64,000 bases of DNA, taken from Asterias amurensis (taxonomy: Eukaryota; Echinodermata; Asteroidea; Forcipulatida; Asteriidae). The stretch is taken from contig NC_092656.1 of NCBI RefSeq assembly GCF_032118995.1, positions 18,230,694 to 18,294,693 of the forward strand. Direction: 5' to 3'. This document shows, piece by piece, positions 1-64,000 of the stretch (its first letter is position 1; every line of letters begins with the position of its first letter). Both the position numbers and the translations under genes were made by a program. A model generated the notes under the pieces. The model had not been told where the DNA came from and made no database searches. It worked only from the letters and a program-made list of their open reading frames with translations.

Positions 1-238
1 CCAATTTCTTGGCTCTGCTTACCGTAAGCACAGAATCGGCGCTTACGGAAGCAAGGAATTCTGTGCTTACGGCAAGAGTATTTCATGGGTTAGCGGCGAA
101 TTTGGGCTTCTGCGCGTGCGTACTCCACGTTACTAGGCATTCTACGCTTACAAGGCTAGCGCAGAAATTCGGCGCTTGCACGTGGGCGGGGAATCGTGAT
201 CGTAAGCGCAGAATTCGGCGGTAAGCAGAGCCATGAAA
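1..238. mobile_element. MITE-like foldback (GGCTCTGCTTACC family), left edge cut
   Basis: The left end reads CCAATTTCTTGGCTCTGCTT and the right end is its approximate inverted complement (AAGCAGAGCCATGAAATTGG). The interior is full of variants of GTAAGCGCAGAAT. A related copy lies at 27848-28078. Confidence 0.6.
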
Positions 239-541
239 TTGGGCCATGTTATAGGCATACATTAGTTGATGACAATCACGTCTACTTACCACACGACCAA
301 ACCATCCGCAACGACAAAGACTAGTGCAAGAATTGAGATAATGTAACAACATGAATCCCTGGTTAATGGCCAACATGACAGGTCAAATGCCTGAAAACAA
401 GAAAAAGTGTCAGTGACGATAATAAATATAAAAAACAATGCCTATGAAAAAGAGGCACAATTGTACGTAGTGTCAAGATATCAAAATGCATGTCTAGTCT
501 GTGTCAGTGTAAAGAAATCAAATGTTTGGAACGGAGACTTT

Positions 542-670
542 GGCCGTGTCCGAAACGGCGACTTCGGCTACAGCTACGGCTAGATCGCGCGCGTCTGCCT
601 ATTCTTCAACACTGGTAGACGCGCTGATCTAGACGTAGCTGTAGCCGAAGTCGTCGTTTCGGACACGGCC
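542..670. mobile_element. 129-bp near-perfect hairpin element, copy 1
   Basis: The two halves (GGCCGTGTCCGAAACG.../...CGTTTCGGACACGGCC) are inverted complements over almost their full length around a TATTCTTCAACACTGG centre. Near-identical copies lie at 14649-14776 and 42056-42183. Confidence 0.9.
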
Positions 671-866
671 TAAGACTGTGCCAGTGTCGGCAGATCAAAC
701 GACCAGAGACTAAGTCTTCGAAAATGTTACTATTAGCGGTCTCGTCATTTTATTCAATCTCTCCCAACAAAGATTTAAAATAATACTCCACCTAATATAT
801 CAGGTTGCGTTTCATATTGAAAATTATATTGTCAAAGTAAAAACGTTTATATTTTAAATAAGTTAA

Positions 867-1229
867 AGCCATTGGACACTTTCGGTACAGAATTTGTTTT
901 TTAAGTTCACATATTTACAATTAACTTACAGGGTTTACAGAAGGTAATGGTGAAAGACTTCCATTGAAATATTATTCCATGAAATGCTTTACTTTTTGAG
1001 AAAACGTTAAAACTGTCATCAATTCTCGATATCGAGAATTACGGATTTATTTTAAACACATGTCATGGCACGGCGAAACGTGCATAAACTAGGGTGGGTT
1101 TTCTCGTTAATTTCTCCAACTCCGATGACGGATTGAGCCTAAATTTTCACAGGTTTGTTAATTATAGAAGTTGTGATACACGAAGTGTGTGCCTTGGACA
1201 ATACTGTTTACCGAAAGCGTCCAATGGCT
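867..1229. mobile_element. TTAA-flanked MITE, family B, copy 1
   Basis: Terminal inverted repeats begin AGCCATTGGACACTTTC, with TTAA on both sides. The centre is a short palindrome (TTCTCGATATCGAGAA). Other copies are listed separately. The TTAA flanks suggest piggyBac-type mobilisation. Confidence 0.85.
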
Positions 1230-1425
1230 TTAACAGTGGCTGAAAGACGTACACAATTTAGTCTCTTTACTTATTTCACAAGTTATTGCCTCATCGGAAA
1301 TTATCGTACACCATAAAATAATCACTAATACCGAAAACTTCACGTTTACTTCCACGCCATACTGACGAATCTCCACATTTGAATTAGAGATTGTCATCAG
1401 TTTTCTTGGCTCTTTCGTACCTTAC

Positions 1426-4400
1426 CAGCAAGCAGTCCACACAGACCAATCACAAAGAGAACATTGAAGACAGCTGAGCCCAAGATGGTCCCAACTCCAA
1501 TATCTCCTTTACTGATAAACACACCTGATCGATAAAAACATCGATTAATTATCGAAAAATATAAACAATTGTAATTTTAAAATTTGTGTTGAGCAAAAAA
1601 CGTGCTAAACACTGACAAAATAGTGTTAAGCAGAAACAGCTAATCAGCTAAAATTCCATAATGTTTTAATATCATTGATTGGTGCCACACTCACGTTTTG
1701 CATTACAACGAAGCTTTGTGTAATTAATTATTCAGATGAATATAAATCATTGACTATGTCTTCGTAATATAATTTAATGCACAACCAGTTTATGTTGATA
1801 CTGGAACAAGGCTGTTCGGGTTAAAATTGTTATCTTAAGATACGTCATAAGATATTTCTTGAAGTGTCTTACCAATGACAGATGTAAATAGCTCTGGGGC
1901 TGATCCTCCAATAGCCATAAAAGTTGCTCCCGCGACATCCTCGGATAGATTAAGAACTAAGAAATAAAACAATCAAAGTGGAATGATAAAAAAAGGTAAA
2001 CAAAGGTGGCAATATTGACAACTAAAGGACTAGTCGACAAATTATATTGATTGAAAATGTTTAATTATAATGCGGTGTAATGTTCACTATGGCGTACATT
2101 CTATTACTATAGAGATATCCGTAGAGATATGTATTAAATATATGTATATATATCTTTTGATATTATCTCAACGGGAATTGTTTACTTTGTACGTACAATA
2201 AGTGCGATATCTCTCTTAGATTAAAATGTCAACATCCATAGTTCACACCTTACCACACAGAGTGGAGGTCGCGCAGTAACAATAATCCATCATCTATATG
2301 CTTGAAACCTACCTGAACATATGATTTCCAATGCAGGCATGAAGTAACTGTCACATACAATTGCAAGTGCGCCAAAAATATAAACGACTGCAATAACGTT
2401 TATAGACAAGGCGCCTCGACGAAGTGAGTCTACGCTGAATAATCCGGAGGGAAAGTTGTCAATAGAAGGTGTTGTACAATTGTCTATCAACTCCAAACTG
2501 TCATCTGTTACTGTTGGAGATGTAGATCCTATGAAAAAGATAATAACAATAGAGAAATAGACAATTTCAAGATTTTAGTAAATTACAAACAATGCAGTTT
2601 TTGGATTAATTGGATGTTTATACACAATTCTCAGTGTCAGTAATGATTGCGCTATATACACCCACTCACATACTATGTATTTTCAGTGCAGGTGTTTTTC
2701 ATGTGGCAGTATATCGTTGAGGTATCACGTTTTGAAACCTATCTCTTGCTCTATCATCACTCTACTATTAAATACTTCATATGACCGGTCATTCCGGCGC
2801 TTGACTCAGTTACAGCAGACATAACTAAATATTTTAAGTATGGATTTGCACCGTCGTTGATCAACACTAGAAGCAAACTAGAATTCCCCTCGAGCCACGA
2901 TTCGAGGCGAGGGACATGTTTGGACTAATTCACAAACTCATCATAATCTAGGGGCCTATGTATATACTCGTCTTCAGCAACAATATTATGCATTTATCTT
3001 TGAGACAGATGTTCCTCCTGGAGGATGGAGCCATCTTTATGTTCATCTCGTGTCTGAACGCAGACTAAGATCACCCGGGAAAAAAAAACAGTTTATATAG
3101 GTCTACCTCTACTAAATCTGTTTCCTTTAAAGAAAAATTTATATAGGGATCCAACAGCACAATCAGTGTTTTTCGGCCCGATGAAATTGACTTCTTGACT
3201 TATTAATGCGAAAAGGACTTTTACAGGACAGCTTCTCCTTTACTCATAAATGACGAGCCCGTTATTGCTACAGACAATTACAGAACCTTTTCTAATCTTT
3301 GAGTACATCTCATGTCATGATAATCAATCATGAAATGTCATTTACAAATTAAGTGTATTCGTTTTTATTCCTATTTTATTCAGACGTTGTACTGACATGA
3401 CGAGCTGACATGTCTGTCATGTCGATTTCCCTATGATCGCCTCCAGGTATATATACCCAACTCTTCAATCCATTAATTCAGCAATGATTGATGGATCAGA
3501 CAAGATTTTATTTTCTACATGCAATTTGCAAATAAATTGCATTGACCTTTGTATAGATATTTTATTCCCATGGAAATCAACGTAGACATTTAATATCAGT
3601 GCAGAAAACTCAACTATGATGAAATGTACATCTCGTTGTGCGTCTTTTTATAGTTCATGATATCGGGACAATGTTGGTGAAAAAAAACAAATAGTTTGTG
3701 ACAAGCTTTGTTAGGTGTTCGGGCCAACAGCCCGGAACACCTCTTATTTTTGTTCGTTTTTTTTTTCTTTTTAGGTGTTCGGGCCAACAGCCCGGAACAC
3801 CTCTTATTTTTGTTCGTTTTTTTTTCTTTTTAGGTGTTCAGGCCAACAGCCCGGAACACCTCTTATTTTTGTTCGTTTTTTTTCTTTTTAGGTGTTCGGG
3901 CCAACAGCCCGGAACACCTCTTATTTTTGTTTGTTTTCTTCTTTTTTTTCTTTTTAGGTGTTCGGGCCAACAGCCCGGAACACCTCTTATTTTTGTTCGT
4001 TTTTTTTTTTCTTTTTAGGTGTTCGTGCCAACAGCCCGGAACACCTCTTATTTTTGTTGTTTTTTTTTCTTTTTAGGTGTTCGGGCCAACAGCCCGGAAC
4101 ACCTCTTATTTTTAGGTGTTCGGGCAACAGCCCGAACAACTCTTTGATTTTGTTCGGTTTTTTTTTTAGGTTTTTTTTAGGTGTTCGGGCAACAGCCTGG
4201 AACACCTCTTATTTTTGTTCGTTTTTTTTTTTCTTTTTAGGTGTTCGGGCCAACAACCCGGAACACCTCTTATTTTTGTTCGTTTTTTTTTTCTTTTTAG
4301 GTGTTCGGGCCAACAGCCCGTTACACCTCTTATTTTTGTTCGTTTTTTTTTTCTTTTTAGGTGTTCGGGCCAAAAGCCCGGAACACCTCTTATTTTTGTT

Positions 4401-7400
4401 CGTTTTTTTTCTTTTTAGGTGTTCGGGCCAATAGCCCGGAACACCTCTTATTTTTGTTCGTTTTTTTTTTTCTTTTTAGGTGTTCGAGCCAACAGCCCGG
4501 AACACCTCTTATTTTTAGGTGTTTTTTTTTCTTTTTAGGTGTTCGGGCCAACAGCCCGGAACACCTCTTATTTTTGTTCGTTTTTTTTTTTTCCTTTTTA
4601 GATGTTCGGGCCAACAGCCCGGAACACCTCTTATTTTTGTTCGTTTTTTTTTTTCTTTTTAGGTGTTCGGGCCAACAGCCCGGAACACCTCTTATTTTTG
4701 TTCGTTTTTTTTTCTTTTTAGGTGTTCGGGCCAACAGCCCGGAACACCTCTTATTTTTAGGTGTTCAGGCAACAGCCCGAACAAATCTTTGATTTTGTTC
4801 GGGTTTTTTTTTTGTTTTTTTTTTAGGTGTTCGGGCAACAGCCCGAACAACTCTTTGTTATTGTTCGTTATTTTAGGTGTTCGGGCAACAGCCCGAACAA
4901 CTCTTTGTTATTGTTCGTTTTTGTTTTTTTTAGTTTTTCGTCTTCTTCTCAGAGTCGATTGTCCGCAAGGTAAAGCAAAGTTGCGAAGGTTGCATAGAGT
5001 TGAAACTTTGGATGCAGGTAGACAACGACCAGTAGATTATTCTAAAGTTGTTACGTCACGATGACGTCATCAGTTGACGAGATACACTAATTCAAAGTTT
5101 ATTATTTCAAAAAATTATAACTTTTGATCTACATGAGGGATTTTTACAATCAATACATCATCGGAAAGGGCATTAAAAACTCCGATTTTGTCTTCCGGCT
5201 CAAAAGAGAGGTTGAACATTTCAAAATTCATGTATAAAGAACTACAAAATTCCCCGATTGGTTGCGCGTAAAAGTTTTACAATTACATGTACATGTACTT
5301 TGTCACCACGTGTAAGCATGCGGTGCATTGCGGTCACCACGTGTAAGTATGCGGTGCATTGAGGAGCATAGTCACGCTCTGCACCACGTGTTGATCGTTT
5401 TAGTCTGCGTTCGAGGCGTTCTCAACATAATGTCAGTTTTTTTCAAAAGTAATTCATTAGTTTTATCTACGACCATACTGCGTTGATAACACCGGTTCTC
5501 GTCCGGTCACTGAAGTTACGCAAAATCGGGCTCAGTCAGTATTTGGATGGGAACCACTTGGCGACGGAAATTTGTATTGATTATTTTTGTATTTAATTTT
5601 TTTTCTTCCTATAAATAGCTTCGTTTTAGTCTGTTTCAAGGCGTTTTCAACAAAGATTTCCCTCCCGGTTAGTTAGTCTCTTCTCCAGTCGTCATTATGC
5701 ATAAGCTCCTAATATCCTCAACCACACAAGCTGTTTTGACAATCTATACATCATATGAAAGGGCTTTATGTACGTAGTCTGTTTTCAAGGTGTTTTCAAC
5801 AAACATTTCCCCTTTGGTTAGTTAGTCTCTTCTCCAGTCGTCATTATGCATAAGTTCCTATGTCCTCAACCACAAAAGCTTTTTTGACAAACTATACATC
5901 ATATGAGAGGGCTTACGTACGTAGTCTGTTTTCAAGGCGTTTTCAACAAACATTTCCCTTCTGGTTAGTTAGTCTCTTCTCCAGTCGCCGTTATTCATCA
6001 GTTCACGTTTCCTCAATAAAAATTTTTTTTTACAATCAATACATCATATGAAAGGGCCTCACGTATTCCACAAAAATTGGTATGTTGGTGACCTTCTGTT
6101 GACTTTTTGACCTTTTTAAACTTGAAGAGCCTGTAACATGCTTTGAAAAGGCATTATTTAAAGGCTTTTAAGTTGAAATATACACTTTTTGATGCTTTTT
6201 CCATAAAATTATTACACATCGAGAAAACTGTTTGGTTTTGAGTTCTTTGTAATTTGACGTGCTATTAACAATACTTGTTTCGTTTATTCAAACAATGACC
6301 CAACAATAGCCGAACACCTAGTGTTTGTTTCTACAAACAATATATCTAGTTTTTTTTTTTTTAGTTTTTCTTCTTCCTCTCAGAGTCGATTGTCCGCAAG
6401 TAAAACCATAGATGCGAAGCTTGCATTAAGTTGAAACTTTGCACACAGGTAGACAATAACCAGTAGATGATGCACAAGTTGTTACGTCATGATGACGTCA
6501 TCAGTTGACGAGATACACTAATTCAAAGTTTATTATTTCGAAAAATCATAACTTTTGATGTACATGAGGGATTTTTACAACCGTCTTCCGGCTCAAAAGA
6601 GAGGTTGAAAATTTCAAAATTCATGTAGAAAGAACTACAAAATTCCCCCATTGATTGCGCGTAAAGATTTTACAATTACATATACATGTACTTTGTCGCC
6701 ACGTGTAAGCATGCGGTGCATTGCGGTCACCAGGTGTAAGTATGCGGTGTAATCAGTCGTCATTATGCATAAGTTCATATGTCCTCAAACACAAAAGCTA
6801 TTTTTACAACCTATACTGTACATCATATGAAAGGGCTTTACGTACGTAGTCTGTTTTCAAGGCGTTTTCAAAAAACATTTCCCTTCCGGTTAGTTAGTCT
6901 TTCCTCTAGTCGTCATTATTCATCAGTTCACATTTCCTCAACCACAAAAGCTATTTTGACAATCTTATACATCATATGAAAGGGTACTTACGTACTTCAC
7001 AAAAATGGGTATGTTAGTGACCTTCTCTTGACCTTTTGACTTTTTTAAACCGGATGTGTCTGTACAATGTTTTGAAAAGGCACTATTTTGAAGCTTTTAG
7101 GTTGAAATGTACACTTTTTGATGCTTTACCATAAAACTATTTCAAATCGAGAAAACTGTTTGGTTTTAAATACTTTGCAATTTGACGAGCTATCAACAAC
7201 ACTTTTTTCATTGATTCAAACACTGACCCAACAATAGCCCAACACCTAGTGTTTGTTTCTACAAACACTATATCTAGTTGTTCGTTTTTTTTCTTTTTCT
7301 TCATACTTCGTCTTCTTCTTCTTCTCAGCGTCCCTTGTCCGCTAACAAAAGCGCCTTTCCAAAACTCGTATGAACTTGAAACTTCACACATAGTTAGCGA

Positions 7401-10400
7401 ATTTTCAAAGTTTATTAATTCAAAAAATCATAACTTTTGATCTATATGAGGGATTCTTACAATCAAAACATCATCGGCATCGTCTTTGGAAACTCCATAA
7501 GCGCCCCACAGACATGACCCTGATGTTGTCTTCCGGCTCAAAAGAGAGGTTGAAAATTTCAAAATTCACGTCTAAAGAACAACATAAATCCCCATTGGTA
7601 TGTGCATAAACATTGCACGTAGGCATACACACAACGTGTAGTGTATTAGCGGTGCAGCAGAGTCACGCTCCAGTGATCATCCATAGAGCGCGAAAAAGCT
7701 TCATGAAGAATAGTCTTCGTTCAAGGCGGTTAAAACATACATGCCCCTTACAGTCTTTTCTACAGTCGTCAATATTTCCTAAGTTCATATAACCTAAACT
7801 ACATAAGCTATTTTGACAATCTATACATTATATGAAAGGGCTTTACGTACTTTACAGAAATGGATATGTTGGTGAACTTTCGTTGACCTTTTGATCTGTT
7901 TAAACCGGAAGTGACTGTGAAATGATTTGAAAGGGCGTTGTTTATTGCCTTTTAGGTTGAAAAATACATCCTTTGATGCTTTACCATCACAGCATACAAG
8001 TCTGGCAAAGGTCTGGTTTAAAACAAATATTACCGATGACGTAACCAAACATACACTTTTACTAGATGACGTAATCATGTTGTTTTGACAGTTTTTGCAA
8101 TTTGAATCATTTATTACAAATCTTGAGAACAAAGCAAGGTGTAATATTTGTTTTTTAATCCAGGCTTTTACTCCCGGAAACCGAACACCTTGAGTTTGTT
8201 CACAAACTCTCAATCTCTAGTTCTTCATACTTCTTCTTCTTCTTCTTCTTCTTATCAGCGTCCCTTGTCCGCTAACAAAAGCGCCTTTCCAAAACTCGTA
8301 TGAACTTGAAACTTCACACATAGTTGGCGATTTATTAGGAGAAGAAACCGTGTGAGTTACGTCATGATGACGTCATCAATTCTTGAGTTATGAATATTCA
8401 AAGTTTATTAATTCAAAAAATCATAACTTTTGATCTACATGAGGGATTCTTACAATCGAAACATCATCGGAATCGTCATTGAAAACTCCGTAAACGCCCC
8501 ACAGACATGACCCCATTTTGATGTTGTCTTCCGGCTCAAAGGAGAGGTTGAAAATTTCAAAATTCACGTCTAAAGAACAACGTAAATCCCCATTGGTATG
8601 TGCATAAACATTGCACGTAGGCATACACACAACGTGTAGTGTATTAGCGGTGCAGCAGAGTCACGCTCCAGTGATCATCCATAGAGCGCGAAAAAGCTTC
8701 ATGAAGAATAGTCTTCGTTCAAGGCGGTTAAAACATACATGCCCCTTACAGTCTTTTCTACAGTCGTCAATATTTCCTAAGTTCATATAACCTAAACTAC
8801 ATAAGCTATTTTGACAATCTATACATTATATGAAAGGGCGTTACATACTTTACAGAAATGGATATGTTGGTGAACTTTCGTTGACCTTTTGACCTGTTTA
8901 AACCGGATGTGACTGTGAAATGATTTGAAAGGGCGTTGTTTATTGCCTTTTAGGTTGAAATATACATCCTTTGATGCTTTACCATCACAGCATACAAGTC
9001 TGGCAAAGGTCTGGTTTAAAACAAATATTACCGATGACGTCACCAAACATACACTTTTACTAGATGACGTAATCATGTTGTTTTGACAGTTTTTGCAATT
9101 TGAATCATTTATTACAAATCTTGAGAACAAAGCAAGGTGTAATATTTGTTTTTTAATCCAGGCTTTTACTCCCGAAAACCGAACACCTTGAGTTTGTTCA
9201 CAAACTCTCAATCTCTAGTTTAAATTTACTACCGTTTATTTCACTGAATAGTCTGACTGTCAGGAGCTTCTATTTGAAGTACTTACTATTATTTTCTATA
9301 AAGCACTTTTAAAGCCCCCTGGTTTTGATGGTCACAATACACTCAACCCTCTGGTTAATACAAGCAACTGCCGTTTACCACAAGTACGTTGGTCGTCAAA
9401 GCATACTGTATCAAGTCTCTTCCTAAAGTGTGGTCAGATTTAGTTGCAGGTATAATAAATAAATGAATACATTTTATGTGTTCGGGGCCGCCTGGCAAAT
9501 ACACGCATTCCTTACTGCCATTACTTTACATCATGAGGCAAAACAGCTTTAGAGTACCCAATGAGAACAGTATTTGCATCAGCATTAAAGGCGGTGGACA
9601 CTGTTGGTAATTGTCAAAGACTAGCCCTCACAGTTGGTGTATCTTAACATATGCATAAAATAACAAACCTGTGAAAATTTGAGCTCAATCGGTCATCGAA
9701 CTTGCGAGATAATAATGAAAGAAAAAAACACCCTAGTCACACGAAGTTGTGTGTGTTTAGATGGTTGATTTCGAGACCTCAAGTTTTAAATCTGAGGTCT
9801 CGAAATCAAATTCGTGGAAAATTACTTATTTCTCGAAAACTATGGCACTTCAGAGGGAGCCGTTACTCACAATGTTTTATACCATCAACCTCTCCTCATT
9901 ACTCGTCACCGAGAAAGGTTTTATGCTAATAATTATTTTGAGTAATTACCAATAGTGTCCACTGCCTTTAACACATGACACTAAGCTATTTCTAGGTGGC
10001 AACGGTTGCCAAGGAAACGCTTCAATTAAGAATGCTTCATTGGATGCATAAATATCACGGTCATAAGATACGATCGTAATATTCCTGATGTTTGAAGTGT
10101 CCCTGATCATAAAATCAGACAATTTCAAGACTCCATTTAGCAAGACTGTCTACCTGAATGAGTCAGTTCATTAAGTCTACAGTACTTGTATGCATTCTGG
10201 GTATAGGTCTACTATGAATATGTTATCAAATGGAAATGCATTGCGACGATCAATTGACACAACAACCTTTTCTTCTCTCAGAATTTGGTTTATTTCTTAT
10301 TTCTTAGATGCGTGTCTTCAATGTGTTGCAGAGAGACAGATACAAAAATAGGATTCTAAGCATGATTTGTTTTCTTAGGAAACAGACTGTAAAACATTTC

Positions 10401-13400
10401 AATTAGTGCATATCGGCAAACAATTCCCTACCACCCGTAACATCTGATTATTGTTTGTTTAAGCATAAATTAAATGCTCATAAATAAATTTTGTCCTGCA
10501 GCTATAGAATTAGCATATTAACGTTTTGTTTTGGTTCAGTGCAATTTGTTTCGTACTTTTGGTTCCCTTTAAAGTTGATTTCATGATTAAGTAAAATGCT
10601 TGATACAAAAAGTAAATTAATCGGGAATACATATTACTTCTGTGAACATCAACTAACGGAACTATTTGGCTAATGTATGCCGTATGATAATGCTTAAAAT
10701 AAAAACAAGTTAGTATTTAATACGACATTAAAGCCATTGGACACTTTCGGTAAACAGTATTGTCCAAGGCCCACACTTCGTGTATCACAACTTATAAACT
10801 TGTGAAAATTTAGGCTCAATAACATTGGTCATCGGAGTCGGGAGAAAATAACGGGAAAACCCACCCTTGTTTCCGCACGTTTCGCCGTGTCATGGCATGT
10901 GTTTAAAATAAATCCGTAAGTCTCGATATCGAGAATTGATGTTTTAATGTTTTCTCAAAGTCTTTCACCATTACCTTCTGTAAACCCTGTAAGTTATTTG
11001 TAAATCTGTGACCTTTTAATTTTTGTTCTGTTCCGAAATATAATAAAACGTATTGTCAATTATCCTGACATCTTGTACAATAAAATAATATGTGGTATTC
11101 AATAATTTAAAGGCAGTGGACACTATTGGTAATTACTCAAAATAATAATTATCATAAAACCTCACTTGGTAACGAGTAATGGGGAGAGGTTGATAGTATA
11201 AAACATTGTGAGAAACGGCTCCCTCTGAAGTGACGTAGTTTTCGAGAAAGAAGTAATTTTCCACGAATTTGATTTCGAGACCTCAAGTTTAGAATTTGAG
11301 GTCTCGAAATCAAGCATCTGAAAGCACACAACTTGGTGTGACAAGGGTGTTTTTTTCTTTCATAGTTATCTCGCAACTCCGATGACCAATCGAGCTCAAA
11401 TTTTCACAGGTTTGTTATTTTATGTATATGTTGAGATACACCAAGTGAGAAGACTGGATTTTGACAATTACCAATAGTGCCCACTGCCTTTAAATATTGA
11501 ATAGTGTATAGATATTTCACCACGGTTAGCATCAGATAGATTCATTTTGGTCACAGCTGGTCTGTTTGTACAATCTCTTTGCAGTTTTAAATTGTGCATA
11601 CTCCTATTGTATATTTGATACCTTTCCATTGTATATTGTTAATTTCTTTAATTGCTTATCATTGTTCGCTTGATTTTGAACTTATTTTTACATCTAGTTG
11701 TTTTTGCTGATTATCTAAATTTTTAATGTTTCTCTGTATTAGCGCCATGACATGGAGCATTGTTTTCGATGGATATGGCGCTATATAAATTTTTACTATT
11801 ATTATTATTATATTATTATTCATTTAGATTGGGAATTTTGTTGGCATTCTGTTTTTATCCGAATAGTAGTATGTAGCGTCGATGTTTCATTGTTCAAGTG
11901 AATTTTGTGGGTCATCTTTATACTTTGGAAATAAAGTAACATTTCTTTATAGTGTCTTATTTTTCGATGTCCTGTTGGGTGTTCAGATAAAGCAAGAACA
12001 ATTATTACTTTGTACTTGACTCATTCTTTGTTTAAATCTCCTTCTTCACATTGTTTAAGTAATCAAATTACTGATGTGCATTTTGAAAGCAATTTGGAAC
12101 GTTCAAAGCATCATAAAAATATTGCTTGTGGTTTCATACCCGCTTGTTGTTCCAATAAGTCAATTATTGAGAATAGTCCATTTAAACCACATGACTACCC
12201 TGAATAAGCAGGAGGAAAGTCAGACATAATCTATGCACAATGCCCACGTAATTTTACCATATTTCTTAGCGTAAAAATGTGTGTGTCAGAATATGGTTAA
12301 AGGAACACGTTGCCTTGGATCGGTCGAGTTGGTCTTTGAAAAGCGTTCTGTAACCGTTTATTGTAAAATGTATATGGTTAGAAAGATATTGTAAAAGTAA
12401 AATACAATGATCTACACAAATATGCCTCGAAATTGCGTGTTTTTTTTTTACCCTGTCGACTAACACGGTCGGCCATTAATATGGGAGTCAAAATTTTGAC
12501 TCTCATAAATGGCCGACCGTGATAGTTCGCGACGTAAAAGGAAAACCGTGCAATTTCGAGTGATACTTGTGTGGATCATTATATTCTACTTTTAAAACAT
12601 CTTTCTAACCATGTGCATTTCATAACAAACGGTTTCAAACGCTTTTAATAGACCAACTCGTCCGATCCAAGGCAACGTGTTCCTTTAATGGTTATCGTCA
12701 ACGTATGATAACCGTGTTTTACCGAAACCGTTATTTTTATCAGATGCAAAATGCAATAATCATTATGTTCATGCTGACTGATAACACGAATAAGAGTATT
12801 GGGTTAAGTCACTGGCATTAGAACTTCACAGCGTCTTCAATAGCTTCATTAACAATGTATCAACCGATGTGTATATAGTCGCGTGCAGTGACATGGTGAG
12901 AACAAGGTTGTAGCTAGGGCAAATTGGATGCCGGCTAATTTTGTCGAGAGCATGGTCGAGAGGGTGGGTATATGGGGGCAGTGTAGAGTGCCTCACAACC
13001 CGGTGGGATCAAGGGGCGTCTTTGGAAGCTGAAGGGTTCCCAGGCTCTCTCTTGCCCATCGTGCCTTTGACATAGTCATTGTCAGAGGAAAAAACATGTC
13101 CAGTGAGTGAGAATGTCAAATAGAAAAGAGAGGAGTTAAAGACACTGGACACCTTTGGTAATATGGTCAAAGACCAGTATTCTCACTTGGTGAATAACAA
13201 ATCTGTGAAAATTTGTACATAATTATTGTTCATAGAAGTTGCAACAGAATAATGACAGAAAAAATACCATTAAATGTTGCACAATGTGTGTGCTTTCATG
13301 CAGATGCCTAAAAACAAATCAAACGACTTTGTGGTCATTCGTTATTGTGTTGGGAATTATTTGTATTATAAGCTACCTTTATCAAGCCCGATGTTCCCAA

Positions 13401-14092
13401 AACGTGTATGCTTAGTTTTTGACAAGTAAACCTACCCTAATTGCATTATTGTGGTATGGATGAAAACAATATACCAATATCTAGGGAAACCGCACATCTT
13501 AGATTTCACTATGGAAACAATTAAAATGGAAATCCTGCAGTTTGAAACTTTCTCTAATAAGATAAAAACTATCGCACAATTAATAACACAAAACAAAGAA
13601 GAGAAAAACGAAATTAGAAAATATAACTCGGTTTTTAATACCAATTTGAATCAATACTATACAAATTAATTTCAAATCATTTTCCATTATTTGAATTAAA
13701 AACAATAGTGTTTGGACAATAGTGTTTGGAATAATGGTTTGTTTTGGGGTATATTGTGCCGCATCAAGGGATACTCGACACTCGACATTTCCACGTGTCT
13801 CTTAATTTCTCTTAGTGTGATGTTCTTAATATCTGTTTCTGTCTTTGCTCTAAGTCTTGTCTTGTTACTTACCCGTTACATTGAGAATCTCCTGAGTTCC
13901 AACCGTAGTCTCTTGAACCAGTCGTTTTCTTGCCACAACATACTCGCCCCCGTCGCTGAATTTCACGATTTGATCGATAAATCCGTAAAGAATAAGCACC
14001 GAAGCATAAACAATCACGATACAAATATAAGTCCCACAAATAGCAGATTTGAACATGGAGGATTTGCGACGTCTACCCGTCCATATGGCCAT
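1426..14092 (-). CDS. SLC24 family K+-dependent Na+/Ca2+ exchanger, NCKX3/4-like (5' part of gene)
   Basis: This is a plasma-membrane antiporter family that exchanges Na+ for Ca2+ plus K+. Four coding exons are visible with matching phases: 13873-14092 (ATG at 14092, AAAATGG context, phase 1 at GTAAGT), 2313-2528, 1873-1956 and 1426-1524 (donor GTAAGG). Exon 1 encodes MAIWTG and an N-terminal hydrophobic segment. Exon 2 has [11 protein letters not shown] and the first membrane segment ending [10 protein letters not shown]. Exon 3 carries the alpha-1 ion-binding repeat ([20 protein letters not shown]). Exon 4 has [15 protein letters not shown]. From memory of the family, the NCTTPSI.NFP stretch resembles human NCKX3 more than NCKX1/2. 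MAIGG replaces the usual MAAGG/MAAGS, a small oddity in the ion-binding loop. About 206 residues are present; the loop and alpha-2 half must lie left of position 1. Intron 1 is about 11 kb and repeat-filled. Confidence 0.9.
3711..4930 (+). repeat. ~60-bp minisatellite of GGTGTTCGGGC hairpins
   Basis: About 22 units. Each has a hairpin (AGGTGTTCGGGC, short loop, GCCCGGAACACCT) followed by CTTATTTTTGTTCG and a T-rich spacer. Shorter 39-48-bp units with GGGCAACAGCCCGAACAAC occur near 4110-4170 and 4760-4920. Open frames across it are translated repeat, not genes. Confidence 0.95.
4931..6349 (+). mobile_element. Helitron-like element 1 (non-autonomous), with 5S-derived segment
   Basis: It starts in a TC-rich tract before CAGAGTCGATTGTCCGC and ends with a short hairpin (GTTTGT..ACAAAC) followed by ATATCTAG and a T, the classic Helitron 3' end (hairpin, CTRR, T). 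The interior holds a CRE palindrome (TGATGACGTCATCA variant), CACGTG boxes, a 5S rRNA-like stretch and three ~146-bp internal repeats (about 5623-6065). No coding capacity is seen. Confidence 0.65.
5466..5570 (+). pseudogene. 5S rRNA-derived sequence inside a Helitron-like element
   Basis: The order TCTACGACCATAC, ACACCGGTTCTCGTCCG, TCAC.GAAGTTA.GCA, TCGGGCTC and AGTATTTGGATGGGAACC follows 5S rRNA from its 5' end through the internal control region. The 3' stem (CTGGGAATACCGGGTG...) is replaced by unrelated sequence, so it is not a functional 5S gene. A- and C-box regions remain recognisable. Confidence 0.85.
6351..7277 (+). mobile_element. Helitron-like element 2
   Basis: It follows element 1 immediately and shares the CAGAGTCGATTGTCCGC start, the TGATGACGTCATCA palindrome, CACGTG boxes and the end hairpin (AGTGTTTGT..ACAAACACT then ATATCTAG). 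It lacks the 5S-like segment because of an internal deletion near 6750. Confidence 0.65.
7278..8220 (+). mobile_element. Helitron-like element 3
   Basis: The start is CTTCTTCTCAGCGTCCCTTG. The 3' end is hairpin GAGTTTGTTCACAAACTC then TCAATCTCTAG. From about 7409 to the end it is nearly identical to element 4. It lacks about 60 bp that element 4 has at 8320-8395. Confidence 0.65.
8221..9218 (+). mobile_element. Helitron-like element 4
   Basis: It begins directly after the CTAG of element 3, contains GTTACGTCATGATGACGTCATCA-type sequence near 8356, and ends with the same hairpin-CTAG-T. High identity to element 3 implies a recent tandem duplication. Confidence 0.65.
9219..9584. other. No gene seen
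   Basis: Unique AT-rich intron DNA of the NCKX3/4-like gene; no exon-like or repeat structure recognised. Confidence 0.5.
9589..9967. mobile_element. TTAA MITE, family A, copy 1
   Basis: About 380 bp with terminal repeats AGGCAGTGGACACTATTGG, TTAA flanks and a central hairpin (GATTTCGAGACCTCA and its complement). It is the most abundant family in the window. This copy lies in NCKX3/4-like intron 1. Confidence 0.88.
10732..11040. mobile_element. TTAA MITE family B, 3'-truncated copy
   Basis: It starts TTAA-AGCCATTGGACACTTTC and matches the family until about 11040, where the distal terminal repeat is missing. Confidence 0.8.
11111..11489. mobile_element. TTAA MITE family A, copy 2
   Basis: Full-length with TTAA at both ends, inverted relative to copy 1. 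Confidence 0.88.
11500..11818 (+). mobile_element. 3' end of a LINE or SINE with (ATT)n tail
   Basis: It ends GGATATGGCGCTATATAAAT followed by (ATT)n, a common invertebrate retroelement tail. A similar tail (GCGCACTATATAA then (ATT)n) occurs at 35705-35757. The 5' limit is uncertain. Confidence 0.5.
12301..12684. mobile_element. TTAA MITE, family C, copy 1
   Basis: Terminal repeats AGGAACACGTTGCCTTGGAT between TTAA sites. The centre is a strong hairpin around CACGGTCGGCCATT and GGGAGTCAAAATTTTGACTC. Confidence 0.88.
13138..13225. mobile_element. TTAA MITE family A fragment
   Basis: It begins TTAA-AGACACTGGACACC and keeps the TCTCACTTGGTG block, then diverges. Confidence 0.6.
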
Positions 14093-14599
14093 TTTGACGG
14101 CAGTACTTTGCGCGTTCACGCTTGCTCGCCCGTGGGTATACAAGAAGTAAAGATTATGCCTCTGTAGTGCCCTGCGTGCATAATGCGATACATCCTCATT
14201 ACATGATGTTTGTGTTATATTGAAGCTCCAGTTTGAGATGGCTCTACTGCTGTGTGAAGAAACAGACGATTCTCAACTCCTACATGTTTGCTGTACGAAA
14301 ATTAATCATTTTTTGCCATAAGTATAAATTGCTAATTTTAATTTGTACGGCTTACACTCTGACCCTCAGTGTAATGACACAATTAGTATACTATTACGAT
14401 GCAGGAACGCCATATGACTCGCCACGCCACCATTCGTGCTTAGACTCCCAATACATTATACATGCATGTACGACTCGAGTCAGTTAAACGCGTGGGTAAT
14501 GTATGTCATCAACCAATGGCGGGAGACTCAGTGAAGGGGGTTTGTCAACAGAGTGCGCCCTCACTAAATAATATACAAACAAGTGAATACAAATACGTT

Positions 14600-15116
14600 T
14601 AATGTTAGCCGCAGAATGGGCTGCATGCTGAGGGCTCAACTTCATAAAGGCCGTGTCCGAAACGGCGACTTCGGCTACAGCTACGGCTAGATCGCGCGCG
14701 TCTGCTATTCTTCAACACTGGTAGACGCGCTGATCTAGACGTAGCTGTAGCCGAAGTCGTCGTTTCGGACACGGCCAAAGCTATGCAGAAAATACTGCTC
14801 AGCCATTTTCTTCGCAGAAAAAGAGTGGGGCACCAGTCGCAATAGTAATATGGATATTGGGGTGGCAACCTATTTCTGCTTAGCAAAATTTTCTGTGGCT
14901 TATACATGGGCATCAAAAGTATTTGCGTAGTAGTCTATTGAGCAGGGCCTAATTTCACAAAGCTGTTAATATTTTGCTAAGCAAAATTGAGGTGGGCTCC
15001 AGTCTCACAATGTAAACTTGTTGAAATCATGTCGTCTTGTAACCTGTTGGTGCTAGCCAGTCTGTGCTTAGTCAATTTATGTGCTTACACTTTTTACAGG
15101 CTTAATAACATTGGGC
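14600..15116. mobile_element. TAAGCA-rich foldback element, interrupted by the hairpin at 14649
   Basis: Motifs TTTGCTAAGCAAAATT, TTTCTGCTTAGCAAAATTTT and the closing ACATTGGGCC match elements at 27663-27860 and 31250-31447. Confidence 0.5.
14649..14776. mobile_element. 128-bp hairpin element, copy 2
   Basis: Same family as 542-670, nearly base-for-base. It is inserted inside a TAAGCA-type element (about 14600-15116). Confidence 0.9.
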
Positions 15117-18100
15117 CATTACATCATGAATGAAGAAAGTATGATAAATCGCAAAGTAAGCAGATATAACGCTTGTCATGTTTGTCGGCTTACAATACTT
15201 TTGATCCAATCAAGATTACCAAACTCAAAATGTTAACATAATTCCAGGCTTGTTGGGATGATACAGATTTGACATTTGTTTGTTTCCATAAACAATGTAA
15301 TTAAAACAACAACTAGTTTATTACATGACACCATCAATTTAACTTGACACATTTCAAGAGTTACTCGTCTTTTACAGAGTTGGTTGTCCGATTACTTTAT
15401 TCCATCTACGTTTCACTATCATCATTTTTGGGGGGTTTTCATTGTTCAATTCAATTAACAATATTATTTATCTCTGGTCCACAAAAGAAAATACAATAAC
15501 ATAATCATAAGAAGTAAAGCCAAAACTATTATTGCATATGTAATTATGGGGGACATATTTAACTATACAAATAACTTGAAGATAGTATGTTACCAAATGA
15601 GGGTATCCTCATTTATAATATAAACTTGACAAACAACCCATCTTGTAGAGTGGGGATATCAACTCTTTTCCTAATCAATGGGAATCGTTTTAAAACCCAA
15701 ATACAAGATTGTCTGCAAAATAATCTCAAGTATTCAACACAATGGCCCATGTGCTGATTGCTACAACCATACAACGATGTATCTTCCTGTGTGTACAATA
15801 ACATAACACCATGTATTTACCCCCCCCCCCCCAACCCCTTCCGCCCACTTTGGGGCTATAAACTTATGGATTGCACAAACAGGCTTGTTGTACTTGGGAT
15901 TCACTGAATGACAGTTTCATTTCACTCAGTAACACTAAACCCAACATTGATTGTGTCAAATTATTTATTTATTAAGAGATGGCAGTTAATTTGAGACTAC
16001 AAAGGTTGACTTACATGGCATGGAAAATGGAAATAGGGTGTGTAAAACAAATATTTAAAAAAAAAGAGTTTTTAAATAGTTACTGGTCTGACGTTTATAC
16101 CCAAGCAGAGTCTTTCTTGAGCTAAGATTGAAATGTCAGGCCACCAGTTTGTTATATTCAAACCATATGTCCTTTTGGTTGGTAAGCAGCGTGCCTCTTT
16201 AAAAAAAAAAAAATACATAAAGAATAGCGAGGGTTTGTACAAGGTTCTTTGGAGCATGGTTTCATACTTTCATATCAATTTACCCACCTTGGTAATTTTT
16301 AGTAAATAAGTTCAATTTGACAAAAAAAAATGTTGACTAATGAACCCTGAGCAGATGAGAAAACAAACAACAAAGGTTAGTGAACTTGCAAAATAAAACA
16401 TACAATAATAATTATTTTCTTTATCGAGGTGTAAAGATGCTTGTTTGACATTCCACAATTTTGTTGGAAGAATATGAAAATGATTTTGCAACATGTGCAA
16501 GGGTTAGCATTTTACAGAAACGGTGAAAAGGCACTCGAAACAAGTATGAATTAAATCACCAATATTGGATTGAATAAATTAAACATTAATATGCAGAATA
16601 ATAGCAAAGAAATAAACCAAAGAAACAGCATAAATCACAAATAGAGACTCCCTTTCATATTCCTAAAGCTGTTTCTCATTTGGTGGCCATGTTGGCAGCT
16701 ACACGGCTATGGCTGATGATATGGCTGTTGCTAAGGGGCAGCATTCAATGCTTCAATGCATGCAGTAGTGGGGAGAGTAGTGAATTGGTGGCCATACTGG
16801 CAGATACACGGCTGTGGCTGATGATATGGCTGCAGTTGCTAAGGGGCAGCCTATGCTTCAATGCATGCAGTAGTGGGGAGTCAGTTTCCTTCATAAAGGG
16901 TTCAACCGGGCACTAACTACATCATGGGTAATTAATATAGAGCAGCCTAGCAGAAACAATGACCAATTATCATGCCATGACTCCACTGCCATGAATTCAA
17001 AACATTGTTTCGTGAAAGTCCAACTTGGTTGCACCTTTACAAAGTACTCAAAATTCAAACAGCATGTCAAAATAATATTGCAATTGTTGAACACAGCATC
17101 ATAATTATATCAAATGTCTGGGAGGAAATGTTTGTCCAATAAACAATTCAATATAAACTTTCAAGATGATTGGCACTTAACATATCTTCCCCTTTAAGAT
17201 TAAAAGTGTGTGATCAAAGAGTAATGGGACCAGTTAATGATTTATGGTCAATAAAACAAGCGACTTTTGTAGAGACAACAAATGTTCAACCTTGCTGGTA
17301 TAACAAAGCTTGCAGCAGTTTGGGTCAGATTTTGGTGGTTAAATTAAACTAAATTACAAACTATTATAAAATAAACCAATGAGTTACATCAAAGTTTATA
17401 TCCATAGATAATACAGGCGAGTTTGTTTAAATGGCTGCAGACAAGTCTCCAAAATAAAGGGTTTCTAATAACACCGACTCCCCAAATGGAAATCTCTCCT
17501 TCAAAAATGTACAACAATGATTTCCATTTTCCTTTATGTACAGGGAAATAGATGACTCATCGCTATCGAGTCTGAATGAGTATACAACCATACACAATAT
17601 GTATAAACAAAGCATTAAACAATAGCAATAGTGTAATGGAAGAGATTTGACTGAACTGTGTCAAGCTTACTCATATGTATAACACCCTATTCTATTGTGT
17701 CATACCAAATGTACATCAAGATCTAAACCCAGACACAACACACAGCACAATCTCAGATAGAATTTCAAACGAAAATGAATGCCCAACATGGAACCAGTTG
17801 CATGTATTGTGAGTCACTAGGTACCTTGGCTGGTAACCCGTTTCTGTTATGCAATGTTTTTCTTTTATTGTTAGCTCTGAAACCTGCCTATGGAGTCAAG
17901 TTTCCAAGAAACCAATATTTGTATAAATTCCATTTCAGATATTTTTGTTGAAGTTCTTACCCTCTTACCTTCTATTAATTCTCATACTTAACCAACATGT
18001 CAGTCATTGGGTTCTACATTTCAGACTGATTGTTTTAACACCATTGAAACTTGCCAACAAGTTTTGGTAGAGTGTTGATGAAATGAGTTGTGATGTACTT

Positions 18101-18942
18101 TTTTGAAGCAAAATTACACCCGCTTGATTTTAACTTTGTGTCAATGATTAAATAATCAATCCAAAGTGATTATTTATGGGTTGATTCTGCTCACATCTTA
18201 CACTCCCAAAATAACATATTGAATCTTAAGACGCAACCACCCGATTCTAAAGATTATCCCATTATACAAAGCGAGTTCACTAAGATGCCTAGGTCCCTAT
18301 ATACTTATGCTGTGTCACACAATCTATGGATCATTAAGTAAGATTGTGTATCACGCAAATAATAAAGGTTCATATCCCAACTACCAATCCACAGGCAACA
18401 TGTTCTCCTGAGTTTGAATCATAACTTGGAAATTTCATCTGCTTAACTTTAAATCTTCATTACGGAAGATTACCTTGGCTTCACTGATGAGACTTCATTA
18501 ACAATTGATATTGTGCTGAAATATTAACATAATGCCAGGCTATCAGACAATACCTAAACTTACCTTAAACATTGTGTGTGGAAAGACCCCACTTTGAAAT
18601 TCTGAAATTCACTTAAGACCTCAGGATATTTCTGACACAGGGATAGGGGAACATTGACTGACAGCATTCCATGCATGGGCAGACGATGTTGCACATAATG
18701 GCCATAGTTTACTAAAAAAAAGGTTGTAATCTGGTTGTGGAACACTCTCAAAGAACCAAAGTCTTTTATCTTTGTATGATTCCTCTTTAAAGTGTATGAA
18801 GAAAACAACAGATGTCTTTATCCCTTAGATTCCCTCCATGGATGATATAGGTTCTAGGTTTCTTTGTTTTCTTTGCTTGCAATAAAGCAAACTGTATATG
18901 TTGACGATAGTTCATTTATTTCAGGAATCATTGAGAGATGGG
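15117..18942. other. Probable UBE2Q 3' UTR and intergenic DNA
   Basis: No coding exon recognised. The first minus-strand AATAAA is at 18915-18920, only 23 nt past the UBE2Q stop, and others lie further down, so the 3' end cannot be fixed. Contains a 14-bp C run at about 15820 and the duplication at 16680-16881. Confidence 0.4.
16680..16881. repeat. Two-copy ~103-bp tandem duplication
   Basis: TGGTGGCCAT...CAGTAGTGGGGAG occurs twice, differing at a few positions. The small ORF across it has no recognisable product. Confidence 0.85.
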
Positions 18943-21900
18943 CTAGCCGTCTTCCTTGGGTGGCGTGAACCAGCCTTTAGAGAAAAAAGAGTAAAACAAA
19001 AAGCCTATTATGGAAAGGTTTGACACACCTTTAATGACCATCTCTAAATGAGTTGGGGTGGTTCTGAACCGTTGGTTTCAACTCGACGTTTCGATCAGGA
19101 TGCTTGGATCGTCTTCAGGAAAAAGCCTCTTATTACACCATTTTTAATCATCAATCAAATGTGCACAATGTTTCGTCAAGGATCTTTCTTAGCTTAGTGT
19201 TAGTTACAGCATAATTACAGAATCAAGATGACCATATATAATTTTTTGCACTGACATAACAAACTGAAAGATGTAAGTAAGTTGACCTACCATTCTTTTC
19301 ATGAATCTGCACTAAAGACTTGAAGGATTGTTGGGCTCTTGCCAGGCTATACTGACGCTGCTGTGAAGAGACAAACAAATCAAATCACCCAATTAGTATG
19401 GAAAATTAATACATCTTGAACTCAATACAACATAGCTACACAAAAAAGCTACTGTACACTTAAAATGTCATTTTAATACAAGTGCAAGAAAGCATCAAAT
19501 GAGTAAGTCCCGTTAAATACTTTTTAATAATTTCATTTTCTTCTAACTTCATTTTATTTAAAGCCATTATACACTTTCGGTACATTAAAAAAAAAAGTTC
19601 GCAGATTTACAAATAATTTACAGGGTTTACAGAAGGTAATGGTGAAAGACTTCTCTTGAAATATTGTTCCATGAAATGCTTAACTTTTTGAGAAAACATT
19701 CAAACAGTATCAATTCTCAATAGCGAGAATTACGGATTTATTATAAACACATGTCATGACACGGCGAAACGCGCGGATACAAGGGTGGGTTTTCCCGTTA
19801 TTTTCTCCCGATTCCGATGACTGATTGAGCGTAAATTTTCACAGGTTTGTTATTTTATATAGAAGTTGTGATACACAAAGTGTGGGACTTGGACAATACT
19901 GTTTACCAAAAGTGTATAATGGCTTTAAGGGAACATTTATGTACTGATAATTAATGGTTTATACAGCGCCAAAAGTGACCAAACAACGTTATTTTAGTCT
20001 TAAATAATATTTTTATTCATTCGGCATAACAAAAAGAACAATATAAAATACAGGAGTAAAAAAAAAAAAAACAGTAAGGGCAAAAAGCCAATGGCACATG
20101 CCTGGAATTAAAAAAGTCAACAAAAAACAGTGACTTGGAAGCTTGTAAGTCTAAGGGGCCATTCGTAATTGTCGATGTTTTTTAAATTTTGATTTTTTTT
20201 CTTCGAATTAGTGGGTGGGTGGGTCAAGGCAAATAACTGAAAAACGAAATTCACTTTTCATAAAAAAAGTTAGTAAATAGGAATAAAAAAGTGAAGTTTG
20301 ACTTGCCTGCATACCAGCGTTCCTGCGCGCGATGACAAACCGAGGCAGAATGTACATGTACATGTACATAATAATGTAAATGTGCGTGACTAAACCCCAT
20401 GCGTGTGGCCGGCCCCACAGTGAAATACACGTACCATTGGGAGGTTGACCCACGTGAGATTCGGGCCGCGTATTTTTTTTCCCAGGATAAATGTGGGTAG
20501 ATATCGCATACGGGTGAGCAGGACAAACTTGGGGTAATAAAATGTGTGCCCACGTTCGTCATGGAAAAAAAATATATGCGGACGGGCCGCTGCACAACGG
20601 ACGAGTTGACTTTTCTATTCGAGTTGAGCTTTTATAGTTGAAAGCACAACGGTCGAGTTTAGTACAACGATCGAGCAGGTGAACGGTCGAGTTGGTCGGA
20701 ATCGAGTTGGCAAGCGGTGGTGGTCGAGTTGACTAGAATCCAAGCTTTTCAACCACGATAAACATTACATGGCTGCCACCATGGACGTCAAATTCGACAT
20801 ATCGACCGATCTACACAGGTTTTGGGCACAACAAAAGTTGATCATGAAAACTCCCTGTTCACCATACGAGAGGTTTGTTTGTGCTTCTTGCTTGCTCTCA
20901 AGAAATCCGAAAGAAACGTCACTTTCAACTGCTCAGCAGCAATGGAAAGGTTTTGTTGAAAGTGACTCGCCCGTACAACTACGCCATTGGGAAATTGTTC
21001 GGACAAAAGTTTACTGGCCCCGGGCACACATGTAAAAGTACATGCAAACAACGTGTAGTTTTGTTTGTAATACTGCATAAACAAATCAATGTTTTTATAA
21101 TCTAAATTGGGGGTGGGTGGGTGGGTCAAAAATCTTTTGGAAAAGAAATCGAAACTTTAAAACATCAACAATTATGAACAGCCCCTAATGCCACTGACTG
21201 CATTAAAATATAAGAAAGCCAAGATTACAAAAAGCAGCAATAAAATGTTTACATGAAAATACACAAAATACACAATCCAATATCACAATCACTTCTTCTG
21301 CCCTATACATGTACTGTACTAGACTCAACATTTGACAAGTTCCCCAACCCATCCCATTAATATTGAGCCAACTCTTGGTATGTCTTACCTTTGATGCACC
21401 AAACTGTATCCTAGCTTTGCCTTTGACTAGTGTAGCAGCTATTTGTAAGATGACTGCCTCTACTGTATAGGCACTACTCCAACCTTGCTTAGTTAATAAC
21501 TCCATGCAGATAGCACCACCACCCAAGACGTAACCACCGGTTAACACTGGGAAGATCACCCTCACAAACGGTGGGTCAAACGGGAAGTTTTCCTACAAAG
21601 TGACAGAATTATTATTATCATCAACAAGCAAACAGATGCCTTTCACATCAAAACCAATAGAAATTTGATGAAACTAAGGGTCATGTCACACGAGGCAATT
21701 TACAGGCAACCAGTTCCAGGCAATCTCCAAGAAGAAAAGCCATTCACATTTCAAAGTTAACATACATTTCTTGAGGACTGAAATACATAGTTTAAAGACT
21801 GGCTTATGCTACCAACATGGTCCTGTAGCCTGCAGTGCGGTTGGTTACCTCCAAGTTGCCTGTAAAAGTTGCCTCATTTGACAGTTCCCTAAGTATTTTG

Positions 21901-24900
21901 CCGAGATTTTGTGTCAGAAATACTGGAAGATTTAAGATGATTGGTGTGCCATGGCAGAGTGTGAAGCATTATTATATCTTATTTGAGGTGCTTAGCGTTT
22001 AGAAACTCACCTTAAATGTCATATTTAGCAAGATGTGATCCTTCCCTTCTTTTTCTTTTAGTTGTTTTAAGTCTGCATGTAATGGACTGTCATTGTCAAC
22101 ACTGTCAGGTATAAAAAGCAAAGATACTGAATAACAAAACACAAAATCTGTAGTCGACTACTCCTAGTATGTATAACTACAGAGAACACATGAACAGCAA
22201 TTTGACTAACTCCACAAAGAAAATTGTCTGCTTACGATATAATTTTGATGTGCCAGTCATAGAGACTGTCGTTGACTAACTCTACACAGTAAATTATCTA
22301 CTTACGATCGAATTTTGATGTGCCAGTCATAAAGACTGTCGTTGACTAACTCCACAAAGAAAATTGTCTACTTACGATAGAATTTTGATGTGCCAGTCAT
22401 TCAGACTGTCGTTGACTAACCCTACACAGTAAATTATCTACTTACGATCAAATTTTGATGTGCCAGTCATAAAGACTGTCGTTGACTAACTCCACAAAGA
22501 AAATTGTCTACTTACGATAGAATTTTGATGTGCCAGTCATAAAGACTGTCGTTGACTAACTCTACACAGTGAATTGTCTACTTACGATCGAATTTTGATG
22601 TGCCAGTCATAGAGACTGTCGTTGACTAACTCCACAAAAACAATTGTCTACTTACGATAGAATTTTGATGTGCCAGTCATAGAGACTGTCGTTGACTAAC
22701 TCCACAAAGAAAATTGTCTCTTTACGATAGAATTTTGATGTGCCAGTCATAGAGACTGTCGTTGACTAACTCTACACAGTAAATTATCTACTTACGATAG
22801 AATTTTGATATGCCAGTCATAGAGACTGTCGTTGACTAAAAACTCAACACAGTAAATTATCTACTTACGATAGAATTTTGATGTGCCAGTCATAGAGACT
22901 GTCGTTGACTAACTCTACACAGTAAATTATCTACTTACGATCGAATTTTGATGTGCCAGTCATAAAGACTGTCGTTGACTAACTCCACAAAGAAAATTGT
23001 CTACTTACGATAGAATTTTGATGTGCCAGTCATAAAGACTGTCGTTGACTAACTCTACACAGTGAATTGTCTACTTACGATCGAATTTTGATGTGCCAGT
23101 CATAGAGACTGTCGTTGACTAACTCTACACAGTGAATTGTCTACTTACGATCGAATTTTGATGTGCCAGTCATAGAGACTGTCGTTGACTAACTCCACAA
23201 AAACAATTGTCTACTTACGATAGAATTTTGATGTGCCAGTCATAGAGACTGTCGTTGACTAACTCTACACAGTAAATTATCTACTTACGATAGAATTTTG
23301 ATATGCCAGTCATAGAGACTGTCGTTGACTAAAAACTCAACACAGTAAATTATCTACTTACGATAGAATTTTGATGTGCCAGTCATAGAGACTGTCGTTG
23401 ACTAACTCCACGCAGTACATTTTCTTCTTGAAAGCATCTGATCTGTAGACATCCCTTAGCTCTTTCATCAGTCTGTCTGTGGCCTGCACTGACCCTGATA
23501 CTGAGCCCTATATCAAGAATTAAACATTTTAATCAATAGTGTTAAACAATAGTTATAATCAATAGTTATAATCAGTATAATTATGAGTTGAGAATCTCAG
23601 TGCAAAAATTAGACACAACAAAAGTCACAATAACATCGCGTAATAATCCACATTTCCAAAGTACAATACTTAAAACCAATACGATAATTATGGCTGACTT
23701 GACTGTAGTTTACAAAATATGTAAAAGTACAAATAAGCTTGAATTTTACAGCTACAGCTAGGGTGAAGTGAGACCAAGGTACTGAGATTCCAAGGAAATG
23801 TACGCTGGATTGAGAAGAGACTATACTTTACCTTTAAGTAGTCTTTTCTCTGGTTGGATTTTAGACTCATACATCATTTTGCTATGAGGTACTGAGGAAC
23901 ACTAGGTGGATATTGATAACAAAGCAGCTTGAGAAGAGACTATACTTTACCTTTAAGTAGTCTCTTCTCTGGTTGGATTTTAGTCTCTCCAGTACTGCAT
24001 AGTTTTCTGCATCTATGTCCTTGTCATCTTTCTCTGTAACTGATTTACTGATTGGTAAAGAAGAAGCAACAATTAACAGAATGAACCATGCCATAACAAG
24101 AACAAAATAACACCAATGTAATAAAGAGCGATTTCATACCATAATCATCTTCAGCCTAATATTCAACAACAATATCAACAAGTTTTGACTCAATTCGTTT
24201 GACATTGTCACCACAAAAGACCCCTTGCACAACGAGCCACGCACCTTCAAGCGCCCATCCTGTTCACCATTTTGGGAGTCAATTATTTTGAGAATCATAC
24301 ACAAAGGAGTTGACTCCCAACAAGGTGGAAATGGTAGACGCGGATTGTTCAGAGGTGTGTTTCATCAAATAACAAAGTTCATGTACATGTAGCAGGAGAA
24401 TTACACCATTTTAAAAGGGCTTTCATAACATTCAATAAAGTAGAACTTGTGCTTAACTAACTAACATCAGTAAATCAGGCATGCAACTGCCCGTTGAAAA
24501 AAAAAAAAGGAAAATTTTTGCGGAGCGAGGCAGCCGAAATGCCACGGGACAGGATACCCACAATGGTACCCTAGAAAATGTTGAGGTTTATTATGCTCTT
24601 AGGTGCATTTTTAGCATGTACTAGGCTTATTTTACATGATTGTAGTTGTACACTGTTAATGCCAGGCATATATTAGGCTAAAAACAAAAAATCCGGGAAA
24701 AAAAGAAGGGAAAAAAAGAGAAAAAAAAAATGTTCTTCTTTTTTTCACGTAAAAAAAACACAAAAAAACGCGGAATTCCGCGGAAACGCGGAAGAGTTGC
24801 ATGCCTGGTAAATACAACATCAAACACAGACTACAAAATTCCTACATCAAAATGCGTTCTATTTATAGTTTACTGTGGGTGTATTAACCTACCTTGATTC

Positions 24901-27900
24901 TTCTTCCATCTCGTAATGATCCATACAATTGGTATGGTGTTACATACATAGTTTACTGTGGGTGTTTGTTAACCTACCTTGGTTCTTCTTCCATCTCGTA
25001 ATGATCCATACAGTCAGTTTCTTCTTCTTCCTCTTCTTCTTCATCTTCATCTTCATCATCGTCGTCATCATCTCCGTTATAATAATCTATCCCATCATCA
25101 TCTTCATCTGCACTAGCCATGTCATCATCACTCTTCTGTAGAAGAAGGAAAATAAGTGTCTTTTATTCAATGCAACTCATTGGTGTTTCTGTAAGAGCAC
25201 TTGCCTAATACAAGTTGCCCAACAAAATGTCCCAGGCGAAAGACCCCTTCCCATGAAATTGCTAATTACATTCAGGCATGCGCAAATGCCATAGATATGT
25301 GCACTAAGCAGATGCACAATCGCGCCTGCGTCTCGCAGCCATTGGCCGCATACAAAACAGCGCATTTTGCCAACCATCATCGTCGGTCGACTGCACAGCA
25401 GGCGGACACAAGCTTTTCCCATTCTCTCCTGTCTTGTGCTATTTTCCGAATCTCAAGTGGGGAGAGCAGAAAATCCGGGCAGGATTACAGGGTACAGCAG
25501 GCGCTGACGACCTTGTTTGCGCCGGCCGTGCGATGGGGAGTAAAGAGCATAGATGTTGAGTGGCTCGTTGGTGGGTTTCCGCAGGATGTATCCGACCCAT
25601 CTGAGTTATCATTTTAAGATGGTGTGAGTTAAAGCACTTTGATGGCTGAGGTTGTACAACGTGGTGTTAGTAACCCTGTTGAGACGTTTTATTCTCAGTA
25701 TGATTAGGAAGCAGCTTGTGTGATAGCTATTGAGATATGCAGTGAGGTGCTTGGTCAGGATCCATGTCTCACAGCCATATAGGAGTATAGGAAGGCAGGC
25801 TGTCTTGAAGATGTTGAGTTTTAGCTCTTGATTCACGGAAGAAGACTTTCAAATCCTTCCCAGTTTCCAGAAAGCACCCCATGCGACAGATCATGGACAG
25901 ATCTACGTCGTCGTACGTCACTCTCTGATGATGCCATCATTGACCCCAAATATTTGAAGTCTGTTGCTTGTTTGATGACTTCTCCTTTGAGTGCTAGATT
26001 TGTACATGGTTGAGTAGTCATCAGTTCGGTTTTCCCGGTGTGTATTTTGAGCCCCACTGATCTGGCAGCTTCTGAGACATCTAGTAGTTGTGATCTTGTA
26101 GTCGTGTAGTTGCCAACCAAAATGTTCATGCACACGCGGTATGTGCAATTTACATATTTCATGAGAAGGTCCATTGGACAGGAAATTTGTCCAGGCCTAA
26201 AAATAGTAATTCCCTTGACTTAAAAAAGACACCAAATACAATCTTAAGGCTACTTTGCAATGTGATGAACTTGAAATTGGTAATGAAATTGGTAAGAGGC
26301 AGGAACATAAATACTAAGAAGGGTTGGGTGTTCAATATCACTAAGATAAGATGCTTACCTAAGACTAGGTGTTATGAATGGGAAGGTTTAATTGATTCAA
26401 AAAAAACTTGTTATTATATTATTACTTAAAGGCAGTGGACACTATTGGTAATTACTCAAAATAATGATTATCATAAAACCTTACTTGGTAACGAGTAATG
26501 GGGAGAGGTTGGTAGTATAAAACATTGTGAGAAACGGCTCCCTCTGAAGTAACGTAGTTTTTGAGAAAAAAGTCATTTGCCACGAATTCGATTTCGAGAC
26601 CTCAGATTTAGAATTTGAGGTCTCAAAATCAAACATCTGAAAGCACACAACTTAGTGTGACAAGGCTGTTTTTTTCTTTCATTGTTATCTCGCAACTGCG
26701 ATGAACGGTTGAGCTCAAATTTTCACAGGTTGGTTATTTTATGCATATGTTGAGATACACCAAGTGAGAAGACTGGTCTTTGACAATTACCAATAGTGTC
26801 CAGTGTCTTTAAAGGCTGTGGACACAATTGGTAATTGTCAAAGACCAGTCTTCTCACTTGGTGTATCTCAACATATACATAAAATAACCAACCTGTGGAA
26901 ATTTGAGCTCAATCGGTCGTCGAAGTAGCGAGATAATAATGAAAGAAAAAAACACCCTTGTCAAACGAAGTTGTGTGCGTTTAAATGGTTGATTTTGAGA
27001 CCTTAAGTTCTAAATCTGAGGTCTCGAAATCAAATTCGTGGAATATTACGTCTTTCTCTAAAGCTATGGCACTTCAGAGGGAGCCGTTTCTCACAATGTT
27101 TTATACCATTAACCTCTCCCCATTACTTGTCACCAAGTAAGGTTTGATGCCAATAATTATGTTGAGTACTTACCAATAGTGTCCACTGCCTTTAAAAGCA
27201 ACCCAAAGCAGACAATGCACATTATTGTATACATACCTCCGATGGTAGCTCTTGATCTAAGATTGACATTGTGGAGGGTTCTTGAACATTATGAAGTTTA
27301 CAAAGGTCTCGGACCAACCTTCTTATCATCTTTAAGAGCTGTTCAAAACAAATAATTCGTCCATAATAAGATCACAACATCCTGCAATTATTGTACTCCT
27401 CTATAAAAACTATAGGGGTCAATGGAGGTCATGATTAGTTTGACCATGGAGGTTTTATTCCTTCCTCCAGGGTTGGCCTATAACTCTATTTTTTAACAGT
27501 CATTTAAATTTGCATCATGTAAAAACCATCAAATATCAAACTAAATGTGTTTTTTGAGTACTCACAAGAAAGTGACTAAAAAATTTCTTCCCCTCCTCAC
27601 CCTACACAACAACAACAAAAAATCCATTGTAGCTGGAATTTGGCTATATCACATGATGAGATCAGGGCCAATTTTCATAAAGCCTGTAAGCACAAAAGAA
27701 TTGCTAAGCTAAGCACAACAAAATTCTCGCTTAGCAAAAATAGGTTACCGGCCAGAATACTATACAGTTACCATTGCTGCAACTGGTACCCCACTCATTT
27801 CTTTCTTAGCAAATAAATTTGCTCAGCAGAGTTTTCTGCTTAACACCTATATGCTGGGCCCAATTTCATGGCGCTCCTTACTGTAAGCAAAGAATCCGCA

Positions 27901-29680
27901 CTTGGTAATTCCATGCTTACGTCAAGCATATTTAACGGGTTAGCTGGTTAGCTAGGCATTCTGCTGCGCTTACACAGCTAGCAAAGAAATTTAGTGTTTT
28001 TTTGGTACGCGGAGAATGGTGATCGTAAGCGCAGAATTTATCGGTAAGCAGATTATGAAATTGACCCCATGTTACTTGTGACATAAATGTAATCTGACCT
28101 ACCAGTTGGCCGGATGCACTGATTTCAGATAAACGTTGAATCACTGTTGATAAGACTGGATCTTCTGATTCTGAGAACCATACTGGCCTTGTCTGTGGGT
28201 ACGAATCCTTTAAGCAAAGAACAATAGAGGGTCAGATCTAATATCTGGGGGGTTTTCAATTCACATTTTAACTGATAAAGTACAATACTGGCTTTGTTTG
28301 AATGCCTCTTCCAGAAAACCCATTCCCAATATTAAAGGGTCTATGTAACTTTTGTAGGACAAAAACCACAATGTCCACAGATTTACACTAAACTTACACA
28401 GTTTGAAGATAATGATAGTAGAAAGCTTCCCTGAAAACATTACGTGCTGAGGTACTGTAGTTTTTGGGAAATGAGCAAAACAATGTCATGAAAATAATTT
28501 TCGTCTCATGAGACGAAAATTATTTTAATCATTTACAAACGTATTTTCATGACATTGTTTAACTCATTTCTCAAAAATTACAGCACCTCAGTAAGTAATA
28601 TTTGAAGGGAAGCTTTCCACTACCATTATCTTTAAACCCTGTAAGTTTAATGTTAATCTATGGACATTTTGAAAAAGTACCCAAATCCTTTAAGACCCCC
28701 ACTAATTTTACTAATTCATTCATCATGACCAAACATGGTACATTATTCAACAAGTGTTTAGGTCATGATTCATGAGCAAAAAAGTGGCATTTGGATTTGG
28801 CATCTTTCATTAGCCTGGATAAGATTTATTTTATCTCAGCTGTAAAATGTAGAGGTGTAAAGTGGCATTTAATAAAACAAAAGGCTTTATTTTTATTTCT
28901 TGAATGTTGTGGATAATTGTTGACCAATCCATGATACACTGCCTTCGTAGGACATTTTTATCAAAAACAACCGCAACAACAATTATATATATTATCCAAG
29001 ACATATTTTCATGGAGGGTTTTCATCAAAAAAAAGTTTGCAAAAACTTGTGATTTAACAAACAAAATAATTTTTCATTATTCCCAGTATAATTAAAATAA
29101 TTAATTGACCAGATAAATCAAAGAGAAAATACTAAAAAGATTAAAAGACTTTTTCCTTTTTTTTTCTGTTCTACATTTGAGTTCCAATCAATCTTATGAA
29201 GGTGAATTTGAGTGATGGTCAGTTTAAGATTGTACAACAGTAACAATGCAAGTATGTACTTTGTTTATCAGTATCACTCAACTCAATCAATAAAAGAAAG
29301 AGTTTCTCTCTTCTCAACAATCTCAGTAAATCCTGCTGGAAATTATTCCCTGAAAATTGTTGATTGATGATGTCAAAAAATGATTACGAAACTGAATAAG
29401 ATATCAGAATATCGGGTACTCTTAACTACATTGTAACAATAGGACAAATCGTGAACCATTAGTTAAAGGGCTAATTCAATTATTGACATGCTTTGTTACG
29501 TTCATTCCAATTACTCACTGTGAAATTACAATGTACGGTAAATTCCTCCTTGTTGCAGCCAATGAACTTGCATGTCAACTCGTCCATAGTGGCAGCGTGG
29601 ATCTGGAATCTCTCATTATCTTTGCCGAATAATGATTCTGAGAGTTGAAGTTCTTGTTTAAGTGATGCCACACAGGCCAT
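18943..29680 (-). CDS. UBE2Q2: Ubiquitin-conjugating enzyme E2 Q (UBE2Q1/2 orthologue), complete
   Basis: This E2 enzyme carries ubiquitin as a thioester. Coding exons: 29519-29680, 28103-28207, 27237-27338, 24978-25135, 23951-24047, 23362-23507, 22011-22101, 21389-21592, 19291-19360, 18943-18974, plus a candidate 36-nt exon at 27566-27601. All junction phases agree. The product is 388 residues without the microexon (400 with it); recalled human UBE2Q2 is about 375. An N-terminal RWD-like domain (DELTCKFIG..., [11 protein letters not shown]) is followed by an acidic tract ([14 protein letters not shown]) and DHYEMEEEP, then the UBC core from [19 protein letters not shown]. The catalytic cysteine is in [19 protein letters not shown] (about C316). 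The C-terminus [10 protein letters not shown] matches UBE2Q1/2. It lacks the long Gly-rich N-terminus of UBE2Q1, so the start resembles UBE2Q2. Duplications of exon ends in introns 5-7 are described separately. UBE2Q1 versus UBE2Q2 naming is uncertain; it is probably the single pre-duplication orthologue. Confidence 0.95.
19562..19924. mobile_element. TTAA MITE family B copy, in the last UBE2Q introns
   Basis: Flanked by TTAA on both sides, with terminal repeat AGCCATTATACACTTTCGG. It lies in a UBE2Q intron between exons at 19360 and 21389. Confidence 0.85.
20154..21186. mobile_element. ~1.03-kb element with terminal inverted repeats
   Basis: The left end AGGGGCCATTCGTAATTGTC and the right end (complement AGGGGCTGTTCATAATTGTT) are ~40-bp imperfect inverted repeats. 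GTGGGTGGGTGGGTCAA lies inside each end. The interior has iterated GGTCGAGTTG motifs (20600-20735) and an 88-codon frame (20769) without recognised similarity. It lies in a UBE2Q intron. Confidence 0.65.
21389..21592 (-). CDS. UBE2Q catalytic exon
   Basis: This 68-codon, phase-0 exon opens with [12 protein letters not shown] and contains the active-site cysteine in AICMELL, followed by TKQGWSSAY and [13 protein letters not shown]. It lies between a TAG acceptor and a GTAAGA donor. The residues match the UBE2Q catalytic core closely, so the enzyme should be active. Confidence 0.95.
22200..23410 (-). repeat. 70-bp tandem array of a UBE2Q exon end plus its 5' splice site (17 units)
   Basis: The core AATTTTGATGTGCCAGTCAT (plus strand) recurs 17 times, from 22241 to 23367, at 70-bp spacing (two spacings are 73-74 bp). 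The unit at 23367 is the true exon end. The other 16 are intronic and still read as the same exon codons followed by GTAAGT or a near variant (GTAAAG, GTAAGC). Two unit types alternate (donor context GATC or TATC), and a variant with AAAACTCAACACAG appears at about 22837 and 23331, indicating a ~494-bp higher-order repeat. The intronic half also resembles the exon just upstream (TACTGTGTAGAGTTAGTC versus TACTGCGTGGAGTTAGTC), so the whole unit is exon-derived. Confidence 0.97.
23362..23507 (-). CDS. UBE2Q exon ending in the tandem-amplified segment
   Basis: The exon runs from [12 protein letters not shown] to [16 protein letters not shown] and ends in phase 2 at TATC|GTAAGT. Its last ~57 nt plus the splice donor form unit one of a 70-bp tandem array that continues into the intron. 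It joins in phase to exon 22011-22101, which reads [14 protein letters not shown]. If its own donor were skipped, the frame would hit TAA at once (TCG TAA). Confidence 0.93.
23812..23993 (-). repeat. 119-bp duplication of the end of the next UBE2Q exon and its donor
   Basis: Segments 23931-23990 and 23812-23870 are about 95% identical. They cover the last ~37 nt of the exon ([11 protein letters not shown]), the donor GTAAAG and adjoining intron. The intronic copy reads [11 protein letters not shown] and keeps its splice donor. Weaker similarity (AGGTACTGAG) extends into the spacer, suggesting a direct tandem duplication. Confidence 0.92.
24478..24808. mobile_element. Foldback element with CAGGCATGCAACT ends
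   Basis: The ends CAGGCATGCAACT and AGTTGCATGCCTG are inverted. A-rich runs and a GCGGAATTCCGC palindrome lie inside. It is in a UBE2Q intron. Confidence 0.55.
24868..25013 (-). repeat. 83-bp duplication of the end of the UBE2Q acidic exon and its donor
   Basis: Plus-strand segments 24868-24927 and 24951-25013 are near-identical. Each contains the last ~35 nt of the exon ([10 protein letters not shown].), the GTAGGT donor and ~28 nt of intron. The copy at 24951-25013 is the one continuous with the exon. The intronic copy keeps an intact donor but reads ESR instead of EPR. Confidence 0.93.
25380..26165 (-). pseudogene. Non-LTR retrotransposon reverse transcriptase C-terminal relic
   Basis: Minus-strand frames read [61 protein letters not shown] and, in other frames, [14 protein letters not shown] and [18 protein letters not shown] sequence. 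This order is typical of the thumb and C-terminus of LINE reverse transcriptases. At least three frameshifts break it. It lies in sense orientation in a UBE2Q intron. Confidence 0.85.
26430..26808. mobile_element. TTAA MITE family A, copy 3
   Basis: Full-length; it shares its right TTAA (26809-26812) with the next copy. It lies in the UBE2Q intron after exon 27237. Confidence 0.88.
26813..27191. mobile_element. TTAA MITE family A, copy 4, abutting copy 3
   Basis: Opposite orientation to copy 3, with only one TTAA between them. The element ends about 45 nt from the donor of the UBE2Q exon at 27237-27338. Confidence 0.88.
27566..27601 (-). CDS. Candidate 36-nt microexon of UBE2Q
   Basis: A T-rich tract ending GTGTAG is followed by 36 nt that encode [12 protein letters not shown] and then a GTGAGT donor. 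It is in phase 0 like both neighbouring exons, so it could be included or skipped without a frame change. Joining the flanking exons without it aligns gaplessly with recalled UBE2Q1/2, so inclusion would add 12 residues within the RWD region. No expression evidence is available. Confidence 0.4.
27663..27860. mobile_element. TAAGCA-type MITE-like element
   Basis: Ends AGGGCCAATTTTCATAAAGC and TATGCTGGGCC; the interior has CTTAGCAAAA inverted motifs. It lies in a UBE2Q intron next to the candidate microexon. Confidence 0.5.
27848..28078. mobile_element. Second copy of the GTAAGC-rich foldback, beside a UBE2Q exon
   Basis: It is bounded by GGGCCCAATTTCATGG and TTATGAAATTGACCCC and shares interior motifs with 1-238. 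It ends about 25 nt from the donor of the UBE2Q exon at 28103-28207. Confidence 0.6.
28336..28689. mobile_element. TTAA MITE, family D, copy 1
   Basis: TTAA-flanked foldback. The arms share TCCACAGATTTACA and GAAAGCTTCCCT. The exact centre is a 36-bp perfect palindrome around CGTCTCATGAGACG. Confidence 0.85.
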
Positions 29681-30536
29681 TTTTACATTTTTCTCGTTCC
29701 AGTTATGTAGTTAAACACGATATTTGTGGGATCAAATTTGCGGCAGAAACAAAAGTTCACGGAAAATGGCGTTTTGTTATTTTCTACGCAGCCTCAGTGA
29801 AAGTGCGCCCTCTATAGGTAAAGTACGTGTCAAAATAACTCGCACCGTTGGGAGACCCCCCCCCCCCCCCAACCTACCCCAAACGAACTCCCCATCCCAA
29901 TTATTTTGATGAGGTATAATTAGTCAAAGAAATTAAATAAATAAGTTATTTAGACTAATTGCAACAAGTGAACAGGCGAGTACTTTTAGGCTAAGTTACT
30001 TAATATAAATCCCACCTTCACAATAATGTTGGCGACGGTGACATAAAATTCCCCCACATAAACCTAAACGCAGATCTCAGTGAGAGCGACGTTCCACGCT
30101 CATAACAAATTGGAAAGGTATTGTTGATTATTGACCTATTGAAAATAATTCTTTTCGAAAAGTTAGTTAAATAACACGGGAAAGATGTTTGTGGTTAACT
30201 TTCAGGGGTAATATAAATGGGCACTAGGCCCCACCAACGGTCAGCTGAGAGAGACAAACAATTCAACAACAAAAGTTAGAATACTAAAATGCATGAAAAA
30301 CCACAGATTTGTGGTTTGTTTTTATTAATTAGTAAAACAGGTGTCTTCTCATACATGTCTGTTGCCAAAATATAGAAGATTGTTAATGAAGAACACACTG
30401 TTGCCTTTCCGACTAAACCGAACCATTTCATACAATTAATTGAATAATTAACTGAACTTTATACAAAGTAACAGATGCAACCATCCCTAATCGCGTTCTC
30501 ACTGTAGAATCGTGTTTTTCTCTGAACATCAAACTA

Positions 30537-30866
30537 TCATTGAATGATCTCCAAGTCCAGCCCACTCGTGATGACGTACATAAGAATATTCAACAGTAGA
30601 TCTGTATACCTCATCTTGAGTGACTGGTAGGTATCCCGTACCATGACAGCTTTCTTTCTTGCGTCTTCATATTCCCTTATCAAAGCTAACAAGTCCTCCT
30701 CTGTAGCATAAGGGTTGAGTGACGAAGAAATGTGGTACTTGGTCGGCTGCTGTGCCTCTGTCATTAAGTTGGACGATAGTGAAGAGTTTTCAACCAAGAT
30801 GTCGATTCGAGGTTGACCCCTAGGTCGATCTCCACGACCCTCGGTCTTTGACTTATCATGATCCAT
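30537..30866 (-). CDS. Hypothetical 109-residue protein, unrecognised
   Basis: An ATG-initiated ORF lies between UBE2Q and INTS14 on the same strand. The N-terminal half is basic and polar (KSKTEGRGDRPRGQPRID). The C-terminal half is amphipathic (YATEEDLLALIREYEDAR, then TYQSLKMRYTDLL), consistent with a short coiled coil, and ends hydrophobic. A pyrimidine-rich acceptor (GGTGTAG) at about 30912 suggests a spliced leader exon. An in-frame stop lies in that acceptor, so the ATG at 30866 is the likely start. A possible donor (GATGAG|GTATAC) near 30612 could remove the hydrophobic tail. I do not recognise the family. A minus-strand AATAAA at 30321-30326 could end the transcript. Confidence 0.5.
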   Translation of the reverse strand: MDHDKSKTEGRGDRPRGQPRIDILVENSSLSSNLMTEAQQPTKYHISSSLNPYATEEDLLALIREYEDARKKAVMVRDTYQSLKMRYTDLLLNILMYVITSGLDLEIIQ

Positions 30867-31039
30867 TGACAGAGATATCTTGATTGGAGATTTCTGAGCT
30901 CGTGATTTCTACACCAAGTAGGTAACAGACGAAAACAAAATTAATTGCAATCGGAGAAATTCCAGGTTATAACACTCTCGTTCCTTCAAAGTGCCTCTTC
31001 TTTTGTCGAAAAAATAAATAATTCAAGTCAGTAAACCCC

Positions 31040-31200
31040 CGCCGAAATATTTTGGTGGAATACGAAGTTCGAGCTTTGTTCTGCGTCGACGCAACTCCGA
31101 CGCGAGCGCAACTTGTACGCACGCGGGCCGACCACAATCATTGCTGTGATTGGTCAAATGGGTGAACGCGCACAGTTTGATTGACAGGCCGGATCGGTTC
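31040..31200 (-). promoter_or_regulatory. Candidate CCAAT/CpG promoter upstream of the small ORF
   Basis: This stretch is unusually rich in CpG for the window (GCGTCGACGCA, GCGCTCGCGTCGG) and has GACCAATCAC, an NF-Y-type CCAAT box, on the minus strand (ATTGG at 31149-31153). It lies about 200 nt upstream of the ORF. Confidence 0.4.
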
Positions 31201-31249
31201 ATACCAACACCATAGAGCTATTATAAAGTGGATATACCATTACTGCTAT

Positions 31250-31447
31250 TTCAGCCCAAATTACGTAAAGCCTGTTAAGCACAAAAATTTGATAAGCTTA
31301 GAAAAATATTGCTGAACAGAAACGGGTAACGAAAATTATATTAAGTTGCGACTGGTATCCACTCAATTTTTTCTTAGCACAGAAATTTTTCAAGCAGTAT
31401 CTTCTGCCTTACAACAGCTATACTTTTTATATGAAATTGGGCTTTGT
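31250..31447. mobile_element. TAAGCA-type MITE-like element, degraded
   Basis: Shares AAAGCCTGTTAAGCACAAAA and TTTCTTAGCACAGAAATTT with 27663-27860. Confidence 0.45.
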
Positions 31448-31874
31448 TAAGCTTCATACACGCAATGATTTTATGAAAGTAAACAAGGTTTTAAATTACC
31501 GAGGACAACTTTTGATCCACAGTTTATTGGCCTCACATAAAAACTGTACATTCCTACAATAGGACGTCTTTGCATTGTCATCTACCAATCGATTGTAAAA
31601 TTGTCAGCCTTTTCTTTCATACAGCAAGGCTTAAATTCCAAAGTTGTTATTGGAGTTGGTTTCACTGTTTATCTACGGTCGTTTTTATATTACTCTCGGG
31701 TGTTTAACTTTTGTTTTCTAAACAAAAACATGTGCCGGTCGTTGGCCATTGGTTGAAAGTTTGTTGTGTTTGGTTGCACTCGAGTGGTGACCACCATACA
31801 CTATACACTAAAATGGAGTTAGTTCTTCAAATGAGGATCCTATTAATATTTGTAGATAAGGTCCCCACCCTTAA

Positions 31875-32254
31875 AGGCAGTGGACACTATTGGTTATTTA
31901 CCCAAAAAAATTATTACGATAAAACCTTTCTTGGTAATGAGTAATGGGGAGAGGTTGATGGTATAAAACATTGTGAGAAACGGCTCCCTCTGAAGTGACA
32001 TAGTTTTCGAGAAAGAAGTATTTTTCCAGGAATTTGATTTCGAGACCTCAAATTTAGATTTTGAGGTCTCGAAATCAACCATCTAAACGCACACAACTTC
32101 GTGTGACAAGGGTGTTTTTTTCTTTCATTATTATCTCGCAACTTCGACGACCGATTGAGCTCAAATTTTCACAGGTTTGTTATTTTATGTATATGTTGAG
32201 ATACACCAAGTGAGAAAACTGGTCTTTGACAATTACCAATAGTGTCTACTGTCT
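31875..32254. mobile_element. TTAA MITE family A, copy 5
   Basis: Full-length, TTAA-flanked, between the small ORF promoter and the INTS14 3' end. Confidence 0.88.
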
Positions 32255-32894
32255 TTAAGCAGTATTTAAACTAATAATGATGACAAGAAAAATATAGTTG
32301 ATGGCCTGACGTTTCTACCCTAGCAGAGTCTTTCTCAATGATAGTCTTCATTCAAGACACTATGCATCTCATTCTGGTTACTTGGTTACTGTTGTCATCA
32401 AAGTTCAAGTAGGATTTCCATCATCCATTGACATTAATGAATTTATGTCTATCATCGAAACAAATCAAACTAATTTAGCAAATGTGCTGCTAAAATCTAC
32501 AATTTAATAAAAACCATAGCTACTTTAATGCTTAAAAAAAAAATCAATGGTGTCTGCCTGGTCTGGTTATCCACCTTCAACTGCTCCGATATCATGTACA
32601 AAAATATATATACACAAACAATTTAAACTGAACTAAGCACATGTTATTTTCAAATCTTGACGACAAGTTTTGTTTAGCAAATCCATTTTACTGACCTTAT
32701 AGTTCTGAGCAGACGAAATGTCATTCATTTAGGCAAGATAATTACAGACAAGTGTGGAAGGTGATTTAACATTTTCTGAAAACTTTTGTATAAAACATCT
32801 TCAAAAAAGTTAATTTTCTTTTGTGACTTCTGTTCACTTTAGACTGGTACATGTTTAATCATTAAATAAAAAAAAAAAATCCTGTTTCGAAATC

Positions 32895-32900
32895 TTTATT
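32895..32900 (-). terminator. Candidate INTS14 poly(A) signal
   Basis: The minus strand reads AATAAA, followed about 15 nt later by a long T-run, a typical downstream element. Use of this signal would place the whole minisatellite in the INTS14 3' UTR (about 2.3 kb). Confidence 0.5.
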
Positions 32901-32944
32901 CAGCACTTTAAACAGGAGTAAATGCATACAAACAGAACACCGTC

Positions 32945-35232
32945 TGGGTTATCTGAAGCAAAGTTAGAAAACAAAAACAGGTGTCAAACTGTGGCACTGC
33001 AGCAGTCTTTGTATGTCACCAGAACCAGAACCAGAACCAGAACCAGTCTTTGGATGTCCTATCTCAACTAAACAAAGTTAGTTGACATTGGTGTCACACT
33101 ATGGACATCTCAGCTATCTGGTGTCACACTGTGGATACAGTCTTTGGATGTCCTATCTCAACTAAGCAAAGTTAGTTGACATTGGTGTCACACTATGGAC
33201 ATCTCAGCTATCTGGTGTCACACTGTGGAAACAGTCTTTGGATGTCCTATCTCAGCTATCTCCAGCAAAGTTTGTAAACATTGGTGACGCACTAAGAACA
33301 AAGTCATTGTAACACATCTTAGCTATCTGAAACAAAGTTTTCAGACAATGGTGTCACGCTATGGACAAATTCCTTGTTTGCCACATCTCTGCTACCTGAA
33401 GCATAGTTTGGTGACGTTGGTGTTACACTGTGATCAATCTCAGCTACCTGAAGTATAGTTTGGTGACGTTGGTGTTACACTGTGATCAATCTCAGCTACC
33501 TGAAGCATAGTTTGGTGACGTTGGTGTTACACTGTGATCAATCTCAGCTACCTGAAGCATAGTTTGGTGACGTAGGTGTTACACTGTGATCAATCTCAGC
33601 CACCTGAAGTAGTTTTCTGGTGACGTTGGTGTTACACTATGATCAATCTCAGCTACCTGAAGTATAGTTTGGTGACGTTGGTGTTACACTGTGATCAATC
33701 TCAGCTACCTGAAGTGTAGTTAGGTGACGTTGGTGTTACACTGTGATCAATCTCAGCTACCTGAAGTATAGTTTGCTGGTGATGACGTTGGTGTAACACT
33801 ATGATCAATCTCAGCTACCTGAAGTATAGTTTGGTGACATTGGTGTTACACTGTGATCAATCTCAGCTACCTGAAGTGTAGTTAGGTGACGTTGGTGTTA
33901 CACTGTGATCAATCTCAGCTACCTGAAGTATAGTTTGGTGAAGTTGGTGTTACACTGTGATCAATCTCAGCTACCTGAAGCATAGTTTGGTGACGTTGGT
34001 GTTACACTGTGATCAATCTCAGCTACCTGAAGTATAGTTTTCTGGTGACGTTGGTGTTACACTATGATCAATCTCAGCTACCTGAAGTATAGTTTGGTGA
34101 CGTTGGTGTTACACTGTGATCAATCTCAGCTACCTGAAGTGTAGTTAGGTGACGTTGGTGTTACACTGTGATTAATCTCAGCTACCTGAAGCATAGTTTG
34201 GTGACGTTGGTGTTACACTGTGATCAATCTCAGCTACCTGAAGCATAGTTTGGTGACGTAGGTGTTACACTGTGATCAATCTCAGCCACCTGAAGTATAG
34301 TTTTCTGGTGACGTTGGTGTTACACTATGATCAATCTCAGCTACCTGAAGTATAGTTTGGTGACGTTGGTGTTACACTGTGATCAATCTCAGCTACCTGA
34401 AGTGTAGTTAGGTGACGTTGGTGTTACACTGTGATCAATCTCAGCTACCTGAAGTATAGTTTGCTGGTGATGACGTTGGTGTTACACTATGATCAATCTC
34501 AGCTACCTGAAGTATAGTTTGGTGACATTGGTGTTACACTGTGATCAATCTCAGCTACCTGAAGTGTAGTTAGGTGACGTTGGTGTTACACTGTGATCAA
34601 TCTCAGCTACCTGAAGTATAGTTTGGTGAAGTTGGTGTTACACTGTGATCAATCTCAGCTACCTGAAGCATAGTTTGGTGACGTTGGTGTTACACTGTGA
34701 TCAATCTCAGCTACCTGAAGTATAGTTTTCTGGTGACATTGGTGTTACACTATGATCAATCTCAGCTACCTGAAGTATAGTTTGGTGACGTTGGTGTTAC
34801 ACTGTGATCAATCTCAGCTACCTGAAGTGTAGTTAGGTGACGTTGGTGTTACACTGTGATCAACCTCAGCTACCTGAAGTATAGTTTGCTGGTGACGTTG
34901 GTGTTACACTATGATCAATCTCAGCTACCTAAAGTATAGTTTGGTGACGTCGGTGTTACACTGTGATCAATCTCAGCTACCTGAAGTGTAGTTAGGTGAC
35001 GTGGGTGTTACACTGTGATCAATCTCAGCTACCTGAAGTATAGTTTGGTGACGTTGATGTTACACTGTGATCAATCTCAGCTACCTGAAGTGTAGTTAGG
35101 TGATGTTGGTGTTACACTGTGATCAATCTCAGCTACCTGAAGTGTAGTTTGGTGACGTTGGTGTTACACTGTTACACTGTGAACATCTCAGCTATCTGAC
35201 GCAAAGTTTGTAGACAGTGGTGTAATGCTATA
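32945..35232 (-). repeat. ~52-bp minisatellite derived from the INTS14 C-terminal coding end
   Basis: From about 33385 to 35180 a 52-bp unit (core ATCTCAGCTACCTGAAG) repeats about 35 times. Diverged units extend to 32945, including a 113-bp double unit at 33050-33245. Read on the minus strand, each unit is SVTPTSPNYTSGS followed by TGA, which parallels the real INTS14 end SITPLSTNFASDS-TGA at 35188-35232. Nucleotide similarity across that 51-nt segment is plain. A 685-bp higher-order repeat is visible (unique CAGCCACCTG at 33598 and 34283). The array lies inside the predicted 3' UTR. Confidence 0.95.
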
Positions 35233-38200
35233 ATCATAACCTTTTTCCATAGCACTAGTCAGCATCTTTCCAGCATGAGTCAATTGTAATGCTGCGTCAG
35301 GATGAGCTGTCCAGGGTAAAATAGTACATTCTCTCTCTAGCATCATAGACATACCTTGGAGAAGTTCAGTCATATCAAAAGATAAGGCTGCACGACGAAG
35401 TCTATTCAACTCCTGTAAGAAAGAAAATACACAAGAAGATCCTGGTTTAAAAATAAAACACATTTCAATTATCTGAAATCTGAACTGCCCAAAATCTATC
35501 AGATGAAAATGTGTTAAATCATGGATGCAAAGGAAAATCACTAAATAAAACAAGATTTGAAACAGTATACTGAAATGAGTTAATATGACAAGTACATAAT
35601 TAACATTGTTTCAACAGTCCGTGAATGCCATTACTTTAAAGTCCAGCATACCCTGCAGGAAAATACTGAATACTAAAGCACCTTGAGTATCTCTGAGTGA
35701 TGGATAGGCGCACTATATAAAAAAACACTATTATTGTTATTATTATTATTATAATAGATTACCTTGTAGAATACTAGTGTCTTCTCTGGAAGTTTTCTTG
35801 CATAGCGAAGAATCTTTTGAATATCAGCCTTCAAGAAAAGACAAGAAAATGACTTGATTAGGGGATAAGATATAGGAATAAGAATTTTGGCTTGTCTTGT
35901 CGATGTTTTTACAGTCATTAAGAATCATATTTCAGGGCTGGATAAGTAATATGTGTATACATAAAAACCAACAGTGATGTATTAGATCAAAGGTCAACAT
36001 ACCTGTAAATTAATTGGTTTAATCCAGACAACAGGATTCTGGGAGTAACTTCTTTTCTCTTGTAACCTGACCGGAAATGGACTCTTGTTGTTGTCTTCCC
36101 CATAAGGATTATTGGCAAAAGCTGATGAAGAAAAGAAAATCAAATTCAAAGAAAATTTGAATGAATCCTACATTTTAAAGGCAGTGGACACTATTGGTAA
36201 TTACTCAAAATAATTATTGTCATAAAACCTTACTTGATTACGAGTAACGGGGAGAGGTTGATAGTATAAAACATTGTTAGAAACGGCTCCCTCTGAAGTA
36301 ATGTAGTTTTTGAGAAAGAGGTAATTTTCCACGAATTTGATTTCGAGACCTCAAGTTTAGAATTTGAGGTCTCGAAATCAAGCATCTGAAAGCACACTGC
36401 TTCGTGTGACAAGGTGTTTTTTCTTTCATTATCTCGCAACTTCGACGACCAATTGAGCTCAAATTTCCACAGGTTTGTTATTTTATGCATATGTTGAGAT
36501 ACACCAAGTGTGAAGACTGGTCTTTGACAATTACCAATAGTGTCCACCGTCTTTAAAAAAATAAGACATTTGTAATAAATGCACATCTAATCATTCAAAC
36601 ACAAACATGATCATCTCTATATTATAAACCGTTGTTGAAGTTGTTTTTTCTTTCATTGCATCTGATGAAATAGTGGTTGCTACAAAAGCTCATGCAAATA
36701 TTTATTTACTACTAGTTGGTCTTTAAAGCACTACATTTTATTCTCCTGTTTGCAATAACCTGACTAACAGGGTTACCCATCACCACTTTTCATTTTTATC
36801 TATTCAACAATATCTAAAGGCTTTAGTAACAATTAATATTATATGGATTCAGTTAGCTATTCCTCGGCTGGTCCATAGACTTACCTGTACATGGTCCTAG
36901 TAAATGAAACTTTCCAACCCATGGTATAGCATGATCACCAGGCTCAAACAATGACATCATTAAGTTGGATTTCTTCTTACTATCTGCACAGGAATGAAGC
37001 AGTCCATACCAGTTCTCCCTACAAGGAATTCAAGTTGATATCCATAGTAATTTAGATAAGGTTAAAGACAGTGGACACTATTGGTAATTGTCAAAGATTA
37101 GTCTTCACAGTTGGTGTATCTCAACATATGCAAAAAATAAAAACCTGTGCAAATTTGAGCTCAATCGGTCGTCGAAGTATGCGAGATAATAGTGAAAGAA
37201 AAAACACCATTGTCACACGAAGTTGTGTGCTTTCTGATGCTTGATTTCGAGACATCAAATTCTAAACTTGAGGTCTCGAAATCAAATTCGTGGGAAAATG
37301 ACTTCTTTCTATAAAACTACGTCACTTCAGAGGGAGCCGTTTCTCACAATGTTTTATACTATCTACCTCTCCCCATTAATTGTAACCAAGAAAGGTTTTA
37401 TGATGATAGTTACTTTGAGAAGTTACCAATAGTGTCCACTGCCTTTAAATCAACAATATTTGTTGATTTGGACATCAAGATGAGGTTTTATAATGCTTGT
37501 ATTCTTTCAACCCTACGGTAGGTCGCTGCATGTTGGAGTCTGACAGAAAGAAATGAGGCCAGGCTAGATGCAGATGCCAAAGAAAGATCCTGGGAATTGA
37601 ATGGACATATCACAAATAAGCATGTAAGAGCAACAACCAAACAGCCCCCCCCCCCTCTCAAGCATCATAAGAAAATGCAGACTGCAGTGGTTTGGTCAAC
37701 TCCAACAAATGGATACAAATCAGATCTCTAAAAGCAACTCTACATGTACAACTGGTCACCAACCCACAAGAAACACAGACGAGGTTGCCCTAGGACAAGA
37801 TGGGCAAATGTAATCCAGAGCGACCTCTCCAGACTTGGTACTGGCCGGTCTGTGGAGGAGGCAGAAGTTGCAGCTCAAGACCGGTCTATTTGGAAGCTTC
37901 TCACCAGTCAGGCAGCTGGTGCAGAAATGCATGATGCTGACTGACGATGATGAATAAAGAGTGCTTTTGCAATGTTTCAATGCAGCAAAACTCTGAGACT
38001 ATGAATAAAATACACAAGTGGAACAACTTGGTATGTATTACTTAATGTGATTCAGATGAATTAAAAATCTAATCTAAAAATTGCTAAAAATCTTGAATGA
38101 ATGACCTACCCAACATTAACGAGTGCTACAAGATTCTCCACCTTCAGGCTGCCATGTAGAAGGACACAAAATGACGGATTAGATCCCATCTCGGTTGAAG

Positions 38201-40827
38201 ACGGAACCGTCTCTTTCTCTTCAGTCTTATCTCCTCCTTCTGCTCCTTCTCCTGAACCTGATGAACTTTTATCTGAAAATAGAAGGATCAATATTGACAA
38301 CTAATTTACTAGGTCAATTTGGTTGCCGATTTGACCTGAAAATAATGTGTGTATATCAGTGAAACTCAAAAACTCATGATGAATATTAAAGCTAGTGGAC
38401 ACTATTGGTAAATGTCAAAGACCAGTCTTCTCACTTGCTGTATCTCAACATATGCATAAAATAACAAACCTGTGAAAATTTGAGCTCAATTGGTCGTCGG
38501 AGTTGCGAGATAACTATGAAAGAAAAAACACTCTTGTCACACGAAGTTGTGTGCTTTCAGATGCTTGATTTCGAGACCTCAAATTCTAAACTTGAGGTCT
38601 CGAAGTCAAATTCGTGGAAAGTTACTTCTTTCTCAAAAACTACTCCACTTCAGAGAGAGCCGTTTCTCACAATGTTTTACACTACCAACCTCTCCCCATT
38701 ACTCGTTACCAAGTAAGGTTTTATGCTAATAATTATTTTGAGTAATTACCAATAATGTCCACTGCCTTTAACCGGATATGAGATGGAATGCAACCATACA
38801 TTCTTGAATTGTTCCAACTCTAGTTTAATTTACTTCTTTGTCAATAACCTGTGTAATAGGATTATATGCATAAAAACCATTCCATTCTCTTAGAAATTAC
38901 CAGGATGAAAGCATCTGCTGAATGTAAAGATTTTATCACCAACGTCTCTTACAACTCTTAGATACATGTTCATTTACAGCCAAAAGATGTAGACCTCAAG
39001 ACACAGTGGTAGCTTACCTTTAACTGGAAGTGGTAAGACTAGATGTCTTGATATAACCGGTGGGCTAGAAGCATCAGCACAATCTATGAAGCCACAGATA
39101 CTAAGTTCAGTTGATAAACGCTGTGCAACCATTTCAAAATCACGTGCCATGTTAACAGGCTGTGGTGGAGGGAACACTTGTACTTCTGAGCTAAGATTCC
39201 CACATGACAACTTAGCATGAAATGCTGAGTAAAGCTCCTCAGCCATCTTAGTGAACATAACCTGTGCTGATTTAACTGTAACAGCTCCTTCAATGGTGTG
39301 AATATGACCTTTATGTTGATTAGCATCCAGTAACTTCTGATACATAGACAATGAGCCCCATTGCTGGAGTTCTAGTTGGCTTGAGATGAGGACCGTGTGG
39401 AAGCTATTGGGAAACTCAAAGGGAACAGGGAAGGTGGAGTCATCAGGTTTAGGGTTGGAGAGAGTCTGTATGGCATGCTTCAATGATCCTGGACCAACTC
39501 CTGGACTGCCGTCTGTCACCAAAATAACCTGCATCAACAAGAAGTTCAATCATCATTTAAATGGTTATATTGGCAACTTCAAATTAATGTTTAAGTCAGC
39601 AGAAACTTGTTGAGGTTTTGCAAAAGGGTACTAAATATGAGTTTGAATAATTTAATGTTTTTACACCTGCAAATATTCCCACTTGACACAACCTACATTT
39701 TTAAGAGATTCTGGTTCAGTGAATGGTTAACAAGCACACACCAAGGAGCCAATGGTATCAGAAAGATATAAAACATTCATGAGCTACCTGGCAAAGAGTA
39801 CTTGCGCCCCATTCTTCAATCACAACATTCTTGACTCCTTCCAAGACGGTTTCCAGACACGTCTTATCAAATATCTCAATGGTGTGTACTGCTTTCTGTG
39901 GAGGATACAAAGATACATGTATGTTAGAGAGAAAAGGAATGTGACATATTATGTGCTTTACTGGTGCCGACCTCAGGCAGGGTTTGAAACTTACACTGGA
40001 TTACAGGATGACAGGCAACTTTGGGCTAGTAAATGACAGGTCCAGCATTCTTGTGTTTTACAATGGAATTTTAAAACAATCTTCTATAAGTTCTACTGCT
40101 GAATTTAAATCTGATAAACATCTTTCAATAGTGCTGAGTATTGAAGTGTAACCTGTAAGATAAATATTCTTGTGGTGTTAAAAAAAACAGATTAGGATGT
40201 TTTTCTCATTTTGATTTCGGTCCAGTAAAAATGTTGAACTACACAATACTTGAAGTTTTAAGGATTTGTTATCCCAAATTCGACCTCTGATAGTTTATAA
40301 CAACATAAATGAAGCTGGCAGTATATCCACACTTGATCTATCTCTATATTTTGTTGGTGTATGATGTTTCTTAACATTATTTCCTTGGAACAAAGACAAT
40401 GATTTATAGCCCATGCATCCACCATCATCACTCAGGTTAAACATAAGAAACTTGCCTAAGTGTATGCGTCGCACACAACTCTCAGCCAATGATAGGTCTT
40501 AATTGACCTCTGTGAGGGAGCTGTTTTTTGGCAAGAGGTCTACATATGTAATGTTAGACTCAATAAAATAAATATTACCTTCAGTTCATTGTAATCTCTT
40601 GTAAATGGCACCACAATCTCCCACAGCGAAGAGAAAATGACAAGTGTAGTAAACTCTAGTTTATTATTAGCAGCTATGAAGTCTAGTAGTGTATTCAGAC
40701 CAGCTTCTGCTAGTTGTCTCCTAGTGATTGGTTCATTGCTACTACTACTGCTACTGCTACCTCCATCCGTTGAGCTCACAGGTTGGGTCATGGACAATGA
40801 AACATCTAACAAGATCACTGTAGGCAT
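35188..40827 (-). CDS. INTS14: Integrator complex subunit 14 (INTS14/VWA9), complete
   Basis: INTS14 is a nuclear subunit of the Integrator complex, which cleaves snRNA and other RNA polymerase II transcripts; it works with INTS10 and INTS13. Coding exons: 40579-40827, 39788-39895, 39018-39528, 38110-38272, 36885-37018, 36003-36121, 35763-35828, 35188-35412. They join in phase to give 524 residues (human about 518, recalled). A VWA domain begins at MPTVILLDVSLSMTQP, with the metal-site DxSxS at residues 8-12 and VTDG near 124-126. Later blocks are GFIDCADASSPPVISRHLVL, PSFCVLLHGSLKVENLVAL, DSKKKSNLMMSLFEPG, NPYGEDNNKSPFP, ADIQKILRYARKLPEKT, ECTILPWTAHPDAALQLTHA and SITPLSTNFASDS. A seven-serine run is inserted after the MIDAS region. 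The start matches the family, although further in-frame Met codons lie upstream at 40863. The 3' UTR is dominated by a minisatellite. Confidence 0.96.
35705..35757 (+). repeat. Retroelement tail with (ATT)n
   Basis: GATAGGCGCACTATATAAAA followed by TTATTATTATT, next to the donor of INTS14 exon 35763-35828. Confidence 0.5.
36179..36552. mobile_element. TTAA MITE family A, copy 6
   Basis: Full-length, TTAA-flanked, in the INTS14 intron next to exon 36003-36121. Confidence 0.88.
37066..37444. mobile_element. TTAA MITE family A, copy 7
   Basis: Full-length, TTAA-flanked, ~48 nt upstream of INTS14 exon 36885-37018. Confidence 0.88.
37470..37960 (+). pseudogene. LINE C-terminal relic
   Basis: Plus-strand frames give RRLQWFGQLQQMD, then RRGCPRTRWANVIQSDLSR and VEEAEVAAQDRSIWKLLT, the usual C-terminus of LINE endonuclease/reverse transcriptases, with frameshifts. 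Antisense in an INTS14 intron. Different subfamily from 25380-26165. Confidence 0.8.
38390..38767. mobile_element. TTAA MITE family A, copy 8
   Basis: Full-length, TTAA-flanked, in the INTS14 intron between exons at 38272 and 39018. Confidence 0.88.
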
Positions 40828-41586
40828 GATGATGCTGCTTCTCCTAATTAAAAAAAACATCATTAAATGTTTACAATGATTTTAAAAATGTAGTAACTTT
40901 ATCTTGTAATGTTTTCTAACTTCCAACACTGCATTTGTACTACTATACTCTAGGTATTTCAAAATTTAAATCAACAACACAATGGCAAATACTGTACGTC
41001 ATTATATACAGGGTTCAGCAGAGTCTGATGACGTCACAACAAACAATAGATTTATCTTCTTTTTTCCATGTCTAATTTTGGTTCCCACCTTGATATGACC
41101 AAGTACCCCACTCACAAAAAAGTGAATTAAAGAGGTAAACGTGTGCAGATAATTCTCCACGTTTGTCCTGGGGAAAAAATAGGCGCACGGTTGGGACAAT
41201 TGGCATTTGTAGTGCAATGGTAAAACGGAGTAGTTGGGGACTGAAGTACGGTAAGAAATTTTAGAGATTGCGGAGTGGATTTTCTGTCGTCCCCTCGGAC
41301 AATGAGATATCAAAGGACACATATAAAAAAGTAGTTGAGCCGGCCTTATTTTGGCGAGATTAAGAAAAGAAAAAAAAGAGCGATCTGCCATTACAAAATT
41401 CATTAAACCATCATCGTAATGGTCGTGAGAGATGTAACCCTATTATGACGTTACTACGGGAGACGATAGCGAACGAAACCGAAACAGTTGTAGTGTCCTC
41501 GGGCAGTGTTACACTGTAAACTCAAATTGTGCGGCTAGGCCTAGAGTCTAGCCTAGACGAGGAGAAGGGACGAGCCCTTGGTGGAA

Positions 41587-41710
41587 AAGTTTCCGTATGG
41601 CTCCACCACTTTTTCATTCGAAATAAAATAATATAGTATCTAATTTACCTGACTGATATATCCCTTTTTGTAAAAATGAGTGAAAAAGTGGTGGCGCCAT
41701 ACGGAAAGTT
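41587..41710. mobile_element. 124-bp foldback element upstream of INTS14
   Basis: The ends AAGTTTCCGTATGGCTCCAC and GTGGCGCCATACGGAAAGTT are inverted repeats of ~33 bp with two mismatches. Confidence 0.75.
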
Positions 41711-41737
41711 ATCCAAACGTTGAGGTCCGTACTTACT

Positions 41738-41900
41738 CTCAGTCTCACTTTCTTGCAGATAAATGAAAAATTCCCTGGTTGAGAGACGAGAGTGGAGAGG
41801 AACAATCCTTCCTACACACAAAAACAGTGTAACTTATACGCACTACTACAGTCCACATTGCATTTCAATTGTACTCATTCAATTTTCAGTTTTTACAGCA
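41738..41900 (-). other. Candidate noncoding first exon of INTS14
   Basis: A consensus donor (GAGA|GTAAGT) lies at 41737 on the minus strand. It could pair with the T-rich TTAATTAG acceptor at 40844, just upstream of the INTS14 start codon. The 5' limit is not visible. This is inference. Confidence 0.25.
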
Positions 41901-42055
41901 CAAAACCATACAGCGTCAGGCGCTCTTTATCAGTTGAGTTCTGCGGTAGTGCAGAACATAATGACGTCTGGCATTCAGACATCTAACCGAAAATTAGACT
42001 TGTTGCAAGTCAAATGTCGTAAATAGAAAAACGTCCAGCGGCTGAATTGAACTTA

Positions 42056-42183
42056 GGCCGTGTCCGAAACGACGACTTCGGCTACAGCTACGGCTAGATC
42101 AGCGCGTCTGTCAGTGTTGAAGAATAGCAGACGCGCGCGATCTAGCCGTAGCTGTAGCCGAAGTCGCCGTTTCGGACACGGCC
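42056..42183. mobile_element. 128-bp hairpin element, copy 3
   Basis: Same family as 542-670, in opposite orientation, upstream of INTS14. Confidence 0.9.
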
Positions 42184-42219
42184 TACTTTCGATTACAATG
42201 GCGCCCTCTTCGTGAATAC

Positions 42220-42412
42220 CGGACACTTTGGCACCTTGCAAACTCGGCACCAGCAAACTCGGCACCTCTCAAACTCGGCACCCACAACCTCGGCACCTTG
42301 CAAACTCGGCACCCACAAACTCGGCACATGCACAACCACAAACTCGGCACCTGGTTGAAAACGCTCAAACGTTGAAAACGTTACAAACTCGGCACCCAGT
42401 TGGAAATTGAAA
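42220..42412. repeat. AAACTCGGCACC minisatellite, locus 1
   Basis: About ten units of 12-16 bp built on CAAACTCGGCACC, opening with ATACCGGACACTTTGGCACC. The same opening recurs at 42658 and 43338. Confidence 0.9.
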
Positions 42413-42657
42413 TAAATCCCGACCCTCGTCGTGTGTATCGGCGGGTTCGACGTCGTACCGACGATACATACCTAATAATTAATATGTATTTTTCACTGTC
42501 ATGGTGAGGTCGCCCTTTTCAAAGATCTGTATCAAAATAATTAATATTTATTTTGTGTAAACTTTTGAAGACGTTTTTGAGTCGAAAATACGTAATTTCG
42601 ATGTCCAAGTATTTTTTGGGAACATTTACACAAAACTTTGATCCAGTAAAACGGGTA

Positions 42658-42892
42658 CCGGACACTTCGGCACCTTGCAAACTCGGCACCAGCAAACTCG
42701 GCACATCGCAAACTCGGCACCTCGCAAACTCGGCACCTCGCAAACTCGGCACCCACTCGGCACCAAGAATGTCGGCACCAAACAAACTCGGCACCGGCCT
42801 GTTCTGGTCCAACAAACTCGGCACCAAACAAACTCGGCACCAGCCTATTTTGGTCCACCAAACCAAACTCGGCACCAACAGCAACCACCCGA
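42658..42892. repeat. AAACTCGGCACC minisatellite, locus 2
   Basis: Opens CCGGACACTTCGGCACCTTG and contains about twelve units, two separated by GTTCTGGTCCAA-type inserts. Confidence 0.9.
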
Positions 42893-43337
42893 AGAGTAGT
42901 ATTAACACCATAAAAACTGGTTTGAATTTAGTTAAAATAATTAGTAGTTATGCTAGCTTATATGAACATAACCGCTTCTGAACTTTCGAAAAATTGGCAT
43001 CGGAAATTTTTTTTTTCCCCGGAAACTTTACCTCCGCACATTCAGTTTTTGTTTTGTTTTTTGTTTTCAATCATGTTTGTGAAAGTGCATCGCTATAAAT
43101 TTATTTGTTGATGTATTGGGCTTTGAAAATGTTCGCGTTTGGTTGACAATGACTTTTTGATTTTGAAGAGAGTGTGATTTAGGAGCGTGTTTTGCCTACA
43201 TGGCGGCCGTCGGCCGTGGGGGGACTTTTGCCCCACCGCGGCGGCGGCAGCGACAGTTCAGCGGGCTCACCCTGTGTTTAGTCTGTAACGGAAATTATTT
43301 ACACGTACTCTTTATTTTGAATGGAGTGTTTTACTGA

Positions 43338-43442
43338 ATACCGGACACTTCGGCACCTTGCAAACTCGGCACCAGCAAACTCGGCACCTCTCAAACTCGG
43401 CACCCACAACCTCGGCACCTTGCAAACTCGGCACCCACAAAC
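43338..43442. repeat. AAACTCGGCACC minisatellite, locus 3
   Basis: Opens ATACCGGACACTTCGGCACC and follows the same unit order as locus 1 for about seven units, so it is a copy rather than an independent array. Confidence 0.9.
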
Positions 43443-43473
43443 TATGTACGTATATCGCATATCAGGCGATCAC

Positions 43474-43620
43474 TGGGTGTGTTCGTTTAGCTCCCCCGGG
43501 TCGACCCCGGTGTGTGGCAGTTTTGTTTCCAGGACGAACGTGTGAAGATAATTACCCACGTTCGTCCTGGAAAAAAAAAACGCCACACATCGACCCAGGG
43601 AAGCTAAACGAACGCACCCA
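43474..43620. mobile_element. 147-bp foldback element
   Basis: The ends TGGGTGTGTTCGTTTAGCT and AGCTAAACGAACGCACCCA are inverted; an inner TACCCACGTTCGTCCTGG is partly palindromic with CCAGGACGAACGTG. Confidence 0.8.
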
Positions 43621-43666
43621 TAGTGTGCCAACCCCGCCCGTCACGCAAAGTTAGAATGTCTGTGTG

Positions 43667-44333
43667 CAGGTGTGGCGGTTTCAGTCTTCCGCCGTGTTCA
43701 GTTTTCCGGGTGACGTAGTCGGACATATCATCACGTTGATCGAACGGTTTTAGCTTTCCGGCGTGTTCAGTTTTCCGGGTGACCTGCCCCCGATTTCACG
43801 AAACTCATCGCAAGTAGCGACGCATCGTAGGGTTTGCGATGCGTCGCAGACCTATAAGACACATCGCGGCTGCGACGAGTTCGCAACTTACGACGTGTAA
43901 CCGGTCGCAACTTGCACTTGCGACGCGTCGCAGCGCTTCGTGAAATCGGGGGCTGTCAGATACCGCCGCGAGTACCCTGGCGAGTACTGTAGTTCTCTCA
44001 GCAGTGACCCCAAATTGTTTATATTACGATTCTTTTCTGTGTAGTCACATAATCTCTTGCCCTACTCTTTACATGTATTCATGGGTACAACTTTAGGCAG
44101 GTCACACTCTGCTTGCATATAAAACAACTCATACGATCCACGCGTTTGCCGCTAGTTGTACTCGACTCGTGGACGCCGCCATGACAGCTACCGGAGGGTA
44201 ATGGACGACTCAATACGGCACTAAAAATGGACTACTTTCGCTTGCTGTGCGCATGGCATCGCATGACGTAATGCTACCGTATTTGGTCATTCGGAAAACT
44301 GAACACAGCGGAAAGTTGAAACCGCCACACCTG
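43667..44333. mobile_element. 667-bp TIR element carrying a nested foldback
   Basis: The ends CAGGTGTGGCGGTTTCAGTC and (complement) CAGGTGTGGCGGTTTCAACT form ~45-bp inverted repeats. Another foldback (43786-43953) sits inside. Confidence 0.75.
43786..43953. mobile_element. 168-bp foldback of GCGACG motifs nested in a larger element
   Basis: The ends GCCCCCGATTTCACGAA and TTCGTGAAATCGGGGGC are perfect inverted repeats. The inside is full of GCGACGCATCG/TGCGACG permutations. Confidence 0.8.
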
Positions 44334-44452
44334 AAATTATTGATAGAAGCCTATTGTCATTTTGTGTCTCACAATTAAATAACGGATGACTTTACAATAT
44401 TTGGGCCATGACCACATGAGCACGGTAGGGATAGGGTACACAGTTTTATTAA

Positions 44453-44851
44453 AGGAACACGTTGCCTTGAATCGGACGAGTTGGTCTGTAAAAAGCGTTT
44501 GTAACCGTTTGTTATAAAATGCATATGGTTTTTAGAAAGATATTGTAAAAGTAGAATACAATGATCTACACAAATATGCCTCACAATTGCGTGGTTCTCT
44601 TTTTACCTCGTCGACTAACACGGTCGGCCATTTATGGGAGTCAAAATTTTGACTCCCATTTGACTCCCATAAATGGCCGACCGTGATAGTTTGCGACGTA
44701 AAAGGAAAACCGTGCAATTTTGAGTGATACTTGTGATGTGGAACATTATATTCTACTTTTAAAACATCTTTCTAACCATATGCATTTCATAACAAACGGT
44801 TTCAAACGCTTTAAATAGACCAACTCGTCCGATCCAAGGCAACGTGTTCCT
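44453..44851. mobile_element. TTAA MITE family C, copy 2
   Basis: Same ends and TTAA flanks as 12301-12684. A small direct duplication of TTTGACTCCCAT enlarges the central hairpin. Confidence 0.88.
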
Positions 44852-46004
44852 TTAATAAATCATATAAAAAAGGACCTCATCATACAAAGTCAATTCATAT
44901 GATTCTTTAATTTGAACCTGTACAAAGGCAATGACCCTGAAGAAAGAAAAAAAACATGCCCAGAAGACATTGAGAGAAGCAATTTATTTATAAAGTCAAA
45001 ACTTACTATATTTATAAACTTAAACCGGAGGGAGCGCATGAGACAGATTTGGGCAGGTCATCAAACGGAACCCTCACTATTAAGGTATTTAAGGCCCCTG
45101 TCTGTTCTCGAGTCATTAGTGTGCGTCACTAGTCTCTAGAACCGTAGAAGTCTTGTCAGCAGTCAATGAGTCAACAGTGTCTGAAAAACGCACTCGTGGT
45201 TCCTGCCTGGATCTCGAAAAGGATGAAGGCAGAAAGGACATTTCAAATCTTCACTTTATCCGTTTAACCGTTATAAGAAATGTTTTAGTGGATCTAATCG
45301 AAATCTATGTAGGCCTACCAATGCTTTAAAATAAAGGTAGACATCTTTTGTTGACATTTCAACACCCTTACTTTATTGGTGCACTGTTTTTGTACCGTGC
45401 CTCCGCCGAGGTAATGGACAAGAAATCTGTTTGATTAATAAATAAAAGCCTACATCTATAAAAAGTGCCATCTTTAAAGCCATGTCTATTGCAAGGTTGT
45501 TGGTATTTTATCCCGAAGCATTATGCACAGAATGTTTAATTCTGACACGGTAATAAAACCGGACCCCTGTCTAATGCTTTTATATGCAAACGATCATCGG
45601 TAGGATTATTTTGCGTCATACAGGGGGCAACCTGCAACGAGTGCAGACTCTTGTGCCCGTTCAACTTCAAAAAAGGGTATTATTTTTATTTTTCCATAGA
45701 GTATAAAAAAAAAACATTATATAGTGAGTTTGCCTCCCTATGTGACTGGATTAACAGGCTTTCGAGATACAGTGTTTAATTATACTTTTGTTGATCCTGG
45801 TCATCACATTAGGATTGTTTTGTAACTTCCTGTGCCCTTACTGTTTGTCTTGCTTTGTATTTACTTTTGTTTTTATTATTATTGTTTATTTTTCATACTG
45901 CCTGCTTGTATAATTTTATTGTTATTGTTTAATGGCCAAATAAAGAATAAGAATAAGAAACGAGGACGCGGCCGACCGTCGCAAGGCGGCTGCTACCTGC
46001 GTGA
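44852..46004. other. Intergenic, no gene seen; possible LINE tail at its end
   Basis: No exon recognised. The stretch around 45890-45960 (AATGGCCAAATAAAGAATAA then AAGAATAAGAAA) resembles a retroelement 3' end with a simple tail. Confidence 0.35.
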
Positions 46005-46347
46005 CCGATGTCAGATGCAATTGTGTCCGGTCTGCAATACTGTCCGCTCCGGACACTTTTGCATATGCACTCGTGTCCGGGGCTATGCAAAAACCCGGTC
46101 ATTCATGACATGCTCTTAGCTTGTAAAAAAACGGCGAACGTGTTCCGTCAATCAAGGGCGTTTACTGCAAGGACGGTTTTGCACGGGGGCGGACACAACT
46201 GCATATGCAAATGTGTCCGGGCAGACATAATTGCATTATGCAGCAGCGTCCGGGTGGACACGATTGCATAAACCGTCCGCGGATAATTGCATATGCAATA
46301 ATGTCCTCAGGATAGTATTGCATAGAGGACATTGCATGCGACACCGG
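46005..46347. mobile_element. Foldback with repeated GTCCGG and GCATATGCA motifs
   Basis: The ends CCGATGTCAGATGCAAT and (complement) CCGGTGTCGCATGCAAT are inverted and continue imperfectly (CTGCAATACTGTCC / ATGCAATACTATCC). Inside, GCATATGCA, ATGCAAAT and TGTCCGG are iterated. Confidence 0.6.
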
Positions 46348-46499
46348 CCCGTACAAATCGGCCAACTGCTACTGCTGAGCGTTTATACTTATTTTTTTTA
46401 CAAACGTGTAGTTGCTTCCACGGCAAGCAGACAGCGTTGTGATGTGCCCCAAATACACGTTGATCAGTTGACTTGTGTCACGTTAGCATGCTTACGCAC

Positions 46500-46603
46500 G
46501 TAAACGAAGTCGATCACTAGCTAGCTCTGCGCGAATAAACAGTACAGTAGGAAGATCGACGAAGCTGAGATAGATTCATGAATCTTCTTGTTCACTTTAA
46601 AAG
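46500..46603 (+). promoter_or_regulatory. Candidate noncoding first exon / promoter area of the NCKX1/2-like gene
   Basis: A plus-strand 5' splice site (AAAAG|GTAAAA) lies at 46603, just downstream of moderately CpG-rich DNA. It is the nearest plausible upstream exon end for the acceptor at 57603, about 11 kb away. This is inference only, and other sites are possible. Confidence 0.2.
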
Positions 46604-47384
46604 GTAAAACCATTGTTTCTTATGTTTGAATGTACAGTTTAGCTTCTCTATTAATAATAGTATTATAGTTCAAAGTTGACGTAGATAGTGTTAGATAAAT
46701 AGATAGATCAGAGATAGTCTTTGATGTTCTGGTTGGTGGTTGACTCAGCTCATCCTGTGTATAATACGTGTAGTGAAGTGTCTTGATGATGTGTTGATGT
46801 TATGTGTTGGTCTGTCCGTCCCGTGTGCTATGCAGCGATTCAAGTCGTTGCATCGTCGGGTCCTTTTTGGCTGACTGTTTTCCCGCGAGAGCTCAATATG
46901 GTTTCAGAACTGACTCAGTCCCTTCTTCATAGTATATCAAGCAAAATTCAAGATCTCAGATATTTGTTTTGATATTACTTGGTGACGTAAGATAAGAGTA
47001 TGAGAATTTAAAAACTACGGACGAAGGAAATCTGTATTTTCTCCCTGCCGTGTTACGGGAGGTCAAAGGTCAAGGGTACTTAAAAGCAGAAGCTCAACTT
47101 TATCACTCAGTATTTTATTTAAATATGGACATACAAAATGTTCCAAAGGGCAAGTGTATTTGGACGATATTTTTACCCCTTTTTGGCAAAATTTCCATTT
47201 GAATAGTTAATTAAAAAAAGTTATTTTCTAGTTATATTACATGAAATCTTTACTTTTTCTGTACTTTTGTATTAGTTACATCTTGTAAGTTGTATTTCTT
47301 TATCTTAAACGGTCAACAAGTATTTTCTTGATTTTTAAACAAAGGGACCCTAAACAAATTAAAAGAAATTGTCATATCCTAGTT

Positions 47385-47462
47385 AAGGATATGACTAGTT
47401 GCGGTAACGTAACCCTCCTGCCGACGGGGGAGGGTTACGTTATCGCAACTAGTCATATCCTT
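47385..47462. repeat. 78-bp near-perfect hairpin
   Basis: AAGGATATGACTAGTTGCGG and its complement form ~34-bp arms around TGCCGA with one or two mismatches. Confidence 0.9.
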
Positions 47463-47464
47463 AA

Positions 47465-47830
47465 AGCCATTATACACTTTCGGTAAACAGTATTGTCCAA
47501 GTCCCACACTTCGTGTATCACAACTTATATATAAAATAACAATCCTGTGGAAATTTAGGCTCAATCGGACTTCGGAGTCGGGAGAAAATAACGGGAAAAC
47601 CCACTCCTGTTTTCGCGCGTTTCGCCGTGTCATGACATGTGTTTATAACAAATCCATAACTCTCGTTAACGAGAATTTATATTGTTTTACCGTTTTCTCA
47701 AAAAGTAAAGCATTTCATGGACTAATATTTCAAGAGAAGTCTTTCACCATTACCTTCTGTAAACCCTGTAAATTATTTGTAAATCTGTGAACTTTTTTTT
47801 TTTTTTCTGTACCGAAAGGGTCCAATGGCT
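47465..47830. mobile_element. TTAA MITE family B copy
   Basis: Full-length with TTAA at both ends. It directly abuts a separate 78-bp perfect hairpin at 47385-47462. Confidence 0.85.
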
Positions 47831-50800
47831 TTAACCTGAAAATTTTTGCAGTATTGGCACATACCATAATTCCCACACGAATACAGCATCACATGATCTA
47901 TTCTTCCATCAAAGAAAACTGAAACTTGATCTACAAGATTGACCTTTTTTTATGTTCAGGATTTTTATTTTGGGATCTAGGATTTTATTTTGTTAACTTA
48001 TTAAATATGCATACAGTATTGTATTGGCCAATTGATTTATACTGAAATTTGAACTTTTTATGAACTTGTTGGTGTCACTATCAACAGGAAACTTGACTCT
48101 CAACTTGTTTGTAAAGGCTTGATGATAGCTCGGAATAATGGTTTAAGAACAGTTGTTTTGGCCATTGTGGAAATTTGCCCCTTTTCGTGTTAAACAGGAT
48201 CAAAACAGGGGATCGAAAAAGCAGATTGAAAGCATTCAATGGCATGTTATACAATATACTGCTAGCTGTTCATTGTAGAGTTGTTTACGTCATGACTAAC
48301 CTAGACCTTCATCTTCCCTTCATAACTCCCTTGAGTTTATCTCATACTGTAACTCCCTTGAGTTTATCTCATACCTTCATCTTGTTGTTCTTTTATAACC
48401 AGATTTACAAAGATTTCAGTCAGATTCGTTGTACAGAAGCTGAGCGCCTTTCCGAGCATCTAGACCTCTTGTATTGATACTTTGTCCTTGCTCTATGTTC
48501 AGATGGTAGTCAGATATCAGTCCTTTTTAGGTGCACATTTATTGGACTGAGTTGAGCTCTCGGAAACTGGTTTTGTTTATAGTTACATTTAAGCTTGAAA
48601 TGTTTTCTTGTGTTACTAGGCCCCCCACTAGACAATATTGGTTGCGTAGGCCTATGTATCATGCCTTCTCGTCATGATTTATATATAACCTTACTTGTTA
48701 GGCCTATACCTACAATGTAGTAGACCTATTGATAGTTTTACTTTGCAATTTGTGTCAAGTTTTTCATTATTTACAAAAAGTGCATGACCTACAATAGTTG
48801 CTCAACATCTTTGAATTAATTTTTTTTTACAATTAATTTTGAAACAAGAATCACACTTCAGTGTAAATTGTTTTTTTGTTTTATAATAAAAATTCAGCCT
48901 AAATTTTGGCACCAGGATGTATTATAAACATTTTAATTGTGTATTTTATTTAAAATGAAAGACAAAATAAAATCGTTTTGATTGTGTAGGCCTATTTGTA
49001 TTTGGTTCAAAGAAGTTCAGCAGTGTGTAAAGCTTGATTGATGACAGGGGTGTGTTCAGTTCAAAACTAGTGTTAGTCTCACTAGAATTGTTTAGTGTTC
49101 TTTCCCGTTGTTGTGTACACACTGAACGTCTCATTTGGCAGACAGTGGCAAATAATTGTATTAAGTGTAACCATCTGATTTCAGTGTAATCCAGTTTTTG
49201 TATACATGTTTGTATCATTAATCACAATGAATATACAGCAGAATTTACTTTACTCTTTAATGAATTACATTTAAACCAGTAAGACCATATTAAATAATGT
49301 ATCCATGTTTGCTAGGTGTAAAAAAGGGCAACACTTACCCAATAAATGTTCTTTTAGGGAATAATTTCAAACAAATATTTGTTCATAAAAAAAGTTGTTT
49401 GTTTCTGCTTTAAATCCCTCCTCTTTTTCCCGTGAAAATTGGTATCCCCAAAAAGACTTTATAGATCAAAGACTTCTACATGTAAATTAAACTACAAAGC
49501 CAGCTAAGTCGGTTCTCTCCTTGAATAAAAGGTGGGAAAAGGTTCTCTTAATCCTTCGCTAAGTGAAAAAGGTCGATCAGCTGGTGTTTTTTTCTTTTTT
49601 TCTTTTTCTTTGCTTGGCCAATAGATTCAGGGAAATTGATAGTAAATTGATACACGTACATAAACTCATAAAACAGGTGAACTGGTGAAGCTAAAAAAAG
49701 GTTTCTACATTGACAACAGTATTAACCTTTTCCGTTGTTGTATTGTCTCATAACTGCCTCATATTTCTGAAATGTATGGGTCGATCTCTGCCTACGTGAA
49801 GTTCAACTAAACATTGTTGCTCACCTCGGTGTTCAAATCACCAACATGTCTAGTATGACATTTGACAAACTAACCTCCAGGCACTAAGTTCATACTGAAT
49901 ATGTTTTTTTCATTCAGGCCTTTCTATACAGCAACAATGTTTGCAGAGGATCATGTTTTGGTCTTAAACTAGATTTAGTGTTGTATCCTACAAACCAAAT
50001 TCTCGTGTTGGCCTCAGACGGCATTCTTTTAAAAGCATTGTGTAGTGTAGAACAACTGCTTCCTTTGAATATAAAACAACAATTTATTCTTGAAGTGTTT
50101 TACAGCTATGTTGTAATGCGTGAAAAAGTACACTCTTACAAAATTTCTTCAAATATTTCTTGAAAACTTATACAATGAAAGAGTAACTCCTCCAAAAGCC
50201 ATTGTATTCTGCACCATCCCTATCCCCCCTGCCTATTGCTTGTGTAAACGAGAAGGTTTTTTAAAATTTACAACATCATGTAGGACAAAATGTGTGTACG
50301 AAAACTTATAAATAGGTTTTTGCAAAAACAGAACAATACTAGATGCTATTGAACATCCTGACTGTATTTTTATCATGTTTTGGAGTCATGTTACACCAAG
50401 TCCACATTAATTGCAACTGCTCTGGGACTTTCCCTTATATTTTTCATGTAATTTGACACGGGAATGGCGCGAATCGACCCTGTAATTTAATATGTGTCTG
50501 GGTTGTTCTTACTGTTCCTGCCTATCAGATTTAAAAAGACTCTTTTACAAAACACTGTAAACTCTGAAAAAGAAATCTGCTTAACAGTATTTTAAAAGTA
50601 CAGTTTATTGCAGATTTAGATGATTGTAATTTCAAAAAGGAAAACAAGCCTGAATCTTTCTGAAAGCTTTGCCAATATTTAATGCCATAACAAATTCTTA
50701 TGATTTGCTGACATTCTCAGAAAGAAAGTGACTATACATAAGCACAACATCCATTTCCAAATTAAATTTTTAGAAGGCCTTCATTTTTATGCATGCAGGA

Positions 50801-51217
50801 ACAAAATCCATTAGTCTGCAAGTGAAGTCTGTATTTTAGTCGTGGACTTATTTTAGTGTTAATATTTGTGACTAAGTCTTCAGTTTGCATCACCAACCAA
50901 TAGCGTTTCTGTGTTGTACTGTATCGTACAACACAGTAGAAACGAGGGAGTACTTGAGCAGACCATGTTCCTTACTGGTTGCTAGGTGATAGTTGAGTTT
51001 GTTTGTACAGCAGGAATTTCTGTGTGATTTCTTGATCCATACTGTACGTACAATGATAGAATGACAATTAAGCATGCTGTGCCTCAATAGACATTAAAAT
51101 GATGTACACTGCTTGGTCCAAGGGGTTTCGTCTTAATATTAAACCAATATGACAAAATGGACCATGCATGTATTCCGTATAAATCTTTTACTAGTACCGT
51201 ATGGTAAGTGTATGAAC
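47831..51217. other. No gene seen
   Basis: AT-rich DNA, probably intron 1 of the NCKX1/2-like gene. Only small local features: a 23-bp direct duplication (ACTCCCTTGAGTTTATCTCA) near 48325-48372 and a 40-nt hairpin near 50900. Confidence 0.4.
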
Positions 51218-51221
51218 TTAA

Positions 51222-51580
51222 AGGCAGTGGACACTATTGGTAATTGTCAAAGACTAGCCTTCACAGTTGGTGTTTCTCAACATATGCATAAAATAACAAA
51301 CCTGTGAAAATTTGAGCTCAATTGGTTGTTGAAGAACTTGCAAGATATTAATGAAAGAAAAAACGCCCTGGTCACACAAAGGTGTGTGCTTTTAGATGCT
51401 TGATTTCGAGTCTCAAAATCAAATTCGTGGAAAATTACTTCTTTCTCAAAAACTACATCACTTCAAAGAAAGCTGTTTCTCACAATGTTTTATACTATCA
51501 ACCTCTCCCTATTACTAGTCATCAAGAAAGGTTTTATGCTAATAATTATTTTGAGTAATTACCAATAGTGTCCACTGCCT
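51222..51580. mobile_element. TTAA MITE family A, copy 9 (internal deletion)
   Basis: TTAA-flanked. The central hairpin has lost one arm (only GATTTCGAG..TCTCAAAATC remains), so it is about 20 bp shorter. Confidence 0.85.
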
Positions 51581-52442
51581 TTAAATCATCATGATATTTA
51601 AAAAAAAAAAAAAAAAAGTAAAATATTTTGTTATAGAAGTGAAGCATATAAGATTTAAGAATTTCAAACAAGCAGTCAATTCGTGATTCGGTTATTTGGA
51701 CCACATTTGGAATGTGGTCGAAATCAAACAAAAGAAAGCTAAGGTCAAACCAAGCATGAGAAACCTTATTTCCACTCTTTTATGTTCTCTTTTACTGTTT
51801 ATCTTGTGAAACACTGTCGACTTAATGTTTAAAAACTGTTCTAAAAATCACCTGTGCTTCAAATCTCAAACTTGTAAAACCTGATGAATTTCAAAAACAG
51901 TTTTTTAAAAACGCTATCAAAAGTCATTGCCTTGCATTCTTGGATGCTTCCACAATCGTTATGCGACTCACTTGCTCTCTTTATTTGGCCTCACTGTGAA
52001 AATAAATATGTTGCCTCAGCAACTCCACTATGTTTACCCATCTTGTTACTTCTATTTGATAAGTTTGGCAAGTGTTCTGGTAATAGAAGTAGCTCCTTGC
52101 TAAATATTTGAGTAGCACGGGACGAATGGGAGTAATTATTAGTTGGAGAGTCAGAGTTTTTGAAATCATTGGCAATTTTTTTTCTTTTCATATTTTGGAT
52201 TCTATTTGTTTAATTCATTGACCAAAGGTTGACATGTTGCGTAGAGAGAGACTTATGTTTGTATATTGATAAGTGGGTATCCAATCTCTACTCAGGATAT
52301 GTTGACTGGATCTAATGATGTTAAGTGAAGATCTACACTAAATGTATCGTTATGGCAACAAAGTTTGAGAGGGATCCATGACAAGTACATGTGTACTATG
52401 TGCAATGTTTTTAACATAAATGCTGACAAACATTTACTATAA

Positions 52443-52807
52443 AGCCATTGGACCCTTTCTGTACAGAAAAAAAAAAAAAGTTCACAGATTTACAAATAAC
52501 TTACAGGGTTTACAGAAGGTAGTGGTGAAAGACTTCTCTTGAAATATTATTCCATGAAATGCTTTACTTTTTGAGAAAACAGTAAAACAATATCAATTCT
52601 CGATAGCGAGAATTATGGATTTATTTTAAACACATGTCATGACACGGCGAAACGCGCGGATACAAGGGTGGGTTTTCCCGTTATTTTCTCCCGACTCCGA
52701 TGACTGATTGAGCGTAAATTTTCACAGGTTTGTTATTTGATATAGAAGTTGTGATACACAAAGTGTGGGCCTTGGACAATACTGTTTACCGAAAGGGTCC
52801 AATGGCT
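52443..52807. mobile_element. TTAA MITE family B copy
   Basis: Full-length element. The right flank is TTAA; the left flank reads TATA, so one target base has probably mutated. Confidence 0.85.
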
Positions 52808-55426
52808 TTAATTGACAGTTTTTCAATATTAGTATGTGAAATTAAATTGGATGTTACAGAGAACTTTTTTTCTAATCAATCAATGTCAAAATATTTCCTT
52901 TGAAGGAATAAACTGTTTTTAAATGACATTTTTCTCTTGAACTTTCTGATCAAAAGTAAAACAAAAAATGATATCAATTATTAATGAGCAAGAACCTCAT
53001 GAGGGAAGACGACACGTTACAATGCGTCATTGCAAAACATTCACTGACTTAATTAATTCAATTACCTTTCAGTAGGATGTACATTCTCTTGGGAAATTAA
53101 GCACAGTTGTTTAGTCCCCAGTGAACAACTGTTTACACACAATTAACTGGTCTACATACGTATGTACATATTATAACTATGATTTGCAGTTTGGAATTCA
53201 TTTCATTTCCGGTACAGTCTGCAGTACGCCCTATGAGTGCTTCTTGATTTAAAAAGATTTGAAATGTTCAGTGTTTTGCTCAATTCTGTCATTTAAACTG
53301 TGGTTTCTAATCTTTCTACATAAAGTGTTGAGGGTGCAGTGGTAAATTCTTAGATCTATCCAGTTAAGTGTTTGGTATATCATGTCTAAGTTGTTAATTA
53401 GTGGTGAGGGAAGAAATTAGGTTGAATTACTATTAAACTCAAGATTTCCATTGTGTAATACGGATACATGTACACCATTAGGTTAACTTTTCTGACGACA
53501 GGTCCAGTCCACAAAGGACCAATTGTACACAGTCTAATTCTGGACAGCTTCAAGGCCAACAGCTTAAAAATTATTTTATTTTACATTGGCAGTTCCGTCC
53601 ACACACATTGTAAATGGTAGGTAAAACACAACACTAGCGTCTATATTAGAGCTTTGTACAGTGTAAAGTCAGACATTCTGTTGCCATAGCAACAACCATC
53701 ATACTTGCAGAAGATTTCCAAATTCAATATCTTATGAGATGGTCATGGTAAAAGGTGTGCATTAAAAGGTTTCATTGCTGCTCACATTGCAACGCAGGCT
53801 TGCATTTCTCAGTCCACAATGGCTCAACAATCTTGAAGGATTGGGAATCTGCTAAATCATTGGCAATGTAGACCTACTGCTTATTGGCAAGTACATGTAC
53901 TCGTCATTTGCAAGTTCTCATCATTTGTTAGTACTCATCATTGGCGAGTAATTCTGTTACACTCCCCAATAACTTGAGAACTTAAGACGTTATTTATTCT
54001 TTATACAGAGAGTGATGTATGTGATTGTTTTTATTTAGCTGCTCATTGGACAGTCATCTTTTTTCCCCTTTTGCCTTGTGTAGTACAAAATAGGCCTATC
54101 AATCTGTTAATTTGTGTAGTGATCATGCCTCTACCTGTAAGGTTTATTTTCCTTGTTAAAGTCTTACATTGATTGTGTGTATTCAGCATGTGTGTCTTAT
54201 ATACCAGACAATATGCTTGCCTTACTGGCCAATATGGTAGACTAAGACATTGATTAGTACATTGTTATGCCAATCACTATACTACAATCCGAATTACTTG
54301 CATTGTGTTCACTGACATTGTGAACTCAATATTAGATAACCAGTAAACAAGATTCCAACTGTACTATTAACTTGTTGCTTGGACAACGTGAATCTATCTG
54401 GAGCTATCTCTTATAGAACCATAGAGCCAAGGTTGTTTTGGGTCTAGTTGTATTTGTGTATTTGTGCATGGATCATGTGTAGGATCAAACGGAGCTGATG
54501 ATATTATAAAAGTGGAGATACATGTAGAATAAGTTTGGTAAGTTACTGTTGCTAACAGTGAACATATATTGATCTATGTTAGGGTTTGTAAGCCCTACTT
54601 GTAAGCCCTACTTATAATCAAACAATTGTAGTTATGAAAACACATTTTTCAAGGGGAACATGTGTAAGTCCATGGTTTAATCACTATTGATATTTCACAT
54701 ATCAGTGTTTGCAATGTGATAAGATCTCCAGAAACAAGTAGTTAGTTAAGTCTTAGCAACGGGAAGATTCGCAATGTTTGGCAGATTCATGAATTCAGAC
54801 ATGAAATGAAAAAAAGGTGAAACTCAAAATTCATTGTAAGTTTTTATGCTAACAATTATTTTGAGTAATTACCAACAGTGTTCAGTGCCTTTACACACCT
54901 TGCTATCCGAAATAAAGCTAAAAAAGAGATGCCAACTAATATTTCAACATGGTGTCAATATTCTGGATGATTCATTGACTAAAAGCGATGCTAGGAGGCA
55001 CTCTTGGTGGTCACGCATCACAAAAAGTTTAAATGAAGCTACAGGCCTTGTTTTTCTTCAAAGTATGGTCGAGCGTCAGATTATTTAAGGACAGGAAGAG
55101 ATGGCATTGTTTATGATTAACCACAAAAAGCACTTGCAGAATGCCTTGAGGGTTAAATGCAGAGCATCCCAATGACGCATTCAAATTCTCATTGCATTGT
55201 GGAACATTCTTGTTTTTAAACATCTTGAAAAAAGGACAGACCCTTTCCATTGGAGGAGTAATGGGCTACATCATGGAGGGCCACTTGGCTGATAAATTAT
55301 AAATTTTTTTAGTTTCTTGATGTTTCCTGATGTATAAATTACACAATAAAATTTGTCCATATCACTCCACTTACAAAATTTTGGTACCCTTGAGCATAAA
55401 AAAAAATTGCCTAGCCTTTGACTTAA
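52808..55426. other. No gene seen
   Basis: AT-rich presumed intron; contains only the family A fragment at 54838-54893. Confidence 0.4.
54838..54893. mobile_element. TTAA MITE family A terminal fragment
   Basis: Only the right terminus (TTTTGAGTAATTACCAACAG...) is present. Confidence 0.6.
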
Positions 55427-55780
55427 AGGGTACGGTATATGTACTTTTTCCTAATGAAAAACACAATGTCCACAGATTTACATTAAACTTACACAGTTTA
55501 AAGATTATGATAGTAGAAAGCTTTTAGCATGTAAAAACGTATTAACCAGTTATGCTATGGTTTTGGTATAATATCATAACTGGTTAAGGGGATTTTACAT
55601 GCTAAAATCATTTTGGTCTCATGAGACCAAAATGATTTTGTGACTTGTTTTACTATTTTCTAAAAAACTACACAACCTATAGTTAGTAATATCCGAAGGG
55701 AAGCTTTCCACTATCATTATCTTCAAACCCTGTAAGTTTAATGTAAATCTGTGGACATTTTGAAAAAGTACCCGAATCCT
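55427..55780. mobile_element. TTAA MITE family D, copy 2 with nested hairpin
   Basis: Same termini and centre (GGTCTCATGAGACC). A further hairpin (TAGCATGTAAAA ... TTTTACATGCTA, with inner arms TTAACCAGTTATG) replaces part of the left arm at 55525-55607. Confidence 0.85.
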
Positions 55781-56185
55781 TTAATTTACTACAACATGTA
55801 CGTGATTTGTGTATACATTGTTCATGGAGATGCATTTATTATCTCTGAATAATCTACTGGCAATCCATCCATAAGGCTTGTTATCATGTCTGCTGTCTGA
55901 GGTAGAAACTAGCCAGTCTATTCCCCCCTAGGTCATACAATGGTCTTCTTACCTAGTGAGACCTTTCTGGCCATCCATGCCCGCTGGCAAGGATAAAAAC
56001 CATCACATCACTAGCTGAAAAATCAAGAGGTGATGCTGTGATTATAGGAATATTAACTACCCTGTGTGGGCAGGAGAGCAGGCATTGAGTCTGGTTATCT
56101 ATAATGCAGGTGTTGGGGAGATTGACAGGCTCAGCAGAGTCAAGCAGGGAGGGGGAGGGTCGTCACTGGTTCATTGTTCATGAGT

Positions 56186-56547
56186 AAGCTTGGGCGATAT
56201 CGATTTATTTTATTCACGATATATCGCCGACAATATATCGGGATATTCGATATAATCGCGATTAATTAAATTTGACATCACCAGTCTTCAAACTCCAAGT
56301 GAAAGTTGTAGAAGAGACAGTCATAGCATAAGGTGTTCTAATGACCTATTCTTCTGGTTTTACTCCAAACCTATGGGGTGCAAGATGTCTCAGCTAGGAA
56401 ATACATCGTGATATTGCGATATTTAATCGATATCACGATATATCGCGATATATCGATATTTCGATTAAAACCAAATCGCTCAGATATCAAAATCGTTTCC
56501 AAATTAATAGCGCGATATTCGATAATATCGTGATATCGCCCAAGCTT
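56186..56547. mobile_element. Foldback element with AAGCTTGGGCGATATCG ends
   Basis: Ends AAGCTTGGGCGATATC and GATATCGCCCAAGCTT are perfect inverted repeats, followed inward by iterated CGATATATCG. Confidence 0.8.
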
Positions 56548-57203
56548 ATTCATGAGGGTTTCTAGAATTGATCTATTTCTTTCCGTTTCCCCCTTCCCCC
56601 TGATTAACCACCTGTTATAACATCATGTTGCTGCCAGAGGCCTCTACTATCATTGTAATACTGGGCAGGATCACTCTTCCATATTGTAATATGAATCATT
56701 ATTGGTTGGATGGATTTCATTTTTCTGGTGGTCTCTAAAGGACTCCTTACAAACAGCCTTTTAAAATTGCCTCGCGACTATCGCCATGGTCACATGATTA
56801 TAAGACAACATTAATTATGGTTTGTTTTGTTCTGGGCAATTTTGAGCACATATAGGTTATGTGTACATGTATGCTTTCAGTTTGGCAAATCTTAGATCTG
56901 AGTTTCAGGGAGGATTTTCTTGCACAATAAAGACAATATTTTCCTGATTAATTGGACATGGTAACCAAATCATATAGTTCAAGCATGTTGTTGGGTTATT
57001 TCTTATAATAGACACATTTTGCGTTTTAACCCCTATTGTTATCATCAGTCAAATGAGCGAGTTACTGTTAACTATTCATAATTTTTTTTACTTGAACATC
57101 ACTTGAAATATTGGTAAATAAAAAATAATAATAAAGTGTTTGAAAAGGTTTCGGCATGGGTTCATTTTAAAGAAAAAGGCAAACAGAAACTTTGCCGGAA
57201 GTG

Positions 57204-57272
57204 CCCCCCCCCCCCCGCCCCCCCCCACCACAACAAATGGTACACCCCCATGTGCCCCCCCCCCCCCCCCTA
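57204..57272. repeat. Poly-C tracts
   Basis: Two C-rich runs (each more than 12 C) about 300 nt upstream of the NCKX1/2-like exon. Confidence 0.9.
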
Positions 57273-57603
57273 AAATGTTACCCTAATTATGTTGCTGATG
57301 TTATCGCGGCAAACCGTAAGGACCGAGTAATTAAACAAAATAATAATTACAATTTTTCTGAACATAGCTGAAAGAACTGAAAAATCTCATCAAGCAGTCA
57401 CGAAATCCTATGAGGATTGCCAGTAATTTAGCTTTTAAAATCCTGTCAGCGTGATTGAAAGGATTTCTGTAAAAAAGAAATGCAAATGCTGTTATACGCC
57501 ATAAGGCAGTAGGGTGTCATGCACGACCCATCATCAATTTACACACACTTGGTATTTATGTTCTGAAATCTCATGCATCTTCTCTCTCCCTTTCTACACA
57601 CAG

Positions 57604-57962
57604 AGCTGTGAGTTCAGTGCGGCACCATTGTGTTGATGACGATGAAGTGATGAAAGTGATTGGTTGCAGATAAAGTATCAGCCAAACCACAGAGAGCAGT
57701 TTGCAGCGAGGCATAAAGGATGGCTCTTGTGATGTCGACATAGTCGGTAGGGCATTTATATTGGACTGGCTGGACTTGGCAGAAGGATTTCTAGAGGATA
57801 CAGTGTGTGCCGTCAGGATAGCATTATGCATCTCTAAGTGCACTTTTTACTTCATGGACAGAATGATGAGAAGCAGATATAAAATCTTCATGTATTAACT
57901 GAAAAAAGCTTGGTTTTGTTGAATTCTCTTATCTCCAAGTGGGGTGGGCATTGAGAGCAAGC
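57604..57962 (+). other. 5' untranslated part of the NCKX1/2-like exon
   Basis: A strong 3' splice site (long CT-rich tract ending CTACACACAG at 57603) opens the exon. About 360 nt of leader precede the ATG at 57963. It holds several short upstream ATG frames (for example near 57636 and 57854), which could dampen translation. This implies at least one upstream noncoding exon. Confidence 0.6.
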
Positions 57963-58784
57963 ATGGCCTTGCCGCTGATGTGGTGTGTTTGCCGTGCTGT
58001 TAAACGGCGGTACAGTGGAGTACGGCTTGCAATTCTTGGATGTATCCTGGGGTTAGGTTTTATCATCACAATCTACTCTCAGATATTCCAGCCGGATCAA
58101 CAACAACAACTTCTCCACTATCAAACAAATGGAAGAACTCGACATCTTTTGTTTGTAAATGAAACGGCAAATGTTACTGGGCCTCCTCCCCCTCCTAAGA
58201 TGCCAACATCATCTCCAGGACTTTACCCAAATGATATATTTACAGAGGCCCAGCTAAAATCAGGTGCAGTCATACTTCACTGCTTAGGACTGATCTACAT
58301 GTTTATTGCTTTGGCAATTGTATGTGATGAATTCTTTGTACCGACATTAGGGGTAATTATTGATAGATTAAACATATCGGATGATGTAGCAGGAGCAACA
58401 TTTATGGCTGCCGGTGGGAGTGCTCCAGAACTTTTCACAAGTCTGATCGGTGTACACTTTGCAAGAAATGATGTCGGTATCAGCACTATCGTTGGATCTG
58501 CAGTCTTTAACATTTTATTTGTAATTGGAATGTGTGCAATTTTTAGCAAAACAGTTCTTTCGCTGACTTGGTGGCCTTTGTTTCGAGATGTAGTCTTCTA
58601 TAGTTGCAGTTTGATCATTTTACTTTTATGCTTCATGGACTCCAAAATACAGTGGTATGAGTCCCTGATGTTGCTCGCCATGTATTTTTTTTACGTTTTA
58701 TTTATGAAATTTAATGTGAGGATTGAACAATTTGTGAAATCGAGACTGAGCAGAACAATCAAGACCATCAGTGTTGCTGAACCG
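57963..58784 (+). CDS. SLC24 family K+-dependent Na+/Ca2+ exchanger, NCKX1/2-like (first coding exon)
   Basis: One large exon encodes 274 residues of an NCKX antiporter and ends in phase 0 at CCG|GTAAGT. The ATG at 57963 has a strong context (A at -3, G at +4); an in-frame GTG at 57939 is not a plausible start. A hydrophobic segment at about residues 20-42 is followed by a short extracellular stretch with two N-glycosylation sites (NET, NVT, about 66 and 70) and a proline run. The first exchanger helix (about 101-126, ALAIVCDEFFVP) and the alpha-1 repeat (about 139-165, [19 protein letters not shown]) follow, then NVG-type GISTIVGSAVFN, LTWWPLFRDV and further helices. LTWWPLFRDV and one big exon for the N-terminal half are typical of vertebrate NCKX1/2. 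The acidic loop and alpha-2 repeat must lie to the right of the window. Confidence 0.93.
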
Positions 58785-59674
58785 GTAAGTACCGTCAGGA
58801 TTTCTCATTCAGATCAGAAAACATTTTACTTCATTTTATTTCAGTTAGTTTCATGTGATTTTACATACCATTTCCTCTCTACAAAACAAACATATTGTAA
58901 ACTGGAAGTACTACGTACAAAGTTTTGTTGGATTTAAAACATATTATCAGGTACATGTACAATGTATGTATTATAGGCTGAAACGCGAGCAGCTTATCAG
59001 TTCCATGATCTATGTGTGTGTGTTTGGAGATCTATTTCTATGTTTAGAGTTCTCACTCACTATTCAAATAGTTGTGAAAACATTGGACAACACCCAAACA
59101 GTTAAATGTTAGTCAGTACATTTTCAAAAGAAACTCCAGTAAATGACTGACAAAAATCTTTTAGAGGATAAGCCGTAATAGTACCAGAATTTGTTATTTC
59201 CAGTCCCATATTTTTAAGAACAAACTTTTTTTGTACAACATTTAACAATGGGAAAAAAAATATCTTGGCCCTGGTCCGTCATTATTTGTAAAAACAACAT
59301 TTTGGGGATTTGTAAAGACTTGGTGTTCAAAACACCAACATTTTCTTAGTTTTCAACAGTTTTTAGTAAAATTTTCAATTTTCAAATTTGACAACTGTAG
59401 TCCATCTCTCAATAAGTTAGAGAGTACACTTCTTATGTATGTTCATCATAAGTTGAAAGTCCAATTCAGAATTCCTTAAAGCCATTTCATTAATTTTGAG
59501 AAAACTTGTGACAGAAAAAAACTTATTTAACAAGGAGCTCATAAAAAATATGCAAGCAAGTTATAAAACTCATACAAATTGTACTAACAACCTTAAATAC
59601 ATACATAGTTCTTGGTTGACAAGGTATGTATTTGAACCAGTGGCAAGATGCTTATTCATGCAACAAAATTATTC

Positions 59675-59823
59675 ATGTATATTTGGTTTGCGGTAACACC
59701 ATGTGTGTATCTACTTGCCAGGTAGAGTTGTTCTTAGGGAACTGTCTTGCTTTATTCTACTGCCGCGGAGTAGAGAATCTGAAGTAGATACACACATGGT
59801 GTTACCGCAAACCAAATATACAT
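59675..59823. mobile_element. 149-bp element with perfect 42-bp inverted repeats
   Basis: The arm at 59675-59716 (ATGTATATTTGGTTTGCGGT...) is exactly complementary to 59782-59823, around a 65-bp spacer. Zero mismatches imply a young insertion or an assembly artefact. Confidence 0.9.
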
Positions 59824-59948
59824 TGATACCTCACCATGCAATGCCTCAAATCCTATATAGAATTATTCATGTTCATAAAATATGTATTTTTTATACATCA
59901 TTTTGTTGTTGTCTTTTAAAGTCAATTTACCCTATTGAGTAAAACATA

Positions 59949-60032
59949 TCAGTCCCTCCGGTAAGCAAGTCAGTCTCTCCGGTAAGCAAGTCAGTCCCTC
60001 CGGTAACCAAGTCAGTCCCTCGGGTAACCAAG
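59949..60032. repeat. 21-bp tandem repeat, four units
   Basis: TCAGTCCCTCCGGTAAGCAAG and close variants. Each of the first two units contains CCG|GTAAGC, a splice-donor-like motif, on the plus strand. Confidence 0.9.
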
Positions 60033-60543
60033 TCACCCTGTAACTGCTGTTTTCATACCCTTCAAGGGACAACGTGGGGATGTTTCATATAAAAGATCCA
60101 AGGAGAAAACCCTGTTAGGCAAATTGACCGTTCTGATTGTCAGGCGATCTCCGGAAGGTTGGTAAACATGTTGGTAACCACAGCTTCTTCTCTCTTACCC
60201 CGAGTCTATAAAACTCTCTTCAGCCCTGACGTACAAGCAGTCTACTGACGCCAGGAAAGTTGACTGTCGGTCTCTTAGCCGGGAGAAGGTGCCGATATTG
60301 CTGTTTGATTATGAACAGTCAGACTGTGATAAGGCTTGAGGCTAGGAAGGCAAAGCGACTAACTTATGCTAGGGTTTTCCAGGGTGTTGGGTCAGTGGTG
60401 AGACAGTCTGCATATATTGACCATCTTTTCCCTATTTCTGTTGTGGTATCAGTTGTGTACACCCTTTACATTAAGCCATAGTCCTACCTTTGTAGGTGAC
60501 ATGTATGTACATGTAGGCTGACAAGTAAAGTCTCGTCTCTTAA

Positions 60544-60682
60544 AGCCATTGGATCCTTTTGGTACAGAAAGAAAAAGAAAAAAAATTCACAGATTTACAA
60601 ATAATTTACAGGGTTTACAGAAGGTAATGGTGAAAGACTTTTCTTGAAATATAATTATTCCATGAAATGCTTTACTTTTTTA
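60544..60682. mobile_element. TTAA MITE family B, half copy
   Basis: The left half only, after TTAA; it breaks off within GCTTTACTTTTT. Confidence 0.75.
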
Positions 60683-60787
60683 GGACTTGAATCTGCATAA
60701 AGGTCTCATTGGAACCGGGTACTGACTCGTCTGCAGATGAAAGACCCATCTGTAGATTTACCAACTCATCTGCAGATTTAGGACTCT

Positions 60788-61259
60788 TGGGTGCGTTCAG
60801 ACACGGTACTAAAGTTGGTTTAACTCATGGTTCAACTCAATCGAGTTCAACTCAGTGTGTCTGAACGGATCTAAAGTTAGTCCGAATTGAGTTCAATCCA
60901 CAAAAGATAAACCGTCCAGGGAGGTTTTTTTTTCTTTAGACCGCTTCGGGTTTATCTTTTAACACTGTGTGTGGACAGAATAAAAATGACCACATCCGGT
61001 TTAACTCACAACAGGCGACCTATTGACCTCCGTAATCATTACGTAAACACACGGTGACCAATGAACAGGACAATAAACAGGATGTTAGAATATTGGGGTC
61101 ACGTTTTCTTTGACCTTTTAAAACCAAAGATAAACCGGATGTGGTTTAACTCAGTGCTGTCTGAACGCAAAGGGGTTTTATTTTTACCATCACCCCCTGC
61201 TGCTTGTAAAGGTTAAACCGGTTCGGGTCTAACTTAGTACGCTGTCTGAACATACCCTA
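60788..61259. mobile_element. 472-bp element with TGGGTGCGTTCAGAC ends
   Basis: The left end GGGTGCGTTCAGACACGGTA and right end (complement AGGGTATGTTCAGACAGCGT) are inverted. GTTTAACTCA/GAACGC motifs repeat inside. Confidence 0.65.
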
Positions 61260-64000
61260 TATCTGCATAAAGGACTGTACTCGTCTGCAGAGTTAATACT
61301 CATCTGCCTATATTTAAGTTGACATCTGCAGAAGGTTACAAACCTATAATGTCCTCTGATATTATTCTCCTCAATTAAAGGACACTGAAGGTCTCTTTGT
61401 CTATTGTTAATAAACAGCACTGATTTTGAGTGTACATTTATACACTGGAGTGCTGCTTTAGCCAGATCTTATTAAGCCCGTAATCATTCCTGACAGCCCT
61501 TTTAACCACTAAAGTGCATGCATCATTTGGCTCTTGTCCTCTTCATAAAATCACTAGTCGGCACACGAAGACAGTGGAGACTGCACTGTCTCTGAATTGT
61601 ACATGGTGTTATGAAGGCTTTAGATTCAATGTACATAAAGGTCTATGTAAGATCAGGTTGGCCCAGCAGCCACAAAGCTCAATATATTGATGTCAAGTTA
61701 ACTGTGAGCACCATACTACAGTGCTTCTATGATTTACACTTAATTAGCTGTTAAGGTCATTCCCATAGTGCTATTAAAACAAATTCAGCTGTCAGCAGAC
61801 AGTTCCATTAGATGAGATTTTAACGTTCTTCAAATATGAATTACGACGTTAACTTGAACTATCCTTCATGGACGGTGCGCCTGGTACATTTGTCATGCTT
61901 TTGCTACTCTTAATTAACTTAAAAGGTCAAACAAAAATATAGTGTTACAGATTTCTTAGTCCTGTACATTGACTGTGCATAATGCACACTACAGGTTGGT
62001 ACACTATCACTGTTTGGTTTTTTAGTAGATATTTAAACAAATATTTTTTTAAATTAAAACATTTACTATACCTGCACTGAACTGTGGTTGGTAAATACAT
62101 TTAAATATTTATTTAAATGTATGTTACAAAACGAGCAAATGAAAAAGCATTGATTTCCTTCAAGAGATTCTGTGTAGGGATTGGATTGAATCTTATTGAT
62201 TGTACAGTAGATGCATGAGTTCAAGGTTATTCACTAGAAACTTGGTTGTCATTCTGGTTGTCAGGATTGCTAGCGGACATGTTGAATCAGCAAGCTTCAG
62301 TTCAGATTCTGTAATGCATCAAATGTTCATTTTAGGAAATGTCATTTTACACCAACTTACTCCAACCACGGAGTAGGAATGTGTTTGATGACACTGACTT
62401 TCATTAAAACAGATGAACTGATGTCACCAAAGTTATGTTTACCTCAATAAATACTTATTCATTTAGCAATAAATAACCTCACCTAAGATGAACTTATATT
62501 GCACTTTGGTCTGGTTTTAAAACCAAATGATCAGTGAGTAAGCCTATAAAGTGAACATTCTTGACATCACATGGTAATATTTTTTTGCCACACATAAACT
62601 GGAAATTCTGTATCAAAATCAGCTTCACACTATGCAAAAGTATTCATAGGTTGTTAGCAAATCATGTGCACTGATTCAGAACTGTGCAGAGGGCCTACTA
62701 AAGAAATACTTCTACAGTAATATTCCAATAAGGTTGATCTGTAGATGAGTAATAAACTGATCAACCTTAGTTGCCAAGCAAAACATGTCACAACACAAGT
62801 CACCATGGCAACAGTGAAACTCTAACCATCACCATTAGATTAACTTGATCACTTTCTGAAGCAGTTTTTTTTTAAATACAAGAGGTTGTGAAGAAGATAA
62901 AGCAAAACTAGAAAATACAAGTAATTTAGGAAAACTATTTACTGATGTAAATTTGTACTGCAGTAGTATGAGATGAAAGAGGGCCTGTTAACACGACGTC
63001 ATCCTGCTTGTTAGATTCAGTTCATCCAATTCAAATAATCTTAATTATATCCCAAAAGTGTAACGTATAGATGATTACATTCCTGTCAAATTTGCCTTGG
63101 ACCATGGACACATCTTCTGAATATACTGTTCTCAAGACCCTGTCAACACTGGTTGGTCTTGTTGTTTTGAGGCTAAGTGATTATTGGGTGCGAAACATTC
63201 ATGCCTCAAATAGGTCACAGATTGATTTGTGGCAGTGTACAACCTTCTCAACATTGAGCACTCCAACTGACATTTGGAATTCAACGCTGAAGCTTTTTTC
63301 TTCATTTAATTATTGGAACTACTCATAAATTACTCTCTTTCTATTTGCTCTTAGGTGTTCAAGGAAGACTCAAACACAGTTCTCCTAAAACATTAATTAA
63401 CCAACAGACAGTTCCTTGGATTATATTTTGCTCTGGAAAAATTACATAGAATTTCTCAAAGTCTGAACTTTGGGTTTAAGGAACTTTTCTATAAAATGGA
63501 AATCATGTAGAGAGTAGAAGCCCTCTTGTAATTTATTCATCTGCCATAGACAGTGAAATTAAGAAGGGCGTCTGACTTTGCACATAGTGCTCCTAAAACA
63601 TTGAAGGATCACGCCTTGGCATATCATTTGAAGTACTCAGTATGCAAGGACATGATGTCGCATGCTAGTATAGTACTAATCCATTGCTTCTAGCATCACG
63701 TTCACCAGACACAACATACAACTCATCATAATGGTTTAGTATGGCAGTAATGGTTATCATAAGTTACTATTTTCTTGACTTTTGAATAGAGCTGCTTTAC
63801 TTTCTCTTGATCTACCCGCTAAGTGCTTAAAGCTGCTCTTATCTATACATGATTTCCAAGTACAGAACCATAGACGACTGCTTGATAGGTTGGTATCTAT
63901 GATGGCAAACGAAAGTTGCATATTTTCATTCTTCATTGATGCATAACATTCAGGTTTTTTTTATCTGAGATGAATTTGCCAAAATGGTTAAGTTTAGCAT

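Follow-up and report, generated by a model that had tools for sequence, protein, structure and literature searches.

Does an intron that carries a row of near-identical 5′ splice sites (donors) confront the spliceosome with a genuine choice, or do most of these sites lie passive beside a single one that is used? Work on this question has used built constructs and the human F7 gene. A natural case is provided by a UBE2Q gene on the minus strand of a 64-kb stretch of sea-star DNA (the window, to which all positions refer unless a locus is named), for which an initial annotation had proposed that the number of donor copies in one intron could tune the output of the gene.

An array derived from a UBE2Q exon end and its donor

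TRF detects a tandem repeat with a period of 70 bp at window 22202-23429 (minus strand), with 17.5 copies, 91% matches and a score of 1961. When read on the minus strand with the anchor GTCAACGACAG, the repeat resolves into 17 units plus a partial distal copy. Unit 0 is the end of a 146-nt UBE2Q coding exon (23362..23507, minus strand), of which it comprises the last ~56 nt, and the other 16 units are intronic. The spacing between units is 70 bp in 14 of 16 cases and 73 bp in the other two. As read from the unit alignment, each unit consists of the last ~56 exon nt (about 23417-23362) together with the donor and a short piece of intron. The next UBE2Q exon (22011..22101, minus strand) lies past the array, with its acceptor AG at 22102-22103. 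The 70-bp array derives from the UBE2Q exon end and its donor. This bears out the initial annotation in that the intron holds tandem copies of both (16 intronic units at TRF period 70) and in that the coding exon is the unit furthest upstream, since the anchor count puts unit 0 at the exon end.

On the minus strand, the exon (23507-23362) ends in ...AAA ATT CTA TC|GTAAGTAG. This first donor, GTAAGTAG (23354..23361, minus strand), is consistent with the UBE2Q protein, as judged from the protein junction in Patiria described below. The 16 intronic donor copies, taken from the anchor-based unit list, span 22228..23288 on the minus strand. Their first bases lie at 23288, 23218, 23148, 23078, 23008, 22938, 22868 and 22795 in units 1-8, and at 22725, 22655, 22585, 22515, 22445, 22375, 22305 and 22235 in units 9-16. 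An exact ATCGTAAGTAG is found at the donor of 15 of the 17 units, that is, of unit 0 and of 14 of the 16 intronic ones, and unit 9 (GTAAAG) and unit 16 (GTAAGC) diverge. Likewise, ATC|GTAAGTAG is exact in 14 of the 16 intronic copies, for which the predicted U1 pairing equals that of the real donor. The predicted U1 duplex energy is -7.3 kcal/mol in 15 of the 17 units, -1.9 in unit 9 and -4.6 in unit 16. That nearly all intronic copies keep a consensus donor, as had been claimed, is therefore correct (14/16 exact).

As for the identity of the gene, the protein joined from this exon and the two following ones matches UBE2Q2 (E 4e-75 to 1zuo, whose deposited name is hypothetical protein LOC92912) and also UBE2Q1 (E 5e-74 to 2qgx). 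We scored the 7983 candidates sharing most words; among the best 120 of 2307 matches, which were listed, the best named relative is from Patiria miniata, with 94% identity, and the next named ones are from sea urchins, hemichordates and a crinoid, which makes a sea star the most likely source. In a search with NCKX, the best of the 120 matches listed out of 4698 reached 63%, and none of those listed indicated a close relative. The Patiria protein reads KILS|VDNDS, without an insertion, which is the junction predicted for the first donor. A smaller duplication is present one exon upstream. The end of the preceding UBE2Q exon with its donor, AAG|GTAAAG (23929..23987, minus strand; the reference copy, at the same place in the Patiria protein), has an intronic duplicate 119 bp downstream (23810..23868, minus strand) that extends over 59 bp with 96.6% identity.

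Several other readings of the array were considered. In tandem exon duplications and mutually exclusive exons, exon sequence is repeated in tandem, as it is here. However, the UBE2Q unit begins only ~56 nt before the end of the exon and is without the acceptor at 23508-23509, which led us to reject this possibility. A 30-nt in-frame micro-exon in each unit, with acceptor GACAG and donor GTAAGT, is conceivable in principle, but was rejected on inspection by eye because the introns from one micro-exon to the next would be 40 nt long and the pyrimidine tract of the acceptor is poor. A DNA search in which very common words were skipped matched the array at one locus and found no second genomic copy, which speaks against a mobile element without being proof. 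Intron gain by tandem genomic duplication is a known process according to an excerpt of PMC4974935, and the duplications described there touch splice signals as in UBE2Q. We rejected it for this locus since the protein is continuous with that of Patiria across KILS|VDNDS and the copies stay inside the intron between two exons.

Assemblies are known to be weak at tandem arrays, and the copy number, or indeed the whole array, might be wrong. We regard such an artefact as highly improbable, given the ordered differences between units and their higher-order pattern, the presence of several other, independent arrays of this type in the genome, and the contiguity of the assembly (491.5 Mb in 23 contigs).

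Growth of the array and choice of donor

Many units are identical to one another, forming the sets 0/7, 1/8, 2/10, 3/4/11, 5/12 and 6/15. The matching pairs indicate that a block of about seven units was probably duplicated. Over 73 bp, there is no difference between the coding unit 0 and intronic unit 7, which lies 493 bp away, and the exon end itself therefore joins in exchanges. The turnover of a minisatellite may thus extend to the ends of coding exons. A plausible mutational path begins with a minisatellite born across the UBE2Q exon–intron boundary in a sea star, in which the first tandem duplication would have taken the last ~56 exon nt with the donor and some adjoining intron bases. 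The array may then have reached 17 units by slippage or unequal exchange, one step being that of the block of about seven units, which would again have involved the exon end.

Variation is unevenly distributed along the unit. In 14 intronic units (the other two, offset by a 3-bp insertion, were excluded), 4 of 41 columns are variable in the exon core vs 6 of 15 in the adjoining exon-derived part (Fisher p 0.016), and a split of the whole unit gives 6 of 49 vs 7 of 21 (p 0.049), the splits being post hoc and the units non-independent. A neutral array without exchange with the coding copy would not predict this lower variability of the core. Changes in the core of intronic copies include L-to-R, Y-to-N and L-to-I, together with one stop codon, and hence the copies have not kept their coding. 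We rejected purifying selection on them, since the variability of the core argues for it only weakly and is explained by exchange with the coding copy.

Reading in frame past the first UBE2Q donor gives TCG TAA, an immediate stop. The initial annotation had stated that any other donor would yield both an immediate TAA and a change of frame. The former holds, while the latter, which follows from 70 not being a multiple of 3, is moot because the read-through stops at once. The first donor would most likely be spliced to the exon at 22101, to the exclusion of the 16 remaining donors, which would be passive. Either exon definition or a 5′-to-3′ choice of donor would favor the donor nearest the upstream acceptor. 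Since the first and nearly all later donors are equal in predicted U1 pairing, it is position, not strength, that decides if the first one is used.

We consider it likely that the array is a neutral minisatellite that captured the UBE2Q splice junction in a genome rich in repeats, and that splicing takes place at the first donor. Ordinary intronic and subtelomeric minisatellites have a homogenized core, degenerate edges and higher-order blocks, and the UBE2Q array, itself probably neutral, resembles them in all these respects and in unit length. Unlike in these minisatellites, part of the UBE2Q unit is coding, and a functional splice junction lies within it.

A closer parallel is found in human F7. 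The minisatellite in intron 7 of this gene, on which Borensztajn 2006 is reportedly the primary paper, has about 5-8 repeats. In an excerpt of PMC6627357, the repeats are described as 37 bp long, the first one carrying the authentic 5′ splice site, with the most upstream donor as the sole one in normal use. According to the same excerpt, mutation of this donor activates a cryptic one further downstream in the intron, by implication in a later repeat, and the resulting transcript is non-functional (PMC6627357). In both genes, the first repeat spans the exon–intron border and holds the authentic donor, and the downstream repeats carry donor-like sites (in UBE2Q, 14 of 16 with an exact ATCGTAAGTAG). 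However, the unit is 37 bp in F7 and 70 bp in UBE2Q, where there are 17 units, the gene and the phylum are different, and use of the first donor is a reported finding in F7 whereas we infer it in UBE2Q. The kind of array is thus already known from F7, to which our analysis adds a long array and the recurrence of donor and acceptor arrays in a sea-star genome. No title among the matches listed in our literature search concerned splice-site arrays in echinoderms.

Alternatively, U1 might bind many of the copies and later donors might sometimes be used, in which case the stop would lead to mRNA decay and the length of the array would set the productive fraction of UBE2Q mRNA. The 14 of 16 intronic donors that are intact and predicted to be as strong as the first, the immediate TAA behind any later donor and an exon core that is less variable than the spacer would all agree with such a scheme, which we nevertheless consider unlikely. 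Homogenization alone accounts for the intact copies, and F7 is reported to use only the most upstream donor (PMC6627357, in excerpt). There is no sequence sign that later UBE2Q donors are used, and the genuine choice by which the spliceosome was proposed to tune UBE2Q is thus not borne out. A regulatory role of the array is possible but unsupported.

Splice-site arrays in other genes

Exon loci were collected from the genome via three Pfam families, and each locus was self-searched for duplications no more than 700 bp apart. Of 136 kinase and 84 helicase matches, we used 40 and 20, respectively, and the 20 AAA regions include 21 of the 22 matches to that family. The flanks were of unequal length (2000, 500 or 300 bases), and detectability varies with them. 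The kinase and helicase regions were hand-picked, mostly for their short length. In the AAA set, two regions come from a single gene, there is a slight overlap between two, and one match (L100) crosses an intron. A further 30 kinase loci, mostly with long exons (L004-L033), were inspected along with L002-L003 and left out of the count. In at least 5 of the 80 sampled loci, a splice junction lies inside a local duplication: 3 of 40 kinase loci (L039, L055 and L071), 2 of 20 helicase loci (L076 and L093) and none of the 20 AAA regions. This is a lower bound, since in the kinase loci the comparison with real exon edges was confined to duplications within 30 bases of the domain match.

Two of the kinase loci exhibit donor arrays. 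The first, L055, is RSK-like (best match ribosomal S6 kinase alpha-3, 3ubd), and its exon end, ATG|GTAAGTG, is repeated to give 20 donors, spaced by exactly 41 bp, 18 of which are exact. This array of exon end plus donor covers 500-1183 of L055 and 1-284 of L094 (contig C14, about 20197805-20198630). The predicted U1 pairing of the first donor equals that of nearly all copies, and an in-frame read past it meets a stop 15 codons later. In RSK as in UBE2Q, it is thus the exon-proximal donor that keeps the protein, because reading past it meets a stop. In the second, the CDK11-like L039, the exon tail lies in ~120-bp units, and the tail motif occurs five times, including the exon, with a matching donor in two of the five. 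Here, the predicted U1 pairing of the first donor, GTACGA (-5.6), is weaker than that of the second, GTAAGA (-9.5), so that in CDK11 and RSK, too, it would be position that decides if the first donor is used. The donor of the apparent preceding exon, GGTAAGCC, is present six times, in 64-bp units, and this second donor array was left out of the count. The CDK11-like arrays occupy about 1440-2100 and 2444-2805 of L039, on the minus strand, and CDK11 is at about 4341200-4341870 of contig C18.

The other three loci have repeated acceptors. In the kinase L071, 18 copies of TTTCTTTCAG precede the real acceptor, forming an acceptor-like array directly before the kinase exon (L071 1-505, L095 about 880-1000; contig C19, about 3732650-3733300). 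By eye, the L071 unit is stop-free, so that a protein including it would be longer or have its frame changed. In the helicases, the acceptor and exon start occur twice in L076 (minus strand, about 447-756) and four times in L093 (1-327).

Three further cases were left out of the count. In the kinase L051 (2198-2808), a 47-bp array of 13 copies with TTCTAACCCCTTG (or TTCTTACCCCTTG) ends just before the acceptor AG. Its units contain a branch-point-like TTCTAAC and CCCCTTG, and the copies have TAA where the real site has CAG. In L046, a 33-bp copy lies inside the exon, short of the junction. The AAA ATPase L102 (294-680) displays a duplicate of a whole exon, 170 bp long with 73% identity and seemingly with its own acceptor and donor, which is likely a tandem exon duplication and a candidate mutually exclusive pair.

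How often would a splice junction fall inside a duplication by chance? We drew 500 random noncoding points from the 20 longer kinase loci, and 39 of them fell within a local duplication (7.8%; bootstrap over loci, 3.2-12.8%); wider windows gave 40 of 436 and 44 of 438. For the whole 64-kb window, coding sequence and arrays included, the figure is 67 of 500 random points. Of the splice edges, nominally 160 at two per locus, 5 are inside duplications (3.1%, 95% interval 1.0-7.1%), which is below the background with a naive binomial p of 0.026, to be read against the bootstrap range of that background. We therefore rejected the idea that arrays arise preferentially at splice sites, there being no enrichment (5/160 edges vs 39/500 points). 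The edge rate is at or somewhat below background, and hence arrays are not drawn to splice sites in this sample. The deficit of edges hints at some selection against such arrays.

This survey also bears on the role of the UBE2Q array. Splice-site arrays exist in unrelated genes and are no commoner there than duplications at random noncoding points, which counts against array length setting the UBE2Q output and against a device particular to UBE2Q. Passive minisatellites fit these frequencies better. A broader possibility is that control by arrays of variable length is genome-wide, with rows of donors or acceptors at UBE2Q, RSK, CDK11 and other genes shifting the balance between productive and decayed mRNA. 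We consider this improbable. If true, splice-site arrays would give many genes heritable, fast-mutating settings of expression. The genome in any event offers a natural series, with rows of 2 to 20 near-identical donors, as well as rows of acceptors, beside real exons, in which the choice of the first donor could be tested across many genes.

Other repeats in the window

A repeat of another kind lies next to INTS14 in the window. The last coding exon of this gene, with its TGA stop, is at 35188..35412 on the minus strand (PF20504, E 1.6e-27; 6sn1). It is followed by a 52-bp array of 33.9 copies (33385..35172, minus strand) that resembles the C-terminal codons of INTS14 plus the stop, with an alignment score of 38 vs a maximum of 24 in 300 shuffles. 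More distally, degenerate repeats at 33018..33377 (minus strand) include copies of the INTS14-derived unit, with a best score of 49 obtained without a shuffle control. Within the 3′ region of the gene (33018-35230), one of the distal degenerate copies resembles the coding end more closely than do the copies in the core.

The variety of these arrays is relevant to a further explanation, according to which a row of U1 sites would raise local U1 occupancy and thereby support exon definition or block premature intronic polyadenylation. It would be in keeping with the many identical, strong predicted U1 sites in a row in UBE2Q and with the second row of 20 donors in the RSK-like gene. However, the acceptor-type arrays and the stop-codon array in the same genome are of other kinds. 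A general U1 purpose therefore does not cover the whole set, and we consider this explanation very unlikely.

Two additional repeats were observed in the window. A ~61-bp array of 18 copies at 3706-4919 has a near-palindromic core, GGTGTTCGGGCCAACAGCCCGGAACACC, that by eye looks capable of forming a hairpin, and at 5588-9220 a 147-bp repeat sits within a larger one of ~900 bp to 1.2 kb.
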